Source: Candidatus Electrothrix rattekaaiensis
GTDB lineage: Bacteria; Desulfobacterota; Desulfobulbia; Desulfobulbales; Desulfobulbaceae
Length of the DNA stretch: 64,000 nt
Reading direction: 5' to 3'
Assembly (NCBI GenBank): GCA_032595675.1
Contig: JAVQMD010000001.1
Location: 2,202,640-2,266,639 of the forward strand
Shown: positions 1-64,000 of the stretch, one piece after another
Layout: each line of letters starts with the position of its first letter
Numbering within the stretch: position 1 is the first letter of the stretch
Notes under the pieces: generated by a model
Databases searched by the model: none
What the model was told of the DNA's origin: nothing
Seen by the model: the letters and a program-made list of their open reading frames with translations, nothing else
Program-made: the position numbers and the translations under genes

Positions 1-2
1 GG

Positions 3-80
3 GTAACGCCGGGTAATTTTGAGGAGCATTACGAGCGGGTCTTTAACGCGGTCAGGAAATCGGCAAAGGAGCTGTCGTGA
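3..80 (+). CDS. 3' end of an unidentified gene (partial)
   Basis: An open frame runs in from the window edge and stops at TGA 78-80. The visible 25 residues end in VRKSAKELS and look like a helical, charged C-terminus. The stop overlaps the GTG start of mpl by four bases (GTGA), which implies one operon and translational coupling. Too little protein is visible to name a family. Confidence 0.6.
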   Translation, partial: VTPGNFEEHYERVFNAVRKSAKELS

Positions 81-1549
81 CAACTCGGCTTGATCCACAA
101 CTTGATCCGCAGCTCAATGCTGCACCGGATGCTGTCCGCCATATCCATATTATGGGGATTTGCGGAACCGGTATGGCCGCCATAGCCGGGATGATGAAGG
201 AGAGCGGCTACAGGGTCACGGGTTCGGATCAGAATGTCTATCCGCCCATGTCCGACTTTCTTGCTCAGGCCGGAATCGATGTTATGCAGGGCTATGTGCC
301 GGAGAATCTGGAGCCGCGCCCGGATCTGGTCATTGTCGGCAATGTGATCCAGGCGGTGTTCCCGGAAGCGCAGCGTCTTGCTGAGCTGGGTATTCCGTAC
401 TTGTCCATGCCCCAGGCCCTGGGCCATTTTTTTCTGGGAGGAGAAGAACCGAAAAAGTCTCTGGTAGTTGCTGGAACCCACGGCAAAACCACGACCTCAT
501 CCCTGCTGGCTTCAGCCCTGCATAGGGCGGGCTGCTCGCCCGGTTTTCTTATCGGCGGGATTGTCGAGGCCTTTGGTCGCAATTATCAGCTCGGGAAAGG
601 GGACTATTTTGTCGTGGAAGGGGATGAGTACGACACGGCATTTTTTAATAAGGTCTCCAAGTTCCTCCATTACCGCCCCCATTTCGCCATCCTGACCTCT
701 ATTGAATTTGATCACGCAGATATCTTTACTGATCTTGCAGCGATTAAGGATTCCTTTACCTGTTTTGTCCGCCTGATTCCTGAAGACGGAGCCTTGGTCG
801 CCTGCATGGATGATCCTGTGGTTGCCGAGATTGCCGCCCGATGCACCGGCCCGGTGATCAGCTACGGAACCGGCACAGACTGCACTTGGCAATTACGCGA
901 CCTGACGGTCAACGGACTCAGTTCCTCTTTTGCCGCGTACAAGGACGATGTGCTCTTCGGTGCATTCACCCTGCCCATGCCCGGTCGCCATAACGGACTC
1001 AATGCCCTAGCTGTAATCGCTCTTATGGATCATCTCGGCATCAGTCAGAAGGCTATCAGAGAAGGGTTGGCCTCCTTTGAGGGAATCAAGCGGCGGCAGC
1101 AGATTCGGGGAGAGGTTGACGGCATTACAGTGATTGATGATTTTGCTCATCATCCCACTGCGGTTCGAGAAACCGTACAGGCTCTGCGGATGGCCTGGCC
1201 GGATCGCCGCCTGCTCATTGTCTTTGAACCGCGAACCAACTCCAGCCGGCGGGCGGTGTTTCAGCAGCAGTACGAGCAGGCCTTTAACGGGGCTGATCAG
1301 GTTTTGGTGCGGGAGATTGTGCCGCTGACCAATGTGCCTGCTGATGAACAGTTTTCTTCCCAACAATTAGTAGCTGCCCTGGATAACCAAGGAATTTCTG
1401 CTGAGTATTTTCCTGATACTGCTGCGATCCTCGTCGCTCTTGCGGAGCAGGTTCGGTCCGGTGATGTTGTCGCAATCCTCTCCAATGGCGGCTTTGATAA
1501 TATTCATGAGCAGCTGCTGGGGCTTCTCAGAAAGAGGACGAACTGTTGA
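77..1549 (+). CDS. mpl: UDP-N-acetylmuramate:L-Ala-gamma-D-Glu-meso-DAP ligase
   Basis: This Mur-ligase-family enzyme reattaches the recycled murein tripeptide to UDP-MurNAc in the cytoplasm, using ATP. The N-terminal nucleotide-binding loop GICGTGM lies at residues 27-33 and the ATP loop GTHGKTTT at 133-140. The central VVEGDEYDTAFF, the DDFAHHPTAV segment and the EPRTNSSRR motif are typical of Mpl rather than MurC. At 490 residues it is slightly longer than the E. coli protein. The start is GTG 77, preceded by AAAGGAG at 65-71 and overlapping the stop of the upstream gene. It implies meso-DAP peptidoglycan and cell-wall recycling. Confidence 0.93.
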   Translation: MTTRLDPQLDPQLNAAPDAVRHIHIMGICGTGMAAIAGMMKESGYRVTGSDQNVYPPMSDFLAQAGIDVMQGYVPENLEPRPDLVIVGNVIQAVFPEAQRLAELGIPYLSMPQALGHFFLGGEEPKKSLVVAGTHGKTTTSSLLASALHRAGCSPGFLIGGIVEAFGRNYQLGKGDYFVVEGDEYDTAFFNKVSKFLHYRPHFAILTSIEFDHADIFTDLAAIKDSFTCFVRLIPEDGALVACMDDPVVAEIAARCTGPVISYGTGTDCTWQLRDLTVNGLSSSFAAYKDDVLFGAFTLPMPGRHNGLNALAVIALMDHLGISQKAIREGLASFEGIKRRQQIRGEVDGITVIDDFAHHPTAVRETVQALRMAWPDRRLLIVFEPRTNSSRRAVFQQQYEQAFNGADQVLVREIVPLTNVPADEQFSSQQLVAALDNQGISAEYFPDTAAILVALAEQVRSGDVVAILSNGGFDNIHEQLLGLLRKRTNC

Positions 1550-1675
1550 CGGAACCGGGATCGTTCTTCATGAAAGGCAAAAGATACTGTCTTGTTCGCC
1601 AGAAAACAAGTATACTCCAAACAGCACATTGTGGTCTGCAAAGGGGCCTGAACATCAAAAGGAAAGGTGGATATA

Positions 1676-2083
1676 ATGAGCTTAATTAAATGGAATGACA
1701 GCTTAAGTGTGAATGTGGTGAGGATTGACCAAGAGCATAAAAAACTTGTGGAAATGATCAATGAACTCACTGATGCCATGAAGGCGGGGCAAGGTAAGGA
1801 TGTTCTCGGAAAGATTCTGGACGGGCTGATCAGCTACACAGCCTCCCATTTTCAACTGGAGGAAAAATATTTCCAGCAGGTGAAATATCCCGATGCTGCT
1901 GCGCATAAACAAGAGCATGCTGCCTTTGTGCAGAAGGTAACCGAGTTTAAAAAAGAATTTGATGCGGGCAGGGCAACAGTGTCTGTGAATATTTTGCAGT
2001 TTCTCAGTAAATGGCTGCAAAACCATATCAAGGGAACTGATCAGAAGTACAGTAGTTTTTTTAACGAAAACGGTATTAAGTAG
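1676..2083 (+). CDS. Bacteriohemerythrin
   Basis: A 135-residue single-domain hemerythrin that binds O2 at a diiron site; in microaerophiles and anaerobes the family is linked to O2 sensing, delivery or scavenging. Visible ligands fit the family: H21 in DQEHKKL, the HFQLEEKYF helix, the AHKQEH pair and the C-terminal NHIKGTD (HxxxxD). No extra signalling domain is attached, so it is a stand-alone cytoplasmic protein. I chose ATG 1676 because AGGAAAGGTGG sits just upstream; a GTG nine bases earlier is less likely. It follows mpl by about 125 bp and appears to be its own unit. Confidence 0.92.
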   Translation: MSLIKWNDSLSVNVVRIDQEHKKLVEMINELTDAMKAGQGKDVLGKILDGLISYTASHFQLEEKYFQQVKYPDAAAHKQEHAAFVQKVTEFKKEFDAGRATVSVNILQFLSKWLQNHIKGTDQKYSSFFNENGIK

Positions 2084-2174
2084 CTCTCCCTCTTTTCTCT
2101 CCCGCGAGATCGGATGCAGATAAATACCGGGGCGGAGCACCGGTCCGTCTCCGTCCTGCTGCACAACATCTCTC

Positions 2175-3131
2175 TCATACTTTTTCCTGTTGCCTTTCTT
2201 TTTTCTGTATCGCATCCCCTATCTTAGGGGATGCGATCTCCTCGGCTCCCTGTTGAACAATAAACATCGCGGCAAGAATCAACCCCACTCCCGGTAAAAC
2301 CCGTACTGACGGCAGGGGGTTGCCAAGTCCCCATTCGAGCAGGACGATAAAGGGCGGATAGAGATAGCTGTAGGCCATGACCCTGGTCGGCCCCAGAGAA
2401 AGGGTGCAGAGCTGGCTGAGAAAAAAGGTGATAATGGTTGAGAAGACGGACAGGTAGATGATGCCGTACCAGATGTTAAGGGGTACCTTGCCCCAAGGCA
2501 CTGATGGCAGCTGATACCCGCAAAAGAGCAGGAGCCAGCCGCTGCCGGTGACCAGAATCCAGAAGGTCATCAGCGACATGGGTTCTTCCTGGTGGAAGAA
2601 CTTGACCAAGGGCGTGTAGAAGGCCATGAGCAGGCAGCTTCCGAAAAAGATGAGATCGCCGGAGTTGAGGTTAAAGGCCAGCAGTTCGGTCAGGCTGCCG
2701 CGAAACAAGACCCAGATCGCGCCGAGAGTGGCCGGGATCATGGCGATAAGCCTGTATTTTCCTAATCGTTCCTTGAGAAGGACGGCACTGTACAGCCCGG
2801 AGATACCCGGAACCAGGGTGAATATTACCCCGGTGTTCAGGGCCGTGGTGGAGCGCATGGCGAGGAACATGAGCCAGAAAAAGCCGGTCAGGGTGAAGCT
2901 GATGCAGGCATAGCCGAACAGGCGTTTTCTCTCCGGCAGATGCAGCCCATATTTGGAGTGGATATAGGGCAGAAAGAGCAGGGCCGCGATAACGAAACGC
3001 AGCAGGGTCAGGACTGCCGGGTCCATAGCATCGGTAATGGCCTTGCTCACCGTGAAGGAGGTGGAGACCAGCCCGGCGCAGAGCAGCATCATGGCGTGAA
3101 TCGGCCAGAGGGTCTTTTGTTTGACGGTCAT
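2175..3131 (-). CDS. EamA/DMT-family transporter, about 10 TM segments
   Basis: A 318-residue inner-membrane protein with two tandem EamA repeats, each about five hydrophobic helices. The first repeat contains FVIAALLFLPY and TTALNTGVIFTLVPGISGLYSAVLLKE-type sequence; the second repeats the pattern near LGPTRVMAYSYLYPPFIVLLE. The family exports metabolites or amino acids, and the substrate cannot be told from sequence. A coding-strand palindrome (GCATCCCC/GGGGATGC, about 2212-2234) lies in the last codons and could help termination. The start is ATG 3131. The neighbours do not suggest a pathway. Confidence 0.88.
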   Translation of the reverse strand: MTVKQKTLWPIHAMMLLCAGLVSTSFTVSKAITDAMDPAVLTLLRFVIAALLFLPYIHSKYGLHLPERKRLFGYACISFTLTGFFWLMFLAMRSTTALNTGVIFTLVPGISGLYSAVLLKERLGKYRLIAMIPATLGAIWVLFRGSLTELLAFNLNSGDLIFFGSCLLMAFYTPLVKFFHQEEPMSLMTFWILVTGSGWLLLFCGYQLPSVPWGKVPLNIWYGIIYLSVFSTIITFFLSQLCTLSLGPTRVMAYSYLYPPFIVLLEWGLGNPLPSVRVLPGVGLILAAMFIVQQGAEEIASPKIGDAIQKKERQQEKV

Positions 3132-3152
3132 TGTGTTGTGTTGTTGCGCAAT

Positions 3153-3506
3153 GTTGTAAGGGCACGGTGCGTTGTGCCCCTGCGATTACCACCCGGCGCG
3201 TTGCAATCGGGTGGCATCCATGTTCCTTCAGGGCAGAAGGGCCGATGCCCTGTACCCCAACCGGGTAATATTTAACCACCTGTAGGGGGAGACCTATGTG
3301 TCTACCCGGAAATAGAAAGGGCAAACACGGGGATTTGCCCCTACGCCCCCGGCGATAAATCAACACAATCCTGTAGGGGTAGACCCCTGTGTCTACCCGG
3401 AAACATACAGGGCAGGCACGGGGACCTGCCCCTACGCCGCCCAACGACATCCCCAGCCATGACCACCCGGCGCGTTCCGTAGGGGCGACCGGCCGGTCGC
3501 CCCTAC
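3153..3506. repeat. Cluster of GTAGGGG...CCCCTAC palindromic repeats
   Basis: The gap between the transporter and the STAND gene is almost entirely short inverted repeats that open with (G)TAGGGG and close with CCCCTAC. Clear members start near 3155, 3284, 3373 and 3479. The last (3479-3506) is a perfect 28-bp palindrome, GTAGGGGCGACCGG followed by its reverse complement. Arms differ between copies while the outer GTAGGGG/CCCCTAC is kept, as expected of a mobile or recombining REP-like family. The 3479 copy contains the TAG stop codon of the NB-ARC gene. No gene is seen here; a long minus-strand frame across it is an antisense shadow. Confidence 0.85.
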
Positions 3507-5476
3507 ACCCGCCGCTTGGCCCGCACCTGCTCCAGGCCACCACGATATTTCTCTAAGGAAGGATGATTGATAGCCTCTGCAATCTCCACAGCCAGGGCGA
3601 TGTATTCCTCGGCCTTAGCAAGGTCGCCCATATCTCTATAGGTGAGGCCGATGTTCCAGCAGGTTACCGCCTCTCCGGCCCGGTCACCCAGCTCCCGGCG
3701 TATCGCCAAGGCTTTCTTGTAATACTCCACCGCCTTGCCCGGCTCACCCTTGGCATCGTAGATAGTGGCAATGTTGTTCAGGGTTTGCCCGACGCCGATC
3801 TCATCGCCAGCCTCCTTCCTGATAGGTAGGCATTGCTCCAGATACGGCAGTGCTGTGTCCCACTCACCTTGGTGCATATAAACATTGGCGATATTATTCA
3901 GGGTCATGCCTTCCCCCTTCCGGTCGCCGACCTCCCGCCGGATGCTCAGGCTCTGCTGATACTGCTCCAGGGCCTGCTCGTACTTGCCCAGATCGTCATA
4001 GATCGCGGCCATGTTATTCAGGGTCACGCCTTCCTCCTTGCGTGCTCCCAGCTCGCGCCAGAGGGATAGGCTCTGCTCATACCAGTGCAGGGCCTGCTCC
4101 TTCTCCCCACGATTATCGCAGGTGTAGCCCAGCTCATTCAGGCACCATGCCTCATCCCGGCGGTCTTCAGCCTGCCGGGCCGCAGTCAGGCGCATTTCTA
4201 CAGCGGCCAGCTTCTCTGCCCACCAGCCCTGCCGGTCAAGGTAGATGTCGATTGCCCCGACCAAGCCTTGCACCTCCTGCCACAGCTCCCCATCCAGGCA
4301 AGCCGCAATCAGGCGCAGGCAATGCGCCCGCTCGTCATCCAGCAGGGCATATCCGGGCAGACCCGCCGCGGTCTGTTCCTCGCACCAGGCAATATAATAG
4401 GCAGCCACCCGCGCCAGGGCATCCGTGCTCAGGCACAGGTGGTTGCGAGCGTAGGTATGAATCAGGGCATGGTTTATCTTCCAGCCCTTCTCTCCCGGCT
4501 CCAGCAGACCGTATCGCACCAGCTCACCCAAGGCATCCATGCTGCGGAGCTCAAGCTCGTCCTCGTCCTCACCCTCTTTGTACAGAGTCAGGGCAAAGGG
4601 TATCAGGGTGATGGGCGCAAAGGCGAAGGTTCCTGCCAGCCGCAAAGCCGCCACTGCATCTGTACTCACCTGGGCCATGCTCCGCTCCAGAAGCAGGGCC
4701 GCATTCTCTTCCTGGTGTGTCCCTTTGCCCAGCCGCTTAAACGGCACCTTGGCAAGAAAGCGCAGGTAAGCTGCCGGATCTTCACCCGTGCTGCTGATAT
4801 AGCGCCCGGCAATACGCAGAGCCAGAGGCCAGCCGACCAGCAGGCGGCAGATCTCCTGCACGGTCTCGGTATCTGCGTCAGTGTTACTGTGCAGCCGGAA
4901 TACCTGCTCTGCGGGTTGCTCCTTCAGCCGCTTGACCGACACCAGCGTACCATGCTTATCCGACCGATCCCTGGTGGTGATCAGTACCCCGCAGCCACCG
5001 CAGCAGCGGAACACGGCAGTCAGATCGTCGGCCTCCTCGGCCCCGTCCAGGATAATAAGTGCCTGCTTGTTGCTCAGGAGACGGAAAACCCCAGCCGGGC
5101 TGGTGTCCTGATGATCATCCGCATAGCTGTACACCAGGTGGTCAAAGGCCGGGTCAACAGCTGGCTGACCATAGAAGGAGTAGAAGATGATGCCATCCGG
5201 AAAGCAGGCAGGGGGCTTGTCCTCAGGGGCCAGCTTCCAGGCGGCCTCAATAGCCAGGGCGGTCTTCCCCATGCCGCCGAGACCGCAGAGGGTCACGGCC
5301 TTGCCCGGCTGGAGCATGGGCAGCAGATCCTTGAGTATGTCATCCCTGCCTTTAAAGTACTCGACCCGTGGCCGTCGCTGGAGCGGGATGCCCTGGGGGG
5401 TGCGGGCGTATATGTTGAAATTGATACCGCCCTCAATATGGGCATTGTTACCCTGAATGCCAGTTTGTTGGTTCAT
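3503..5476 (-). CDS. NB-ARC STAND NTPase with C-terminal TPR repeats
   Basis: A 657-residue signal-transduction ATPase of the STAND class. Order: a short N-terminal tag (GIQGNNAHIEGGINF, residues 6-20), the P-loop GLGGMGKT at 65-72, a Walker B-like ALIILDGAEE, the TTRDRS sensor, a winged-helix region, and at least five tetratricopeptide repeats from about residue 450 (motifs such as LNNMAAIYDDLGKYEQALEQY). STAND proteins oligomerise when the repeat domain senses a ligand; many bacterial members act in phage defence, which is inference here because no effector domain is attached. I chose ATG 5476 (AGGGAAGG upstream) over GTG 5497. The stop codon lies in a 28-bp palindrome. The tag also ends the upstream small protein, suggesting partners. 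Confidence 0.87.
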   Translation of the reverse strand: MNQQTGIQGNNAHIEGGINFNIYARTPQGIPLQRRPRVEYFKGRDDILKDLLPMLQPGKAVTLCGLGGMGKTALAIEAAWKLAPEDKPPACFPDGIIFYSFYGQPAVDPAFDHLVYSYADDHQDTSPAGVFRLLSNKQALIILDGAEEADDLTAVFRCCGGCGVLITTRDRSDKHGTLVSVKRLKEQPAEQVFRLHSNTDADTETVQEICRLLVGWPLALRIAGRYISSTGEDPAAYLRFLAKVPFKRLGKGTHQEENAALLLERSMAQVSTDAVAALRLAGTFAFAPITLIPFALTLYKEGEDEDELELRSMDALGELVRYGLLEPGEKGWKINHALIHTYARNHLCLSTDALARVAAYYIAWCEEQTAAGLPGYALLDDERAHCLRLIAACLDGELWQEVQGLVGAIDIYLDRQGWWAEKLAAVEMRLTAARQAEDRRDEAWCLNELGYTCDNRGEKEQALHWYEQSLSLWRELGARKEEGVTLNNMAAIYDDLGKYEQALEQYQQSLSIRREVGDRKGEGMTLNNIANVYMHQGEWDTALPYLEQCLPIRKEAGDEIGVGQTLNNIATIYDAKGEPGKAVEYYKKALAIRRELGDRAGEAVTCWNIGLTYRDMGDLAKAEEYIALAVEIAEAINHPSLEKYRGGLEQVRAKRRV

Positions 5477-5490
5477 AGCCTTCCCTCGGA

Positions 5491-5512
5491 GGGACACGGC
5501 ATGCCGTGTCCC
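5491..5512. repeat. 22-bp perfect palindrome between STAND gene and its partner
   Basis: GGGACACGGCA followed by its exact reverse complement, continuing into CCCTAC, so it belongs to the same GTAGGG-type family as the 3.2-3.5 kb cluster. It occupies most of the 53-bp spacer between the two minus-strand genes and would form a strong hairpin in their shared mRNA, possibly setting relative expression. Confidence 0.85.
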
Positions 5513-5529
5513 TACAGCTTCATCCCTGG

Positions 5530-5943
5530 TTATGACTGCCCGCCGAAATGAATACCGCCTTCCACCTTGGCATTGTCACCCTGCACGCCGATCTGTACCT
5601 GATACTTGATCAGCGACTCCCTTCCGGCACCACTCTCCTGCAAGGCCTGAACCAAGAGCTGCGCCGCCTGCTGCAATGCCTCATTGTCTGCTGCACCGGA
5701 GTCTTTCATTACCTCTGCCAGCGGTGCCTGCCACACCTCCGGCTTCTGCTCAATCATGGCTAAGGCGGTCTCTCCCTCCGGCCTCTTGCGTTCCGCAAAC
5801 CACTGCTTCACCTTGGCCTTCAAGCCATCATAGGCATCCTTAGCTCCTGCCTTGACGGCCTCATTGGTCGCCGTGGTTGCTGCTCCTGCCAATAACGCTG
5901 CTGTGATGGGGTCCATGCCGGTCTCCGTATGTTGAATTGTCAT
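5530..5943 (-). CDS. Small STAND-associated protein with GxxGDNAxVEGGI tag
   Basis: A 137-residue protein of unknown function. The N-terminus has a small-residue hydrophobic stretch (ITAALLAGAATTATNEAV) followed by an amphipathic helix with DAYDGLKAKVKQWF, an arrangement often seen next to bacterial STAND ATPases. The C-terminus, VQIGVQGDNAKVEGGIHFGG, closely resembles the N-terminal tag of the downstream NB-ARC protein (GIQGNNAHIEGGINF). Shared short tags can mediate protein pairing, including amyloid-like signalling, but that is inference. I chose ATG 5943, with AGGGGAA about 10 bases upstream; the longer frame to 5991 lacks a good ribosome site. It is the first gene of a two-gene operon with the STAND protein. 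Confidence 0.7.
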   Translation of the reverse strand: MTIQHTETGMDPITAALLAGAATTATNEAVKAGAKDAYDGLKAKVKQWFAERKRPEGETALAMIEQKPEVWQAPLAEVMKDSGAADNEALQQAAQLLVQALQESGAGRESLIKYQVQIGVQGDNAKVEGGIHFGGQS

Positions 5944-6040
5944 GTGGATAGATTCCCCTATGATACCCTGTTCATGCCTTTGCAACAACAAGGAAAGATG
6001 GAGGGGTGTCAGGAGGGAAGGCCAGGGATACCCTCACCGG

Positions 6041-6222
6041 GAGTATAACGCTTGTCTCAATTCGAGTATAACGCTTGTCTCGATTCGAGTATAACGCTTG
6101 TCTCAATTCGAGTATAACGCTTGTCTCGATTCGAGCATAACGCTTGTCTCAATTCGAGTATAACGCTTGTCTCGATTCGAGCATAACGTTTGTCTCAATT
6201 CGAGCATAACACTATACTCCCC
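6041..6222. repeat. 23-bp tandem repeat, seven full copies plus one decayed
   Basis: Units start at 6041, 6064, 6087, 6110, 6133, 6156 and 6179, exactly 23 bp apart, with a decayed eighth at 6202. The core is GAGTATAACGCTTGTCTC followed by AATTC or GATTC. These two endings alternate strictly (A,G,A,G,A,G,A), so the true ancestral unit is a 46-bp dimer. Later copies change GAGTATAA to GAGCATAA. No open frame uses it. It lies upstream of the small STAND-partner gene. Confidence 0.95.
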
Positions 6223-6333
6223 AAACCCTGCGCCGCAGGGATTTGTTGCGGATCGACTCTACGATTCCCCATCATACCTCCAATCTCTGTATTTCCGCAA
6301 CCTGTACGGGCGGTTCGCGAACCGCCCCTGCAC

Positions 6334-6451
6334 AAAGAGTGTATCGAGTGATAAAACGAAAGAGTATCGGGCGAGGAAATGAAAGAGCATCGGGTGATCG
6401 GGATCAGGTGCATCGTACGATGGAGTGAGAGAGCATCAGGCGAGGGAGTTG
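6334..6451. repeat. Degenerate 23-bp periodic block
   Basis: Five diverged units of 23-25 bp share A(A/G)AGAG(T/C)ATCGGGCGA-like cores, starting at 6334, 6359, 6382, 6405 and 6428. The period equals that of the clean 23-bp array 110 bp upstream although the sequence differs. A GGGCGGTTCGCGAACCGCCC palindrome sits just before it (about 6308-6327). No gene is visible between 5944 and 6529 apart from these repeats. Confidence 0.6.
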
Positions 6452-6529
6452 AAAAAATATACCTTGTGGCAAGGATGGAATAACGGTAACATACTGCTAC
6501 GAAAGAACTTAGAAAATAAGGAGTGCAGC

Positions 6530-6772
6530 ATGAATACCGGCTTAACCGTGCGTCTTCCGAAATCATTGCATGAACAGATAAAGCAGCTTGCCAAGACCGA
6601 AGGTGTTTCAATGCATCAATTCTTGGTCACAGCAGCAGCCGAGAAAATGTCCGCCCTTTTAACGCAAAGCTATCTTGAGCGGGAAGCAGCAAAGGGGCAA
6701 CGACAGGATTTTGATAAGGTACTCAGCGCAGTTCCTTCCGTTGAACCAGAGCCACAGGATAAACTGATCTGA
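6530..6772 (+). CDS. Ribbon-helix-helix antitoxin-like protein (HicB/Arc type)
   Basis: An 80-residue protein that opens with the RHH pattern: beta strand GLTVRLPKSLHEQI, then EGVSMHQFLVTAAAEKM. This fold binds operator DNA as a dimer and is common in antitoxins and plasmid-type regulators. No toxin gene follows; the next gene is convergent. So it is an orphan antitoxin or a small autoregulator. The start is ATG 6530, with AAGGAG eight bases upstream. Confidence 0.8.
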   Translation: MNTGLTVRLPKSLHEQIKQLAKTEGVSMHQFLVTAAAEKMSALLTQSYLEREAAKGQRQDFDKVLSAVPSVEPEPQDKLI

Positions 6773-6789
6773 AGGGGGCTTGGTAAAAA

Positions 6790-6820
6790 GCGAGGCCACC
6801 CAAGCAGCCTCGCTGTTCTT
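6790..6820. terminator. Hairpin between convergent genes
   Basis: GCGAGGC (6790-6796) pairs with GCCTCGC (6807-6813), followed by TGTTCTTCGTTTT on the + strand. It separates the RHH gene from the convergent activase gene and could serve both directions. The T-run is imperfect. Confidence 0.6.
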
Positions 6821-6824
6821 CGTT

Positions 6825-9800
6825 TTACTGACAAGCTAACATCTGCTCATTCAACCGCTCAGCCTGAAGGCAGAACGCCTCCATTCGGGCCTCGATGAGC
6901 TGCGGAAAGGGGTTGCCATCGGTCTCAATGGCAATAAAAGGCAGCTTGCGATCCTTGTCCAGGATGGCCTGCCAATGGCCTGCCTCACCGTTCATCATGG
7001 CCTTCTTTTCCGTGGTGGTGAACTTCTCGCTCAACACCGCTTCTGCGACCCGCGAGGGCATACAGCCAAAGGGACCGATAGAGATAATCCCGCAGGAGGG
7101 ATGAAGGATTTCATGTACGGCTGAACCTACGGTGAGGATGGCTTCACCGGTGAGATAGGGGGAGATGAATTTTTCCCCGGCTTCAATGATCGGCTCAACC
7201 GGTGCCTGTCCCTCATAAAAGAACAGCCCCGAAGTTGCAAGCCGTTTGCGGATGCCGTGGTCGAAATACCTTTTTATCTGCCTGCGGACAGTGGCCCCCA
7301 TGCTCGGTTTCCCCTCTATACTCTGCTGAATCAGCCAGTCAGTATACTTAACCCATTCATTGATTGTTGCTGTACGTACAATCATGCCCCGGTCAGCCAG
7401 CGATTCAATGAGGTTCTGGAGCGAGATGGGATCGTGGCGCACGTAGATTTCGCCGATCAGCGAGATCTTGGGAAAGTGCATATAGGGCTTTTTCAGTTGA
7501 ATGCTGCGCAACCGGGTCGCACTTCGTGACAGTTGCGAGGCAATGACAGGCCAGCGGCGGTGCATGACCGCTGTGATGGCATCAAACTCCTCGTGAAGAA
7601 TCTGCAAACCCGCCTCCCGGTCCTCGGCCCCGGCCAGCACGGTTGACCACATCTCGTCAAACAGGTCGCCTATCACCACAGCCCGCCACGCAGCCCGGAG
7701 AAAAGCATCGTTCAGCCCCTGATATCCGTTTGTACAGGTAGGTGTAAATACCGCTGTGTTTGTAATTTTATGTTCCTCAATCAACCTATTGGTGTAAACA
7801 TAATACTGGCCGAAGCGGCAGGGGCCGTCCGCGCCCGGCATGTAGTACACCAGTACTTCATCTTCTTTACGTGCTTTGACCCGGTTAAGTAAAGACCCCA
7901 CTGTCGTCTGTAGGGGCAGACATTCTTTGCATGAGGCATGACCCCGACCTAATTTAAGGACTTCTTTATCCGCAGGCGGCAGGGCTTCGGCCTGAATGCC
8001 GACCCTTCTGAAGGCGGCAGCCAATAACGGGGTGGCATAGCGACTCATGGCCGGAACCAGCATCCGCACTTTGGGATCGGTCAGTGGGAGCCAGCGGGCA
8101 TCCGAAGTGCGGACTCCGGTCACGCCGTTCCGCTCTTCAAGCTCTGCCGCCCGGAAGGGCTGTTCTTCAACCTGCGCCGAAGGAGCCTTTTTCCGAATCT
8201 CCCGGTAATAGCGGATAATATCCAGGAATGCCTCAATCCGGGTTTCCAGACCCGCATCTGCGGTATGGCTGTCCAGCTCCAAGGTCAGGGAGGGCTTGCG
8301 GCCCATGATATTCCTAAAAAAGCTGACCAGAAAGGAGTCGGGACCGCAGGAGAAATTGGTGATATAGGTGGCGTAGAGCTGCGGATGGCGTTCGACAAAA
8401 CGGGCACCCTTGAGGATCATCTGGCCTGTTGCCCAGTACATATTCTCGTCGTCCGCCAGTTTTTCCTCCCAATAGGGCAGCATGTCAAAGGGAATCACGC
8501 TGATGCCCCGGCTGGCGAACTTGGCCGGAATCCCTTTATTGGCCACAGAGGCAAAGGCGTTATAGGGACGACCAAAGACAACCGTGCCGAATTTTTCCGG
8601 GTCCGCCTCAATGGCGGCCAGACCCTGTCTGCCGATCTCCCGGATGTCCTGGGTAAAGGATTCCTGGGCTGCACCCGCTGCCTTCAGAGCGGCATCAGCT
8701 TTGTCCGGGCCAGCACCCAGTTTGCGGGCCAGCTTTCTGAAAGCTGGCTGATCAGCCGTATTGCCGTAAGAAAAATCCAGCACCTGATGAATAACCTTGC
8801 TGCTTTCCTCCAGAGCCGGAAAAGCGGTGCGCAGATAATAAGGTTCCCCTTGAACCAAGACGCAGGTACAGGAGGTCATGTCCGGCTCGCCCGTATCCAG
8901 GCCCCGGAGATGGGGCATGACAATGTAATCCGGTTGTTCCGCCAGCAGGGCTGCTGCGTAATTATGGGCTATCTCCACAGGATAGCAAAAGGCCGCTCCC
9001 TGTTGATCCATGCCCTTGGGATCTTCTTTGGAGGGCAGGGTGAGGCGAAAACCCAGTTCCGCAAAAAAGGCGTTGAAGAAAGGGAAATAGGTGTTCAGGA
9101 GAAAGGAGCGGTTCATGCCCACAGTGGGCCGGGTGTCTGCCGAATCAGCCGGAGCCAGATCCCGGAAGACCCGCTGCTCCCGTTTGATCACCAGATTCAG
9201 GTCTTCGGTTTTAACCTGGCGGTTATGGATCAGGTTGTCGTAGCGGTTGCAGATCCCACCAAAGGGATAGACCTTGTCTTTGATTTTGATCCGGGATATC
9301 TCGCAGCCCCGGTCACAGTCCTTGCCGCCGCCGCAGGTGAAGGGTTCGCCGTATTGCACGTCACGGGCAATCAGCTCCTGTAAATCATACTCCTGGGACT
9401 TGAGCAGGCCCTGTTCCATGCGCCGCTCCACCTCCAGGGCCACGCCGAAGGCACCCATCAATCCGGCTTCCGAGGGAACCACCACATGCTTGCCGGTCAA
9501 GCTGGCCATAGCCGCTGGCACGGCTTTGTTGTAACAGACTCCGCCCTGGACAAAGACCTTCTTGCCTACTGGTCGGTTGCCTTTGACCCGATTATTATAG
9601 TTCATGCCGATGGAGTAGACCAGCCCGGCCACGATGTCTTCCAAGGGCACGTTTTCCTGGACCGAACGCTTGATATCCGAGCCGATAAAGGCGGCGCATT
9701 GATCGCTGAAGTTAGGCGGAGCCGTGGCCTGGAAGGCGGTGTCGCCGATCTCGGTTACAGCTAGGCCCAAGCTTTCTTTAGCCGCCTCTTCCAGAAAGGA

Positions 9801-11156
9801 GCCGGTCCCGGCACTGCATGCCTCGTTCATAGCATAATCGCTGGGAACCCCGTTGGTGATGTAGGTGTACTTGGCATCCTGCCCCCCGATCTCGAAGATG
9901 GTATCCACTTCCGGGTCAAAATGGACGGCTGCGGTGGCATGGGCCACGATCTCGTTGATCACCCCGTCGGTCAGGGCATGGAGACCAGCGATCTGGCGAC
10001 CGGACCCGGTCACGCCGAGTCCTTCAATAACCACTGTCGCCTCGGCTTGAGTGGTAATCTGGGCAGCAACCTGATCAGCCAGACTTTTGTAGACATTCTT
10101 TGATGCCCCGATGGGATCACCGTTGGTGCGCAGGTACTCGGCAGCGATAATGGCTTTATCACTCCGCCGCATCAAGACACCTTTGGTGGTGGTCGATCCC
10201 ACATCCAGACCCAGGATAGTCCTGTCGCCCTCTTGGGCTATGCCTCGTTCCTGGTGTTTATAATCAACCAGATGCTGGCATTCGGAGAGGGGTGGGAGGG
10301 TAGCTAGGCCAGCCTGCTGGTCAGTAAAGATTGCATTCAGGGAGGTGAAGGGTTGGGTTTCGTTCTCCATCGCCCAGAGAGCTGCACCTAGGGCCTCAAA
10401 GGCTGAGGCTTCCTCTGGGATGTAGAGATCCGGCAGGGCTTCCCGGAGATAATGGACCATGGCCTGATTGCCCACACAGCCGCCCACCAGCATGACCGCA
10501 TCCTTAGGCAGCTTTTTCAGCAGCTCCATGACCTTGCCCGACATCATCCGCGACAGACCGGCAACCACCTGATCCTTGGGAATGCCTTTGTTCAGGGCAT
10601 GGGTGCAGTCGCTCTTGCAGAAGACCGAACAGCGCCCGGAGACCTTATAGGGTTTTTCCGGCAGATCCATCTGCCCAGACTCGTTCAAGGTAATGGACAT
10701 TCGCCCCAGCTGCTGGAGAAAAAACTCACCGGTTCCAGAGGCGCATTTATTGCCGGTATGGATTGCGTTCACCCTGCCGTCATCGTCCAGATGATAGACC
10801 ATAGTGGTTTCGCCGCCGACACTGATCACCACCCGGTAGGGATGGTCCGGCGGCAGGAGAAAACCGGTGGCCAGCTCCACAGCTTCAGGCTCGGCAATGC
10901 CGGAAAAGTTCAGCATGTTTCTGAATTTTCGTCCGGTGGCCGAGATCCTGTATTCCTGAAGACCGTCAATCTGCTCCAGCATTTCCCGGAGCACCTTTCT
11001 TGGGTTGCCGTCATGGGCTCGGGATTGGGCGAAAAGAAGCTTTTTTTCTGAGGTGTTTTGTTCAAGTCCTGCTAATGAGATGCTGGAGGCACCCGCGCAT
11101 ATACCTAGAGATTTCATAGTTTTTTTGTAAGTTTTCTTTATATGGTTGACGACCAT
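6825..11156 (-). CDS. Double BadF/BcrA-type acyl-CoA dehydratase activase-like protein
   Basis: A 1443-residue fusion of the 2-hydroxyacyl-CoA dehydratase activator family. Two ASKHA ATPase modules follow one another: the first carries GNKCASGTGEFF (about residue 135), the second ILGLDVGSTTTKGVL (about 310) and NEACSAGTGSFLEEAA (about 440). A DUF2229-type domain starts near 680 (SFLLNTYFPFFNAFFAELGF), and the last third resembles the dehydratase component, with Cys motifs SCGPDSF, CKECLPL and SCGIISIGPFGCMPSR as likely [4Fe-4S] ligands. Activators of this family use ATP to inject an electron into a dehydratase or reductase; the substrate of these long fusions is unknown. ATG 11156 overlaps the rsmI stop by one base; MKSLGICAG at 11117 is an alternative start. 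Confidence 0.88.
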   Translation of the reverse strand: MVVNHIKKTYKKTMKSLGICAGASSISLAGLEQNTSEKKLLFAQSRAHDGNPRKVLREMLEQIDGLQEYRISATGRKFRNMLNFSGIAEPEAVELATGFLLPPDHPYRVVISVGGETTMVYHLDDDGRVNAIHTGNKCASGTGEFFLQQLGRMSITLNESGQMDLPEKPYKVSGRCSVFCKSDCTHALNKGIPKDQVVAGLSRMMSGKVMELLKKLPKDAVMLVGGCVGNQAMVHYLREALPDLYIPEEASAFEALGAALWAMENETQPFTSLNAIFTDQQAGLATLPPLSECQHLVDYKHQERGIAQEGDRTILGLDVGSTTTKGVLMRRSDKAIIAAEYLRTNGDPIGASKNVYKSLADQVAAQITTQAEATVVIEGLGVTGSGRQIAGLHALTDGVINEIVAHATAAVHFDPEVDTIFEIGGQDAKYTYITNGVPSDYAMNEACSAGTGSFLEEAAKESLGLAVTEIGDTAFQATAPPNFSDQCAAFIGSDIKRSVQENVPLEDIVAGLVYSIGMNYNNRVKGNRPVGKKVFVQGGVCYNKAVPAAMASLTGKHVVVPSEAGLMGAFGVALEVERRMEQGLLKSQEYDLQELIARDVQYGEPFTCGGGKDCDRGCEISRIKIKDKVYPFGGICNRYDNLIHNRQVKTEDLNLVIKREQRVFRDLAPADSADTRPTVGMNRSFLLNTYFPFFNAFFAELGFRLTLPSKEDPKGMDQQGAAFCYPVEIAHNYAAALLAEQPDYIVMPHLRGLDTGEPDMTSCTCVLVQGEPYYLRTAFPALEESSKVIHQVLDFSYGNTADQPAFRKLARKLGAGPDKADAALKAAGAAQESFTQDIREIGRQGLAAIEADPEKFGTVVFGRPYNAFASVANKGIPAKFASRGISVIPFDMLPYWEEKLADDENMYWATGQMILKGARFVERHPQLYATYITNFSCGPDSFLVSFFRNIMGRKPSLTLELDSHTADAGLETRIEAFLDIIRYYREIRKKAPSAQVEEQPFRAAELEERNGVTGVRTSDARWLPLTDPKVRMLVPAMSRYATPLLAAAFRRVGIQAEALPPADKEVLKLGRGHASCKECLPLQTTVGSLLNRVKARKEDEVLVYYMPGADGPCRFGQYYVYTNRLIEEHKITNTAVFTPTCTNGYQGLNDAFLRAAWRAVVIGDLFDEMWSTVLAGAEDREAGLQILHEEFDAITAVMHRRWPVIASQLSRSATRLRSIQLKKPYMHFPKISLIGEIYVRHDPISLQNLIESLADRGMIVRTATINEWVKYTDWLIQQSIEGKPSMGATVRRQIKRYFDHGIRKRLATSGLFFYEGQAPVEPIIEAGEKFISPYLTGEAILTVGSAVHEILHPSCGIISIGPFGCMPSRVAEAVLSEKFTTTEKKAMMNGEAGHWQAILDKDRKLPFIAIETDGNPFPQLIEARMEAFCLQAERLNEQMLACQ

Positions 11157-12010
11157 CAATCATTCCATACAGATAATGCCTGGCGATAGACCTGTGATCG
11201 TGAAATATCCAAGTCCCTGGAAATGAGCCGAACTGCATCCTTGAGTGAGGTTTGCCCTTTATCTCGGTACCAGAGGATCAACTCGTTGATATTTTCCGGA
11301 CGTTCCTCATGGGATTCCGGCTGACCGTTGATGATCAGAACCAGTTCACCCCGTACCCTACCGCTGGTGAGTTCAAGAAGTTTGGAAAGATGGCCAGAAA
11401 GATGCTCTTCGTGGAGCTTTGTCAACTCTCGAAACAGCTGAGCCTCACGATCCCCGAGAACACGGAGACAGTCCTTTAGGGTTGCGTTAATGCGGTGAGG
11501 GGCCTCGTAAAAGACCAAGGGGCAGTTAAAGGCTTTAAGCGCATGGAGCTGCTTTGTTCGATCTCCTGTTTTAGGTGCCAGAAATCCGCCGAAATAAAAG
11601 CCAGAACCTTGGATTCCAGAAACAGAGAGGGCTGTTGCTAGGGCTGAGGGGCCGGGAATGGGGGTAACAGAAACGCCTTTCTGCCGTGCCCCCTGGACCA
11701 GAAAAGCACCCGGATCGGAGATCCCCGGAGTTCCGGCATCGGAAACCAACGCAATATCAATGCCCTGGCAGAGTTTGTCAAGCAGGTAGGCTGTTTTTTG
11801 TTGCTCATTTTCCTTGTGATAGCTCATGAGATCAGCCTTGATGCCTAGGTGCGCCAGCATTTTACCGGTATGGCGGGTATCCTCGCAGGCAATGAGATGC
11901 ACAGACGAAAGAATATCCTGCATACGTTGACTGATGTCGGCAAGATTGCCAATGGGCGTCGCCACAATGTATAGCGAGCCTCGCTCCTGTACGTGTTGTA
12001 CGGTTTTCAT
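11156..12010 (-). CDS. rsmI: 16S rRNA (cytidine(1402)-2'-O)-methyltransferase
   Basis: A 284-residue SAM-dependent enzyme that methylates the ribose of C1402 in 16S rRNA, tuning the decoding centre. Family signatures read in order: YIVATPIGNLADIS at the N-terminus, CEDTRHTGKML, VSDAGTPGISDPG, the PIPGPSALATALS loop and FYEAPHRI. It has the normal length. The start is ATG 12010. Its stop is shared with the ATG of the giant activase gene (TGATG), so the two are translationally coupled, which is an unusual pairing. Confidence 0.95.
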   Translation of the reverse strand: MKTVQHVQERGSLYIVATPIGNLADISQRMQDILSSVHLIACEDTRHTGKMLAHLGIKADLMSYHKENEQQKTAYLLDKLCQGIDIALVSDAGTPGISDPGAFLVQGARQKGVSVTPIPGPSALATALSVSGIQGSGFYFGGFLAPKTGDRTKQLHALKAFNCPLVFYEAPHRINATLKDCLRVLGDREAQLFRELTKLHEEHLSGHLSKLLELTSGRVRGELVLIINGQPESHEERPENINELILWYRDKGQTSLKDAVRLISRDLDISRSQVYRQALSVWND

Positions 12011-12228
12011 AATAAATAGCGGACGGGAAGCAAAACAAGGTTAAGTTCTCTCAGAATCGTAGATTCATTTGTACCTTATTCGGCCCATTCTTTCAGCCTC
12101 TTTCCTCCGGCGATGAGAAAAAAGTTCATTTTGGCGGGCGGAAATGGTAACCTACAGGTGTTACGCTTCCATGACCATATTATGGGTATATGGCATTACA
12201 CTGCAATTAACCATTTTCGCAGAATGAA

Positions 12229-12585
12229 ATGAAGGGAAAGAATATACTGATAGTGGGTATAGGTTTAGGTATAGGTTTAGGTCTGGGGTTAGGGGTTTGT
12301 CTTACCGGTTGCGGATCTGAGCGTCCTTTTTCAGCCGAATACACCTCTCCGAATCAGGTCGTGATTATCTATCAGGGGAAAAAATATACGCTGAATCGCT
12401 ACGGCATTTCCCCTTCGGTTCCCTTTAGCTATCGTTTTGAAGATGACGGGGATCTTGACCTGACTGTCAATGGCAGATTGTATGAGGTGGATAGTCCCTA
12501 TGATAAGGATAAGGATAAGGACAAAAAAAAGGTCAAAAAGAAAACGCAACCGGTAAAAAAGAAACCAGTCACCAACGCAAAATGA
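12229..12585 (+). CDS. Small putative lipoprotein with Lys/Asp-rich tail
   Basis: A 118-residue protein with a signal peptide whose hydrophobic core is a GI-GL repeat (VGIGLGIGLGLGLGV), encoded by a GGTTTAGGTATA-type microrepeat at 12255-12290. It is followed by a lipobox (LTGC) and a short domain, then a charged tail DKDKDKDKKKVKKK. It is probably anchored to the membrane and exposed to the periplasm. No known family is recognised. It precedes the potassium channel by about 25 bp and probably shares its transcript. Confidence 0.72.
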   Translation: MKGKNILIVGIGLGIGLGLGLGVCLTGCGSERPFSAEYTSPNQVVIIYQGKKYTLNRYGISPSVPFSYRFEDDGDLDLTVNGRLYEVDSPYDKDKDKDKKKVKKKTQPVKKKPVTNAK

Positions 12586-12610
12586 TAAGCCTGAACAATA
12601 ACCAGTGGCG

Positions 12611-13627
12611 ATGAAAAAAAGATTGAAGCAGTTGTATTTTTTTCTCCAACGGGAGAATCTGCTGCATCTCTTTGCAGTCATTTTTGCGATTACTTTGGTG
12701 AGCAGTGCTTTGATAGCCTGGTTTGAACCGGAGGTCTCCTTTTCTAGTGGGATATGGTGGAGCATTGTCACTCTGACCACAGTGGGATACGGTGATATTT
12801 CGCCAGCAACACCGGCGGGACGAGTGCTGGCTGTCCTTGTGATGTTTTTCGGTATTGGTCTGCTCGGTATGCTCAGTGCGGGTCTTGCCACGATGTTAAT
12901 TAGCAGGAAGATGAGAGAGAACAGGGGAATGAGCCCTTCTACAGTTGAAAATCATATTATTATTTGCGAGTGGAACCATCGGGCAAAGGCTATTCTGAAG
13001 GAGTTGCGGGCTGATCCCCAGACCGAGCAGGCCCCGATGGTTCTTGTTGCTGATATTGAAGAAATACCGGTTGACGACCCGGACCTGTTCTTTATTCGAG
13101 GGGTGGTCTGTGAGGAAACCCTGGAAAAGGCCAATCTGGAAAAAGCACAGACGATTATCGTACTGGGCGATGATACGGCAGAGGCCACGGCCCGAGATGC
13201 CAAGGTCGTGCTCACCACCTTGACCATTGAAAGCATGAATCCTGATGTTTACAGTGTGGTTGAGTTGGTTGATAAAAAGAATGAGCAGCATTGCCTTCGC
13301 GCCAATGCGGATGAAATTATTATCGGCAGCGAATTGAGCAGTCATCTGATAGCCAGTGCAGCCTCGGATCATGGTATCAGCAGGGTTGTCACGGAATTAT
13401 TGAGCAGTCGCTATGGCAATGAGCTCTACTCCATGCCGGTCCCCGCAGAGATGGCTGGTAAGAAATATTTGGATATTTTTATTGCGATGAAGACGGAACA
13501 TAATGTCACTGTGTTCGGTATTCAGAAGGGAAGGGCCGGAGTCTTTCTTCCAAATCCTGACGCTGACTACCCTGTGATAGCAGAGGATCTTCTGCTGGTC
13601 ATTTCCAAAGACAGAGTTAAAAAATAA
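12611..13627 (+). CDS. Two-TM potassium channel with C-terminal RCK (TrkA-N/TrkA-C) domains
   Basis: A 338-residue K+ channel subunit. Two TM helices flank the pore loop with the selectivity filter TVGYGD at residues 57-62. A cytoplasmic RCK module follows: a Rossmann TrkA-N domain (HIIICEWNHRAKAIL, about 115-230) and a TrkA-C domain (about 255-335). The first glycine loop is replaced by CEWNHRA, as in other channels whose RCK domain binds a ligand in a modified way. ATG 12611 is preferred to GTG 12605. Tetramers of such channels gate in response to Ca2+, nucleotides or NAD(H); the ligand cannot be told here. Confidence 0.9.
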   Translation: MKKRLKQLYFFLQRENLLHLFAVIFAITLVSSALIAWFEPEVSFSSGIWWSIVTLTTVGYGDISPATPAGRVLAVLVMFFGIGLLGMLSAGLATMLISRKMRENRGMSPSTVENHIIICEWNHRAKAILKELRADPQTEQAPMVLVADIEEIPVDDPDLFFIRGVVCEETLEKANLEKAQTIIVLGDDTAEATARDAKVVLTTLTIESMNPDVYSVVELVDKKNEQHCLRANADEIIIGSELSSHLIASAASDHGISRVVTELLSSRYGNELYSMPVPAEMAGKKYLDIFIAMKTEHNVTVFGIQKGRAGVFLPNPDADYPVIAEDLLLVISKDRVKK

Positions 13628-13723
13628 TCTGAAAACTCTTTTGCTGTCCCGGCTTTTTTTGTTCGCGCCGGGATGGAGAATAAAAAAAGCTGGAGAACCT
13701 GTGTTGCGCTGGATGGAGTGATT

Positions 13724-16700
13724 ATGAGAGAGCTTCTGCTGCTTGACCTTGCCGGGTTTCGTTGCGGTGTCTGGAAGGAGGATATTCTTTCTCATGAAGA
13801 ACAGATCATCCACTGGCTGACAGACAATAACGGAGCCGTGACCGCTATCGCCATGATGGGTGCGCATCCGGTGAGCTTGGCAGATCTTTCGTATTGTATC
13901 GGACTGGCTTCTGCATCACGTAGAGCCGGAGGATATCCGGTGCTCGTTCCTGCTGATCATGATCTCTCTGTCAGCTTTGTTGTGGAGCAGGAAGTGGGCG
14001 AGGTTCAGGTGCCCTCTTCTGCTGTGTTCTCTCTGCCCGCCTATCTGCAAACTCCCTTCATAGACAGTTGTGTCCAGCTTGACGGAAAATTTGACGGACA
14101 GCTTGTCCCGCTGATCAATATCCAGGCTGTCCATTGCCGGATATCGGCGGGTGAATATACACCGCCGACACCGCAATTCTGCCTCCCTGTCCTTAAAGAG
14201 GACAAAGAAAAAGAGGACAAAGAAAAAAGAACGCCCTCACTCGGCCCTCTCAGAGTTTTTACCTGCAAGAAGAAATCCTTTGCTGCTTCAGCTGATTATT
14301 TTTCTTCAGAGCTGGCTCAGTCCCCTGGTTGTCTAACGTGCCTTCCGCTGATGCCGGAATTTGTGCGAGGCATCACCCTGCACAATAATCAGGTACTCAC
14401 GGTCCTTGATATCCGTAGATACTTACAGCTCTCATCAGACGTAGAAGGAGATGAGGAAAAATGGCTCATCGGTGCAGTCGAAGGGCAGGGCTTTGCCTTT
14501 GTTGTTGATGCTGACCAAGGATTGCTGCCTGCGAATTCTGCTTCTCTTGCGGCATTGCCCTTATTGGTTCGATCTGACTGGCAGCAGAGCGTGGTGCTCC
14601 ATGCTCGAAAGATTATCCCTGTACTTGATTTTAGAGAACTGCTCGCCAAGCCACTGGATAAATGCTCGCAAGCATTACCTCAGGATTTGCACTCAGATGG
14701 ACGTTTTGAGGCCGTGTTTGGTAAGCAACAGGTTAAGATCGTAGAATTCTCCATCCTTAAAATGAGCCATGCGTTGCCTGATCTTGAAGTGCTGGATATT
14801 ATTCCGTTCAGCCACTGTCAGCGTTTGGCTGGGACCAAAGGGCTTGTTGCCGGTGTCACCCTGTACAGAAAAGAATTATTGCCGGTTTTGGATCTGGCAC
14901 GATGTTTCGGTCGGGAATCCAGCCCAGGCCCGGCCTGGAAGCTGTTGCTGGTTTGTAATGGCGACTTTCGTGTCTTGGTCTTGGTTGAAGACGTACTCGG
15001 CAAGCGCTTACTCAATGTCAGCGAACAGCGCGCACTCCCCTTTACAGCTCCGCATTCTTCCGTGTATGGCTGTTACCCGGTAGATGGTCGAGTGGGCCTG
15101 ATTTTTAATATCCCGGCCTTGGCCGTGTATTTTGATGAGGAACAGATAAGTAAGTTATTCTTTTTTGCGGATGACCTGCTGCCGCCTCCGGTAAACGATG
15201 CCGAGAAGGATCTTGAGGAACAGGAAGACGAGCAGAAAAACGAAGTATTTCCCGAGTCATTCTTTTCCGCATCCGGCAGGGAAAATTCCGCTGCTGACCA
15301 GAACTCGGGGAAGAATGTTTCGGTTCTGCTCACAGAAGAACAGGACTCGCTGGTGCAGTCTGTTGTGGCCGCAATGCTCAGTCGGAAAGAAGACGATGAA
15401 GACGATGCACTGTATGCGGGGGAAGAAGAGCGTCAGCATGATCAGGACTCGGGAGAGAGCATTTCGGTTCTGCTCACAGAAGAGCGGGACTCGCTGGTGC
15501 AGTCTGTTGTGGCGGCAATGCTCAGTCAGAAAAAAGAGCGACCTAAGAGTGAGAGAGAGGCTACTGGCGGAGCTGCGGAGGCGGCTTCCGAAATGGCTTC
15601 TCATTTATCGGAACCTGCTCCTGATTCGGAAGAATTCCGCAAACCGAGTTCTGTTTCGGTCGAGATCCTTTCCAAAGAGGGCGAGCATCCCTCAGAGGCT
15701 GAAGGCGATGCTCTTTTTTCTTATGAAGAGAACACATACGAGAATGGAACGTCACGAGCGGCTGATGCACCTCCGCAGGCATCGCCTGTCCTGTTGACAG
15801 AAGAGCAGGATAATTTGATTACGTCCACCTTGGCATCAATGTTATTGAGAGAGCAGAAGGGTGAGGGTGAAGGTGAGGAAACGAGCGTCCCTGAAATTAA
15901 CGAAGAGTTGGGAGAGGAACAGGAGGTTGATGTATTTTCTGAGAAATCGCAAAGTCTTGCTGAATCGCTTACTGAGTCGCAAGAGGTTGCGAGATTTTTA
16001 TCGGTATCTGATGAGCCGCTTCTCGAAGACAGTGAACAACTGGCAGCAGCTCAACCGGATAAAGAAGAAGAAAATAATTTTGTTGAGAGCAAGGGTGAAT
16101 ATGGGGATGCATCTCCTCACAATTTTGTTGATACTGACATTGAAGAGCTGAGTCAAACTGGTCATACTGAAGGGAAGAAGGAGCAGGAGCACGTTGATAT
16201 CTCGGGTGATAGCTTTTCTGATACTCCAGAGCGAACAGCGGAACAGGAAAAGGCCTGTTTATCTTCTCTGGATGAGGCTGTACCTGTTGTGCCGTCGGAA
16301 GAGTCCTTGGTGGCGTTCCAGGATTCCCTGCAGGAGGATGGAGAAGGACGTGCTGAGGAGTTAGTAGAGAAAGACGTATCGACTCCCGCGAAAGAGCGTG
16401 AGGGGGACGCTGTTGTTGATGAGCTGGCGTGTGCAACAGGGGAGGAAGTGCCGTTAGTGCCGACCACCTTGTCGACCACCTGGGATGTTTTTGAAGATGC
16501 AGATTCCTTTCCTGAACTCAAAGATTTTGTTCGCCAAATTTCTGGAACGCAACAGGATGATTCTCCTCTTACTATGCCGCCTGCTGATTTTGTGAAGCAG
16601 GTTAGGTTTCCCACTCTTTCTTCACCAGATCCTAGGAAAATTAAGGAGCAACTCGATAAGGCACGGCAAAAAGAAAGGGATATTCTTTTTTGGAAAGCAG

Positions 16701-18340
16701 AACATGAGCAGGAAGAACCGCCTGATATTCAACCGTGGGGGGATGAGAAGCGTAACCGTTCAACGTTGTGGATACTTTTTTTTCTATTGGGCCTCGTTTC
16801 TGTTTTTTTTCTCTGGCTTTTTGTTTTTCGAGATCAGGAAATATATCGTGGAAAAGAAATAAAACCAAATTCCGCTCCTTCAGAGATCAATAAGGGAGTG
16901 CCTCCTTTGATTCAGGACATAGTACCTGAGAGAAAAGAGGGTGAGCGAGCAAAGAGTCTTCAAAAAAGTAAACCTGAATCGCCCGTTGTGCATTCACCGA
17001 CTTTGTCGGAGTCGAAATTGGCCGTGGAAGATCAATCTGCCCAAGCGACTTCTGAACAAATATCAACAGGTAGTCCGGTTGAGGGATTCCCTGAAAAGAT
17101 AAAGCATGGTTCAGAGATTTTTTCAGAAAATGATGGGAAGCAGCAAAGAACGACGGATCCTAAGGAGCTGGGACAGGAACAGGGTGAAGAAGACCTCGTC
17201 GAGAGTGTTCATGAGGATAATGAGAAGCCAGAGGCTCGGACCTCAGGTCACGTGTCTGATACTTCAGATGATGGTGTAGCTGATGATGTTACACCAAAGA
17301 GTGCTGTGGCTGTGAAGAAAGGGTTTGTTGAGGGCGCAATCGGCACTTCCTCTGATGATGGTGAAAAGGGGAGTAACGTTCCAGAGAGAGTTCCAGAGGG
17401 AGTTACAGCGGCATCACAGAAGAGGGGAAAAGTTGCCGAGGATTTTGCCCAAGCCAAGGTTGACGAAAAAAGAGTAGAGCAGCAATTGCCTGCCTCGGTT
17501 GCGCATTCTTCTCAGAATATTTCAGCAAATATCGTCGGGGATGGTCAAGAGGTTCAAGAGACTCAAGAGACTGCGGTCAAAAGTCTACCCGAAGTAGGAG
17601 TTGTCGGCTTGGCTGGCGATCAGAGCAAAGAGAGAGTGGAAGACAGGGCAACTGTGTCGAAGGGTGAAAAAGATCTTTTCGGGAATGTTTCTGAGGATGA
17701 TGAGAAGCCAGAAGCTCTGTCCTCAGATCACGTGTCTGATACTTCAGATGATGGTGTAGCTGATGATGTTACACCAAAGAGTGCTGTGGCTGTGAAGAAA
17801 GGGTTTGTTGAGGGCGCAATCGGCACTTCCTCTGATGATGGCGAAGAGGAGAGTCAGGGTGATAGCGTTCCAGAGAGAGTTTCAGAGGGAGTTCCAGCGG
17901 CATCAGGGAAGAGGGGAAAAGTTGCCGAGGAGGTTGCCCAAGCCAAGGTTGACGAAAAAAGAGTAGAGCAGCAATTGCCTGCCTCGGTTGCACATTCTTC
18001 TCAGGATATTTCAGCAAATATCGTCGGGGATGGTCAAGAGGTTCAAGAGACTCAAGAGACTGCGGTCAAAAGTCTACCCGAAGTAGGAGTTGTCGGCTTG
18101 GCTGGAGATCAGAGCAAAGAGAGAACGACCCTAGCTGATCAGCAAAAAACACTATTGATGTCCCCCATAAACGGCACGTCTACTCATCATACCGTGAGCA
18201 AGGGGGATACGCTCTGGGAAATTTCTGAGCAATATACCGGTAGCGGTTTTAATTACCCTGATGTTGCAAAGAAAAATAAAATTACCAACCCAGACCTTAT
18301 TTATCCCAACCAACAGGTGACATTGCCTGCTAAGAAATAA
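13724..18340 (+). CDS. Triple CheW-like domain, acidic repeats, one TM and LysM
   Basis: A 1538-residue membrane protein with a rare architecture. Three CheW-like domains fill residues 1-480, each ending in the family signature (QLVPLINIQAV; VRGITLHNNQVLTVLDIRRYL in part; VAGVTLYRKELLPVLDLARCFG in part). A long, very acidic, probably disordered stretch follows, with three copies of a helix LLTEEQDSLVQSVVAAML (near nt 15325, 15467 and 15788). A single TM helix (WILFFLLGLVSVFFLWLF) lies at about 1013-1035. The last ~500 residues should be periplasmic and end in a LysM domain (HTVSKGDTLWEIS, about 1490-1538). This predicts CheA/receptor-type contacts inside and peptidoglycan binding outside. ATG 13724 has GGATGGAG five bases upstream; an ATG at 13673 lies on a hairpin and lacks a ribosome site. 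Confidence 0.82.
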   Translation: MRELLLLDLAGFRCGVWKEDILSHEEQIIHWLTDNNGAVTAIAMMGAHPVSLADLSYCIGLASASRRAGGYPVLVPADHDLSVSFVVEQEVGEVQVPSSAVFSLPAYLQTPFIDSCVQLDGKFDGQLVPLINIQAVHCRISAGEYTPPTPQFCLPVLKEDKEKEDKEKRTPSLGPLRVFTCKKKSFAASADYFSSELAQSPGCLTCLPLMPEFVRGITLHNNQVLTVLDIRRYLQLSSDVEGDEEKWLIGAVEGQGFAFVVDADQGLLPANSASLAALPLLVRSDWQQSVVLHARKIIPVLDFRELLAKPLDKCSQALPQDLHSDGRFEAVFGKQQVKIVEFSILKMSHALPDLEVLDIIPFSHCQRLAGTKGLVAGVTLYRKELLPVLDLARCFGRESSPGPAWKLLLVCNGDFRVLVLVEDVLGKRLLNVSEQRALPFTAPHSSVYGCYPVDGRVGLIFNIPALAVYFDEEQISKLFFFADDLLPPPVNDAEKDLEEQEDEQKNEVFPESFFSASGRENSAADQNSGKNVSVLLTEEQDSLVQSVVAAMLSRKEDDEDDALYAGEEERQHDQDSGESISVLLTEERDSLVQSVVAAMLSQKKERPKSEREATGGAAEAASEMASHLSEPAPDSEEFRKPSSVSVEILSKEGEHPSEAEGDALFSYEENTYENGTSRAADAPPQASPVLLTEEQDNLITSTLASMLLREQKGEGEGEETSVPEINEELGEEQEVDVFSEKSQSLAESLTESQEVARFLSVSDEPLLEDSEQLAAAQPDKEEENNFVESKGEYGDASPHNFVDTDIEELSQTGHTEGKKEQEHVDISGDSFSDTPERTAEQEKACLSSLDEAVPVVPSEESLVAFQDSLQEDGEGRAEELVEKDVSTPAKEREGDAVVDELACATGEEVPLVPTTLSTTWDVFEDADSFPELKDFVRQISGTQQDDSPLTMPPADFVKQVRFPTLSSPDPRKIKEQLDKARQKERDILFWKAEHEQEEPPDIQPWGDEKRNRSTLWILFFLLGLVSVFFLWLFVFRDQEIYRGKEIKPNSAPSEINKGVPPLIQDIVPERKEGERAKSLQKSKPESPVVHSPTLSESKLAVEDQSAQATSEQISTGSPVEGFPEKIKHGSEIFSENDGKQQRTTDPKELGQEQGEEDLVESVHEDNEKPEARTSGHVSDTSDDGVADDVTPKSAVAVKKGFVEGAIGTSSDDGEKGSNVPERVPEGVTAASQKRGKVAEDFAQAKVDEKRVEQQLPASVAHSSQNISANIVGDGQEVQETQETAVKSLPEVGVVGLAGDQSKERVEDRATVSKGEKDLFGNVSEDDEKPEALSSDHVSDTSDDGVADDVTPKSAVAVKKGFVEGAIGTSSDDGEEESQGDSVPERVSEGVPAASGKRGKVAEEVAQAKVDEKRVEQQLPASVAHSSQDISANIVGDGQEVQETQETAVKSLPEVGVVGLAGDQSKERTTLADQQKTLLMSPINGTSTHHTVSKGDTLWEISEQYTGSGFNYPDVAKKNKITNPDLIYPNQQVTLPAKK
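17208..18124 (+). repeat. In-frame tandem duplication inside the CheW-LysM gene
   Basis: Two copies of a roughly 430-bp coding block, near 17208-17635 and 17688-18124, are nearly identical in DNA. The offset is 480 bp at the left end and 489 bp at the right, so copy two carries a 9-bp (three-codon) insertion. The block encodes an acidic linker between the TM helix and LysM, with motifs such as SDTSDDGVADDVTPKS. High nucleotide identity implies a recent event or gene conversion. Confidence 0.9.
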
Positions 18341-18503
18341 TTTTTCCCGTCCATACTATACCATAGTACAGTACACCCCCTCTTTTTGCTTTTTTTTGTT
18401 TCAATTTTTATCAGCAGTTCATCTTGCCCCTTTGCTTCTCAGCAAACATGAAGTGATCGTTGGGCGGTAAAGGTGTTTTTTTGTTTGAAACTAAGAATTG
18501 TTA

Positions 18504-18531
18504 TTGGAATTGTTTAATTTTGTGATATGCT
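18504..18531 (+). promoter_or_regulatory. Candidate sigma-70-like promoter upstream of the 18721 gene
   Basis: TTGGAA (18504-18509), a 16-bp spacer and TATGCT (18526-18531). It lies in the 380-bp gap 18341-18720, which otherwise holds T-rich sequence after the upstream stop, with a weak ACTAT/ATAGT hairpin, and no gene. Confidence 0.4.
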
Positions 18532-18720
18532 TATCTTAGTGCCCGGAATTTGTGATTTACTTTCAGATGTTACGCATCAGTAATGCGCAGTTTTGCCGAG
18601 ATGCGGATTGCATGTTTTTCGATATCTGCTAGTTTCAGTTGCTTGAGCAAATAAGAGTGAATGACTATGAAAAGGGCGATAACGGTAGGGCTTATAGTAA
18701 ATATTACATGGTGTTAAATT

Positions 18721-19053
18721 ATGCGTCAGTTTTTAGTAGATGAGCTTTCTTTTCTTGAACACGATAATCTGGATAATTATTTGAAACGAAACTTAAAGCC
18801 GGGGCCGGTGGAGGGTGTTTTTTGGCTTGAACTTCCTCAGAAGTTACTCGCTTTAACACAGCTGAATCATCCTGATTGCGGCCCTTTTTATTTCTCCGTT
18901 ATTTTGGAGAAAACAGAGATCCGTATTGAGTTTCTCGTGCGTAGCTCCCGCAATATTCGTTGCTCCTGTATTGACTGGGCTACCCCGGAGCAGCGAAAGT
19001 TTGTCCTTGATTTTATAGATACTATGATCAAGGAAGAGTATATCATGGTTTGA
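18721..19053 (+). CDS. Conserved-looking hypothetical protein, 110 residues
   Basis: Unknown function. The protein is soluble and has mixed alpha/beta character, with a C-terminal FVLDFIDTMIKEEYIMV helix and a CSCIDW motif near residue 80. The layout (short N-terminal helix, beta strands around FYFSVILEKTEIRIEFLVR) suggests a small single domain. It is transcribed alone and converges on the parE-type gene. No family is recognised. Confidence 0.6.
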   Translation: MRQFLVDELSFLEHDNLDNYLKRNLKPGPVEGVFWLELPQKLLALTQLNHPDCGPFYFSVILEKTEIRIEFLVRSSRNIRCSCIDWATPEQRKFVLDFIDTMIKEEYIMV

Positions 19054-19109
19054 GCCGATTATGGTGTATACACCTGTCATGCATGGACAAGCGCGTACGA
19101 GCATGAACA

Positions 19110-21029
19110 TCACACCGGTCGCAACACCAGATGCTCCATAATATACTGACGACGATCAGGCGTGTTTTTCCCCATGTAAAAACTGAGTACCTGACCGACT
19201 TCAGACAGGCTGTCCAGCTGTACCGGCAAAATTCGCATATCCGATCCGATGAACTGCTTGAACTCCGGTGGTGAAATTTCCCCGAGTCCTTTAAAACGGG
19301 TAACCTCCACTGAGGCAGCATTACCCCGGCCCTTTAGAATATTGATCGCCTCTTCCTTTTCCTGAGTAGAATAGCAATAGATGGTCTGCTTCTTGTTTCT
19401 CGCTCGAAAAATAGGGGTCTCTAGGATGTAGACATGACCGAGTTTGATCAGCGGTTCAAAATAATGGAGAAAAAAGGTGAGGAGAAGATTGCGGATATGC
19501 AGCCCGTCCACATCAGCATCGGTTGCGAGGATAATCTTGTCAAAACGCAGGTCGGCAATGGAATCCTCGACATTCAAACCCCGCATAAGAGAGTACATTT
19601 CGTCGTTTTTATACAGAATGTCAAGGCGCTGGCCAAAGACGTTCATGGGCTTTCCTTTGAGGGAAAACACGGCCTGGGTCATGGGGTCGCGGGAAGAAAC
19701 AATGGAGCCAGCAGCGGATTGACCCTCAGTGATAAAGATCATATTTTCCCGACCTTTTTTTGACGGATTGTGTCGGGAAGGATGATGTTTGCAGTCCTTG
19801 AGCTGCGGAATCTTGAAAGCGATTTTTTTGGCTTTGGCCTTGGCCTCCTTGCGCACGGATTGTAATTCTTTGCGAATGCGCTCATTCCGTTGGATCTTAT
19901 CCAGGAAGATCTCCGTGTTTTCCGGGAATTTGTACAGATAGGTGGCTACAGCATCTCGGACAGCATTGACGATCCAGCTTTTTACATCGGTATTTCCTAA
20001 CTTATTCTTTGTTTGCGATTCGAAAACGGGTTCCTGCACCTTAACGGCAAGGGTGCCGACAATGCCATCCCGCACATCTTTTCCCGTGTATTTTTTGTCC
20101 GAGAATTCGTTAACTCCTTTCAGTATTCCCTCGCGAAAGGCGGAAAGATGGGTTCCGCCTTCGGAAGTATAGGTACCATTGACAAAGGAATAATAGGTCT
20201 CGCTATAATCGTCTGTATGGGTGAAGGCGAACTCTAAAGCGGTTTCAGAAAACTGGATAGGAGGATAGATCCCCCTGTCGCCAAGTTCTTTGTGCAGCAG
20301 GTCAAGGAGCCCCTTTGCTGAATAGTATTTTTTCTTTGCAGGCTTGGCATTCCCTGCTTTTTCCTCTTCTGTTGCCTCCTGCAAGCTCGGCGCATCAAGA
20401 TACAAGATCAGGCCCGCGTTAAGATAGGCGTAACGCCATAAGCGTTGATCAACATAGTGCATGTCAAAAGAATAGCGGGGAAAAGAAGCTGTGTCTGGCA
20501 GGAATTCGATCAGCGTGCCATCTTTCTCCTCTGTCTCTCCTTCCTCCTCATGAACAAGGGTGCCGTGTTCAAAGAGGGCCTTTTTAAAGCACCCCTTGCG
20601 AAAGGCGCAGACCGTAAACTGCTCGGAAAGCGCGTTGACCGCCTTGGTTCCCACTCCGTTCAGTCCCACGGAAAATTGAAAGACATCCGTGTTGTACTTG
20701 GCCCCGGTGTTGATAACAGACACACATTCCACAACCTTACCCAGCGGGATGCCGCGCCCGTAATCCCGCACCTGACAGCGACCGTTTTCATCAATGGAGA
20801 TATCAACCTGTTTGCCGTACCCCATGATGTATTCATCCACGGCATTGTCGATCACTTCTTTGAGCAGGATATAGATGCCGTCATCAGGGTCAGATCCGTT
20901 GCCGAGCCGGCCGATGTACATGCCGGGACGTTTGCGGATATGTTCCAGGGAACTGAGGGTCTTGATTTTCGATTCGTCGTATTGATGTTCTGACACGTTA
21001 TTTTGAGTAGTTTTTGTGTTGAAATTCAT
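19110..21029 (-). CDS. parE: DNA topoisomerase IV subunit B (ParE/GyrB family)
   Basis: The ATPase subunit of a type IIA topoisomerase, 639 residues. GHKL motifs: EVIDNAVDEYIMGYG (N-box), DYGRGIPLG and GLNGVGTKAVNAL. The TOPRIM domain shows TEGQSAAGS with the catalytic Glu, then DADVDGLHIRNLL (DxD metal site) and the KGLGE/PPEF region. EGQSA in place of EGDSA, the short length and the lack of the GyrB insert favour a ParE-type enzyme. The partner A subunit is not adjacent in the window, so it must be elsewhere. I chose ATG 21029; the frame extends to a TTG at 21065 without a ribosome site. Gyrase B cannot be fully excluded. Confidence 0.85.
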   Translation of the reverse strand: MNFNTKTTQNNVSEHQYDESKIKTLSSLEHIRKRPGMYIGRLGNGSDPDDGIYILLKEVIDNAVDEYIMGYGKQVDISIDENGRCQVRDYGRGIPLGKVVECVSVINTGAKYNTDVFQFSVGLNGVGTKAVNALSEQFTVCAFRKGCFKKALFEHGTLVHEEEGETEEKDGTLIEFLPDTASFPRYSFDMHYVDQRLWRYAYLNAGLILYLDAPSLQEATEEEKAGNAKPAKKKYYSAKGLLDLLHKELGDRGIYPPIQFSETALEFAFTHTDDYSETYYSFVNGTYTSEGGTHLSAFREGILKGVNEFSDKKYTGKDVRDGIVGTLAVKVQEPVFESQTKNKLGNTDVKSWIVNAVRDAVATYLYKFPENTEIFLDKIQRNERIRKELQSVRKEAKAKAKKIAFKIPQLKDCKHHPSRHNPSKKGRENMIFITEGQSAAGSIVSSRDPMTQAVFSLKGKPMNVFGQRLDILYKNDEMYSLMRGLNVEDSIADLRFDKIILATDADVDGLHIRNLLLTFFLHYFEPLIKLGHVYILETPIFRARNKKQTIYCYSTQEKEEAINILKGRGNAASVEVTRFKGLGEISPPEFKQFIGSDMRILPVQLDSLSEVGQVLSFYMGKNTPDRRQYIMEHLVLRPV

Positions 21030-21308
21030 ATTGTTGCTCGTTATTTCATCAGTCTGAAAGGACAATTATCTCATGATAACGACCCTTGGAAGCAGAATTT
21101 TTGCGGCGAATTTGACGGGCGGCGAAAAAAAATGGTATGAGGTGAAATATCGACGGGTAATTCATCTTCTGTTCATGTTGTATTGGTATAAAGATCTGTT
21201 GTTTATCTTCTGTTCATCTTGGTTCTTCTATAATAGAAGAGAAAGTAGGGGGTGGCAATACAAAATTCCCTGCTGGCTGCTGCGCGGGATTAATAGCTGA
21301 ATTTCAAA

Positions 21309-21350
21309 GACCTGAGTATTTATGTTGAGCTCAGGTCATGTGTATTTTTT
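21309..21350 (+). terminator. Candidate intrinsic terminator
   Basis: GACCTGAG (21309-21316) pairs with CTCAGGTC (21330-21337), followed by ATGTGTATTTTTT. The gap 21030-21640 is AT-rich and non-coding apart from a doubtful 75-codon frame at 21073-21300 that ends just before this hairpin. It also holds a short direct repeat CTTCTGTTCAT (near 21170 and 21207). Confidence 0.45.
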
Positions 21351-21630
21351 ACTCACTGTTCTTTGGAGAAAGGATAAGACTTACTCGTTTTAAGGCGTTA
21401 ATGAGAAAGCTATCTTGTTGGCAAGGATTCTCGTTCCTGTCTTAGGGTAGTTATTACAAGAAATTAGAAGAAGGCAGTGGAAACAAGAAAAAGTGGCATG
21501 AATATAGCATCTGTAATTATGAAAACAACGTAAAAAAAGAAAAAAACGCAGTATGTACAAGCGGAGAATATAACGGAGATACAACAGGGGTTCTGAATAA
21601 ATATACTTTATTTCCCCCTTTTTTATATAT

Positions 21631-22096
21631 AGCATAGGGTGCGCAACCCTGAGACCCCGGCAGGTTTACTCCTCCTTTTTTTTCCTGCCGGGGTACTTGA
21701 AACCGCTTGGTTTATTTTTACAAAATTAATGATGTTCAACCCTGTGCCTCGGCAGGTTTCTCCTCCTTTTTTCCCTGCCGGGGCATGTATTAATCAGAAC
21801 TGATTTTTTGAGTAGCATAAGGTTCAACCCTGTGCCTCGGCAGGTTTCTCCTCCTTTTTTTCCTGCCGGGGCATGTATTAAACAGAACTGATTTTTTGAG
21901 TAGCATAAGGTTCAACCCTGTGCCTCGGCAGGTTTACTCCTCCTTTTTTTTCCTGCCGGGGCATGTTTATCAGAACTGATTTTTTGAGTAACATAAGGTT
22001 CAACCCTATACCTCGGTAGGTTTGCTCCTCCTTTTTTTCCTACCGGGGTATTTTTATAGTTGGACAGGACACCCCGTTTCGGGGTGTTTCTTTTTT
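21631..22096 (+). ncRNA. Candidate sRNA array: five anti-Shine-Dalgarno hairpin units
   Basis: Five units, with the landmark CAGG/TAGG of the left arm at 21661, 21753, 21841, 21929 and 22017, so the period is 92 then 88, 88, 88 bp. Each has a 10-12 bp stem (GCCTCGGCAGG ... CCTGCCGGGGC) and a 17-20 nt loop containing CTCCTCCTTTTTT, close to the 3' end of 16S rRNA. The T in CCTCGG faces G, a G-U pair on the + strand but a C-A mismatch on the other. Unit five changes both arms together (GGTAGG/CCTACC; TACC/GGTA). Each stem is followed by a second small hairpin plus T-run, with different sequences (AAACC/GGTTT, AATCA/TGATT, ACACCCCG/CGGGGTGT). This supports a + strand structured RNA or set of short RNAs. 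No confident promoter was found. Confidence 0.7.
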
Positions 22097-22097
22097 C
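22069..22097 (+). terminator. Strong intrinsic terminator closing the hairpin array
   Basis: ACACCCCG (22069-22076), loop TTT, CGGGGTGT (22080-22087), then TTCTTTTTT. It works only in the + direction, and no + strand protein gene precedes it, which supports transcription of the hairpin array. Confidence 0.85.
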
Positions 22098-22109
22098 TCC
22101 TCGTCACAG

Positions 22110-24614
22110 TCACATCATATTCTCCGGATCCACATCAATACCCATTCTTACGCCAGCTCGGCAAACGCGCCTTTTTTCCGTAATAATCAGATCGCAGAGC
22201 CGATGCAGCTTTTCCGGTTCACGGCTTTTGAGCAGTAATTGCCAGCGAAAACGTTTTTTTATCATAGATAAGGGTGCCGGAACCGGCCCCATAATGTCCA
22301 CGGCTTTCTCTTTGAGACTGCGGAGGAAGTCAGCTGTTTGTTGGGCAGTTACAGCCACATTTTCTTCTTTTTCGCCGCTGAATTTGATGTTTATCAGTCT
22401 GCCGAACGGCGGATAGGAAAGAGCGTCCCGAAATGCTACTTCCTGCTTATACAGCTTATTGTATGCATGGGAGCGGGCAAATTCGATGACATAATGTTGT
22501 GGTTGATGGGTCTGAACAATAACCCTGCCGGAATGCTTGCCCCGTCCTGCCCTACCGGTGACCTGAGCAAGGAGCTGATAAGAACGTTCAGCCGCCTTAT
22601 AATCGGGAATCCCCAGCCCGCTGTCCGCCCATATAATGCCCACCAAGGTCATTGCCGGAAAATGGAGTCCTTTAGCCACCATCTGCGTACCCACCAGAAT
22701 ATCCACTTCATGATTGCGTACCTGATCTAAAATGCGCAAATATGCTTTGCGATCTCTTGTCGTGTCGCTGTCTAGGCGGGTAATCCTAGCATCGGGAAAA
22801 AGTTGTCGTGCCTCCTGTTCAATCCGTTCTGACCCCACACCGAGTCCGATAACCGAGCCAGACCCGCAATCCGGACAGACAAGATTCGGGGTTGTTGTAT
22901 AGCCGCAATAATGGCAGAGTAAGCGGTTATCACCCTGATGATGGGTGAGCGAGACCTTGCAGTGGCGGCACTGGATGATGTATCCGCAGTCCCGGCAGAG
23001 CATAAACGCGGCATACCCTCGGCGATTGACAAAGAGTAGGCTTTGTCGTTTCTTCTCCAGGTTTTCCTGTAAGGCGGTGAAGAGCTGCTCAGAAAAAAAA
23101 GCGTTTTTTCGCTCCCGTTGTTTTTCCCGAAGATCAACAACCATTACCTCGGGCATCACCTGATCATGTATCCGTTTGGTCATGGTGAGGAGGCGATACT
23201 TTCCCTGTTCAGTATGATAAAAACTGGTCACAGAGGGGGTTGCCGAAGCAAGCAGAACCGGGCAGTCGGCAAACTTTGCCCGGAGTACAGCCATGTCTCG
23301 TCCGTTATAGCGAAGCCCGTCGTCCTGTTTATAGGCAGGTTCATGTTCTTCATCAACGATGACCAAACCGGGCTGGGCAAGCGGGGCAAAGACAGCGGAA
23401 CGGGCCCCGATAACAATACGTACTTTGCCCTGAAGGATTCGCTGCCATTGATCAAACCGTTCACCGATTGAGATACCGCTGTGCAGAATGGCCAACGTGT
23501 CGCCGAAACGGGAATAAAAATGTCCTTCCAGCTGGGAGGACAGGGCTATTTCCGGTACCAGGATCAGCACGGATTTTTCGCAGGCCAGACAATGTTCCGT
23601 TGCCCGCAGATAGACCTCGGTTTTTCCGCATCCGGTCACGCCGTGCAGGAGAAAGGGCTGGAATCCTCCGGTGTCGAGTGCAGTCTTTATTACTCCGATA
23701 ACCTGATCCTGTTCCGTGGTCAGGGTATCCGGTTTTGGGAAAAAAGGCGGGACCTTACCAAAGGGATCTCGATACACCCGCTGTTCTTCAAGGGTCACAA
23801 AGCCGGTTTCTGCCAGACTGTGCAGGGCCTTGCCAGCTCCGGGATATTGTCGGGTCAGTTCGGCACGAGGCAGGAGAGGATGCCCTTTGCAACGACTGAA
23901 AAACAGGTCTAAGGTTTTGAGCTCGGATTTTTTCAGTTCATCCTGTGAAGTATTCGGAATGACAGTATTTTTATCCTGATTCTCCTTTGTTTCTGTTTGG
24001 TAGCGGGCAAGGCTCTCCTGAAGTGCAGTATTCAGCCTGACCATGGTTTCGGTTTTTTTCTTGACCGTTGGGCTGAGAATCACCTCGTTGATATCAATCC
24101 ATCCCTCTGTCTGCCATGTTCGCAACAGGTTCTGCATGGCTGCTTTCCTGCGAATGGTCTTTACTGTTCCCGGTAGCAGCTTCCCCTTATCCAATAATCG
24201 GTCCATCCAGGCGGACCGATTTTTTAGGGTGTTCAGAGCTGCTGGTAGTTTTCGGTGACCAGCCTCGGTCAGAGAAATTTCATACCCGGAACCAGCCCGG
24301 AGACCTGATGGCAGGGCGGTTTGAATAACCTCGCCGAGTGGATAATGGTAATAGTCGGCAAGCCAACGGAAAAAAGGTATGAGCTGTTCCGGAAAAAGGG
24401 GTTCGGGATCAAGTCGCTCCAGAATCGGCTTGATCTGATAAGGGAGGTCGGGAGAAGGGCTTGCAGAGGACAGTATATAACCGGTGACAAAACGGTTTTG
24501 CAGGGGAACCAGTACTCGAAGACCGATAGGCAAGGGCTCTGTGAGATCGACCGGTTGAGCGTAGGTCAGGTTGCCGAAAAAAGGGGCGGCGACAGCAACC
24601 TCATAAACAATCAT
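22110..24614 (-). CDS. priA: Primosomal protein N' (replication restart helicase)
   Basis: An 834-residue superfamily 2 helicase that recognises stalled forks and reloads the replicative helicase. The N-terminal DNA-binding domain begins MIVYEVAVAAPF. The Walker A is GVTGCGKTEVYL, the DEAH-box variant is VDEEHEPAYKQDDG, and a zinc-binding cluster of eight cysteines (from CRDCGYIIQCRHC to CPDCGSGS) interrupts the helicase core. Motif V/VI region: QVTGRAGRGKHSGRVIVQT. The length is about 100 residues above E. coli PriA. The start is ATG 24614. It is transcribed towards the hairpin array, in the opposite sense. Confidence 0.96.
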   Translation of the reverse strand: MIVYEVAVAAPFFGNLTYAQPVDLTEPLPIGLRVLVPLQNRFVTGYILSSASPSPDLPYQIKPILERLDPEPLFPEQLIPFFRWLADYYHYPLGEVIQTALPSGLRAGSGYEISLTEAGHRKLPAALNTLKNRSAWMDRLLDKGKLLPGTVKTIRRKAAMQNLLRTWQTEGWIDINEVILSPTVKKKTETMVRLNTALQESLARYQTETKENQDKNTVIPNTSQDELKKSELKTLDLFFSRCKGHPLLPRAELTRQYPGAGKALHSLAETGFVTLEEQRVYRDPFGKVPPFFPKPDTLTTEQDQVIGVIKTALDTGGFQPFLLHGVTGCGKTEVYLRATEHCLACEKSVLILVPEIALSSQLEGHFYSRFGDTLAILHSGISIGERFDQWQRILQGKVRIVIGARSAVFAPLAQPGLVIVDEEHEPAYKQDDGLRYNGRDMAVLRAKFADCPVLLASATPSVTSFYHTEQGKYRLLTMTKRIHDQVMPEVMVVDLREKQRERKNAFFSEQLFTALQENLEKKRQSLLFVNRRGYAAFMLCRDCGYIIQCRHCKVSLTHHQGDNRLLCHYCGYTTTPNLVCPDCGSGSVIGLGVGSERIEQEARQLFPDARITRLDSDTTRDRKAYLRILDQVRNHEVDILVGTQMVAKGLHFPAMTLVGIIWADSGLGIPDYKAAERSYQLLAQVTGRAGRGKHSGRVIVQTHQPQHYVIEFARSHAYNKLYKQEVAFRDALSYPPFGRLINIKFSGEKEENVAVTAQQTADFLRSLKEKAVDIMGPVPAPLSMIKKRFRWQLLLKSREPEKLHRLCDLIITEKRRVCRAGVRMGIDVDPENMM

Positions 24615-24654
24615 ACGGGCTGCGTCGCCGAAATCTTATCGCGAAATTTTATGG

Positions 24655-25542
24655 TTATCGAAAGCAATTTTTGGCGTCACAAATGGATGCAAGATGGTCT
24701 CGTAAAGGTTCACCAAGGGTCGGATGATCCAAGGCGATATCAATAATGGCCTTGAGATAGCCCATCTTGTCTCCGGCATCATACCGTTTCCCTTCAAACT
24801 CATAGGCATACATGCCGCGCTGATCAGCAAGGGCCTGAAGAGCATCAGTCAGCTGGATCTCGCCGCCATGTCCCGGAGTTGTTTTGCCAAGTGCTGCAAA
24901 GATCTCCGGCATCAACAAATAACGACCGATAATGGCCATATCAGACTTGGAAGTGCCTAGAGCCGGTTTTTCCACCATCTGCTTCACCTTGACAGTGCGT
25001 TCAAAATCAGTTTTCTCTCCTTCGACAATACCGTATTGATGCGTTTGATCCATGGGAACGCGCTGGATCGAGACGATGGACTCGTTGACCTTCTCGTAGA
25101 GGTCAATCATCTGTCGACAACATGGAACCTTGCTGCGAACAAGGTCATCTCCCAGTAGAACTAGAAAGGGTTCATCTCCCACCACCTTGCGGGCCATCCA
25201 GATCGCGTGCCCCAAACCGAGCGGTTCTTTTTGGCGTACCGAAACAACGTCAATCAGGGAGGAAGTCAGGGACAGCTCTTCCCGCAGGGCATCCTTGTTT
25301 TTGTCCTTCAAGATGGTATCAAGCTCATAATTATAGTCAAAATGATTCTCAATCGCCGACTTTCCTGCCGAGGTGATCAGGATGACCTCTTCTATTCCAG
25401 AGGCCACCACTTCTTCGACAATATACTGGATTGTTGGACGATCAACAATGGTGAGCATCTCTTTAGGGATTGCCTTGGTTGCTGGCAGAAATCTGGTGCC
25501 GAGACCAGCAACAGGAATAACGGCTTTACGGACTTTCTTCAT
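24655..25542 (-). CDS. galU: UTP-glucose-1-phosphate uridylyltransferase
   Basis: A 295-residue nucleotidyltransferase that makes UDP-glucose from UTP and glucose-1-phosphate for surface glycans. It starts with KKVRKAVIPVAGLGTRFLP (nucleotide loop) and ATKAIPKEML, and has VLLGDDLV (metal-binding Asp), EKPALGTSKSDMAIIGRY and GGEIQLTDAL. I chose ATG 25542 because AGAGGAGA lies five bases upstream; the open frame extends 87 codons further, but that part does not resemble the family. A promoter candidate lies at 25748-25775. Confidence 0.95.
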   Translation of the reverse strand: MKKVRKAVIPVAGLGTRFLPATKAIPKEMLTIVDRPTIQYIVEEVVASGIEEVILITSAGKSAIENHFDYNYELDTILKDKNKDALREELSLTSSLIDVVSVRQKEPLGLGHAIWMARKVVGDEPFLVLLGDDLVRSKVPCCRQMIDLYEKVNESIVSIQRVPMDQTHQYGIVEGEKTDFERTVKVKQMVEKPALGTSKSDMAIIGRYLLMPEIFAALGKTTPGHGGEIQLTDALQALADQRGMYAYEFEGKRYDAGDKMGYLKAIIDIALDHPTLGEPLRDHLASICDAKNCFR

Positions 25543-25747
25543 GTTTCTCCTCTGAGTTGACTGGGCGGTAAACCCTTCCTTTCGGCTGAATAACCGGAAG
25601 GAATGTTGCGTTTGTTGAGCATTATCTCTACGGAATAAAGCAACCGGGGGCTGTGTCTGACGGCCCTGTTTGCCGATGATCCGCGATGAGGTCGAGAGTA
25701 TGCAATGCGAACATGCCATGCGAACGTGCAATGCAGTTGTCGGTTGA

Positions 25748-25775
25748 ATTATAACAATTTTACTTTTTTCTTCAA
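25748..25775 (-). promoter_or_regulatory. Candidate sigma-70 promoter for galU
   Basis: On the minus strand TTGAAG, a 16-bp spacer and TATAAT. The 465-bp gap 25543-26007 between the divergent galU and proC holds this promoter, a short GCAATGCGAAC/CCATGCGAAC direct repeat near 25705-25735 and no gene. Confidence 0.6.
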
Positions 25776-26007
25776 GGCGAACTTCTTGGACGTTCTTTAT
25801 CATTCTTCATGAGTCCCTGCAATTGAGAGATGATTTTTTTTCATATGCTGGTATGATGACGAACAAAATAATGTAAAGATTAGGGATGCCCCCTGTTCTT
25901 TGCAATAGAGTTGAAAAAGTGCGGGAGAACACTTCTATTCGATACCTCTTCCTCTCGGGAGAGGAAGATCGGTTCTTCTTTATATACAAGGAAAACGAGG
26001 AAAAACC

Positions 26008-26820
26008 ATGAAGAAAACATTATCTGTAGGCATGATCGGTGGCGGTCAGATGGGAGAAGCTCTGATTCGCGGCATGATAGAATCAGGGGTGACAAAGGCA
26101 GTGAATATTACAGTTGCCGATCCCATGGTCCGGCGGCGGGAGTACCTTGAAAACACCTATCAGATCAGTGCGGTGGAAACAGCAGCTGAGGTTGCCGAGA
26201 AGAGTCGTGTTATCATTTTGGCGATAAAGCCACAAATCATGGAACCGGTTCTGCGGCAGTACAGTGCCCATCTCACGGATGACCATTTGCTCATTTCCAT
26301 TGCCGCCGGTATCCCTCTTGCAAGCATAGAACAAGAGGTTGGCGGGAATGTGCGTATTATCAGAGTGATGCCAAATACCCCGGCCTTGGTGCTGGCCGGT
26401 GCTTCGGCTATGAGCGGCAACGAGAACATCAAGCAGGAGGACATGGAGATTGCCCAGCAGATTTTTTCCGCTGTGGGTACCTGCATTGAAGTTCCGGAAA
26501 ACCTCCTTGATGCAGTTACCGGTCTGAGCGGCTCCGGGCCCGGTTATGTGTTCACCTTTCTTGAAGCTTTGGTCGATGGTGGAGTGCTGGCCGGACTTCC
26601 GCGTCCAATAGCCGAGCAGCTTGCTCTTCAGACACTGTACGGTTCCGCCAAATTGGCCATGGAAACCCGAGAACCAGCAGCCGTGCTCAAAGGCAAGGTG
26701 ACCTCGCCGGGTGGAACAACCATTACCGGAATTCAGGTTCTGGAAGAAGGGTGCCTGCGCGGTACTGTCATGACCGCAGTGGAAGCGGCAACAGAGCGTT
26801 CCAAAAGCTTGGGGCAATAA
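26008..26820 (+). CDS. proC: Pyrroline-5-carboxylate reductase
   Basis: A 270-residue NAD(P)H-dependent enzyme for the last step of proline synthesis. The N-terminal Rossmann loop reads VGMIGGGQMGEALIRGM. The family also shows IILAIKPQ, VRIIRVMPNTPALV and the C-terminal signature VTGLSGSGPGYVFTFLEALVDGG plus KVTSPGGTTITGI. The length is standard. The start is ATG 26008, with a GAGGAAAA ribosome site. It lies just left of the insertion sequence. Confidence 0.96.
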   Translation: MKKTLSVGMIGGGQMGEALIRGMIESGVTKAVNITVADPMVRRREYLENTYQISAVETAAEVAEKSRVIILAIKPQIMEPVLRQYSAHLTDDHLLISIAAGIPLASIEQEVGGNVRIIRVMPNTPALVLAGASAMSGNENIKQEDMEIAQQIFSAVGTCIEVPENLLDAVTGLSGSGPGYVFTFLEALVDGGVLAGLPRPIAEQLALQTLYGSAKLAMETREPAAVLKGKVTSPGGTTITGIQVLEEGCLRGTVMTAVEAATERSKSLGQ

Positions 26821-26942
26821 TTTCCGTGCATGACGAATACGACGGATAAACACACTATGTAGTATCTGCTGAATTTCTTTTATATCCGGTAATAACGTTG
26901 CATTGTATATGAATGTATGCCACCATTAACTGGTTCTTTAAA

Positions 26943-28728
26943 CTCGATGAGCCAGTTTTTTCACCTTGCGGAATCTCCAAGGATCATGTTGAATTAGGGC
27001 ATCTTTTTCAACAACCTCGGGCTTGAGGAAATTTGTCTTGATGTATTTTTAGCCCAAAAACAAAAAATGGGGAGATTGGTCTAACAATAAAACTCCAGAT
27101 TAAGCTTTGCGAAATCCTTCGACGTTCTAAAGACAGGCCAACTCCCCAAAAAGAATGCATGTAGGATAGCGAGCCGAAATTTAACTGTTCAAAATGTAAA
27201 TATTATTATATCATTGATCCCTCAATGTTGTCACCCACGAAGAGAGGTCTCATGGTTATCGGCAAAGAGTTACCAGTTTTTATCACTGATTTTTTTGAAG
27301 AAATAGACGAAAGGATTAGAGCTCACAGTCCTGGCAACGGCCTGTCAAAAACACAAAAATACTGGTTGGCTTTTTGTACTTTAGCCACTCTGGCAACTAA
27401 TTCGGTATGCTGGGCAAGATTTGAAAAAGTCAGCTTGGGTAGGTACAAAAAGAAAGCTCTGTCCTGGATGTTTTGTCACTCCAAAATTCCGTGGTGTTTA
27501 CTGTTTCAAGTATCAGTAAATGTTATTATTTCTTTATATAGAATTACCAGTGGAACTCTTAATATTGACGAGTCGGACAATCATCGCTCCAAGCGTACGA
27601 AAAAGATCTCGTGGGTCCATAAACTCAAGGATAAGGCAACCGGTGGCTATGCTATGGGGCAATGCGTGGTGTTTATTGTTCTCGTCACTCCAATCATTAC
27701 CATTCCGGTTGGATTTAAATTTTACATGCCGGATCCAGATATTACTCAATGGAGAAAAAAGTACAATAAGCTCAGAAAAATTGGAATTTCGGCGGCTCAA
27801 CGACCAAAAAGACCGCCTAAAAATCCAAACTATCCTTCAAAAAACGAACTGGCAATTCAGCTCCTTAAAGAATTTAAGGAAAAATATCCTGATATCAAGG
27901 TGAAATGTGTCAATGCAGACGCATTATATGGTAATAAAAAATTCCTTACGGGTGCCGCGTCCGTCTACAAATCAACACAGATTATTAGTCAAATAGGAAA
28001 AAATAGAAAGGTTCGCCACCGTGGCAAAGATATTAGCGTGAAAGAATATTTCTCCCGCAACTCCGGAGTACTCCAACAGATAAAAATTCGTGGGGAAAAA
28101 GAAATAATGGCCACGATTGCCAGCGCACGCTTGTATGTATCCAGTCAAGGCGTTAAACGTTTTCTTGTTGCGGTAAAATACGAAGATGAGGATGAATACC
28201 GCTACCTCGTCGCTACCGATATGTCATGGAGAACAGAGGATATTGTAAAGGCTTACACTCTAAGATGGCTTGTAGAGGTTTTTTTTCAGGACTGGAAGGC
28301 CAATGAAGGATGGGCGACTTTGACCAAGCTGACAGGTGAGGAGGGGTCTCGCAACAGCTTGATCCTGAGCCTGCTGGTTGATCATTGCCTCCTTTTTCAT
28401 CCGGACCAACTAGCCAGGATTAAGAACAAACTTCCCGCAGCTACTGTTGGAACCCTACGGCACCAGATTAGCATGGACAGCCTATTCATGTTCATACAAG
28501 AACTCCTACAGTCGGAAAATCCAGCTAAGGCACTCGAACAACTTGCTTCCAAGGTAAAAGAATCTGTCATTTTTTTGGCTCCCTCGAAAAAACACATGGT
28601 AGGTAGGGATCTTGGTCGACTGGAAGCAAGTCCATCATTGCAATACAGAGCTGCCGGGTGACTAAGTCACTTTGATTTGGAATAAACTTGGGGAAAATGT
28701 GTCAAGATAAAAAAACTGGCTCATCGAG
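26943..28728 (+). mobile_element. Complete insertion sequence of about 1.79 kb
   Basis: Left end CTCGATGAGCCAGTTTTTT at 26943 onward is matched by its inverted copy ending at 28728 (AAAAAACTGGCTCATCGAG); similarity continues a few bases further (CACCTTG against TATCTTG), so the terminal repeats are about 20-27 bp. One transposase gene fills the element. No target-site duplication is obvious in the flanks (TTTAAA against ATACAA), which may mean deletion or a recombined end. About 280 bp of non-coding IS sequence precedes the transposase. Confidence 0.85.
27252..28661 (+). CDS. DDE transposase (IS4-like superfamily)
   Basis: A 469-residue transposase, apparently intact. Catalytic triad candidates: first D in LNIDESDNHRS, second D in KCVNADALYGNKKF, and E in the C-terminal LRWLVEVFFQDWKANEGW, which matches the Y-(2)-R-(3)-E-(6)-K logic of IS4-type enzymes with Leu in place of Tyr. 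A basic region (RPKRPPKNPNY) lies between the first two acids. I chose ATG 27252, with AGAGAGG upstream, over ATG 27225. It is inside the two inverted repeats of the element and probably active or recently so. Confidence 0.88.
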   Translation: MVIGKELPVFITDFFEEIDERIRAHSPGNGLSKTQKYWLAFCTLATLATNSVCWARFEKVSLGRYKKKALSWMFCHSKIPWCLLFQVSVNVIISLYRITSGTLNIDESDNHRSKRTKKISWVHKLKDKATGGYAMGQCVVFIVLVTPIITIPVGFKFYMPDPDITQWRKKYNKLRKIGISAAQRPKRPPKNPNYPSKNELAIQLLKEFKEKYPDIKVKCVNADALYGNKKFLTGAASVYKSTQIISQIGKNRKVRHRGKDISVKEYFSRNSGVLQQIKIRGEKEIMATIASARLYVSSQGVKRFLVAVKYEDEDEYRYLVATDMSWRTEDIVKAYTLRWLVEVFFQDWKANEGWATLTKLTGEEGSRNSLILSLLVDHCLLFHPDQLARIKNKLPAATVGTLRHQISMDSLFMFIQELLQSENPAKALEQLASKVKESVIFLAPSKKHMVGRDLGRLEASPSLQYRAAG

Positions 28729-28817
28729 ATACAATCGAATGCGAAGTTATATGGGCCGCAGCGAAGAAGCATCTACCTATTTTGAAACAAGAGGTTGATG
28801 AGTACATCAATACTTGA
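28729..28817 (+). pseudogene. Possible C-terminal gene fragment cut by the IS
   Basis: Directly after the right IS end an open frame without a start codon reads CEVIWAAAKKHLPILKQEV and stops at TGA 28815. It has the feel of a real helical C-terminus. No matching N-terminal part is seen left of the IS. The frame is short, so this is tentative. Confidence 0.3.
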
Positions 28818-28846
28818 GCTATACTGCCGGGGCCTGACAAATACAG

Positions 28847-28866
28847 CCCGATATTTCAATATCGGG
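28847..28866 (+). promoter_or_regulatory. Hairpin directly upstream of mqnA
   Basis: CCCGATAT, loop TTCA, ATATCGGG: a perfect 8-bp stem ending two bases before the first possible ATG (28868). It would block that start in mRNA, which is one reason to favour a downstream start for mqnA. It could also be the residue of a terminator. Confidence 0.5.
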
Positions 28867-28909
28867 TATGGAAGGCGAAGAATATCGATTTGTTAGCATG
28901 AGAAAAGCT

Positions 28910-29740
28910 ATGGCACGCTTGGGCATGGTCAACTACATCAACACCGCTCCTATTTACGAAGTCTGGAAAGAGCAGGTGCATCGCCCGGACTGGCCTGTGA
29001 CCGAGGCCCCGCCTGCACAGCTCAATCGGCTGCTGGCTGCCGGAGAGCTTGACCTCGGCTTTGTCTCCTGCTACGAATATGCAGTCCGCCCGGAGCAGTA
29101 TCGGATCATGGCCGATCTTTCCATTTCCGCAACCGGGCCGGTGGGCAGTGTGTTTCTCTTCTCCTCGGTGCCGCCGGAGCAACTGGATGGAAAACAGGTA
29201 CTCCTGACCGGTCAGTCCGACACCTCGGTCTGGCTCTTGCGCATTATTCTGGAAGACTTTTTTGAGGTCAAACCCGAATATACCCGTGGCGAGATCTTCG
29301 CCAAGCACAGACCTGAAAAAGAACCGGCAGCAGTCCTTGCCATCGGCGACGAAGCCCTGCGTCTGGCAACAGAGAGCAACTCCCCCTCCCCTGTCCAGCT
29401 GGACTTGGCGGAATTCTGGCATCAACAAACCGGGCTACCCTTTGTCTTTTCCGTCTGCGCTGTGCGTGAGAATTTTCTGACAACCGCCGAAGACGCTGCA
29501 AGGGAATTGCATCAAACCCTGCTTTCCTGTCGTGATCAAGGGAGGAAGCGTCTGCCGGAGATCTCCGAACGAGCGGCCCGTCGTATTCCTATGGACTCGA
29601 CGGCCTGCCTTTGCTATCTTCAAGCTATGGAATATGATCTTTCCCCGGCCAAGCTGCAAGCCCTGGAAGAATTCTTCAGCCGCCTGATTCGCCACGGAGC
29701 GGCATCTGACAAGGCCCTGCCATTGAAAATATTCCGATGA
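28910..29740 (+). CDS. mqnA: Chorismate dehydratase (futalosine menaquinone pathway)
   Basis: MqnA removes water from chorismate to give 3-enolpyruvyl-benzoate, the first committed step of the futalosine route to menaquinone. Family features: N-terminal RLGMVNYINTAPIY, the substrate loop ELDLGFVSCYEYA, SISATGPVGSVFLFS, LTGQSDTSVWLLRIIL and AVLAIGDEALRL. Homologues usually begin at the M(A)RLG position, so I chose ATG 28910 (276 residues); frames from 28868 or 28898 are possible. It is followed 48 bp later by menG. Confidence 0.9.
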   Translation: MARLGMVNYINTAPIYEVWKEQVHRPDWPVTEAPPAQLNRLLAAGELDLGFVSCYEYAVRPEQYRIMADLSISATGPVGSVFLFSSVPPEQLDGKQVLLTGQSDTSVWLLRIILEDFFEVKPEYTRGEIFAKHRPEKEPAAVLAIGDEALRLATESNSPSPVQLDLAEFWHQQTGLPFVFSVCAVRENFLTTAEDAARELHQTLLSCRDQGRKRLPEISERAARRIPMDSTACLCYLQAMEYDLSPAKLQALEEFFSRLIRHGAASDKALPLKIFR

Positions 29741-29788
29741 TATCCAAGTCGTTCTCAGCTTTTTCAGCCTTTGTTTTCTGGACGGTTC

Positions 29789-30496
29789 ATGGTTCTTCTT
29801 GAGGAAAAAAAAGAGTATGTGCGGCAAACCTTTGCCGCAATCAGCCATAAATATGATTTTATCAATTCTCTGCTCTCCCTTTTGGTGGATCGCTGCTGGC
29901 GTTGGCGCACCTGCCGTCTGCTGGATGATTTCCCGGAAGGCCCGGTGCTTGATCTCTGCGCCGGGACCATGCCCCTGTCCTTGGAGCTGACCCGACAGGC
30001 CAAAGACAGGGTCGTCGTCTCTATTGATTTTTGCGAGGACATGCTCAAGGCCGGGGTGAGAAAATTGCAGGATGACCCGTGCAGCTCAAGGATCTTTCCG
30101 ATCTGCGGAGACGGAGAGGCGATCCCGGCAGGCAGGGACATCTTTTGCGGCTGCACTGTGGGCTTCGGCATCCGAAATCTTGTGGATATCCCCGGTGGAT
30201 TGGCGGAAATATACCGGGTTCTCCAACCCAAGGGCAGGTTGCTGATCCTTGAGTTCTCCCGCCCGACCAATATGCTCTTCAAACCGCTCTATACCTGCTA
30301 TCTGCATTATATCATGCCCCGCATAGCCGGTGTCTGCTCGAATGACAGAAAGGCGTACGAATATCTTGCCCAATCCATTGCTTTGTTTTATGAACCAGAG
30401 GAGCTGCTTGCCATGATGCGGAAGGCAGGCTTCACCAAGGTGGAACGCAAAAAACTGACCTTGGGGATTGTGTCTATCTATGTGGGCATCAAGTAA
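29789..30496 (+). CDS. menG: Demethylmenaquinone methyltransferase (UbiE/MenG type)
   Basis: A 235-residue SAM-dependent methyltransferase for the last step of menaquinone synthesis. It begins with KKEYVRQTFAAISHKYDFIN, typical of UbiE. The SAM loop is VLDLCAGTMPLSLEL, in which the usual final Gly is Met. Other signatures: GDGEAIP, the VGFGIRNLVDIPGGLAEIYRVLQPKGRLLILEFSRP-type region, and a final LGIVSIYVGIK. ATG 29789 is preferred to TTG 29771. With mqnA and the distant ubiX it marks a quinone locus. Confidence 0.92.
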   Translation: MVLLEEKKEYVRQTFAAISHKYDFINSLLSLLVDRCWRWRTCRLLDDFPEGPVLDLCAGTMPLSLELTRQAKDRVVVSIDFCEDMLKAGVRKLQDDPCSSRIFPICGDGEAIPAGRDIFCGCTVGFGIRNLVDIPGGLAEIYRVLQPKGRLLILEFSRPTNMLFKPLYTCYLHYIMPRIAGVCSNDRKAYEYLAQSIALFYEPEELLAMMRKAGFTKVERKKLTLGIVSIYVGIK

Positions 30497-30531
30497 TACG
30501 GTGAGAACAGGATAAAATAACGGAGAAAACT

Positions 30532-33267
30532 ATGGCCGAACTTCCTGATAACGGACTCAACATCAGCAGGCCGGTTGCGGTCTGGAACCGGGAGATCAAG
30601 GCGGAACCGCACAAGCTCTTGCTCGGCCTCAGCAAAATGGTGGTTGAAGGAGTGTTCAAGGACTGGAGCGACTTCGGCGGTGCTACTCTGGACACCCTGG
30701 ATGCCCTTGGTCTGGCCAAGAAACCGGGTGAACTGGCTTGGTTGCTCATCTATCGTGCCCTGATGATGGCCTTAGCGGAATTGGTAAAAAATTACCAGGA
30801 TCTGTTCCGTAATCCACCGGAAACGGAGAAGCTGGAAGGGCTTGCTGCGCTGTTTGAAGAGGAGATGGATAAGGCTGAGGTGGTTATCAGGCAGGAGTTC
30901 TTTGATCGGCCCGGTGAACTCCCTCTACTCAAGGAGCTGCAAGCCCCGTTGACTGACTGGTTGCAGGGGCTCGGTGCTTCAGAAGCTGATGCTGCCCAGA
31001 TCGTCTGTCGTCTGCCGGATTATTTTATTTTTGCCCTGCACGAGACCTGGAAGAAGGCCCCGCAGGATTACGCCGCCCTGACCCAATATTTTGACAGCCC
31101 GTTCACCGGGGCGACTGAAGAGGTACGGAACTGGCTGCTCTATGCGCAGCATCTGCAACGGCAGGTCAGCGACCGGATGTTTGCTGAGGCATTCGGCGTG
31201 GACAAGGTCTATGTGCCGTTACGGGCTTATTACGAGGAAAAGGAGCAGGAGGATGAGCGCAGGCAGGAGCTGGAAGCGCAGCGGGACAAGGTAAAACGGA
31301 TCGTGGTTGATCTGGAAGACGAGTTCCGCAGCTGGTTGGGCAATCCAACTGGAGAACCTGCTGTCCGCTTTCTCAGCGGCGGGCCTGGGTCGGGCAAGTC
31401 CACCTTTGCCAAGATCTTTGCCGCCAAAATCGCCAAGGAAACCGACATTCCTTGCCTCTACATTCCCCTGCACCGTTTTGATGCCACGGGAGACTTGATT
31501 GATGCTATGGAAAGCTATATCAGGAGAAGGCCGTTTTTGTCCCGCAATCCACTTGATCCCAAGAAGGGTGAGAAGCGATTACTGATCATCTTTGACGGCC
31601 TAGATGAATTAGCCTTGCAAGGCAAAGCTGCCTCGGAGGTGGCAAAGAATTTTGTATCTGAGGTATTGGATCGCATCCAAGAATTCAACGGTTATGACAA
31701 ACAATGTCAGGTCATCATCACCGGGCGCACCATTGCTGTGCAGTCGGTGGCAACCAAACTGCGTGAAGCCAAGCAAATCAGTTCTGTGCTGCCCTATTTT
31801 GTCGAGGAAGAGGAGCGGAAAGAATTTCATGACCCGGACGGCCTGCTGGCCGAGGACCAGCGGCAGATCTGGTGGCGACAATATGGAGAGGCCGCAGGCA
31901 AGGGCTATGCGGGCCTGCCTGCCGACTTGGCGCGGAAGCATCTTGCTGAAATCACGGCCCAGCCCCTGCTCAATTACTTGGTCGCTTTGAGCTATGACCG
32001 CAAGAGCATCGAATTTACTGATGACACCACCCTGAATCAGATCTATGCCGATCTGATCAAGGCGGTCTATTGCCGTCAGTACGAGGAAGGCGGGCGGGTG
32101 AGTTCCTGTGCAGGCGGACTGGAGGAAGGCAAGTTTCTTCGGGTGCTGGAAGAAATCGCCTTGGCGGTCTGGCATGGGGACGGACGCACGGCCACGGTTT
32201 CCAGTATTCGGGAGAAATTCACAGCAGGCGGCATTAAACGCTATCTGGAGCAGTTCCAGGAAGGGGCTAAGGCGGGCGTGACTCGGTTGTTGACGGCCTT
32301 TTACTTCCGTCAGTCTGACAATCGCCAAGATGGTGATCCCACCTTTGAGTTCACCCATAAAAGCTTTGGTGAATACCTGACCGCCTTGCGAATTATCCGC
32401 CTTTTGCGCCAGATGCAGAAGCAGCGCAGGCGACGGCAGGAAGACCCGGATGATGGGTGGTCGGAAAAGGAGGCCCTCCAGCACTGGACAAGCTTTTGTG
32501 CGGTTACAGCGATGGATTTCGACTTGCTGCGTTTCATCAGTAACGAGTTCCAGGCAATGAAGCAGGAAGAACTGCTCAATTTGCAGGGCATGATTCGTGA
32601 GTTGCTCAGTTACACCATCAATCAGGGCCTGCCCTTTCCTGATCAGTTCCAAAGCAAAGGCTTTAAGGAACATCTGCGCTTGGCACGCAATGCAGAAGTG
32701 GCGTTGCTGGCTGTGCATTTTTTCATTGCGGATCTGACTGAACAGGTTTCGAGATTGGAATTAGAGACACGTACAGATTTCAGCAATTGGTTTTCGCGGT
32801 TGAGAACACAAGGGATTATACATTGGTTAGCGTGCTTGGATTTATCTGGCTATTACCTTATGGGGCAAGATTTTACTAACGCAATTTTTATTGCGTCATG
32901 TCTTGATAATACACAATTATCTTTATCATTTTTTGCAGGAGCGGATTTAAGGGGAGTGCAACTTAAAAAGGCTGGTCTTATTGAGGCTAATTTACAAGAT
33001 GTAAATCTTGAAGGAGCGAATCTCAAAGATGCTTTCCTTATAAAAGCTATTCTGCGAGGTGCAAACCTTGAAGGAACGAATTTGGAAAAAGCAGATTTGA
33101 CAGATGCCAATCTTGAAGAGGCAAATTTAACGGGTGCCAATCTCAAAGGTGCAAACCTTACATCGGCTAATTTGCGAGACGCAAGGCTTGAAGGGACGAA
33201 TTTGGAGGGGACAAATTTAGAAGGTGCCAACCTCAAAGGCACCATTCTGGAAAACAAGGATTCGTAG
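30532..33267 (+). CDS. STAND/NACHT-like NTPase with C-terminal pentapeptide repeats
   Basis: A 911-residue multidomain ATPase. Residues 1-270 are helical with no recognised effector. The P-loop GGPGSGKST lies at 283-291 and a Walker B LLIIFDGLDEL at about 350-360, followed by VIITGRT and a helical region like NACHT arms. From about residue 800 there are some 18 pentapeptide repeats (A(N/D)Lxx units such as GANLEGTNLEKADL). Proteins of this class are proposed intracellular sensors, some antiviral; function here is inference. The DNA turns AT-rich from about 32740, exactly where the repeat domain begins, which suggests a fused module. The stop TAG is part of a GTAGGGGC palindromic repeat. It sits between menG and ubiX. 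Confidence 0.85.
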   Translation: MAELPDNGLNISRPVAVWNREIKAEPHKLLLGLSKMVVEGVFKDWSDFGGATLDTLDALGLAKKPGELAWLLIYRALMMALAELVKNYQDLFRNPPETEKLEGLAALFEEEMDKAEVVIRQEFFDRPGELPLLKELQAPLTDWLQGLGASEADAAQIVCRLPDYFIFALHETWKKAPQDYAALTQYFDSPFTGATEEVRNWLLYAQHLQRQVSDRMFAEAFGVDKVYVPLRAYYEEKEQEDERRQELEAQRDKVKRIVVDLEDEFRSWLGNPTGEPAVRFLSGGPGSGKSTFAKIFAAKIAKETDIPCLYIPLHRFDATGDLIDAMESYIRRRPFLSRNPLDPKKGEKRLLIIFDGLDELALQGKAASEVAKNFVSEVLDRIQEFNGYDKQCQVIITGRTIAVQSVATKLREAKQISSVLPYFVEEEERKEFHDPDGLLAEDQRQIWWRQYGEAAGKGYAGLPADLARKHLAEITAQPLLNYLVALSYDRKSIEFTDDTTLNQIYADLIKAVYCRQYEEGGRVSSCAGGLEEGKFLRVLEEIALAVWHGDGRTATVSSIREKFTAGGIKRYLEQFQEGAKAGVTRLLTAFYFRQSDNRQDGDPTFEFTHKSFGEYLTALRIIRLLRQMQKQRRRRQEDPDDGWSEKEALQHWTSFCAVTAMDFDLLRFISNEFQAMKQEELLNLQGMIRELLSYTINQGLPFPDQFQSKGFKEHLRLARNAEVALLAVHFFIADLTEQVSRLELETRTDFSNWFSRLRTQGIIHWLACLDLSGYYLMGQDFTNAIFIASCLDNTQLSLSFFAGADLRGVQLKKAGLIEANLQDVNLEGANLKDAFLIKAILRGANLEGTNLEKADLTDANLEEANLTGANLKGANLTSANLRDARLEGTNLEGTNLEGANLKGTILENKDS

Positions 33268-33303
33268 GGGCACGGCGTGCCGTGCCCGGTGTTGCAACAC
33301 CGG
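33264..33303. repeat. Two abutting palindromes at the end of the STAND gene
   Basis: GTAGGGGCACGGC/GTGCCGTGCCC (33264-33287) is followed immediately by the perfect 18-bp palindrome CCGGTGTTGCAACACCGG (33286-33303). The first belongs to the GTAGGGG family and supplies the stop codon of the preceding gene. Confidence 0.85.
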
Positions 33304-33474
33304 GCTATTCTCGGGCAGTCCCTCCGGGACGCAGTGCATCTTTTTGAGGCAGGATCATCGCCCACATGCCGACAGGCTGTCTTGTATACTTCGGATATTG
33401 CGTTCAGTTCGGATATGGCGTATGCTCAGAATGAGCGGTTCAAGTACAATAGATTTCAATCGGAGGTGTTCAAT

Positions 33475-33711
33475 ATGACCACAATTCAGAAGACCATCAG
33501 GATTCCCGCAGATCGTCAGGTCCATTTTGACCTGACGGTTCCGGGCGGTGTTCCGGTGGGTGAAGCCCAAGTGCTCATGATCATCTCTCCGCTGCCCGTC
33601 ACTCGCAGGCGGAACCGGCTGGCCCGACTTGCCGGATGCCTTGCGGACAGCCCTAATTTTTCGCGCAATCCTGTTGAACTACAGAGAGAGATGCGGGATG
33701 AGTGGGAATAG
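33475..33711 (+). CDS. Antitoxin-like protein, partner of a truncated PIN toxin
   Basis: A 78-residue protein beginning TTIQKTIRIPADRQVHFDL and ending LQREMRDEWE, a C-terminus typical of antitoxins that dock on PIN-domain toxins. The start ATG 33475 has GGAGGT eight bases upstream. Its last codons overlap the ATG (33698) of a PIN toxin of which only the first residues survive, so it is now an orphan. The family is inferred from size, ending and context. Confidence 0.65.
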   Translation: MTTIQKTIRIPADRQVHFDLTVPGGVPVGEAQVLMIISPLPVTRRRNRLARLAGCLADSPNFSRNPVELQREMRDEWE

Positions 33712-33757
33712 GCTGGTACTTGACACCAATATCGTCCTCGGAGATGCGCTGTTGACA
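33698..33757 (+). pseudogene. Truncated PIN-domain (VapC-like) toxin
   Basis: The reading frame starts MSGNRLVLDTNIVLGDALL, the hallmark first strand and catalytic Asp of a PIN nuclease, overlapping the antitoxin stop region as usual for such pairs. After about 20 residues the sequence switches into the leader block 33751-33821 that also precedes the Phd gene at 36213, and all other PIN catalytic residues are absent. A toxin lost by recombination at the repeat is the simplest reading. Confidence 0.7.
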
Positions 33758-33821
33758 GAGTTTTCATTTCCTGCAAGGATTATCTGTGAGAGCTGTCAGA
33801 AACAGCAAAAGGAGGTATGTC
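33751..33821 (+). repeat. Antitoxin leader repeat, copy 1
   Basis: A 71-bp block running from GTTGACAG through TTTCATTTCCTGCAAGGATT and ATCTGTGAGAGCT to AAAAGGAGG, ending at the vapB start. A near-identical block lies at 36141-36212 before a different antitoxin gene. It holds a TTGACA box and the ribosome site, so it probably carries promoter and operator. Confidence 0.85.
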
Positions 33822-34094
33822 ATGGGCAATATCACTATCCGTATACCGCAACAGATTCATATTGAATATACATTGAAAAACGCAGGGCTGACCAGGCGTA
33901 TCCTTGATTTGCTCAATGCTTTGATTGTTCGGGACGGCAGCCCGGATGTACATTCTGTTGATCTTGACGACACTGTGACAGAGGAAGAACCGCGTTTAGG
34001 CGATCTGGCCCTGCAGCTCTTCGGTGCCGATGCCGGAGTTGACCTGAATCTGCCGCAACACCGCGCTCATCAGCCTCTGGAGTTGGAGCCGTGA
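33822..34094 (+). CDS. vapB: VapB-type antitoxin
   Basis: A 90-residue protein with an N-terminal strand GNITIRIPQQIHIEYTL followed by helices, a DNA-binding-like start, and an acidic tail (VDLDDTVTEEEP). The start ATG 33822 has AAAGGAGG about 10 bases upstream. It overlaps vapC by four bases (GTGA), so the pair is translationally coupled and should autoregulate through the leader repeat. The exact antitoxin subfamily is uncertain. Confidence 0.72.
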   Translation: MGNITIRIPQQIHIEYTLKNAGLTRRILDLLNALIVRDGSPDVHSVDLDDTVTEEEPRLGDLALQLFGADAGVDLNLPQHRAHQPLELEP

Positions 34095-34507
34095 TCCTGC
34101 TGGATACCAATATAATTTCCGAAGTGATGCGCCGGAAGCCTTCGGACAGGGTGCTGGGCTGGCTGAACCTCCGAAACAAGGAGGAGTTATTCGTCTCCAG
34201 CATTACCATTGCGGAAATCTGTTACGGCTTGCGTATTTTACCGGTCGGTCAACGCAAGAAACAGCTTGAGACACATTTTGAACAATTTATTGCTCAGGGG
34301 TTCACCGGGCGTATCATTGGATTTGACGAGTCTGCAGCCCGTGTCTATGCGGAAATTATGGGCCTGCGCAAAGAAAAAGGCCGTCCCATGAGTCTCCCCG
34401 ACGGCCAGATCGCCGCTGTCGCCCGGAGCAATAACTTGGCTTTGGCAACCCGTAATATACGTGATTTTGGACATTGCGAGATTGAACTGATCAATCCTTT
34501 TGAGTAA
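34091..34507 (+). CDS. vapC: PIN-domain ribonuclease toxin VapC
   Basis: A 138-residue PIN nuclease (FitB/VapC type) that cleaves tRNA or rRNA when freed from its antitoxin. The acidic residues are all present: D in ILLDTNIISE, E in SSITIAEICYG, D in LPDGQIAAVA and the final ATRNIRDF (N/D). The GTG start at 34091 overlaps the vapB stop. Its length is standard, so this TA pair appears intact, unlike the two broken modules nearby. Confidence 0.92.
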   Translation: MILLDTNIISEVMRRKPSDRVLGWLNLRNKEELFVSSITIAEICYGLRILPVGQRKKQLETHFEQFIAQGFTGRIIGFDESAARVYAEIMGLRKEKGRPMSLPDGQIAAVARSNNLALATRNIRDFGHCEIELINPFE

Positions 34508-34591
34508 ATCGCTTTTATGACAACTGGCTGAAAGAACTCCAATCTTCTTCGGAGCCGGAGAAAACCCTGCCTTACCGGGCAAATAACCCGA

Positions 34592-34745
34592 CGGAACAGG
34601 AAAAAAAGGCCCTGCAACGGGGCAAAACCGCACCGGAGCAGGTGAAACACATTCTGGAGCGGTACGAAATAACGCTGGAGCAGGAAAAAGTGGTTCCGGA
34701 GCGGGTAAAAACGGCTCTGTAGCGGGAGAAAGTCGTTCTGTAGCA
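34592..34745. repeat. Degenerate 21-bp tandem repeat
   Basis: Units of exactly 21 bp start at 34592, 34613, 34634, 34655, 34676, 34697 and 34718, each near C(T/C)GGAGCGGGNAAAAAC. In one + frame they encode a heptad-like series (PEQVKHI, LERYEIT, LEQEKVV, PERVKTA) that stops at TAG 34718, but no start codon precedes it, so this may be the remains of a coiled-coil gene. The rest of the gap 34508-34892 shows no gene. Confidence 0.75.
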
Positions 34746-34892
34746 CGTTTCTCTGATTTTCCCCCGTCCCAGGACGGTTTTCTCCCTGCCCGCAGCAGGA
34801 TAACACCGTCCCTTATCCTGTATTCACGATGCCGTTCAAATTTCCCAAGTCATATCCTGTTGAAAAACATATCGAATAAATTGATTACGACT

Positions 34893-36107
34893 ATGAAACA
34901 ACCAGACATCCTCTCCCAAATCGCTCTCGGTGAAGACAGCACCCGGCAATTTAAGGCGGATATAAAAAACGTCGAATCTTTGGCCGCTGAGATGGCGGCC
35001 TTTGCCAACACCAACGGCGGCACCATCTTTATCGGCGTGGCGGATGACGGCTCTACCCCCGGACTTTCGCAAAAGGACGTAGGCCGAATCAACCAGCTGA
35101 TCAGCAATGCGGCCAGTCAAGGCGTTCGCAGTCCGCTGACGGTGGAAACCGAAAATCTGGCTGTGGAAAACGGTCAACTTGTGATTGTGCTGCGGGTTCC
35201 CAAAGGGATTGATAAGCCCTACTTTGATAAGAACGGCATCATCTGGCTGAAAACCGGTTCAGATAAGCGACGGGTAAACTCCAAGGAAGAACTGCGTAGA
35301 CTGTTTCAGATCACTGCACAGTTCCATGCTGACGAACTGCCAACCAAGGCAAGTATCGACAAAGTGGACAAACTCCGCTTCCGAGATTTCCTCCGGGATT
35401 TCTATGAAATGGAATACCCTGATTCCATTGAAGAACGAACCCGCCTGCTCCAGAATATGAATCTGGCCACCGATGACGGGAATCTCAACCTGGGCGGGCT
35501 ACTGATGTTTGGCGAACAGCCGGAATTGATCATGCCCCAGTTTGTGGTCAAAGGAATCCGCTATCCCGGTAATGAAATTCACGCCTCAGATTACATGGAC
35601 ACCGAGGATTTTGTCGGCCCTCTGCCGAAAATCTTTGCCGATGTCCTGGCCTTCATCATGCGCAATCTCCACAAAGTACAGGCCGGGCGCGGGGTGAATT
35701 CTCCAGGTATACCAGAAGTGCCCAAAACAGTCTTTGAAGAGTTACTGGTCAATGCCCTGGTCCATCGGGATTATCTGGTCAGCGCGGCCATCCGGGTGTT
35801 TATCTATGACAACCGCATTGAAATCATCAGCCCAGGTCACCTGCCCAATAATCTGACCGTTGAAAAAATCCGTGCTGGCAACGCCAATATCCGCAATCCC
35901 ATTCTCGTTTCTTACGTTGCCAAAGGGCTGCTGCCCTACCACGGCTTAGGATCAGGGATCAAACGCGCCCTTTCCGCATGGCCGGATATCGAGTTTCAGG
36001 ATGATCATGAAGGCTGTCTGTTTACAGCAATAATCCATCGGAAACCCTTAGAACAACTGAGCGGATCAAGCGCCGGAGGAAAAAAAATCGTCCTGGAGGG
36101 GTGTTGA
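34893..36107 (+). CDS. AlbA_2/Schlafen-type domain protein with RecG-like ATP-binding C-terminus
   Basis: A 404-residue protein. The N-terminus has the AlbA_2 (Schlafen-like) motif: EDSTRQFKADIKNVESLAAEMAAFANTNGG in part, then IFIGVADDGS. The C-terminal half has a GHKL-like HATPase_c_4 region, with EELLVNALVHRDYL, NRIEIISPGHLPNN and GLGSGIKRAL. Such proteins are annotated as transcriptional regulators or RecG-related and are common in defence and mobile regions; the true activity is unknown. ATG 34893 is chosen over TTG 34860. Confidence 0.85.
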   Translation: MKQPDILSQIALGEDSTRQFKADIKNVESLAAEMAAFANTNGGTIFIGVADDGSTPGLSQKDVGRINQLISNAASQGVRSPLTVETENLAVENGQLVIVLRVPKGIDKPYFDKNGIIWLKTGSDKRRVNSKEELRRLFQITAQFHADELPTKASIDKVDKLRFRDFLRDFYEMEYPDSIEERTRLLQNMNLATDDGNLNLGGLLMFGEQPELIMPQFVVKGIRYPGNEIHASDYMDTEDFVGPLPKIFADVLAFIMRNLHKVQAGRGVNSPGIPEVPKTVFEELLVNALVHRDYLVSAAIRVFIYDNRIEIISPGHLPNNLTVEKIRAGNANIRNPILVSYVAKGLLPYHGLGSGIKRALSAWPDIEFQDDHEGCLFTAIIHRKPLEQLSGSSAGGKKIVLEGC

Positions 36108-36140
36108 CAACACTGGCAGACAATTCAAAATTGATGAATT

Positions 36141-36212
36141 GTTGACAGCGTCTTCATTTCCTGCAAGGATTATCTGTGAGAGCTATCAGAAACCGCAAAA
36201 GGAGGCAGCGTA
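36141..36212 (+). repeat. Antitoxin leader repeat, copy 2
   Basis: A 72-bp block nearly identical to 33751-33821, from GTTGACAG to AAAAGGAGGCAGCGTA, ending at the ATG of the Phd-type gene. It differs by about ten substitutions. The same leader before two unrelated antitoxins points to recombination between TA cassettes. Confidence 0.85.
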
Positions 36213-36446
36213 ATGAAAACAATGGCAATTAGTCAATTTAAAGCCCATGCATTACGAATTATCAGTCAAATAGCAGAAAATCATGAACCGATGATTATTA
36301 CCAAAAGAGGCAAACCCCTAGCTCGAATTCTGCCGTATGAGGAAACACGGTCTTCACCGAAACCGGGTCGACTTGCAGATACTCTTGTGTTTGAAGAAGA
36401 TATCGTTTCTCCGCTGGGCGAGGACATGTGGGAGTCATGTTCTTAA
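36213..36446 (+). CDS. Phd/YefM-family antitoxin, orphan
   Basis: A 77-residue protein with the Phd signature: KTMAISQFKAHALRIISQI, then EPMIITKRGKPLARILPY. These proteins bind their own promoter and neutralise a partner toxin through the C-terminal tail (here RLADTLVFEEDI...MWE). No toxin follows: after the stop only a 21-codon frame (MFLKILFNIYRND) overlaps by one frame shift, and then ubiX starts. The toxin has been lost. Confidence 0.88.
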   Translation: MKTMAISQFKAHALRIISQIAENHEPMIITKRGKPLARILPYEETRSSPKPGRLADTLVFEEDIVSPLGEDMWESCS

Positions 36447-36504
36447 AAATCCTCTTCAATATTTATCGGAATGATATGAAAGCAAGGATCAGGAAACACT
36501 GAAA

Positions 36505-37101
36505 ATGGAAAAAACGACTGCTTCAGTAAATAAGCAAGGTCAAACGCGCCGCATCATCCTCGCCATAACCGGGGCCACCGGCATGCTCTATGTCACGGCC
36601 CTGCTTGACCTGCTGGCCGACCAGAATGTGGAGGTAGACGCGATCATCTCGGATTCCGGCAGAAAGGTACTCCGGCTGGAGCAGGACATGGCCCCGGAAG
36701 ACCTGCCCGCTGTCAGCCGCTGGTTTGCTGCGACCGACTTCACGGCCCCGCCCGCCTCAGGATCGGCCCGTTATGATGCCATGATCATCCTACCCTGCAC
36801 CGTCGGCACCCTCGGGGCCATTGCCAGCGGCTTTTCCGGTAACCTGATCCACCGAGCTGCCGATGTCACCCTTAAAGAACGACGCCCCTTGATCCTTGCG
36901 GTCCGCGAGACCCCGCTCAACCGCACCCATCTCAAAAACATGCTGACTCTGCATGATGCCGGGGCAACCATCTGCCCGCCCATGCCCTCGTTTTATCTTC
37001 ATCCTCCTGATCTTCAGGCAATGGCCCGCCAATTTGCCGGGCGGATCTGTGACCAAATCGGCCTCCATCTGAAAGACTTACCCCGCTGGCAGGGCGTTTA
37101 A
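36505..37101 (+). CDS. ubiX: Flavin prenyltransferase (UbiX family)
   Basis: A 198-residue flavoprotein that prenylates FMN to make the cofactor of UbiD-type decarboxylases, used in quinone synthesis. The FMN loop reads AITGATGMLYVTALLDLL; Thr replaces the usual Ser of GASG. Other signatures are ISDSGRKVL, the IILPCTVGTLGAIASGFSGNLIHRAADVTLKE-type block, and RETPLNRTHLKNMLTLHDAGATICPP-type block. In related genomes it accompanies mqnA and menG, so the 6 kb between menG and ubiX looks inserted (inference). Confidence 0.9.
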   Translation: MEKTTASVNKQGQTRRIILAITGATGMLYVTALLDLLADQNVEVDAIISDSGRKVLRLEQDMAPEDLPAVSRWFAATDFTAPPASGSARYDAMIILPCTVGTLGAIASGFSGNLIHRAADVTLKERRPLILAVRETPLNRTHLKNMLTLHDAGATICPPMPSFYLHPPDLQAMARQFAGRICDQIGLHLKDLPRWQGV

Positions 37102-37237
37102 GCTTGCCGCCATAGGCTGAATCCTGTTAAAGTCGCGGAACAGAGCGATATTAACTCTGGCTGAAAGGCAAGGTTGCCTGCCGGATCGTATTGCAGTATT
37201 GCAGGTGAGAAAAACGTATAAACACAAGGAGAACGCT

Positions 37238-38146
37238 ATGCGTTGGCAGGGGAAACGAAAAAGTGACAATATTGAAGACCGACGCAATGAGCGTGTTTCC
37301 GGGGCCGGAGGTTTCGGCAACAGCAACGGCATATTGCGCCTGTTGCCAATGGCCGTGAAATTTCTTGGCTTCAAGGGAACCGCTGTCGTGGTCATCTGTT
37401 TGGGGGCCTACGGTCTCTTTTCAGGAAATCTCGGCAACATGTTGGCCGTCCTTGGTCTCCAGCAGGGAACGTCAATCAGCACGTCCAAGGAACCGATTCA
37501 AGAAACTGCGGCGGAAAAAGAACTGGTAGATTTTGTTGCAGTGGTTCTGGCTGATACCGAAGCAACCTGGAGCACCTTGTTTCAGCAGCAAGGGGGAACC
37601 TATGAGGAACCTCGCCTTGTGTTATTCCGCGACGCGGTGAAATCCGCCTGCGGCATGGCTGGATCCGCCACCGGGCCCTTCTACTGTCCCGGTGACCAAC
37701 AGGTCTATATCGACCTAGGCTTTTTCGACCAGCTAAAAAATCGTTTCAACGCGCCGGGCGACTTTGCTCAGGCCTATGTTGTGGCCCATGAAATAGGCCA
37801 TCATGTGCAGAAGCTGTTAGGCACCTCCGACAAAGTACACGCAGCCCGGAAAACACGCAGCAAGGTGGAAGGAAACAAACTTTCGGTTTTGCAGGAATTA
37901 CAGGCCGACTGCTATGCAGGTGTATGGGCCTACCATGCTGGCAACCAAGATCTGCTCGAAAAGGGCGATCTGGAAGAAGGCCTTGCTGCGGCCAGTGCCA
38001 TCGGTGACGATACCTTGCAGAAGCAGGCCAAAGGGTATGTCAGCCCGGACTCCTTTACCCACGGCAGTTCCGCGCAAAGGGTGCAATGGTTTAAAATCGG
38101 TTTGGCAAGCGGCAGGATGGACAGTTGCAACACCTTACCGCAATAA
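37238..38146 (+). CDS. Neutral zinc metallopeptidase (YpfJ family)
   Basis: A 302-residue membrane-anchored protein. A basic N-terminus rich in Gly is followed by one TM helix (GTAVVVICLGAYGLFS). The zinc site HEIGHH lies at about residue 184, with the third ligand probably in ELQADCYAGVWA (Glu/Asp). The terminal part has the FTHGSSAQRVQWFKIGL motif of the family. Physiological substrates are unknown. I chose ATG 37238, with AAGGAG seven bases upstream. A strong terminator follows. Confidence 0.9.
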   Translation: MRWQGKRKSDNIEDRRNERVSGAGGFGNSNGILRLLPMAVKFLGFKGTAVVVICLGAYGLFSGNLGNMLAVLGLQQGTSISTSKEPIQETAAEKELVDFVAVVLADTEATWSTLFQQQGGTYEEPRLVLFRDAVKSACGMAGSATGPFYCPGDQQVYIDLGFFDQLKNRFNAPGDFAQAYVVAHEIGHHVQKLLGTSDKVHAARKTRSKVEGNKLSVLQELQADCYAGVWAYHAGNQDLLEKGDLEEGLAAASAIGDDTLQKQAKGYVSPDSFTHGSSAQRVQWFKIGLASGRMDSCNTLPQ

Positions 38147-38154
38147 CCCCACAT

Positions 38155-38191
38155 AAAAAAGGCCGGGGCAGATATCTGCCCCGGCCTTTTT
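38155..38191. terminator. Bidirectional intrinsic terminator
   Basis: AAAAAA, then the perfect 26-bp palindrome GGCCGGGGCAGAT + complement (38161-38186), then TTTTT. It serves the metallopeptidase gene and the convergent BI-1 gene. Confidence 0.95.
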
Positions 38192-38229
38192 CCGTGTTGC
38201 TTCTTAACCCGCTTGCAAGAGAGAAAGGC

Positions 38230-38943
38230 TTAGTCGCGTCCGCCGCCGAAGAAGGTGAGCAGCATCCAGAAAAGATTTATAAAATCTAAGTAGAGTCTTA
38301 GTGCTCCGATAATTGCTCCCTTCTGAACATATTCTTCTCCTTGTGTCATGATTCCCTGCTCACCCATTGTTTTAATACTCTGGGTATCATAGGCTGTCAG
38401 GCCGACAAAAACCAGGACACCGACACCGGATATTGCCAGCTGCAGCGATGAACTTCCTAAAAACATGTTAACCACCGAGGCGATAATAATGCCGATCAGC
38501 CCCATGAACATAAAAGATCCCATGCCGGAAAGGTCTTTTTTGGTGACCATGCCGAAGACCGCCATTGCCCCGAACATCCCGGCTGTGATCATGAAGGTGC
38601 CTGCAATGGATGCGCCGGTGTACCTGAGAAAGATAACAGACATGGTTAATCCGTTTAAGGCCGCATAACCGATGAACAAGGCGGTTGCGGTTGCTGCCTT
38701 TATCTTTTCGACCCGAGCGGAAAGATAAATAACCATTCCCAGTTCGGCAAAAATCAAAAGGAGGTACAGCGGTGACCTAGCAATAGATAATGTCAATCCG
38801 CTGGCGGCTGCAACCCAGGCGATAACGCCGGTCAGTGCCAATCCTGCCGCCATCCAGTTAAAAACCTTGGCCAGGAATATCGTTGAAGCCTCCTGCCGCG
38901 CTCTGGTATTCACTGCGGTAGTGCTCGCATACTTTGTTTCCAT
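38230..38943 (-). CDS. Bax inhibitor-1/YccA family membrane protein
   Basis: A 237-residue protein with seven hydrophobic helices. It begins with an N-terminal cytoplasmic segment (STIFLAKVFNWMAAGLALTG), contains SVIFLRYTGASIAGTFMITAGMFG-type sequence and ends with ALRLYLDFINLFWMLLTFFGGGRD-type sequence, the characteristic family ending with the LYLDFINLF motif. In E. coli, YccA modulates the FtsH protease; other members leak Ca2+. I chose ATG 38943, with AGGAG upstream, over a start 25 codons earlier. Confidence 0.93.
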   Translation of the reverse strand: METKYASTTAVNTRARQEASTIFLAKVFNWMAAGLALTGVIAWVAAASGLTLSIARSPLYLLLIFAELGMVIYLSARVEKIKAATATALFIGYAALNGLTMSVIFLRYTGASIAGTFMITAGMFGAMAVFGMVTKKDLSGMGSFMFMGLIGIIIASVVNMFLGSSSLQLAISGVGVLVFVGLTAYDTQSIKTMGEQGIMTQGEEYVQKGAIIGALRLYLDFINLFWMLLTFFGGGRD

Positions 38944-39079
38944 ATTGTATAGTCTCCTGATAAATTTTATAGGATTTGCCACGTTGTACCGATTTATCAT
39001 CAGTCGGCAATACTTCAATCATCTTTAATTAATGTAACCACTCTGCTGAAGCAAGGCAAGAAATTCAGGAGAAAATATC

Positions 39080-39838
39080 ATGAAAATAGCGATCAGCGGC
39101 AAGGGCGGCGTCGGCAAGACAACCATTATGGCTCTGCTGGCCGGACAACTGAAAAAACAGGGGCGCAAGGTATTGGTGATTGATGCCGATCCCAGTCCGC
39201 ATATGGCGGAAACCTTGGGTATCAGAGATGCAAAAAAGGTCAAGCCCATTGCCGAGATGGGCAAGCTGCTGGCGGAACGTGCCGGAAAAACCCAAGGCTC
39301 GCCTTTTTACAACCTCAACCCGGAGGTTAATGATCTGCTCCGGGATTTTATGCTGGAGCAGGACGGTATTCGCCTGATGATCCTCGGGGCGGTTCAGACA
39401 GCAGAAGGCGGTTGCGCCTGCCCGGAAAACCATGTGCTCCGCAAGATGCTCAAAAAGATGCTGCTTACTGCTGATGAGACCGTGTTACTGGATATGGAAG
39501 CCGGGGTGGAACATCTGGGCCGGGGCACTGTGGCCGGGGCCGATTGTCTCCTGATTGTGACCATTCCCTCCAGATCGGGTATCCGCACAGCCCTGAAAAT
39601 CAGAAAAATGGCCGATGCTGTTGGGATACCTCGGGTTTATTTTGTCGGCAACCTAGTGCAGGATGAGCAGGATGAACAATTTCTTGAGCAGGAGCTAGGA
39701 GAGCGGCCTGTTGTTTTTTTCCCGGACTCCAAAGCAGTACGCCGAGCCGAACGGGCTGAACAGGCAATTGTAACGATTAATGAAGGTCTAAATGATGCGC
39801 CGGAACAACTTGTGCGCATGCTGCTGTCACAAGGATAA
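39080..39838 (+). CDS. cooC: CooC-like nickel-insertion/MinD-type ATPase
   Basis: A 252-residue P-loop ATPase of the SIMIBI class. Deviant Walker A GKGGVGKTT at residues 7-15, VLVIDADPSPHMAETLG switch region, and a CxC motif (GGCACPEN) that in CooC binds metal between subunits. The DMEAGVEHLGRGT block is typical of CO-dehydrogenase maturation factors. No CO dehydrogenase gene is in the window, so its client lies elsewhere. Start is ATG 39080 with a CAGGAG site. Confidence 0.88.
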   Translation: MKIAISGKGGVGKTTIMALLAGQLKKQGRKVLVIDADPSPHMAETLGIRDAKKVKPIAEMGKLLAERAGKTQGSPFYNLNPEVNDLLRDFMLEQDGIRLMILGAVQTAEGGCACPENHVLRKMLKKMLLTADETVLLDMEAGVEHLGRGTVAGADCLLIVTIPSRSGIRTALKIRKMADAVGIPRVYFVGNLVQDEQDEQFLEQELGERPVVFFPDSKAVRRAERAEQAIVTINEGLNDAPEQLVRMLLSQG

Positions 39839-39907
39839 AGGGGAAGCGTGCTGAAATGTTGAAAGGAGTAGTCCTCACCGTGTAAATCGGGCACCAAGTC
39901 GGGTAAA

Positions 39908-40192
39908 TTAAAATGCCCAAAGGAGTTGCTGCACGTCAGAGTTGTTTGTGCTCTCATGGTCCAATTTTCTTCCTACAAAAAAACTTTGGACATAAAACAG
40001 GATGCAAAAATGTTGGGGAGTGATTTTACTGCCGTGAAGGAAAATCCGTTCATCACCGGTCAGGAGAAACCAACATGTTATAAAAAGAAATCCTAGAGTC
40101 AGAGAACCCAGAGTAATAAAAAGAATTTTTTCAAATGCGTTTATTTCTTCCCGTTCTTTTTCAACATTCAGCTGATCTTTTTTAACAACCAT
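39908..40192 (-). CDS. Small membrane protein of unknown function
   Basis: A 94-residue protein with a charged N-terminus (VVKKDQLNVEKEREEINAFEK), one clear TM helix (ILFITLGSLTLGFLFITCWFLL) and a short tail with a second weakly hydrophobic patch. No family is recognised. I chose ATG 40192 because GAGGAGGGG lies just upstream, and a consensus promoter is present at 40307-40334, which makes the gene credible. Confidence 0.65.
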   Translation of the reverse strand: MVVKKDQLNVEKEREEINAFEKILFITLGSLTLGFLFITCWFLLTGDERIFLHGSKITPQHFCILFYVQSFFVGRKLDHESTNNSDVQQLLWAF

Positions 40193-40306
40193 ATGCTCCC
40201 CTCCTCGCCCTAGCAATAGAGACATATATTTTTTGTACCCTTCTACACGAAAAATAAAGTTTTTTAAACAGTTAAGCCTAACTGATAATCAATACCAATT
40301 AGATTC

Positions 40307-40334
40307 ATTCTACCATATAATGGACATATGTCAA
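40307..40334 (-). promoter_or_regulatory. Sigma-70 promoter for the 40192 gene
   Basis: On the minus strand TTGACA, a 16-bp spacer and TAGAAT. The start of transcription would be near 40300, giving a leader of about 110 nt. The rest of the AT-rich gap 40193-40545 shows nothing else convincing. Confidence 0.75.
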
Positions 40335-40545
40335 CAATGTTTCCTGGAAAATAACGTACCAAAAAACTCAATAATACAAAAAACATAAAAAACAAACTGC
40401 ATTTTTTCATATCGAAAGGAGAAAAAAACAAAGCAAGCATGAATGAAGCAGACTTAATTTGGATCTTACAACGCATCTGCCTCTGCTTCTGCTTAAACTC
40501 AAGTTCATACGGCAGAGTGTGGGTGGGGAGCTGCCAGCTGTCTCT

Positions 40546-41433
40546 CTAGCATCTAGTGCAGGAGAATTGAGCAACCAACTCATCTCGATACAGTTCAACA
40601 AAGGCATCAATATCTTGTTGCCAATCCTGCATCAAATTAATCTTCTGCTCTTTCAGGACGCTGTTTTCCAGAATAGAATTAGCCGGACGGTGGGCCGGGG
40701 TGGGATATTCCGCAGTGGTACAGGGTTGAAGAGAAAACGCACCCCCCATAGATTGAAGAAAGTACTTTGCGCCCGCATACCAGGTACCGGATTTCTCCGC
40801 AGTGGCGTGGGCAATGCCGGTGAGTTCAGAAGCCAGCAGCTGTTTGATCTGCCGTGCCAGGGTCATGGTCCAGGTCAATGAGCCGTACTGGTCGTCAACC
40901 ACCCGAATGGTTCGTTCAGGATCAGCCATTGCAAGGCGCAACATGGTCTTGAGAAAATTATTCCCTCCGATCCCGTAGAGCCAAGAGGTGCGCAGGATGA
41001 GAAAATCATCCATCCTTTCCGCAATTGCCTGCTCCCCGGCCAGCTTACTTTTTCCATAAACAGACAGGGGGCCGACAGTATCCTGTTCTGTATACGGTTC
41101 AGGAACCGGTTTATCACCGGCAAAAACATAATCGGTTGAAATATGGATAAGCCGAGCACTGCCTGCTGCACAGGCCTCAGCCAACTTGGCAGCCCCTTGA
41201 GCATTGACTGCCCAGCAGGCATCCTGCTCGCTTTCACACCGATCCACCGCAGTATAGGCAGCGCAGTTGACAACCACATCCGGTTGCAGCTCCTTGATTT
41301 CACGTCGCACCTGCTCAGAATGCGTAATATCTACTTGCTTTGAGGTACGGCCATGCACGGTATGCTCTTCTCCCATGACCGTAAGGCAATCCTGCCCCAG
41401 TTGACCGCCTGCACCTGTTATAAGAATATTCAT
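40546..41433 (-). CDS. rfbD: dTDP-4-dehydrorhamnose reductase
   Basis: A 295-residue SDR enzyme that reduces dTDP-4-keto-L-rhamnose to dTDP-L-rhamnose for O-antigen or other surface glycans. The Rossmann loop is NILITGAGGQLGQD, followed by NCAAYTAVDRCE, the catalytic ISTDYVF...YGKSK pair (Tyr-x3-Lys) and RTSWLYG. The ATG overlaps the rfbA stop by one base (TAATG). The genes rfbB and rfbC needed for the same pathway are not in the window. Confidence 0.95.
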   Translation of the reverse strand: MNILITGAGGQLGQDCLTVMGEEHTVHGRTSKQVDITHSEQVRREIKELQPDVVVNCAAYTAVDRCESEQDACWAVNAQGAAKLAEACAAGSARLIHISTDYVFAGDKPVPEPYTEQDTVGPLSVYGKSKLAGEQAIAERMDDFLILRTSWLYGIGGNNFLKTMLRLAMADPERTIRVVDDQYGSLTWTMTLARQIKQLLASELTGIAHATAEKSGTWYAGAKYFLQSMGGAFSLQPCTTAEYPTPAHRPANSILENSVLKEQKINLMQDWQQDIDAFVELYRDELVAQFSCTRC

Positions 41434-42341
41434 TACCCTACCAACCCCTCCTTCAGTTTTGCATTCTCCATCTTTGCATCTTCCAGCATCGCCATTAAAT
41501 AATGACCGTACTGATTTTTCATCATTGATGCAGCAAGCTGGGCAACCTGATCAGCCGTGATATACCCCTGGCGATAAGCAATTTCTTCTACACAGGCGAT
41601 CTTCAACCCTTGGCGATCCTGTACCGCCTGCACATAACTTGACGCCTGCTGTAAGGACTCATGAGTCCCTGTATCCAACCAGCAAAACCCCCGCCCCAGC
41701 AGTTCTACACGCAGTTTTCCCTGCTTGAGGTAGCAGGTGTTGATATCGGTAATTTCAAGCTCACCGCGTGGAGAGGGTTTTATTGAGGCCGCAATATCCA
41801 CCACCGAATTATCATAAAAATACAAGCCGGGTACTGCATAGCGTGATTTGGGTTTTGCAGGTTTTTCCTCAATCCCGATAACTTTCCTCTCCGCATCAAA
41901 TTCGACAACGCCGTATCGTTCTGGATCCTTAACCAGATACCCGAAGATGGTTCCTCCGTCTGTGAGTTTGCTGCATCGCTGGACGATCCCGGCAAAACCC
42001 TGCCCGAAAAAAATATTATCCCCCAGCACAAGGGCGACCGACTCATTCCCGATAAACTCCTTGCCAATCAGGAATGCCTGTGCCAATCCTTCCGGACGGG
42101 GTTGCTCGGCATAGGAAATATTCAGGCCAAGCTGTGTTCCGTCTCCGAACAGTTCAATAAACCTCGGCAAATCCTCAGGTGTGGAAATAATCAGGATATC
42201 GCGAACTCCGGCCAGCATAAGCACGGACAGCGGATAATAGATCATGGGTTTATCGTAGACCGGAATCAGCTGTTTGCTCATCACCTTGGTCAACGGATAC
42301 AGGCGCGTCCCGGAGCCGCCTGCAAGAATTATACCTTTCAT
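41433..42341 (-). CDS. rfbA: Glucose-1-phosphate thymidylyltransferase
   Basis: A 302-residue nucleotidyltransferase that makes dTDP-glucose, the first step of dTDP-rhamnose synthesis. It begins [17 protein letters not shown], then [28 protein letters not shown] (metal Asp) and [20 protein letters not shown]-type sequence. I chose ATG 42341, preceded by GGGAGAG; the frame runs 31 codons further but that part is not conserved in the family. It is coupled to rfbD. Confidence 0.95.
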
Positions 42342-42524
42342 ATATCTCTCCCAAGCCTCCTGAAAACACTTGCTCCTTGCCTCAGGGGCTGATTCTATGA
42401 TATGAATTAACTCATTACCTTTCTCGTTACTCAAATATTAAACTTGAGTATAACGTATTTATTTTTGTTGTTCAAAATTTGTTTGGCAAAAGATTTCCAT
42501 TCCATCAAATACTAGAGGTCAGTT

Positions 42525-43901
42525 ATGTCGGAACCGCTCAAATGTTTTACAGCCTATGATGTCCGGGGACGTGTGCCGGAGGAGCTCAACAAGGATATTG
42601 CCGCTCGTATCGGGTTGGCCTTCTGCCGACAGATTGATGCGGGCAAGGTCGTTATAGGGCATGATATTCGCCTGTCCAGTCCAGAAATTAACGAGAACCT
42701 CTGCCAGGTGTTGACCAAAGCGGGCATTGAGGTCATTGATATCGGTCTCTGCTGCACAGAAGAAATCTACTTTGCCGTTTTTGACGGAGAAGGCGACGGA
42801 GTAGACGGCGGCATCATGGTGACGGCCAGCCATAACCCGTCTGACTACAACGGGATGAAATTTGTTGCTCAAGGTGCCCGGCCTATGTCTTCGGATTCTG
42901 GTCTGCTGGAAGTGGCGAAAAACGCGGCATCCGAGGACTGGTACAGGAGTGCCTTGCCCGAGCAGCCAGATCATATCGGACGGCACACTAAGATGCCGAA
43001 TAAATATCAATATATTTCACACCTGCTTTCCTCTGTTGACAAAGACGACTTGCAGCCCCTGAAAATTGTTGTGAACGCAGGCAACGGTTGCGCCGGGCCG
43101 GTGCTTGATCTGCTGGAGCAGCAGCATCTCCCGTTCACCTTTATCAAGCTCAATCACGAACCAGACGGCAATTTCCCCAAGGGGATACCCAACCCCCTGC
43201 TTCCTGAAAACAGAGAAGAAACAGCCAAGGCAGTGCGTACACATGGCGCAGACCTTGGACTGGCCTGGGACGGTGATACTGACCGCTGCTTCTTTTTTGA
43301 TGAAACCGGTCGTTTTATCGAGGGATATTATATAGTCGGTCTGTTAGCTGCTGCTCTGCTTAAACGTCATCCTGGAGCGACCATTCTCCATGACCCCAGG
43401 CTGATCTGGAATACGCAGAAAATTGTCCAGGCTGCTGGCGGCAAAGCGATCATGACGAAAACCGGCCATGCCTTTATCAAGGAGGCCATGCGCCGGGAAC
43501 AGGCAGTCTACGGGGGCGAGATGTCAGCCCATCATTATTTCCAGGACTTTGGTTATTGTGATTCCGGGATGCTGCCGTGGCTGCTGGTTGTCCAGTTGAT
43601 CTGTCAAGAGAAAACCACCCTGTCCGCTCTGGTTGATGAACAGATGCAAGCCTACCCGGTCAGCGGTGAGATCAATTCCACAGTGGCTGATCCTGATGCA
43701 ACATTGCAGCAGATCGAAGAACAATACAGCGACGGCGAGAAGGATTACACAGACGGACTTTCTGTTGCATATCCTGAATTCCGCTTTAATCTCCGCAAAT
43801 CCAACACCGAGCCGGTTCTGCGCCTTAATGTGGAAACCCGTGCCGACACAAGGCTTTTGCAGGAGAAGACTGAGGAACTGCTGGCCCTGATCAGGGCGTA
43901 G
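42525..43901 (+). CDS. manB: Phosphomannomutase/phosphoglucomutase
   Basis: A 458-residue hexose-phosphate mutase interconverting mannose-6-P and mannose-1-P. Four domains can be followed by their loops: catalytic phosphoserine in VTASHNPSDYNGMK, metal loop WDGDTDRC, sugar loop GGEMSAHHYF and phosphate loop RKSNTEPVLRLNVE. The length fits the CpsG/AlgC class. The next gene, manC, uses its product, so the two form the GDP-mannose branch. A patch of palindromic repeats separates them. Confidence 0.94.
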   Translation: MSEPLKCFTAYDVRGRVPEELNKDIAARIGLAFCRQIDAGKVVIGHDIRLSSPEINENLCQVLTKAGIEVIDIGLCCTEEIYFAVFDGEGDGVDGGIMVTASHNPSDYNGMKFVAQGARPMSSDSGLLEVAKNAASEDWYRSALPEQPDHIGRHTKMPNKYQYISHLLSSVDKDDLQPLKIVVNAGNGCAGPVLDLLEQQHLPFTFIKLNHEPDGNFPKGIPNPLLPENREETAKAVRTHGADLGLAWDGDTDRCFFFDETGRFIEGYYIVGLLAAALLKRHPGATILHDPRLIWNTQKIVQAAGGKAIMTKTGHAFIKEAMRREQAVYGGEMSAHHYFQDFGYCDSGMLPWLLVVQLICQEKTTLSALVDEQMQAYPVSGEINSTVADPDATLQQIEEQYSDGEKDYTDGLSVAYPEFRFNLRKSNTEPVLRLNVETRADTRLLQEKTEELLALIRA

Positions 43902-43918
43902 TCAAAAAAACGACATAT

Positions 43919-44080
43919 GTAGGGGCAAACCTGTGTGTTTGCCCGTATATGTAAGGGTAATTCATGAATTACCCCTACAGCAGTTGCAAAAACGATAACT
44001 TCATAATACAAGGGCATGCCCCTGTGCCTGCCCTAAAATATTGCGGTTTCCGGTAAGGGCACGACACGCCGTGCCCCTAC
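43919..44080. repeat. GTAGGGG-family palindromes between manB and manC
   Basis: At least three members: GTAGGGGCAAACC/GGTTTGCCC-like (43919 on), a GTAAGGG element with the perfect palindrome GGGTAATTCATGAATTACCC (43955-43974) ending CCCCTAC, and GTAAGGGCACGAC...GTGCCCCTAC (about 44053-44080). Same family as those beside the STAND genes. No gene lies here. Confidence 0.85.
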
Positions 44081-44128
44081 AAAATTCGCCAACATATTAT
44101 AATTTCATAATATAAAATTCATAACACC

Positions 44129-45535
44129 ATGCAAATCCAACCCGTTATTCTTGCCGGTGGCACCGGCACCCGTCTTTGGCCTCTTTCCCGTGAGCTGTAC
44201 CCAAAACAGCTCCTCAGCCTGATCGGTGAACATTCGCTCCTGCAAACAACCCTCATTCGCGTCAGCCTGATACCAGATGCCCTGCCCCCTCTTATTGTTG
44301 TAGGCGAAGAGCACCGTTTCCTGACCCGAACCCAAGTCGAAGAACTGAACCTGTTTCCGCAATATCAGCTCCTCCTTGAACCCTTAGGCAAAGACACTGC
44401 CCCGGCAGTCTGCGGTGCAGCTCTGTTTGCACAAAAACACCACGAAAAAGACATCCTTTTGCTCGTTTTGCCGGCAGACCATCTTATTGCCCGTCCAGAC
44501 GATTTTATCAAGGCTGTGACCCAAGCAAAAAAACTTGCCAAACAAGGCAAGCTGGCCACCTTTGGTATTGTGCCGGATCGTCCCGAAACCGGATACGGCT
44601 ATATCCGCAGAGGGGAAAAACACGCGGTGCAATCCTTTGTGGAAAAGCCAGACCTAGCAACAGCGGAACAGTACCTTGCCGACAGCAGCTATTTCTGGAA
44701 CAGCGGTATGTTTGCCTTCCCGGTAGACTTGCTCCTTGCTGAACTGGAAGAGCATACCCCTGATATTGTAACCTGCATGAAAAAGGCGGTTAAAAAAGGG
44801 ACTCCTGACGGTGTGTTTTTCCGCTTTGATCCAAAGGCCATGCAGCAAAGTCCAGCTGACTCTATTGATTATGCCCTGATGGAAAAAACAAGCCAAGCAG
44901 TTGTGGTTGAGGCTGATTTTGGATGGAACGATATCGGCTCCTGGAGTGCGCTTTGGGAAATCACAGGGAAAGACCCGAAAGGGAATGTGGTCAGCGGCGA
45001 TGTATTGCTTGAAGACGTTGAAAACTGCCTTATCCGTTCCGAAGATACCTTGGTGGCTGCGGTCGGTTTACGAAACACCTTGGTGGTGGAGACCTCGGAT
45101 GCTGTCCTGATCGCCCCTCTGGATCGCGCTCAAGATGTGAAAAGAATTGTCAATAAACTCAAGAAAAGCGGGCGGACAGAATTTCACAGCCATCGAACTG
45201 TCTATCGCCCTTGGGGCAGTTATACCACCCTGGAAATCCATGATCGTTTCCAGATCAAAAGGATCACCGTGACCCCAGGTGCCCGCCTTTCTTCTCAGAT
45301 GCACCATCATCGCCACGAGCATTGGGTGGTGGTCCGAGGAACTGCTCGGGTGGAAAACGGCGAACAGGACATTCTTCTTCGAGAAGATGAATCAACCTAT
45401 ATCCCGCTGGGAACCACCCACCGGTTGGAAAATCCCGGTGTGATTCCTTTGGAGCTGATTGAGATTCAGATCGGAAGCTATCTTGGAGAAGACGATATTG
45501 TTCGTTTTGATGACGAGTATGGTCGGAATGCCTAA
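44129..45535 (+). CDS. manC: Mannose-1-P guanylyltransferase / mannose-6-P isomerase
   Basis: A 468-residue bifunctional enzyme. The N-terminal guanylyltransferase has VILAGGTGTRLWPLSRELYPKQ, LPADHLI and FVEKPD; the C-terminal cupin isomerase has RPWGSYTTLE, SSQMHHHRHEHWVVVRGTA (metal His cluster, quoted in part) and TTHRLENPG. It supplies GDP-mannose for surface polysaccharide with manB. The start is ATG 44129. Confidence 0.95.
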   Translation: MQIQPVILAGGTGTRLWPLSRELYPKQLLSLIGEHSLLQTTLIRVSLIPDALPPLIVVGEEHRFLTRTQVEELNLFPQYQLLLEPLGKDTAPAVCGAALFAQKHHEKDILLLVLPADHLIARPDDFIKAVTQAKKLAKQGKLATFGIVPDRPETGYGYIRRGEKHAVQSFVEKPDLATAEQYLADSSYFWNSGMFAFPVDLLLAELEEHTPDIVTCMKKAVKKGTPDGVFFRFDPKAMQQSPADSIDYALMEKTSQAVVVEADFGWNDIGSWSALWEITGKDPKGNVVSGDVLLEDVENCLIRSEDTLVAAVGLRNTLVVETSDAVLIAPLDRAQDVKRIVNKLKKSGRTEFHSHRTVYRPWGSYTTLEIHDRFQIKRITVTPGARLSSQMHHHRHEHWVVVRGTARVENGEQDILLREDESTYIPLGTTHRLENPGVIPLELIEIQIGSYLGEDDIVRFDDEYGRNA

Positions 45536-45572
45536 GCTTTGACTTTACCCCCACAGCACCTATATCATTAAC

Positions 45573-46634
45573 ATGAAAAAAGGAACACACCCCTACACGG
45601 TCGGCGTTGCCATGAGTGGCGGCGTTGACTCCACGGTTGCCGCTGCAATGCTGCTTGAACAGGGTTTTTCCGTACATGGTTTCTTCATGCAGCTGCCCTT
45701 GCCGGGTATTGAGGAACAGATCCATAAAGTACAGAAGGTCGCTGATCGTCTCAATATCCCCTTGCATTTAGTGGACATGGAGAAAGATTTCAGGGAAAGG
45801 GTCATTGCTTATTTCACAGATTCTTATCGCCAAGGCCAGACCCCGAACCCCTGTGTCGTTTGTAACCGAGAAATTAAATTCGGCCTGCTCACCGAAGCTA
45901 TGCTTGCCCAAGGCATGGATAAGACCGCCACTGGCCATTATGCGGGAATACGTCAGGTCAACGACATAAGCGACATAAACGGTGCCGCCCTTCTCCGGCG
46001 GGGCAAAGACCCGAAAAAGGATCAATCCTACTTTCTTTGTCGCCTTTCTTCACAACAGCTTCAACGCACTCTTTTCCCTTTGGCTGATCATTGTAAAAAA
46101 GATATTTTTCTCCGAGCTCAGGCCTTGGGATTTACCCACTTTGGTGGAGATGAAAGTCAGGATGTCTGTTTTCTTGTTCACCAGGATTTGGCAACCTTCC
46201 TTGCTCAACAAGGGCTAAAGAGTACGAGAGGAGAGATTGTCACGGAAGACGGCAGAGTGCTGGGCAGCCACCAAGGAATCTGGCAATACACTGTGGGGCA
46301 ACGCCGGGGTTTAGGTATACCCGATGCAACGCCTTGGTATGTGGTCGGACTGGATGCGAAGAACAACCGAGTCATTATCGGAAAAAATGACGCGCTCTTT
46401 CAACGGGAACTTGTCCTTTCTGCAATGCAATGGCAGCTGGAGCCACCAGCTTCCTGGAAGGGCAAGGTACAGCTTCGTTCACGCCATCGGGCCGCTGAAG
46501 CAGAGGTCTGTCCTGCGGAAAATGAAAATTGGCAGGTTCGATTTCGAGAGCCGCAACGAGCTGTGACTCCAGGACAATTTGCTGTCCTGTATCAGGAGGA
46601 CATGGTCATCGGCTCAGGAATAATACTGTCATAA
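45573..46634 (+). CDS. mnmA: tRNA-specific 2-thiouridylase
   Basis: A 353-residue PP-loop enzyme that adds sulphur to U34 of tRNA-Glu, -Gln and -Lys. PP-loop AMSGGVDSTVAA at residues 12-23; first catalytic Cys in TPNPCVVCNREIKFG, second in ESQDVCFL; TGHYAGI and KDQSYFL are also family motifs. The C-terminal beta-barrel with TVGQRRGLGI is present. ATG 45573 follows manC by about 40 bp, so co-transcription is possible though functionally unrelated. Confidence 0.96.
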   Translation: MKKGTHPYTVGVAMSGGVDSTVAAAMLLEQGFSVHGFFMQLPLPGIEEQIHKVQKVADRLNIPLHLVDMEKDFRERVIAYFTDSYRQGQTPNPCVVCNREIKFGLLTEAMLAQGMDKTATGHYAGIRQVNDISDINGAALLRRGKDPKKDQSYFLCRLSSQQLQRTLFPLADHCKKDIFLRAQALGFTHFGGDESQDVCFLVHQDLATFLAQQGLKSTRGEIVTEDGRVLGSHQGIWQYTVGQRRGLGIPDATPWYVVGLDAKNNRVIIGKNDALFQRELVLSAMQWQLEPPASWKGKVQLRSRHRAAEAEVCPAENENWQVRFREPQRAVTPGQFAVLYQEDMVIGSGIILS

Positions 46635-46756
46635 TATCAAAGAGCACGGGTACACATCCGCAACGTTTCGGCAACGCGCAATGAGCAGAAAATCCCCTTT
46701 ATACGGTAAGGTGCCGCTGTCACAGCCCTGCCTCAACACCTGACCTGGTCACCATT

Positions 46757-47395
46757 ATGGACTGCCTCCAACTCTTAGGTTTTCTCGCAGCATTCTTAAT
46801 GTTCTCAACTTTTTATATGAAAAATATGATTCCGTTGAGAATTATCGGTATGGCAAGCAACGCGACATTTATCATTTATGCGGTCAATGCCGAGGTCTGG
46901 CCTTTATTGGTCCTGCATACTGTTCTGCTGCCCATGAATTTTTTCCGTTTGATTCAGATGCGGAAGCTGATAGAACAAGTCCGATCAGCTTCAGAGGATA
47001 ACATGTCCTTTGAGTTCATGATTCCGCACATGCACAAAGAAACATTCAATAAAGACGAGGTTGTTTTTCGTCGCGGTGATATGGCTGATAAAATTTACCT
47101 GCTCAAATCAGGAATCCTGACCGTTGATGAGCTGGATATCGCTATCAAGCCGGGGGAGATCTTCGGCGAGATGGGGGTTTTTGCCAGTGAGCCGATTCGA
47201 GGAGCTACCCTTAGGTGCGGGAGCGAGGTTGAACTCCTCTCTATGACGGATACGCAGATCAAGCAGCTCTATTATCAAAATCCCCAATTCGGTTTTTACC
47301 TGATCCAGTTACTGCTGAAGCGTTTTTCACAAAACGAGGGACATGGAGAAGAAAATAATATCGACGCTATCCCGCCTGAAGAACTGATGATTTAA
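46757..47395 (+). CDS. Popeye-like membrane protein with cyclic-nucleotide-binding domain
   Basis: A 212-residue protein. The first 75 residues hold three hydrophobic helices (LLGFLAAFLMFSTFYM, MASNATFIIYAVNAEV, LLVLHTVLLPMNFFRLI), the pattern of bacterial Popeye-type proteins. Residues about 95-195 form a cNMP-binding domain: FNKDEVVFRRGDMADKIYLLKSG, IKPGEIFGEMGVF (phosphate-binding cassette) and EPIRGATLRCGS. The cassette Arg that contacts the phosphate is plausibly R in PIRGATLR. It probably senses cAMP or cGMP at the membrane; the output is unknown. Confidence 0.82.
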   Translation: MDCLQLLGFLAAFLMFSTFYMKNMIPLRIIGMASNATFIIYAVNAEVWPLLVLHTVLLPMNFFRLIQMRKLIEQVRSASEDNMSFEFMIPHMHKETFNKDEVVFRRGDMADKIYLLKSGILTVDELDIAIKPGEIFGEMGVFASEPIRGATLRCGSEVELLSMTDTQIKQLYYQNPQFGFYLIQLLLKRFSQNEGHGEENNIDAIPPEELMI

Positions 47396-47618
47396 TCTCT
47401 TGGCCTTTCGCGGGAGATCTTTTTAGGCGGGGGATTGCTGTCAGGCAACTGAACAGCGGTGAAGGCGATATTTCCCGCATACATGGGCTAACAGTAGGCT
47501 TTCTTCTCTCTTTTGCCTCCCTGCTTGCCGATATAAATCGGGTAATCAGGTATTTACGCTCGCTTCCGAGGGATCTGCTTCTTAAAAAAAGAGCGAAAAT
47601 TCAATTCGTTAAACAGAA

Positions 47619-49493
47619 TCAAAGTCTTATCTTCTCGGCAACTCTTTGCAAAATCAATCTCAGATTACATCCTGAAGTCAATTGACATTCACCCTCATAC
47701 GAGAGCAAGAAGGGAATAATAGGAAGAGTTACCTTGAGCTTGTTAGATACATTTACTTTTGGATCATCGACAATAGATGGGAGTGATTGCAGTATGTTCG
47801 CCGCCACATGTTCAGCGGGTAGATTATTTCGCAACGTAGAAACGGCTTGCAATAATTCAGCAACATCATTCTCTTGAATACGACTTTCATTAGCAGCGAT
47901 GGTCAGCGCATTGATAATTGCAATTTGTGCGTAACTGAGTTGCTGTAAGGTGTCTCTCGATGTCTGTTTCAGTTTTTCAGACAACTGTTCGCGAATGCGT
48001 TCAGTTTCCTGACGAACAACATCACGGATTTCATCCACTATACCAGATTGTTCTGCTTGTATTCTCTGTGCAAGGTTGGGATTCAAGGCAGGTCGTTCAC
48101 CAGTAATGCCCCAGATAAGCTGATTCAATGGATTCGGGGTTTCTTTACGAAAATCAATCCAGTTGAATCCTTTTAAAAACGGAAGCAGTGTCGGAGTTTT
48201 TTCACATTCCGGCAGAACAACGGGAATAACCGGAGAATCTCGTTGAACAAATTGATCCAAAAAACCTTCGATCTCCATATTCTGCCACGGCCCCATTCCG
48301 CTTGGACCAACAAAAACTGCGGCGGTTTTTACTTTAGCAATTTGATCTTGCAGAACTCGCTGCCATCGTTTTCCGGGCTGCAAATCCCATTCGTCCAACC
48401 ATGGCAGGATGCCGAACTGCAACAATATTTCTCCGATTCTTCTGACAGCCGGTTTGTCTGTGCTGTTATGACAAAGAAATACATCATAGTCTCCCTGTCT
48501 TCTTTTCTCATTCAATATCGCTTCTGGATTCATGGCTTGTGATTCCTGAAAAGTTGTTCTGTCAGCAGAAAAATGATTAGCCGTTGCTCGCTCAATCCTC
48601 GCTTTCGGCAGCACAGAAGAAGGATAAAAGAGAGAAGGCAATTCTCTCAAAAGCACTTCGGGTTCTCTTATCCCAGTATCAGACAACTCTCTTGCCATAG
48701 CAATAGCACGCTTTACTTTTGGCCCTGGAGATAGATCTAAAGCTTCCATAATTTCATTCGTAGTTACAGGTAGTATTGATCTGAAATGATCGAAAATATC
48801 ACGCTCAATAATACGCGAAACTTCTCTTTTTAAAGATACATCCCCTGGTAACTTATCTAAAAAATCACGCCACTTAGAAATATTCTTATTGCGAAACTTT
48901 ACAACATTTATCTTTTCACCCAGTTGAACCGCAGCATCAGTGATAATTTTATCGAATTCAACTGTAGGCCAATTCCTGTCAATACGCTGCTGTAAATCAA
49001 AAAATATAATATCGTTATCATCATCTGATGAAGCAATTGTTGACAAAACAGCACTACAGTAATCTGTCACTGATTTCACATCATCACATAATTTTTTAAA
49101 ACACCATCCCCAGTGTTCTCTTTGCTTCGGAAGAGTGACTTGACAGGTTTTAAGAAACCATTGTGATATACTTTTTCTTTTGCGATCTTGATAATCAAGA
49201 TTGTGAACAATACTGGTACGTAACTCATTAACTAATCGACGCGTGTCTATACAGAGTTGCTTTTTCAGTGGATCACCGATAGGAGGATTGATCTTCAATA
49301 AATATGGTATGCTTACACGGCCCACTTCAAAAAACAATATATAACAATAAATTGTCAAACGTAAAAATGCAGCTTCGTCATGTGCTCTCCCAGGCAGTCT
49401 ACAGCTAAATTTCTCCAAAGCAGCTTCTGAAATATGCACACTTAATTCGTTCCGCAAATCTTCAACAGAAGAGTTTAGCTCTGAAAAACTCAA
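47619..49493 (-). CDS. TIR-domain protein, partner of the SIR2-like STAND protein
   Basis: A 624-residue protein. The N-terminal 320 residues are helical and of unknown family. A TIR domain spans about 333-470: YDVFLCHNSTDKPAVRRI, GILPWLDEWDLQPGKRW and GPWQNMEIEGFL, where the Glu of NMEIE sits at the position of the catalytic Glu of NADase TIRs (W-x-x-x-E). The C-terminal part is coiled-coil then globular. TIR domains of this bacterial type hydrolyse or cyclise NAD+. The start is TTG 49493 with GGGAGG five bases upstream; it overlaps the TGA of the upstream gene by four bases, so synthesis is coupled. Confidence 0.85.
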   Translation of the reverse strand: MSFSELNSSVEDLRNELSVHISEAALEKFSCRLPGRAHDEAAFLRLTIYCYILFFEVGRVSIPYLLKINPPIGDPLKKQLCIDTRRLVNELRTSIVHNLDYQDRKRKSISQWFLKTCQVTLPKQREHWGWCFKKLCDDVKSVTDYCSAVLSTIASSDDDNDIIFFDLQQRIDRNWPTVEFDKIITDAAVQLGEKINVVKFRNKNISKWRDFLDKLPGDVSLKREVSRIIERDIFDHFRSILPVTTNEIMEALDLSPGPKVKRAIAMARELSDTGIREPEVLLRELPSLFYPSSVLPKARIERATANHFSADRTTFQESQAMNPEAILNEKRRQGDYDVFLCHNSTDKPAVRRIGEILLQFGILPWLDEWDLQPGKRWQRVLQDQIAKVKTAAVFVGPSGMGPWQNMEIEGFLDQFVQRDSPVIPVVLPECEKTPTLLPFLKGFNWIDFRKETPNPLNQLIWGITGERPALNPNLAQRIQAEQSGIVDEIRDVVRQETERIREQLSEKLKQTSRDTLQQLSYAQIAIINALTIAANESRIQENDVAELLQAVSTLRNNLPAEHVAANILQSLPSIVDDPKVNVSNKLKVTLPIIPFLLSYEGECQLTSGCNLRLILQRVAEKIRL

Positions 49494-52400
49494 CTTTTCC
49501 TCCCAACTCGTTTGGGTGAATCAGCAATTGGCCCTATATAATTAAATCCTATATGGAAATTATCTACAGACCTGCCATATGCCAATTCAATATCGGGAAA
49601 ATCCACTTTTCTCATAAAAATACGACGATTTATCCCGGCAACATTAACTACAAACCTTCCTACCGTCTGCTCTCGTTCAATTCTCCCAGAAAATTTTTGT
49701 GCTGTCCCTTCAGAATCTGTTAATATATTCCGACGATAAACACGGCGAGGATCATTATTGTCCGTATCCATACTAAGATTACGCCAAAGACTCTTAGCGT
49801 GGTTCTCGTCACCAATCAACCATGTAATAACTGCTTCCAGATAGCGAAAAGCATAATCGCAATTCTCACCTGACGCTTGAATAATTGCTTGAACACTTGA
49901 AAGTATCTCTTTCTTTCCCTCCAAATCAAGTGGCAAAGGTGCTCGTTCTCCCCTTAACAGATGAGTATGAGTAGCGAAAATCCACCTGCACTGTAACAGA
50001 TACCTGAGACAGCGTACATCAGCATTAATTTTCTCCAAATGATCTGTTAAAAAAAAGATAGCTTTTTCTGCTTTTTCAATATCTTCATTGGTTGGCTTAT
50101 CTGATGATTTATGACCGACTTCAGGGCCCAGAGACCGCGCACGAAGAAAATACCCTGCTGTTGAACCATTTTTTTCCAATTCAATGAACGCTTCTTCCGT
50201 AAGCTCGGGAATATCTAACAACTTGCCAAGTTTCCAACGCCTTTTTTCAAATTGATCTTTTTGCTCATATTCAAGATTAGTTGAATCTATGCGGTCTAAG
50301 GTAGAGTGGATATCTGCCCGCAATTCCGCCTGCTGTTCTTCTGTTAAAGAGTCAGCTTCAAGAAGATCTGCTGGAACCCAAAGACTTATATCTAAAGGAT
50401 AATAAGTGTCTATAGAATTTGCCGCTGCTTGAGCTACAGTTCGAGCTGCATTATAAGCCGACCAGATTTCTTCCTTTGTCCCTCCATTTTTCAGACAGTT
50501 CCTTGCCAAAAAACCATAGATAGAGGCTCGTTCAACCATAAGATTAGTCATCATCCGTTGAGAGCCAAACGACCTGTTTTTATAAACATGATCTATCGCT
50601 AGCTGAATAGCTTCTCTAGCTTCTTCAAGGAGTTGGTACTGCTTATCTTCATCTGCCTGATTCAATCTTATTGCTGTCCTACGAAGAACAGATTCTTGAA
50701 GCATTATACGTGGATCTACTGTAATGCTATAACGATTACGCAACTCTGTGAGAGCTTTTGCTGCTGGTAAATAACTGGTCTTGTAATAATCATGGAGAGG
50801 TCCATCAGGACCAATTCCCTGTATTAAATCAATTAGAAAACGTCGCTCGGTTCCACCTGCATCCCAAGACAACCGAGCCGCTTTCATCAACTCAATCAAC
50901 CGCTCTCCTTCCTCCTCAGGGCTTCCCATTCGACGACGGCAAATAAGTTCAGCCTCTAATTTGAGCCTAGGTGAAACAAGAAATTCTTCATCCTCGTGCT
51001 TTTGTTGCCAGCGGAACAGATCAATACCTTCAAACATAAGCTTGATTGTATTATAATCAATACGTTCCTGACCTGATGAAATTGCCCGCAACAGTAGATT
51101 AATCGGAACTGGACAGTTAATACGGCCTGGTGCCATGACAAAATCAATCAGCCGACCGGCAGAATCTTCTATGTTTCTTAATTCATTTTCTATACATTGA
51201 TCAAGTAACGCTGTACTATCCTCTGCGAGGCCAGCATCTACAAGCTGTTTAGCTAAAGGGGATATAATCTTTCTTTTTCGTTTAGCCGACCCTCTTGCTC
51301 TGAGTTCTTTCTCAACAACTTGCGCTTCTTTTCCTAAACCTGATGTAAATTTGGTTCGACTAACCGGGAGCAGACGATATATTGTAGCAAGTATCGTGCT
51401 AGAACAAGGTATATGTTCGGGAGAGACCGGCACTCCAAAATTACTTATAAGTTGTGCAAAATCGATACGTTCCTGGCTGGACAGAATATTTGGTGCTTCA
51501 ACAAGATATTTGAATGCTTGAGCAGCAGCATCAATTTGTCGATAACTTGACCCGACTACTACTATCTTGCGTCCACGACTGCGTAATTGCCGTAACAGCT
51601 CTCTATATTGGCATATATGAGCATTGCTGTCACAGATAATAACTGAAGATGCTGCGCCATTACGTTCTGCCAGCTCGCAAAAATCTGAAATATCCGTACT
51701 TTGGGGAACCCGTGCAACAGAATAGAGAACAGCCGATCGACGCTCACCTTCTTTGTTATCTTTGTCTCTGAGACGGTAAACTAATCGGGCTAAGGCAATA
51801 CTTTTTCCTGTTCCAGATTGCCCATGTACTATGATCGGCTCATTAAATCGCTCATGATCTTTCGAGGCATTGTTTACAAATTCCCATAAGTGGGATTCAA
51901 AATCTCTCTCTATAGCAAATTTTTCTCTTTGGATTCCTTCAACAAGAGATTTTGGACCGATAATATCTCCATGAAACTGACGAAAAGCACTATACAGTGC
52001 ATCGTCTCCCAATGGAGGAAGAAAAGATGTCCATGAATCATCAACTATTGAGGTGACAGATTCAACTCGGATTTTTATTTCAGATGAAGGCGTAAAAGAT
52101 TTATTTTTATAAAAAGTTATGTCACCTTTTTCGCCTAAAATATATTGTGTTTTTTCATCAAATTTTCCAGACGCATTAAGTTCTGCTATAAATGAACTTA
52201 ATCTGGTCTTAGTTAGTAGTATCTTTCCTTTCTCCGATAATTCTTCAATCTCTCGCAGTTCATCAATATCTTGATCTTCTTTCCATCCGAACCAAATAAC
52301 TTGACCGTCAGGCATCTGATCAATAATTGTCAAAACACTATCAACAGGAATCCAATCTTTTTTCGGATTAAACCCTTCAATAATAACTGTCCCAATTGCC

Positions 52401-52963
52401 GTGACTGTCTCGACCAGACGGTTATTGAGCATTTGGCTAGCGTGTACATTTTTACGGGTTCGTAATCCTTGCAATGTGGACGGAGGCATTGATTTTTGAT
52501 CGTCATCCCCGGCTCGTCCAAATAGATAATATAGTGGGGTACGAGTACGACTTCGTAATACGGGAGGCACCTCATCTCCGGTCAAAACAACTTGAGGAGA
52601 ACGCCCAGAAGCAGCAAGCGCACTATGGAGGCTTGGATCAAGGCTTGAAGTGAATATTGCGTTCCACGGAAAAGATAGAATAGTTTCAATCCATTCCGGA
52701 AGAACACGACGGCTAAAACGTTCCGCCAGCCATTGATAGAAATTCTCTTTTAATGGCTCCTTGCCGATCAGGGAAGGCCAGCCATTGTTATCGTCCCCAT
52801 CACGACCGAGATATCTCAGCGCGTGAGTAAGTACAGGGTCTGGAGTCCCTCCTGCGCTCCATGCTTCCTGCCCAAGTAAGAGTATTAAAGGAAGATCTTT
52901 CTGTATAGTTTTAACTATGATATTTTCTATAGATACAGTTTGCACCATAAAGTTAACCATCAT
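49490..52963 (-). CDS. SIR2-like domain fused to a STAND NTPase with helical repeats
   Basis: A 1157-residue protein. Residues 25-270 resemble a SIR2-like domain: LILLLGQEAW (28-35 region), FPWNAIFTSSLDPSLHSAL (98-116) and PLYYLFGRAGD (143-153). In active relatives the second reads TTN(Y/W)D and the third LHG; here the Asn is Ser and the His is Phe, so NADase activity is doubtful. A P-loop HGQSGTGKSIAL follows at about 380-391, then Walker B-like SSVIICDSNAH, winged-helix and long TPR-like helices to the end. The layout matches AVAST-like antiviral sensors. ATG 52963, 52960 or 52948 could be the start. The segment is distinctly AT-rich. Confidence 0.8.
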   Translation of the reverse strand: MMVNFMVQTVSIENIIVKTIQKDLPLILLLGQEAWSAGGTPDPVLTHALRYLGRDGDDNNGWPSLIGKEPLKENFYQWLAERFSRRVLPEWIETILSFPWNAIFTSSLDPSLHSALAASGRSPQVVLTGDEVPPVLRSRTRTPLYYLFGRAGDDDQKSMPPSTLQGLRTRKNVHASQMLNNRLVETVTAIGTVIIEGFNPKKDWIPVDSVLTIIDQMPDGQVIWFGWKEDQDIDELREIEELSEKGKILLTKTRLSSFIAELNASGKFDEKTQYILGEKGDITFYKNKSFTPSSEIKIRVESVTSIVDDSWTSFLPPLGDDALYSAFRQFHGDIIGPKSLVEGIQREKFAIERDFESHLWEFVNNASKDHERFNEPIIVHGQSGTGKSIALARLVYRLRDKDNKEGERRSAVLYSVARVPQSTDISDFCELAERNGAASSVIICDSNAHICQYRELLRQLRSRGRKIVVVGSSYRQIDAAAQAFKYLVEAPNILSSQERIDFAQLISNFGVPVSPEHIPCSSTILATIYRLLPVSRTKFTSGLGKEAQVVEKELRARGSAKRKRKIISPLAKQLVDAGLAEDSTALLDQCIENELRNIEDSAGRLIDFVMAPGRINCPVPINLLLRAISSGQERIDYNTIKLMFEGIDLFRWQQKHEDEEFLVSPRLKLEAELICRRRMGSPEEEGERLIELMKAARLSWDAGGTERRFLIDLIQGIGPDGPLHDYYKTSYLPAAKALTELRNRYSITVDPRIMLQESVLRRTAIRLNQADEDKQYQLLEEAREAIQLAIDHVYKNRSFGSQRMMTNLMVERASIYGFLARNCLKNGGTKEEIWSAYNAARTVAQAAANSIDTYYPLDISLWVPADLLEADSLTEEQQAELRADIHSTLDRIDSTNLEYEQKDQFEKRRWKLGKLLDIPELTEEAFIELEKNGSTAGYFLRARSLGPEVGHKSSDKPTNEDIEKAEKAIFFLTDHLEKINADVRCLRYLLQCRWIFATHTHLLRGERAPLPLDLEGKKEILSSVQAIIQASGENCDYAFRYLEAVITWLIGDENHAKSLWRNLSMDTDNNDPRRVYRRNILTDSEGTAQKFSGRIEREQTVGRFVVNVAGINRRIFMRKVDFPDIELAYGRSVDNFHIGFNYIGPIADSPKRVGRKS

Positions 52964-53091
52964 TAGGGAAAGAAGTTAAATTCAGCGAGCTCATCAGAGA
53001 TAATCTGTCCATGCGGATTCGGTGAACAGCAGGTTCATGGATCAACCAGCTCCTGTTCATCAGCCCTGTCAGCTTCAGCCTCCTGAAGCGA

Positions 53092-53206
53092 GGTAGTCCT
53101 GCATTGAGATGATGATGGAATTTTCGGCAATGCTTCCCAAGTCCCATAAAAACGTACAAAACGAGTGATTCAGAATCGGGCATCATCACCTCGTTGCAGG
53201 ACTACC
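53092..53206. repeat. 12-bp inverted repeat in a gene-free gap
   Basis: GGTAGTCCTGCA at 53092-53103 faces TGCAGGACTACC at 53195-53206, 91 bp apart, like the ends of a small element. The gap 52964-53340 otherwise holds a TGAACAG/CTGTTCA repeat pair (about 53027-53060) and a 78-codon minus frame with no recognisable family. Confidence 0.5.
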
Positions 53207-53340
53207 CTCAACTGAAGGCTCTGCCTTGGAAAAAAAACACACAAGCCGCTCTCTCCCCGCACCTCATATGCCGAATATGTCAAAGTGACCAGCCCTCTTG
53301 TACAGGCCATATACATCTACAATCAATATCACCCTATTCC

Positions 53341-53490
53341 TCATTCTTCTTCCGGCTGCCCCGCCTTCCTCGCCTGCCGCTTCCGCTCACTCGTCCGCGT
53401 GCCACCAACCATATCGTATTCCTCAGAATTAGCCCCAAAAACCCCCTTGACCACCGCCCGCACCTGGACAACATGGTCACTCAAATGCAT
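53341..53490 (-). pseudogene. Tail copy 1 of the coiled-coil gene at 54415-54780
   Basis: Forty-nine codons from ATG 53490 to TGA 53341 read LSDHVVQVRAVVKGVFGANS, then EEYDMVGGTRTSERKR, which duplicates the C-terminal third of the intact 121-residue gene 1 kb away. The N-terminal two-thirds are missing. Confidence 0.75.
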
Positions 53491-53502
53491 ACTCCGAGCA
53501 GA

Positions 53503-53657
53503 TCAATCCAAAGGACTGATAATCTGCACATCATATTGCCTGATCTTGCTGTCATCGGTCACGATAAGCAATGCTTCATCCTTGGCCTGAGCAACAAGCA
53601 TTCGATCATCAGCAAGCCACCAGAGAGCACATGGGTGTCCAGCAAAAGCCGCTTCAT
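53503..53657 (-). pseudogene. Decayed VapC toxin with frameshift and internal deletion
   Basis: ATG 53657 overlaps the antitoxin stop (ATGA) and reads MKRLLLDTHVL, a PIN-domain start. One frame over, the sequence goes on as ALWWLADD and jumps straight to the PIN C-terminus RMLVAQAKDEALLIVTDD...YDVQII. About 80 central residues with catalytic acids are missing and the ends are in different frames. The toxin is dead. Confidence 0.8.
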
Positions 53658-53902
53658 TTATCTTCACCGTAAAAGGAACGGACAATATCATCAGGGGTTT
53701 CCGTGAAATCATCGCTTATCCTTATTTTCCCCTTAAAGCGTCCTGGCCGCCTCCGCTTCTCCTCTTTTCTATGAGGAACAAGCTCAAGATACGGCTTTCC
53801 TTCCAATACAATGACAATCCGCTCGCCAGCCCATGCCCTTTTGCCGAGGGCGGAAAGCTGCGTTTTTGCTTCGTGTAAATTAATTTGCACTGCCCTCACC
53901 AT
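53654..53902 (-). CDS. Phd/YefM-type antitoxin
   Basis: An 82-residue protein with the family start RAVQINLHEAKTQLSALGKRA and ERIVIVLEGKPYLELVPH, then a basic linker (KEEKRRRPGRFKGK) and an acidic toxin-binding tail ISDDFTETPDDIVRSFYGE in part. It is intact although its toxin is broken, so it may persist as a regulator or anti-addiction gene. Confidence 0.88.
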   Translation of the reverse strand: MVRAVQINLHEAKTQLSALGKRAWAGERIVIVLEGKPYLELVPHRKEEKRRRPGRFKGKIRISDDFTETPDDIVRSFYGEDK

Positions 53903-53984
53903 CTATTTCCTTCATTTTCATAAAGTACCCCTGAATACATCCTCCATTGGAATCCCCTCAAGCTCCCTCTTCCTTCTTCTTCCT

Positions 53985-54142
53985 TCTTCTTCGCGTGACG
54001 CTTCCGCTCACTTGTCCGCGTACCGCCGACCATATTGCTCACTTGTCCGCGTACCGCCGACCATATTGTATTCCGAAAAAACTGCTCCGAAAATCCCCTT
54101 GACCGCCGAGCGCACCTGCACCATATGATCGCTTAGATGCTG
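53985..54142 (-). pseudogene. Tail copy 2 of the coiled-coil gene, with a 31-bp tandem duplication
   Basis: Read from 54142 downward this again encodes LSDHMVQVRSAVKGIFGA and MVGGTRTSE. A 31-bp block (54006-54036) is repeated exactly at 54037-54067; 31 is not a multiple of three, so the frame breaks in the duplicated part. The 54143-54414 gap beyond holds no gene. Confidence 0.8.
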
Positions 54143-54414
54143 CGCCTATGCCCTTTTCCGATGGTTTCCTGTATAGCTTTTATCCTTCACTCCTCTTGCA
54201 AAAGATTAAACCCATATTGAAAAGAACTCAATAGTGTAAAAAAGGGGGAATAATGGGGAACTGTTACGATTTCAGAATATGACCTGTCTTTTCAGCTGCA
54301 CAATCGTTATCAATCGACTGAACTGCCCTGTACAGGGACAGGGCATGTTCACCTGCGAATCAACAGACCTTGCCCAAAAAACAGAAAAAGCAGAGCAGGC
54401 AATCGCCTGAGTCC

Positions 54415-54780
54415 TCACTCCCCCTCCGTCCCCGCCCCCGGCTCTTCCCCCTTCCTCCCATGCCGCTTCCGCTCACTTGTCCGCGTACCACCGACCATAT
54501 CGTATTCCTCAGAATTAGCCCCAAAAATCCCCTTGACCACCGCCCGCACCTGCACCATATGATCACTCAGATTCTCGGTCCGGTCCCCTTTCCGATCAAC
54601 CAACCGGGTCCGTTCGACATTAACAGCATCCAGGTCATCAATCACATCCTCCAGCTCGGTCACCTTTGTTTGCATATCCGCAGCTTTTAGCCCGTCAGGA
54701 ATACGATCATCGATTTTCTCCAGGGCCTTTTTCATCTCATTGGCTTCCTGCAATAATTTAGGAACGCTTTTGTTCAGCAT
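54415..54780 (-). CDS. Coiled-coil protein with VGGTRTSERKR tail
   Basis: A 121-residue cytoplasmic protein, mostly helical: residues 1-65 are a coiled coil (LQEANEMKKALEKIDDRI, KVTELEDVIDDLDAVN), followed by a VQVRAVVKGIFGANSEEYDMVGG-type segment ending in TRTSERKR and a Gly/Glu tail. I recognise the ending as recurring in bacterial hypothetical proteins but know no function. Start ATG 54780, AAAAGGAGACTCCT upstream. Two truncated copies lie 0.3-1.1 kb downstream, so the gene is prone to duplication. Confidence 0.75.
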   Translation of the reverse strand: MLNKSVPKLLQEANEMKKALEKIDDRIPDGLKAADMQTKVTELEDVIDDLDAVNVERTRLVDRKGDRTENLSDHMVQVRAVVKGIFGANSEEYDMVGGTRTSERKRHGRKGEEPGAGTEGE

Positions 54781-54804
54781 AGGAGTCTCCTTTTGTTTTC
54801 ATTG

Positions 54805-55025
54805 CAGGCCTCTCTCTTAAAAAAGGCCCGCACTCTTTTAAAATTTTCTGCCCCTCTTTTAAAAAGACAGGCCTGACTTTTAAAGATCCATGCTCCACTT
54901 TTAAAAAGAGAGGACATACTTTGTAAAAGAGAGAGCTGACTTTTTAAAAATGGCCTCTCTCTTTTTAAAATCCAACACCTCCTTTTAAAAAGGTAGAGGC
55001 CTATCTATAAAAGATGAATGCCCAT
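54805..55025. repeat. Degenerate ~21-bp repeat with CTTTTAAAA core
   Basis: About ten units of 20-22 bp, each containing CTTTT(T)AAAA, occupy the leader of the coiled-coil gene. Spacers between cores are variable and GC-richer. The self-complementary TTTTAAAA core recurs in phase with two helical turns. The rest of the 54781-55433 gap shows no gene. Confidence 0.75.
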
Positions 55026-55433
55026 TTTTTACCACCATTGAACAAACTGCCTGTTCATCAAGATGATCGTCATCTTATTACTGCTCAAAATATATACAAA
55101 ACATGCCCCTGCAAAGGAGTCAAGCAAAAACACATAATATCAAACTACTAGGAATAGTTCGGATTCCCAAAACAACGAAATATCCCTGCGGCACAGGGAA
55201 AAACATCCACCTTCGCTTGAAAGCAGACATCAATTATAATCCTCAAGAATGTTACCTTGAGCCAACACCCCATCACCAAAAAACAGCGCAACTCTTCGCC
55301 ATCCTCCTGTTCAATCACAACTGTTGTGCTTCCAAAAAAATATGAATATACTGCATGAGCATGAAAATCCACTCCTGAGCACCCTGCAACCTGTAAGCAA
55401 CAAACAATCATGGCAACTAAAGGTAAGGACACC

Positions 55434-56363
55434 ATGAAAACAAGACAATACGTATCCTTTGATTGGGCAATCAAACGACTCCTGCGCTCAAAAGCCAACT
55501 TTGGTGTGCTGGCAGGCTTCTTATCTGAACTGCTCAAGGAAAACATCACTATCCTTGAAGTTCTGGAGTCTGAATCCAATAAAGATTTTAAAAAACATAA
55601 GCAAAATGTGCTTGATCTCAAGGTGAAAAATTCCAAGAATGAAATTATCATCATTGAAGTGCAGTATGATCGCGACTACTCCTTTTTCCATCGCATCCTC
55701 TGGGGCACATCAAGAGTCGTGACCGAGCATCTTCACGAGGGCAATGATTATCTTCGGGTGCATAAAGTAATCTCTGTCAACCTCATCTATTTCGATTTAG
55801 GGGAAGGGGAAGATTATATCTATCATGGCTCTACTTCGTTTCGAGGCATCCATAAAAACGACGTGTTGCAGCTCAAAGCGAATGAAAAAAGAAAGTTAGA
55901 CAAAGACAATATCCAGCAGATCTTCCCAGAGTATTACCTAGTAAAGATCAATCGGTTTGATGACCTGGCCAAAGACACGCTCGACGAATGGATATACTTT
56001 TTAAAAAACGAAGAGATTAAACCGGAGTTTACCGCCCAAGGTCTACAAGAGGCTGGAAGGATTCTCGCCTATACCAAACTCAAAAAAGAAGACCAGATCG
56101 CCTATAATAATTATATTGATCATCGTCGCAGAAGGGACAGTGAGCTCCGCACAAAATTCAGCGACGGACTTGAGGAAGGTTTAGAAAAAGGTTTGGAAAA
56201 AGGCTTGGAAAAAGGTTTAGAACAGGGTTTGGAACGAGGCTTAGAGCAGGGGCTGGAAAAAGGAAAACGGGAAACTGCACTATCAATGAAAAAAGAAGGT
56301 ATTCCGGCTGAACTCATCCAAAAATGTACCAAGCTTTCTCTTGACGAAATCAATAAGCTATAG
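55434..56363 (+). CDS. PD-(D/E)XK nuclease-family protein (Rpn/PDDEXK_2), copy 1
   Basis: A 309-residue protein annotated in the family as putative transposase or recombination-promoting nuclease. Likely nuclease core: ILEVLESES, DLKVKNSKNEIIIIEVQYDRD (D...E-x-Q, residues about 62-82). Helical middle and the C-terminal QEAGRILAYTKL are family features. Residues about 245-276 are eight GLE(K/Q/R/E) tetrapeptides, absent from the tandem paralogue except for one. I chose ATG 55434, with AAGGTAAGG upstream, over ATG 55410. Confidence 0.88.
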   Translation: MKTRQYVSFDWAIKRLLRSKANFGVLAGFLSELLKENITILEVLESESNKDFKKHKQNVLDLKVKNSKNEIIIIEVQYDRDYSFFHRILWGTSRVVTEHLHEGNDYLRVHKVISVNLIYFDLGEGEDYIYHGSTSFRGIHKNDVLQLKANEKRKLDKDNIQQIFPEYYLVKINRFDDLAKDTLDEWIYFLKNEEIKPEFTAQGLQEAGRILAYTKLKKEDQIAYNNYIDHRRRRDSELRTKFSDGLEEGLEKGLEKGLEKGLEQGLERGLEQGLEKGKRETALSMKKEGIPAELIQKCTKLSLDEINKL

Positions 56364-56365
56364 CC

Positions 56366-57211
56366 ATGAAAACAAGACAATACGTATCCTTTGATTGGGC
56401 AATCAAACGACTCCTGCGCTCAAAAGCCAACTTTGGTGTCCTGGAAGGACTCTTATCTGAACTCCTCAAGGAAAACATCACGATCCTTGAAGTGCTGGAG
56501 TCTGAATCCAATAAAGACTTTAAAAGACACAAACAAAATGTGCTCGACCTCAAGGTGAAAAATTCCAAGAATGAAATTATCATCATTGAAGTCCAGTATG
56601 ATCGCGACTACTCCTTTTTCCATCGTATTCTCTGGGGAACATCAAGAGTCGTGACCGAGCATCTTCATGAAGGAGACGATTATCTCCGAGTGCATAAAGT
56701 AATCTCTGTTAACCTCATCTATTTCGATTTAGGGGAAGGGGAAGATTATATCTATCATGGCTCCACCTCATTCAGAGGTATCCATAAAAACGACGTCTTG
56801 CAGCTCAGAGCCAATGAAAGAAAAAAACTGGACAAAGATAGCGTGAAACAGGTCTTTCCAGAATACTACCTGATAAAAATCAACCGTTTTGATGATCTGG
56901 CAAAAGACACCCTTGATGAGTGGATATACTTTTTAAAAAACGAAGAGATTAAACCCGAGTTTACCGCCCAGGGTCTACAAGAGGCTGGAAGGATTCTGGC
57001 CTATACCAAACTCAATAAAGAAGAGCAGATTGAATATAATAATTATCTTGATAATCGCCGCCGAAGAGATAGTGAGCTTCGAACGCAATTCAGTGACGGG
57101 CTTGAAGAAGGAAAACGGGAAACTGCACGATCAATGAAAAAGGAAGGTATTCCTGCCGAACTCATCCAAAAATGTACCAAGCTTTCTCTTGACGAGATCA
57201 AGGAGCTATAA
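56366..57211 (+). CDS. PD-(D/E)XK nuclease-family protein, copy 2
   Basis: A 281-residue tandem paralogue starting two bases after the stop of copy 1, with the DNA start (ATGAAAACAAGACAATACG) identical to it. The proteins are nearly identical throughout, including IIIIEVQYDRD. The length difference of 28 residues equals exactly seven missing GLEx tetrapeptides. It has no good ribosome site of its own, so it probably depends on coupled translation. Confidence 0.87.
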   Translation: MKTRQYVSFDWAIKRLLRSKANFGVLEGLLSELLKENITILEVLESESNKDFKRHKQNVLDLKVKNSKNEIIIIEVQYDRDYSFFHRILWGTSRVVTEHLHEGDDYLRVHKVISVNLIYFDLGEGEDYIYHGSTSFRGIHKNDVLQLRANERKKLDKDSVKQVFPEYYLIKINRFDDLAKDTLDEWIYFLKNEEIKPEFTAQGLQEAGRILAYTKLNKEEQIEYNNYLDNRRRRDSELRTQFSDGLEEGKRETARSMKKEGIPAELIQKCTKLSLDEIKEL

Positions 57212-57310
57212 AATGTACAATATTTCCCGGTTGACCAGAAAATTAATCGAGATATAATTCGATTAACCCGAAAATTCTTTGCCCCCAAAAATTCACACCA
57301 CACCGCCCCT

Positions 57311-58441
57311 ATGGACAGATATATTCAGCCCTCGGTTATTGATGACCTGCAAAAAAAGATGGTCTTTATCGGCGGCCCGCGACAGGTCGGTAAGACCACA
57401 GTCGCCTTGGATATTCTCGGAGGTGATGAACAGCATCCTGCCTATTTCAACTGGGATTATGCGGACGACAAGAGAATACTCCTTCAAGGCGGTCTGCCGA
57501 CGGGGCAGCCCCTGATTATCCTGGATGAAATCCATAAGTACAAAGAATGGCGAAATTTCGTCAAGGGTTTGTACGATAAGAACAAATCCCGCATCTCTTT
57601 TCTGGTGACAGGTTCGGCCCGGCTGGATTATTACCGCAAGGGCGGGGATTCGCTCCAAGGCCGCTATCATTATTATCGCCTCCATCCCCTATCTCTCTAC
57701 GAACTAAACCGAAACCCGTCATCCCAGGATTTGGAGGATCTGCTCAGATTCGGCGGTTTCCCGGAGCCTTTTTTTGCTCAGTCGGAACGGGACTGGAAAC
57801 GCTGGCAACGGGAACGGATCTCCCGAGTAATCCATGAGGATCTGGTCTCTCTGGAACAGGTGCGAGAGATCGGCCAGTTGGATCTGCTCGCGGTGTTGCT
57901 CCAAGAACGAGTGGCCTCGCTCCTGTCCATCAATTCCCTGCGGGAGGATTTAGCCGCCTCCCATGAGGCGGTTGACCGCTGGGTGCGTATCCTGGAAAAC
58001 CTCTACTACTGTTTTCGGATCAGACCCTTTGCGGCCAACAAAATCAAATCCTTGAAGAAAGATAAGAAACTGTACCTTTGGGACTGGTCTCTTTGTCCTG
58101 ATCACGGGGCACAGTTTGAGAATTTGGTGGCCTCCAATCTGCTGAAGTACTGCCATTATCGAGAAGACACCCTTGGCGACAGCATGGAGTTATGCTTCCT
58201 GCGAGATAATCTGAAGCGAGAGGTTGATTTTGTGGTTTTACGGGACAATGTGCCACTTTTTGCCGTTGAATGCAAGACCGGGGCAAAATCCCTGAGCAAG
58301 CATCTTGCTTATTTTGCTGAACGGACAGATATCCCCTGCTTTTATCAGGTGCATACCGGGCAGGATGACTATGAAATCGCAGATCTGCGGGCACGGGTGC
58401 TCCCGTTTACCCGATTTATTGAAGAGGTGTTACAGGTGTAA
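57311..58441 (+). CDS. AAA ATPase with DUF4143 nuclease-like C-terminus
   Basis: A 376-residue protein of the AAA_14-DUF4143 family. Walker A GGPRQVGKTT at residues 21-30, Walker B LIILDEIHKY, arginine-type SARLDYY. The C-terminal DUF4143 half ends in a PD-(D/E)XK-like EVDFVVLRDNVPLFAVECKTG (E...D...ExK; quoted in part). These proteins are frequent in variable genome regions; the role is unknown. Start ATG 57311, no strong ribosome site. Confidence 0.9.
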   Translation: MDRYIQPSVIDDLQKKMVFIGGPRQVGKTTVALDILGGDEQHPAYFNWDYADDKRILLQGGLPTGQPLIILDEIHKYKEWRNFVKGLYDKNKSRISFLVTGSARLDYYRKGGDSLQGRYHYYRLHPLSLYELNRNPSSQDLEDLLRFGGFPEPFFAQSERDWKRWQRERISRVIHEDLVSLEQVREIGQLDLLAVLLQERVASLLSINSLREDLAASHEAVDRWVRILENLYYCFRIRPFAANKIKSLKKDKKLYLWDWSLCPDHGAQFENLVASNLLKYCHYREDTLGDSMELCFLRDNLKREVDFVVLRDNVPLFAVECKTGAKSLSKHLAYFAERTDIPCFYQVHTGQDDYEIADLRARVLPFTRFIEEVLQV

Positions 58442-58562
58442 TGCTCCTGGAGCTCGATCACGAAGCAAAAAAAGGTGGGCCTTGCAGGTCAAATCGCTGG
58501 GAATAGCTGAGGTCAGGAAAATTTCCAGATACCATGATGAACCCTTGACAGGTAAAAGAACA

Positions 58563-58697
58563 GGGTATCCACTTAAGGCGGGACAGTCCGCAAAATCAAG
58601 CAATTGAGCAGACCTTCGTAAGCTGCTCATAGCGGGGCTTTTGTCGAATTCGGAGACCTCAGAATCCGAACTTTTGTCCTGCTTTAAGTGGATAGCC
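58563..58697. mobile_element. MITE-like 135-bp element
   Basis: The left end GGGTATCCACTTAAGGCGGG and the inverted right end (read inward as GGCTATCCACTTAAAGCAGG) match at about 21 of 25 positions. No transposase is inside. The 58442-58940 gap has no gene; the element would be moved by an IS with the same ends. Confidence 0.6.
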
Positions 58698-58874
58698 TAT
58701 CATTTCATTTCAATCTCAGCATACTGCTTCCGATCCCGCCTAAAGATATTTCTCTTACCCTGGATTTTGGAGAGGATACGAAGAGACCGACTGATGATCA
58801 AAAAGATTCCGAATTCAGCTAATCACGAAAGAATACGATTGACAGAATCAGCTGGGTGCAGTTCATTATAAAGG

Positions 58875-58938
58875 GAAGGCAGCTGAAATTCATATCTTCC
58901 TTTACATGATGATACTTCCTCCAATTTCAGCTGCCTTC
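58875..58938. repeat. 16-bp perfect inverted repeat with 32-nt loop
   Basis: GAAGGCAGCTGAAATT at 58875-58890 faces its complement at 58923-58938. It lies at the 3' end of the broken ATPase frame and may be an old terminator or part of an inserted element. Confidence 0.75.
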
Positions 58939-58941
58939 ATT

Positions 58942-59430
58942 TCATAAGACGGAAAGGTACAATTTCCTACTCGCCTCTTGAATTTTTATACAATTTTTTA
59001 TACCCTGCTTGTTGCAAAAAAACAACGTTTTCTTTTCCACAAGAAGAAAAAAACTGGGCTTGGTTCTAAGTTCGGCCAATATTGTACAGCCAAAGCACAG
59101 CTCAAGTAATTCACCCAGTTCAGTCGGAAACCTGACCATGCCGGTTTCCTGATCACGAGCGACACCGATTCCGCGTAGTCTTCCCAAAGAAAAATGAAAC
59201 AGGGCAAAGTGTTCCGGGTATTGCTCGGCCACCTGTTCTTTCATCCGCCACATCAGCCAGGTCTTGCCAGTCTGACGCAGTGCCCAGACTGTAAAGTAAT
59301 GCCCGCCCTGTTCGGGAATTCCGATCAGCTGCTCAATGCCCTGAGCAATCAGGGGTTTTTCATATTTTGTTGTTCCTCCCTGTCGGGACGGGATGGGAGG
59401 TGAAACGAGGCTGTTGAGCTTTTCGGATGT
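58942..59430 (-). pseudogene. Fragment of an AAA ATPase (N-terminal half, no start codon)
   Basis: In one minus frame the sequence reads KYEKPLIAQGIEQLIGIPEQ, then VWALRQTGKTWLMWRMKEQV with a Walker A-like RQTGKT, and continues about 100 residues before losing resemblance. Upstream, this frame runs back into the trkA stop without any ATG, GTG or TTG, and the C-terminal half of such ATPases is missing. It is best read as a relic. Confidence 0.6.
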
Positions 59431-59442
59431 TGTTAAGTATTT

Positions 59443-60867
59443 TTACGCCGTAAACATCTTCCGCACCTCTTTGAGATAATCCGAATTACAGATCACAATA
59501 GCCCGGTTGCCTTCCTGAATATGGGTTGAGCCCACAGCTGTATGCCAAGAGCCTTCGCGAAAGACAGAGCCGATAATGATATGACCGGTAAAGGAGGAGT
59601 CCAGCGCGGCCAGAGGCTTACGGGTGATCGGAGAGCCTGATGCTGCGATCAGGTCAACCACCTCTGCATCAAATCCGTGCATATGCATCACGGAAAGCAG
59701 TTCACTGCGGCTGATATAGGTGAGAATTTCATTGCCAGCGAGGATTTTTTTATTCAGGACAATGTCAGAACCGCTGGTGGAGGCTAGGACCATGTAATCT
59801 GTATTATTGACCATACAGATGGTCTTTTTTAGGTTGCGGAGGGGGGATTCTGTTTCCATATCCATGAGCTGTTTTGCCAGCAGGCAGCTCATAATGTTAG
59901 TTTCATTCTGGCCGGTGGTGGCGATAAAGGTGTCCATATCCGGGAGACCAGCCTCTTCCAAGGCGTGTTTGTCTGACCCGTCTCCATGCAGGATCTCGGT
60001 ATAGGGGAGCGCGGAAGAGAGTTCAGTGGCCCGTTGTTCATCCTTTTCAATCAAGCGGACATGAATATCTTTACCGAGTAATTCGGCAAGACGGCTGCCG
60101 ACCAGCCCTCCGCCGAGGATCATGATCCTGTTTCTGCGCTGCTGTTGAATGCCTGTCAGTTCAATAAGACGGGGGAGATCGTCTTTATTGGCCATGATCA
60201 GCACCTGATCATGGGGTAAAATTTCGTGCATCCCTCCGGGGATGATGGTGGTGATCCCCCGTGATATGGCAACAACGCGGAAGGGAAATTCATTGTAGGC
60301 CTTTGATATGTCAACCAGGGTTTTATTGGCAAGCGGCGAGTCGTCATGGATGCGGGCCGCCAGCACCTGCATCTGGCCTAGGGCAATATCAATGATTTCG
60401 TCACCCGAGGTCCGTTTGATCAGGCGAGCAATTTCCTGTGCTGCCAGCTCCTCAGGATGGATAAACAGATTGATTTTTAAATCCTCGTCCTGAAGAACCG
60501 CCTCCTTATGGCCGAAGTCTAACGAACGGACTCTGGCTATTTTGCAGGCAATGCCGAATTTATCTGCAATCATGGACGTCATCATATTGACAGCATCGTT
60601 GTCAGTTACCGCGATCATGTAGTCCATCTGATCAGCACCAGCTTCCTGCCAGCAATCGATACTCATGGCACTTCCATTGATAATTCGGGCGTCCAGATTG
60701 TCGTCGGCATGGCGAACCAGATCCGGATCCGCTTCAATGGCAGTGACGGAATAATCTTCATCCAGCAGTCGTTTTGCCAGATAGTAACCGATTCCTCCCA
60801 GTCCGAGGATGAGGAAGTTTTTTGATTCTTTCGGGTTCTTTTTCAGTTTTTTCAGCGCATTCAGCAT
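59443..60867 (-). CDS. trkA: Trk potassium-uptake regulator TrkA
   Basis: A 474-residue peripheral membrane protein gating a TrkH/TrkG K+ transporter. Two Rossmann RCK halves: FLILGLGGIGYYLAKRLL (residues 18-35) and IMILGGGLVGSRLAELLG (about 248-265), each followed by a TrkA-C domain. In each, DNDAVNMM and GQNETNIMSC follow the nucleotide site, as expected for NAD(H) or ATP binding. No trkH is adjacent. The start is ATG 60867. Confidence 0.93.
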   Translation of the reverse strand: MLNALKKLKKNPKESKNFLILGLGGIGYYLAKRLLDEDYSVTAIEADPDLVRHADDNLDARIINGSAMSIDCWQEAGADQMDYMIAVTDNDAVNMMTSMIADKFGIACKIARVRSLDFGHKEAVLQDEDLKINLFIHPEELAAQEIARLIKRTSGDEIIDIALGQMQVLAARIHDDSPLANKTLVDISKAYNEFPFRVVAISRGITTIIPGGMHEILPHDQVLIMANKDDLPRLIELTGIQQQRRNRIMILGGGLVGSRLAELLGKDIHVRLIEKDEQRATELSSALPYTEILHGDGSDKHALEEAGLPDMDTFIATTGQNETNIMSCLLAKQLMDMETESPLRNLKKTICMVNNTDYMVLASTSGSDIVLNKKILAGNEILTYISRSELLSVMHMHGFDAEVVDLIAASGSPITRKPLAALDSSFTGHIIIGSVFREGSWHTAVGSTHIQEGNRAIVICNSDYLKEVRKMFTA

Positions 60868-60999
60868 GGGCGTGGCATGGTCAAAAGAGATGGTTCAAGA
60901 TGAGGATAGCGGCTATCCGAGCCGCTGTGTACAGCACCCGGTCTCAGGATGCTGTTGTCGGATAATTTACCTGCTTCTGCTGTTCTGGCAGGAAATGAT

Positions 61000-61028
61000 T
61001 TGACAGCAAGGGGGGCTGTGATTAAAAT
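61000..61028 (+). promoter_or_regulatory. Sigma-70 promoter for the rpmH operon
   Basis: TTGACA (61000-61005), 17-bp spacer, TAAAAT (61023-61028): near consensus. It leaves a leader of about 195 nt before rpmH. The 60868-61228 gap has no DnaA-box cluster and no gene. Confidence 0.75.
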
Positions 61029-61228
61029 ACCTTCTTTTTGAAAATAAATGGCCGGCTTTTATTTATCTTTGTTTTGTCCGTCGGTACTGTCGGGATCTGT
61101 TCTGCTGTATTGTCATTTTTTTAATTGTCATGTCCTGAATACTGGACAGATGAGTATAAGTAAAGAGAAAACATTGATAACTTTCCGGTTTAACTGGTTT
61201 ACAACAAGAGCTATAAAGGAATTATACC

Positions 61229-61366
61229 ATGAGTAAGAGAACATTTCAGCCCAGTAATCTCAAGCGTAAACGCAGTCACGGATTTCGAGTACGCATGAAG
61301 ACCGCTTCAGGGCAGGCTATCATTAAGCGCCGTCGGGCCAAAGGACGGAAGCGCCTTTCAGCGTAA
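61229..61366 (+). CDS. rpmH: 50S ribosomal protein L34
   Basis: A 45-residue very basic protein: [19 protein letters not shown], then [13 protein letters not shown] and [13 protein letters not shown]. All are the universally conserved L34 residues. Start ATG 61229 with AAAGGAA upstream, stop TAA at 61364. First gene of the classical rpmH-rnpA-yidD-yidC operon. Confidence 0.98.
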
Positions 61367-61380
61367 ATTGCCTGATTCGT

Positions 61381-61752
61381 ATGCAACGGTCCGGGCAGCG
61401 GAACTCTGAGCGTCTCAGAAAAACCGGGGAGTTCAACAGAGTTTACCGAAACGGTGCGCGGTTGTACGGAAAAGGTTTCACTCTTGTGTATCTGCGCGAT
61501 GAGCAATCCGACAACCGCCTTTCTGAGAGCCGATTAGGAATCTCTGTGCCGCGTAAGGTCGGTAACGCCGTGCAGCGTAACAGGGTGAAACGGATTATTC
61601 GTGAAGCTTTTCGCCTGCACAGGGAAGTCTTCCCACGATGCAGTGATATTGTTTTCGCTGTGCGTCCTGGCTTCCCTTTGACCGGGATGCAGGCTGTTCG
61701 TGATGCGGTTGCTGTCCTAGCTGGCTCTGAAGTCGGTAAAGGTGCCAAGTGA
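61381..61752 (+). CDS. rnpA: Ribonuclease P protein component
   Basis: A 123-residue basic protein that binds the RNase P RNA and helps remove 5' leaders from pre-tRNA. The signature [15 protein letters not shown] (the RNR motif) lies in the middle, with [14 protein letters not shown] just before it and an N-terminal [13 protein letters not shown]. Start ATG 61381, 14 bp after rpmH. Its TGA is interlocked with the start of yidD. Confidence 0.96.
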
Positions 61753-62132
61753 TGTGCGGTCGAGCCAAGTACTGTTCTGAGCACTCCGGGTGTTCCGAGT
61801 ATTCCGAGTATTCCGAATATTTCGGGCAATCGGATTCTCCGGAAGAATTTTCGGGGAAATCGGGAAAATCGGACGGAACTCAACCGAAAAAAAAGACAGG
61901 CATTACAGGTAGTACAGGTATTGCGGCGATGGTTCTCCTTTTGCTGATTAAAGGATATCGCTATGGTATCTCGCCGCTTTCCCCCCCCAGCTGCCGATAT
62001 GTACCGACCTGCTCGGAATATGCTGTTGAGGCTATTGCCCGATACGGTGCTCTGCGTGGGAGCTGGCTTTCCCTGGGGCGACTTCTACGTTGCCATCCCT
62101 TTGCCGCTGGTGGCTATGATCCGGTTGAATAG
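61752..62132 (+). CDS. yidD: Membrane protein insertion efficiency factor YidD
   Basis: A 126-residue protein. The conserved core begins near residue 60 ([34 protein letters not shown] in part, then [17 protein letters not shown]). The first ~50 residues are an unusual Ser/Glu/Tyr-rich extension ([15 protein letters not shown]) from a CCGAGTATT microrepeat. ATG 61752 (or GTG 61749) overlaps the rnpA stop. YidD assists YidC-dependent insertion. Confidence 0.93.
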
Positions 62133-62216
62133 TTTCCTGTACGGTTTTTTTTATACGCACCGTTCTCAAAAGTTTCCTCTCCCGGAGACCCCCACCAATT
62201 TAAGGAAAAGATTTTC

Positions 62217-63947
62217 ATGGACATGCAACGGGCCTTTCTGGCTATAATTATTTCATTTGCCATCCTCATAGGGTATCAATATTATTTTGTGCCCGCTGCA
62301 CCCCCGGTGGCTCCGGGACAGGTTGAGCAGATGGGGGGAACAATAACCGGTACCTCGGTACAACAAGAAGGAGGTGCAGTCGCACCGCAAACCTTATCAA
62401 AGACCTCAACCCAAGCCAGCCAAGTTGGACAAGCTTCGGCCATGCAGGCTCAGGCGATACAACCTGTGGCTGTGGATCCCAATGCCCGTGAGATTACGGT
62501 TGATACTCCTCTTTATACAGCTATTTTTTTGGAACAGGGCGGTGGTCTGAAAAGTTTTGTCCTGAAAAAATATCGGACGGCGAAAGAGGATGATGCGCCG
62601 TCTATGGAGATGATCACTACCACGAATCCGGCAGAGCTCCCCATGCTTTTTTCTCTTGATAACGGTGCCAGGGCAGATCTCCCGTTTTTTCAGGCGGAGG
62701 CGACTTCGGTTCAAGTGAAGGAGGGAGGAACGGGCGAGCTGACCATGACCGCAGTCCAGGCGGATGGAGTACGGATTGAACGGTATCTTACCTTTACCTC
62801 GAATACCTATCTGATAGACAGTAGGTATGCGGTGAGCAATACCGGTGCTGTTCCCTTGCAGATAAGCCCGACCTTGGTGATGACCAATGGTCCTTTTGCC
62901 TTTGGGGCGGCTGGCGGGGGCTACTTGTCAGGCGGGGCTACAGGGATGTTCAGCGGGCCTGCCGCATACGTGAACGGAAAGCTGGAAGAAGTCAAAGTGA
63001 AAAAATTGGCGGACGGTCCTTTTATACTGCAAGGTGCAGTCCGGTGGGCCGCCCATGTGGACAATTATTTTATGTGTGCTCTGATTCCCGGCAAAGGAAA
63101 CACCGGTACTTTCAGCGCGGTCGGGGACAATAAGGTCCGTACGGTTTTGACTGGCGGTCTTCTGAAGCTGGCTCCGGGGGAAACCAAGGAGTTTCGCTAT
63201 GAGGGCTTTTTCGGCCCCAAAAAATTGGCCTATTTAAAGGAAACCGGCTATGATCTTGCTGAGGCGATTAACTTTGGCTGGTTCGATATCCTGGCCAAGC
63301 CTATGTTGTACCTGCTCAACTTTTTTTATTCTGTGCTGGGCAACTACGGTGTCGCCATCATTCTTCTGACCTGTTTGATCAAGGGTTCGTTTTGGCCGAT
63401 TACCCAAAAGGGTATGAAGTCCATGAAGAATATGCAAAAGCTGCAACCTAAGGTCACAAAACTTAGGGAGAAATATAAAGAAGATCCGGTAAAAATGAAT
63501 CAGGAGATGATGGCCTTGTATAAGACCTATAAGGTCAATCCTGTGGGAGGCTGTCTTCCTATGCTGATTCAAATTCCTTTCTTTTTTGCTTTGTACCGGG
63601 TTCTCATGGCGGCTATTGAGCTCCGTCATGCCCCATTTATGCTCTGGATCAATGATTTGTCCGCGCCGGATCGTTTAATGATCGGCTTTGATATTCCGGT
63701 GCTGCACGGAATTCCAGTGCTGACGGTTCTGATGGGTGCGTCTATGTATTTTCAGCAGAAGATGACCCCGACAACGGCAGATCCGACCCAGGCCAAGGTC
63801 ATGCAATTTCTGCCGATTATTTTTACAGTGATGTTTGTTAACTTTGCATCCGGGCTGGTTCTATACTGGTTTGTTAACAACCTGCTCTCTATTCTTCAGC
63901 AGCAGCTTATCAATCGGCAGACAGGCAAAGGAGCTGCAACTGCCTGA
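62217..63947 (+). CDS. yidC: Membrane protein insertase YidC
   Basis: A 576-residue inner-membrane insertase of the Gram-negative type: N-terminal TM helix (AIIISFAILIGYQYYF), a Pro/Gln-rich linker, a large periplasmic beta domain (about 80-350) and five C-terminal TM helices with the LLTCLIKGSFWPITQKGMKS-type core containing the conserved hydrophilic-groove Lys. NPVGGCLPMLIQIPFFFALYRV (in part) is diagnostic. ATG 62217 has AGGAAAAG upstream. The window ends 53 bp later. Confidence 0.97.
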   Translation: MDMQRAFLAIIISFAILIGYQYYFVPAAPPVAPGQVEQMGGTITGTSVQQEGGAVAPQTLSKTSTQASQVGQASAMQAQAIQPVAVDPNAREITVDTPLYTAIFLEQGGGLKSFVLKKYRTAKEDDAPSMEMITTTNPAELPMLFSLDNGARADLPFFQAEATSVQVKEGGTGELTMTAVQADGVRIERYLTFTSNTYLIDSRYAVSNTGAVPLQISPTLVMTNGPFAFGAAGGGYLSGGATGMFSGPAAYVNGKLEEVKVKKLADGPFILQGAVRWAAHVDNYFMCALIPGKGNTGTFSAVGDNKVRTVLTGGLLKLAPGETKEFRYEGFFGPKKLAYLKETGYDLAEAINFGWFDILAKPMLYLLNFFYSVLGNYGVAIILLTCLIKGSFWPITQKGMKSMKNMQKLQPKVTKLREKYKEDPVKMNQEMMALYKTYKVNPVGGCLPMLIQIPFFFALYRVLMAAIELRHAPFMLWINDLSAPDRLMIGFDIPVLHGIPVLTVLMGASMYFQQKMTPTTADPTQAKVMQFLPIIFTVMFVNFASGLVLYWFVNNLLSILQQQLINRQTGKGAATA

Positions 63948-64000
63948 GAGAATATTATATTTCACTCCCATATCCCCGCAAATCGGGATAACAGCAAATG

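Follow-up and report, generated by a model that had tools for sequence, protein, structure and literature searches.

Here we describe a tandem array of five RNA hairpins (21654-22051, + strand) in the window, that is, the whole 64,000-nucleotide stretch of Candidatus Electrothrix DNA analyzed in this work. That the array stem is a genuine + strand RNA helix is well supported, and so is the similarity of its promoter and box layout to that of Escherichia coli zraP. On the reading that we favor, with moderate confidence, the array encodes an envelope-stress small RNA (sRNA) that was formerly an element of the zraP 3' UTR and whose loops, resembling the 3' tail of 16S rRNA, would block Shine-Dalgarno (SD) sites without Hfq.

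Organization of the array locus

The five units occupy positions 21654-21694, 21743-21787, 21831-21875, 21919-21965 and 22008-22051 of the + strand, and each was recovered by folding, stem reading and the covariance model. The units are spaced 88-91 nt apart (start-to-start distances of 91, 88, 89 and 88 nt), with stems of 11-14 bp (11, 14, 14, 14 and 13 bp from unit 1 to unit 5) and loops of 17-19 nt, in agreement with the sequence-only reading that had placed five units at 21631-22096. CTCCTCCTTTT is present in the loops of all five, and the loop motif is CUCCUCCUUUU. The array is closed by an intrinsic terminator (22067-22095, +), in which GGACACCCCGTTTCGGGGTGTTT (22067-22089) is followed by CTTTTTT; this terminator is retained in L003-L007 and L009, the six loci of the genus with an inspected array end. 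No T run directly follows units 1-4. A small second hairpin of conserved structure, earlier ascribed to each unit, did not hold up: the spacers fold weakly (only -2.8 to -4.0 kcal/mol) and are not kept, the final terminator excepted. Unit 3 is followed by a spacer in which the AATCAG/CTGATT stem no longer exists, and AGCAGAGCTGG stands at the spacer in the relative with 16 copies. The boundaries first assigned to the locus do enclose the five hairpins, but omit a control region at 21340-21520, which perhaps begins at 21161.

In the window, the array is flanked by a gyrB/parE-like gene (19110-21065, -) and priA (22110-24614, -). No + strand ORF of at least 20 aa lies wholly inside the interval between the promoter and the first hairpin; a 54-aa + strand ORF starts at 21639 and crosses units 1 and 2. 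DNA identity puts the window closest to Ca. Electrothrix (Desulfobulbaceae), the longer stretches around the array sharing 85-91% of positions with Ca. E. marina and 84-89% with Ca. E. aarhusensis. The window's own genome also carries a solo hairpin copy (C1:2148116-2148177, -), with the loop UUUCACCUCCUUUUUUUU, which is even nearer to the 16S tail, CACCUCCUUU; by eye, an HsdM-like type I restriction ORF lies downstream of it.

Covariation and the structured strand

The stem was aligned across 35 hairpins (34 distinct rows) from 16 loci plus the window. The 13-bp stem is paired in 97.0% of the alignment cells, and 8 of its 13 pairs vary on both sides, with 38 cells changed on both sides versus 12.2 in shuffles (0 of 500 as high). 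The two compensatory changes previously noted in unit five are indeed present (C-G to U-A and G-C to A-U). Among the 34 distinct hairpins, stem cells comprise 388 Watson-Crick, 37 G-U, 2 A-C and 11 other combinations. The predominance of G-U over A-C identifies the + strand as the structured one and bears out the earlier interpretation of T facing G as a + strand G-U pair. Both strands fold better than shuffles, with unit z-scores of -3.55 to -5.90 on the + strand and -2.90 to -4.28 on the - strand. Covariation, conservation in the family and the + orientation of promoter and terminator together uphold the initial proposal of a tandem + strand RNA family with anti-SD loops.

Sigma-54 promoter and ZraR-type boxes

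A sigma-54 promoter, TGGCATGAATATAGCA (21494-21509, +), scores 22 of 23 and predicts a transcription start near 21520. Two ZraR-type enhancer boxes (no strand assigned), GTGTATTTTTTACTC (21340-21354) and, 32 nt after it, GGATAAGACTTACTC (21372-21386), each match 8 of 10 positions of GGGTAN5TACCC and begin 154 and 122 nt before the promoter, respectively. The two features expected of a ZraR/sigma-54 regulon member, a sigma-54 promoter and paired ZraR-type boxes, are thus both found in the window.

This layout recurs in relatives. Within the genus, each of the eight loci that include the upstream region has TGGCATGRATATRGCA at a distance of 148-160 nt ahead of its first hairpin, and the sigma-54 scores there are 22-23. 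For the wider comparison, a set of 61 loci with a scripted CCTCC hairpin was used, model matches with other loops (L115, L116, L119, L121, L141 and others) lying outside it. In the 700 nt upstream, 48 of the 61 loci reach a score of 22 or more out of 23, compared with 1/61 on the other strand, 0/60 downstream and 28/2440 in shuffles; these counts are not independent, as a CCTCC hairpin was the criterion of choice and several loci come from close relatives (G004/G007, the g9 set and L011/L067). Score cut-offs of 20-22 were used, 15 being uninformative (2437/2440 shuffles pass). Across the 49 promoter loci, defined by a score of at least 21, a GGGTAN5TACCC-like box (at least 8 of 10, within 200 nt upstream) is present at 46, often at about -144 and with a second at about -112, versus 4 of 47 downstream stretches.

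In E. coli K-12, the zraP boxes GAGTAAAAATGACTC and GAGTCATTTTTACTC lie 31 nt apart and are followed by TTGGCACGGAAGATGCA; ZraR binding to this spacer is reported in a published study (PMC8249747). The E. coli locus thus shares with the relatives' loci a box spacing of 31-32 nt, a sigma-54 promoter and the divergent orientation of zraP and a kinase gene, but, by eye, has no CCTCC hairpin after zraP. As a member of such a regulon, the array would respond, via ZraR, to zinc or to stress on the envelope.

Distribution and copy number

The covariance-model search in relatives that the sequence-only reading had called for returned matches at E <=0.001 in 58 of 73 family genomes, covering 12 of 14 genera. 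After reading of the matches, 53 of the 73 keep the C-rich-loop hairpin: G022, G071 and G076 are not of this type (two short-loop terminators and one partial match), and G065 and G074 were unread. Copy number, which the sequence-only reading had proposed to count, also varies, with arrays of 3 to 16 hairpins in the genus: 5 in the window, 3 each in G001 and G002, 4 in G003, 5 each in G004 and G007, and 16 in G006, the array of G005 being broken over contigs. G006 is the sole 16-copy genome; the other seven genus genomes have 4 to 6 model matches including solo copies, at least one genus match (L143 of G002) being doubtful. Outside the genus there are 1-3 model matches per genome. Copy number in relatives as a whole ranges from 1 to 16.

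In a sample of the phylum, 22 of 297 genomes match the covariance model, 3 of these from the same family. Nineteen loci were inspected, and most of those properly readable are plain terminators; L090, L097, L098, L102 and L104 are short loci that were misplaced. L088 is hairpin-like with a sigma-54 score of 20. L092 and L101 belong to a single genus from a different family of the phylum; both are terminators whose loops contain CTCCTCCC and which have a T run but no sigma-54 site, possibly a separate case. A pattern scan over one genome per species (84,980 species) yielded 40 stretches, 18 of them assigned to Desulfobulbaceae from record title or genus, among them Ca. Electrothrix, Ca. Electronema and Desulfogranum. 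Upstream sigma-54 scores reach 21 or more in 14 of the 18, compared with 2 of the 22 others.

Association with a ZraP-like gene

At 30 of the 49 promoter loci, promoter and hairpin are separated by a ZraP-like ORF, and the hairpin begins 14-105 nt past the stop codon of this ORF, a 3'-UTR position like that of CpxQ; such a gene is missing at the array of the window. Matches to Pfam Metal_resist were obtained for 27 of the 30 ORFs at E <=0.01, some under the curated cut-off, and one ORF compared with NCBIfam matched ZraP at 3.9e-8 and 33.7 bits (cut-off 200). L144, which has an unrelated ORF, was left out of the alignment of ZraP-like sequences. All six loci read for a divergent kinase-like ORF have one, and for one such kinase ZraS was the best NCBIfam model, at 329.7 bits (cut-off 479).

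At L010 and L011 (g10), a zraP-like gene and the hairpin lie between the same two neighbors as the window array, and matches to the window's two flanking genes also bracket this hairpin and promoter in Ca. Electronema aureum and Desulfobulbus sp. F5. The Electrothrix array locus lacks the zraP-like gene. An ortholog of the ZraS-like kinase was not found in the eight genus genomes, none of the matches listed reaching query residues before 233 of 620. The genome of the window encodes a ZraR-like regulator that is 55% identical to E. coli ZraR and ranks first among 7 matches in a one-way search; by eye, there is no kinase-like ORF beside it. Given that no ZraS ortholog was found in the genus and that the boxes match at just 8 of 10 positions, the inducing signal may have changed. 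A weak Metal_resist gene on C3 of the same genome was considered and dropped, with no promoter by pattern and no hairpin by eye.

A hairpin on its own, about 100 nt past the promoter, also occurs in g9 and g6. At L014-L016 (g9), the lone hairpin has a T run and is under sigma-54/ZraR-type control; an HtrA/DegP-like protease ORF lies downstream of the hairpin at L015 and L016. G033 (g9) has a zraP-linked hairpin copy (L153) as well.

Loop motif and search for targets

CTCCTCC occurs six times on the + strand of the window, five of these inside the array, and four times on the - strand. The motif is CUCCUCCUUUU in the window, and most relatives have CCUCC as their common core. The loop core is identical to the 16S 3' tail, CCUCCUUU. 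Sigma-54-linked hairpins without CCTCC in the match also exist (L115, L119, L121, L133 in its second hairpin, and L141 with a plain U loop). A C-rich motif in the 30 nt before the hairpin is found at 24 of 61 loci versus 8 in the control stretch, and is absent from the window's genus. At the g5 loci L013, L018 and L019, a CTCCTC-type motif is visible by eye in the linker before the hairpin besides that of the loop, so that one unit may carry two anti-SD seeds; the same loci have, by eye, a KaiC-like ATPase ORF downstream of the hairpin.

The target prediction proposed by the sequence-only reading gave no clear target, either in the genome-wide complement search or in the duplex scan of the window. 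CTCCTCCTTTT occurs 27 times in the genome, compared with 14 for the reversed pattern, and five of the occurrences are the array. For three of the 22 non-array copies, a count without a chance baseline, the complement is located 2-3 nt upstream of an ORF that starts with ATG and is at least 100 aa long (by eye, aldolase-like, TIR-like and transposase-like). With only three such sites resembling ribosome-binding sites, no target is put forward. Loop-to-ribosome-binding-site duplex energies of 32 window ORFs, based on crude start codons, did not differ from controls (Wilcoxon p 0.86), with energies of -8 kcal/mol or lower for 5 window ORFs versus 1 control; with the same crude start codons, an SD-like motif was found for 9/32 window ORFs versus 1/32 controls.

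Proposed mechanism and alternative explanations

In the mechanism that we propose, a ZraR-like response regulator would activate the sigma-54 promoter under envelope stress, and transcription would start near 21520 and end near 22095, yielding a single non-coding transcript of about 575 nt, or processed pieces of it. The transcript would display five hairpins (3 to 16 in congeners), with the loop CUCCUCCUUUU resembling the 16S rRNA 3' tail. These loops would base-pair with ribosome-binding sites of the AGGAGG type that are exposed and, independently of Hfq, prevent initiation for a set of mRNAs. Originally, the hairpin would have belonged to the 3' UTR of a ZraP-like gene of that regulon; Electrothrix would then have lost the protein gene from the locus and amplified the hairpin in tandem, providing more seeds per transcript. 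Promoter, host gene and copy number are readable from genomes, and whether repression strength depends on how many loops a transcript has becomes a testable question. A bolder version, which we regard as tentative and rather doubtful, is that cable bacteria, in which Hfq is not detectable, turned the zraP 3'-UTR hairpin into a self-standing, dosage-tunable anti-SD array: a single stress transcript would supply 3 to 16 mimics of the 16S tail and throttle a whole class of strong-SD messages, copy number itself being the evolved setting.

The hairpin could instead be a 3'-end or terminator-type element without any trans target, its role being to stabilize or end sigma-54 transcripts and the array being its neutral amplification. 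This would fit its position directly after zraP in many relatives, followed by U runs, and the GC-rich stem also occurs in plain terminators of these genomes, which the covariance model therefore matches too. We consider it unlikely, given how the loop is kept: among 40 fetched model matches, 20 of the 25 that have a sigma-54 site (score of at least 21) contain CCTCC, as opposed to 5 of the 15 that lack one (Fisher p 0.006), 7 of the 10 matches with neither promoter nor CCTCC are short-loop terminators by eye, and the C-rich motif recurs in the linker at the 24 loci mentioned above. In the window itself, no + strand ORF of the size sought is wholly contained between promoter and first hairpin, units 1-4 lack a T run, and a separate terminator closes the array. 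The same loops might serve as a sponge, repeated C/U-rich sequences titrating an RNA-binding protein such as S1 or a non-Hfq chaperone, in the way that CsrB/RsmY RNAs titrate CsrA. The 16 hairpins in one array of G006 and the U run present behind the C-rich part in all 35 aligned rows would suit such a role, but with 1-3 model matches per genome outside the genus, and no GGA, the sequence that CsrA binds, in the + strand loops, we rate it as decidedly improbable.

The remaining two explanations dispense with a + strand RNA altogether. A DNA-level repeat of the REP/BIME or MITE-like kind, with no RNA role, is suggested by a palindromic tandem repeat flanked by two minus-strand genes; it is very hard to reconcile with just one further copy in the genome, the promoter at a near-constant distance in all eight genus loci, the same neighbors in related records, and stem changes that compensate RNA-fashion. 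Least credible of all is transcription in the opposite direction, which would present AGGAGG loops as an SD or CsrA decoy: the minus strand does fold better than shuffles, but the excess of G-U over A-C cells, the near-exclusive placement of sigma-54 sites upstream on the + strand (48/61 versus 1/61 on the other) and the + orientation of the terminator all contradict it.

Comparison with known small RNAs

At gathering thresholds, Rfam gave no match in the 64-kb window, and at E <=1 the six matches in 21100-22200 included nothing convincing (the best, GcvB, at 21.6 bits versus 42); Rfam 15 may not contain every cuckoo model, or an LhrC model. Hfq over the Pfam cut-off was found in 0 of 73 family genomes, with a weak match in one, in a search that was positive in 5 of 14 control genomes and can miss this small protein; the host thus shows no sign of the Hfq on which an Hfq-dependent sRNA would rely.

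The likeness to alphaproteobacterial cuckoo RNAs drawn in the sequence-only reading stands as one of mechanism, but no covariance match to the described family was obtained in Rfam. NfeR1/alpha-r14 has three hairpins with CCUCCUCCC, a CCUCC-type anti-SD motif, and varying stems (PMC10746234), and CcsR1-4 of Rhodobacter sphaeroides combines an RpoH promoter, a small protein gene, four sRNAs, a terminator and RNase E cutting (PMC10253847). Hairpins that each carry a CCUCC-type anti-SD motif on varying stems are common to these systems and the array. They differ in being alphaproteobacterial, in their RpoH or RpoD promoters and in a DUF1127 protein rather than ZraP: the unpaired hairpin regions of the window hold CUCCUCCUUUU, not the ultraconserved CCUCCUCCC, and the gene linked in relatives is ZraP-like, not the DUF1127 gene of the CIN1 locus.

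LhrC1-5 of Listeria monocytogenes responds to cell-envelope stress via a two-component system, impeding translation through redundant CU-rich sites, and is described as not requiring Hfq (PMC4132741). Its five copies equal those of the window array, but in a Firmicute and under LisRK. The LhrC copies are separate genes, whereas the window array has one promoter and one terminator. CpxQ, an sRNA from the 3' UTR of cpxP, a periplasmic envelope-stress protein gene under two-component control, is described in another study (PMC4817254). The relatives' hairpin likewise lies in the 3' UTR of an envelope-stress protein gene, with sigma-54/ZraR in place of Cpx control. CpxQ also has a different seed and a different use of Hfq.

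The array thus appears to resemble alpha-r14/CcsR and LhrC in its working and was not found to belong to either. The open-licence PMC literature on Electrothrix, Desulfobulb and zraP small RNAs yielded no description of the array RNA: its parts are known separately, but the combination of sigma-54/ZraR-type control, a zraP 3' UTR, an array of up to 16 copies and no Hfq was unmet there. Most of a bacterial family that includes cable bacteria carries this RNA, for which the window gave no Rfam match. It appears to represent a further, probably independent lineage, besides alphaproteobacteria and Listeria, that ties stress to multicopy anti-SD loops with no Hfq found.

OmpR-type repeats and other features of the window

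A motif scan revealed two possible further promoters upstream of the array: an OmpR-type direct repeat, TTCATCTTCTGTTCATGTT (21161-21179), with TATAAA 7 nt on (21161-21192, +), and a second, TTTATCTTCTGTTCATCTT (21202-21220), with TATAAT 8 nt on at 21229-21234 (21202-21234, +). In the 64 kb, the repeat TTCATSTTCTGTTMATCTT occurs, with up to 3 mismatches, at these two sites (21161 and 21202) versus 0.05 expected; genome-wide, there are 12 sites with up to 2 mismatches and none for the reversed control. The repeat precedes 6 of the 7 solo hairpin copies in the genus, including C1:2148116 of the window genome. Of the 6 Electrothrix array loci checked, however, only 2 have it ahead of the array, and it is therefore regarded as an addition in some species. 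The sites include G000:C1:2148217, C1:1444709, C1:2024297, C3:111195, C3:212914 and window positions 21161-21234. By eye, several precede small secreted-protein ORFs and one precedes an OmpR-type response regulator; one site is upstream of the stretch with the ZraR-like gene described above. These sites may delineate a putative OmpR-type direct-repeat regulon that comprises small secreted proteins, an OmpR-type regulator and the solo hairpin sRNA. Elsewhere in the window, a 1555-aa ORF (13673-18340, +) has, by eye, a LysM-like end and long acidic repeats.
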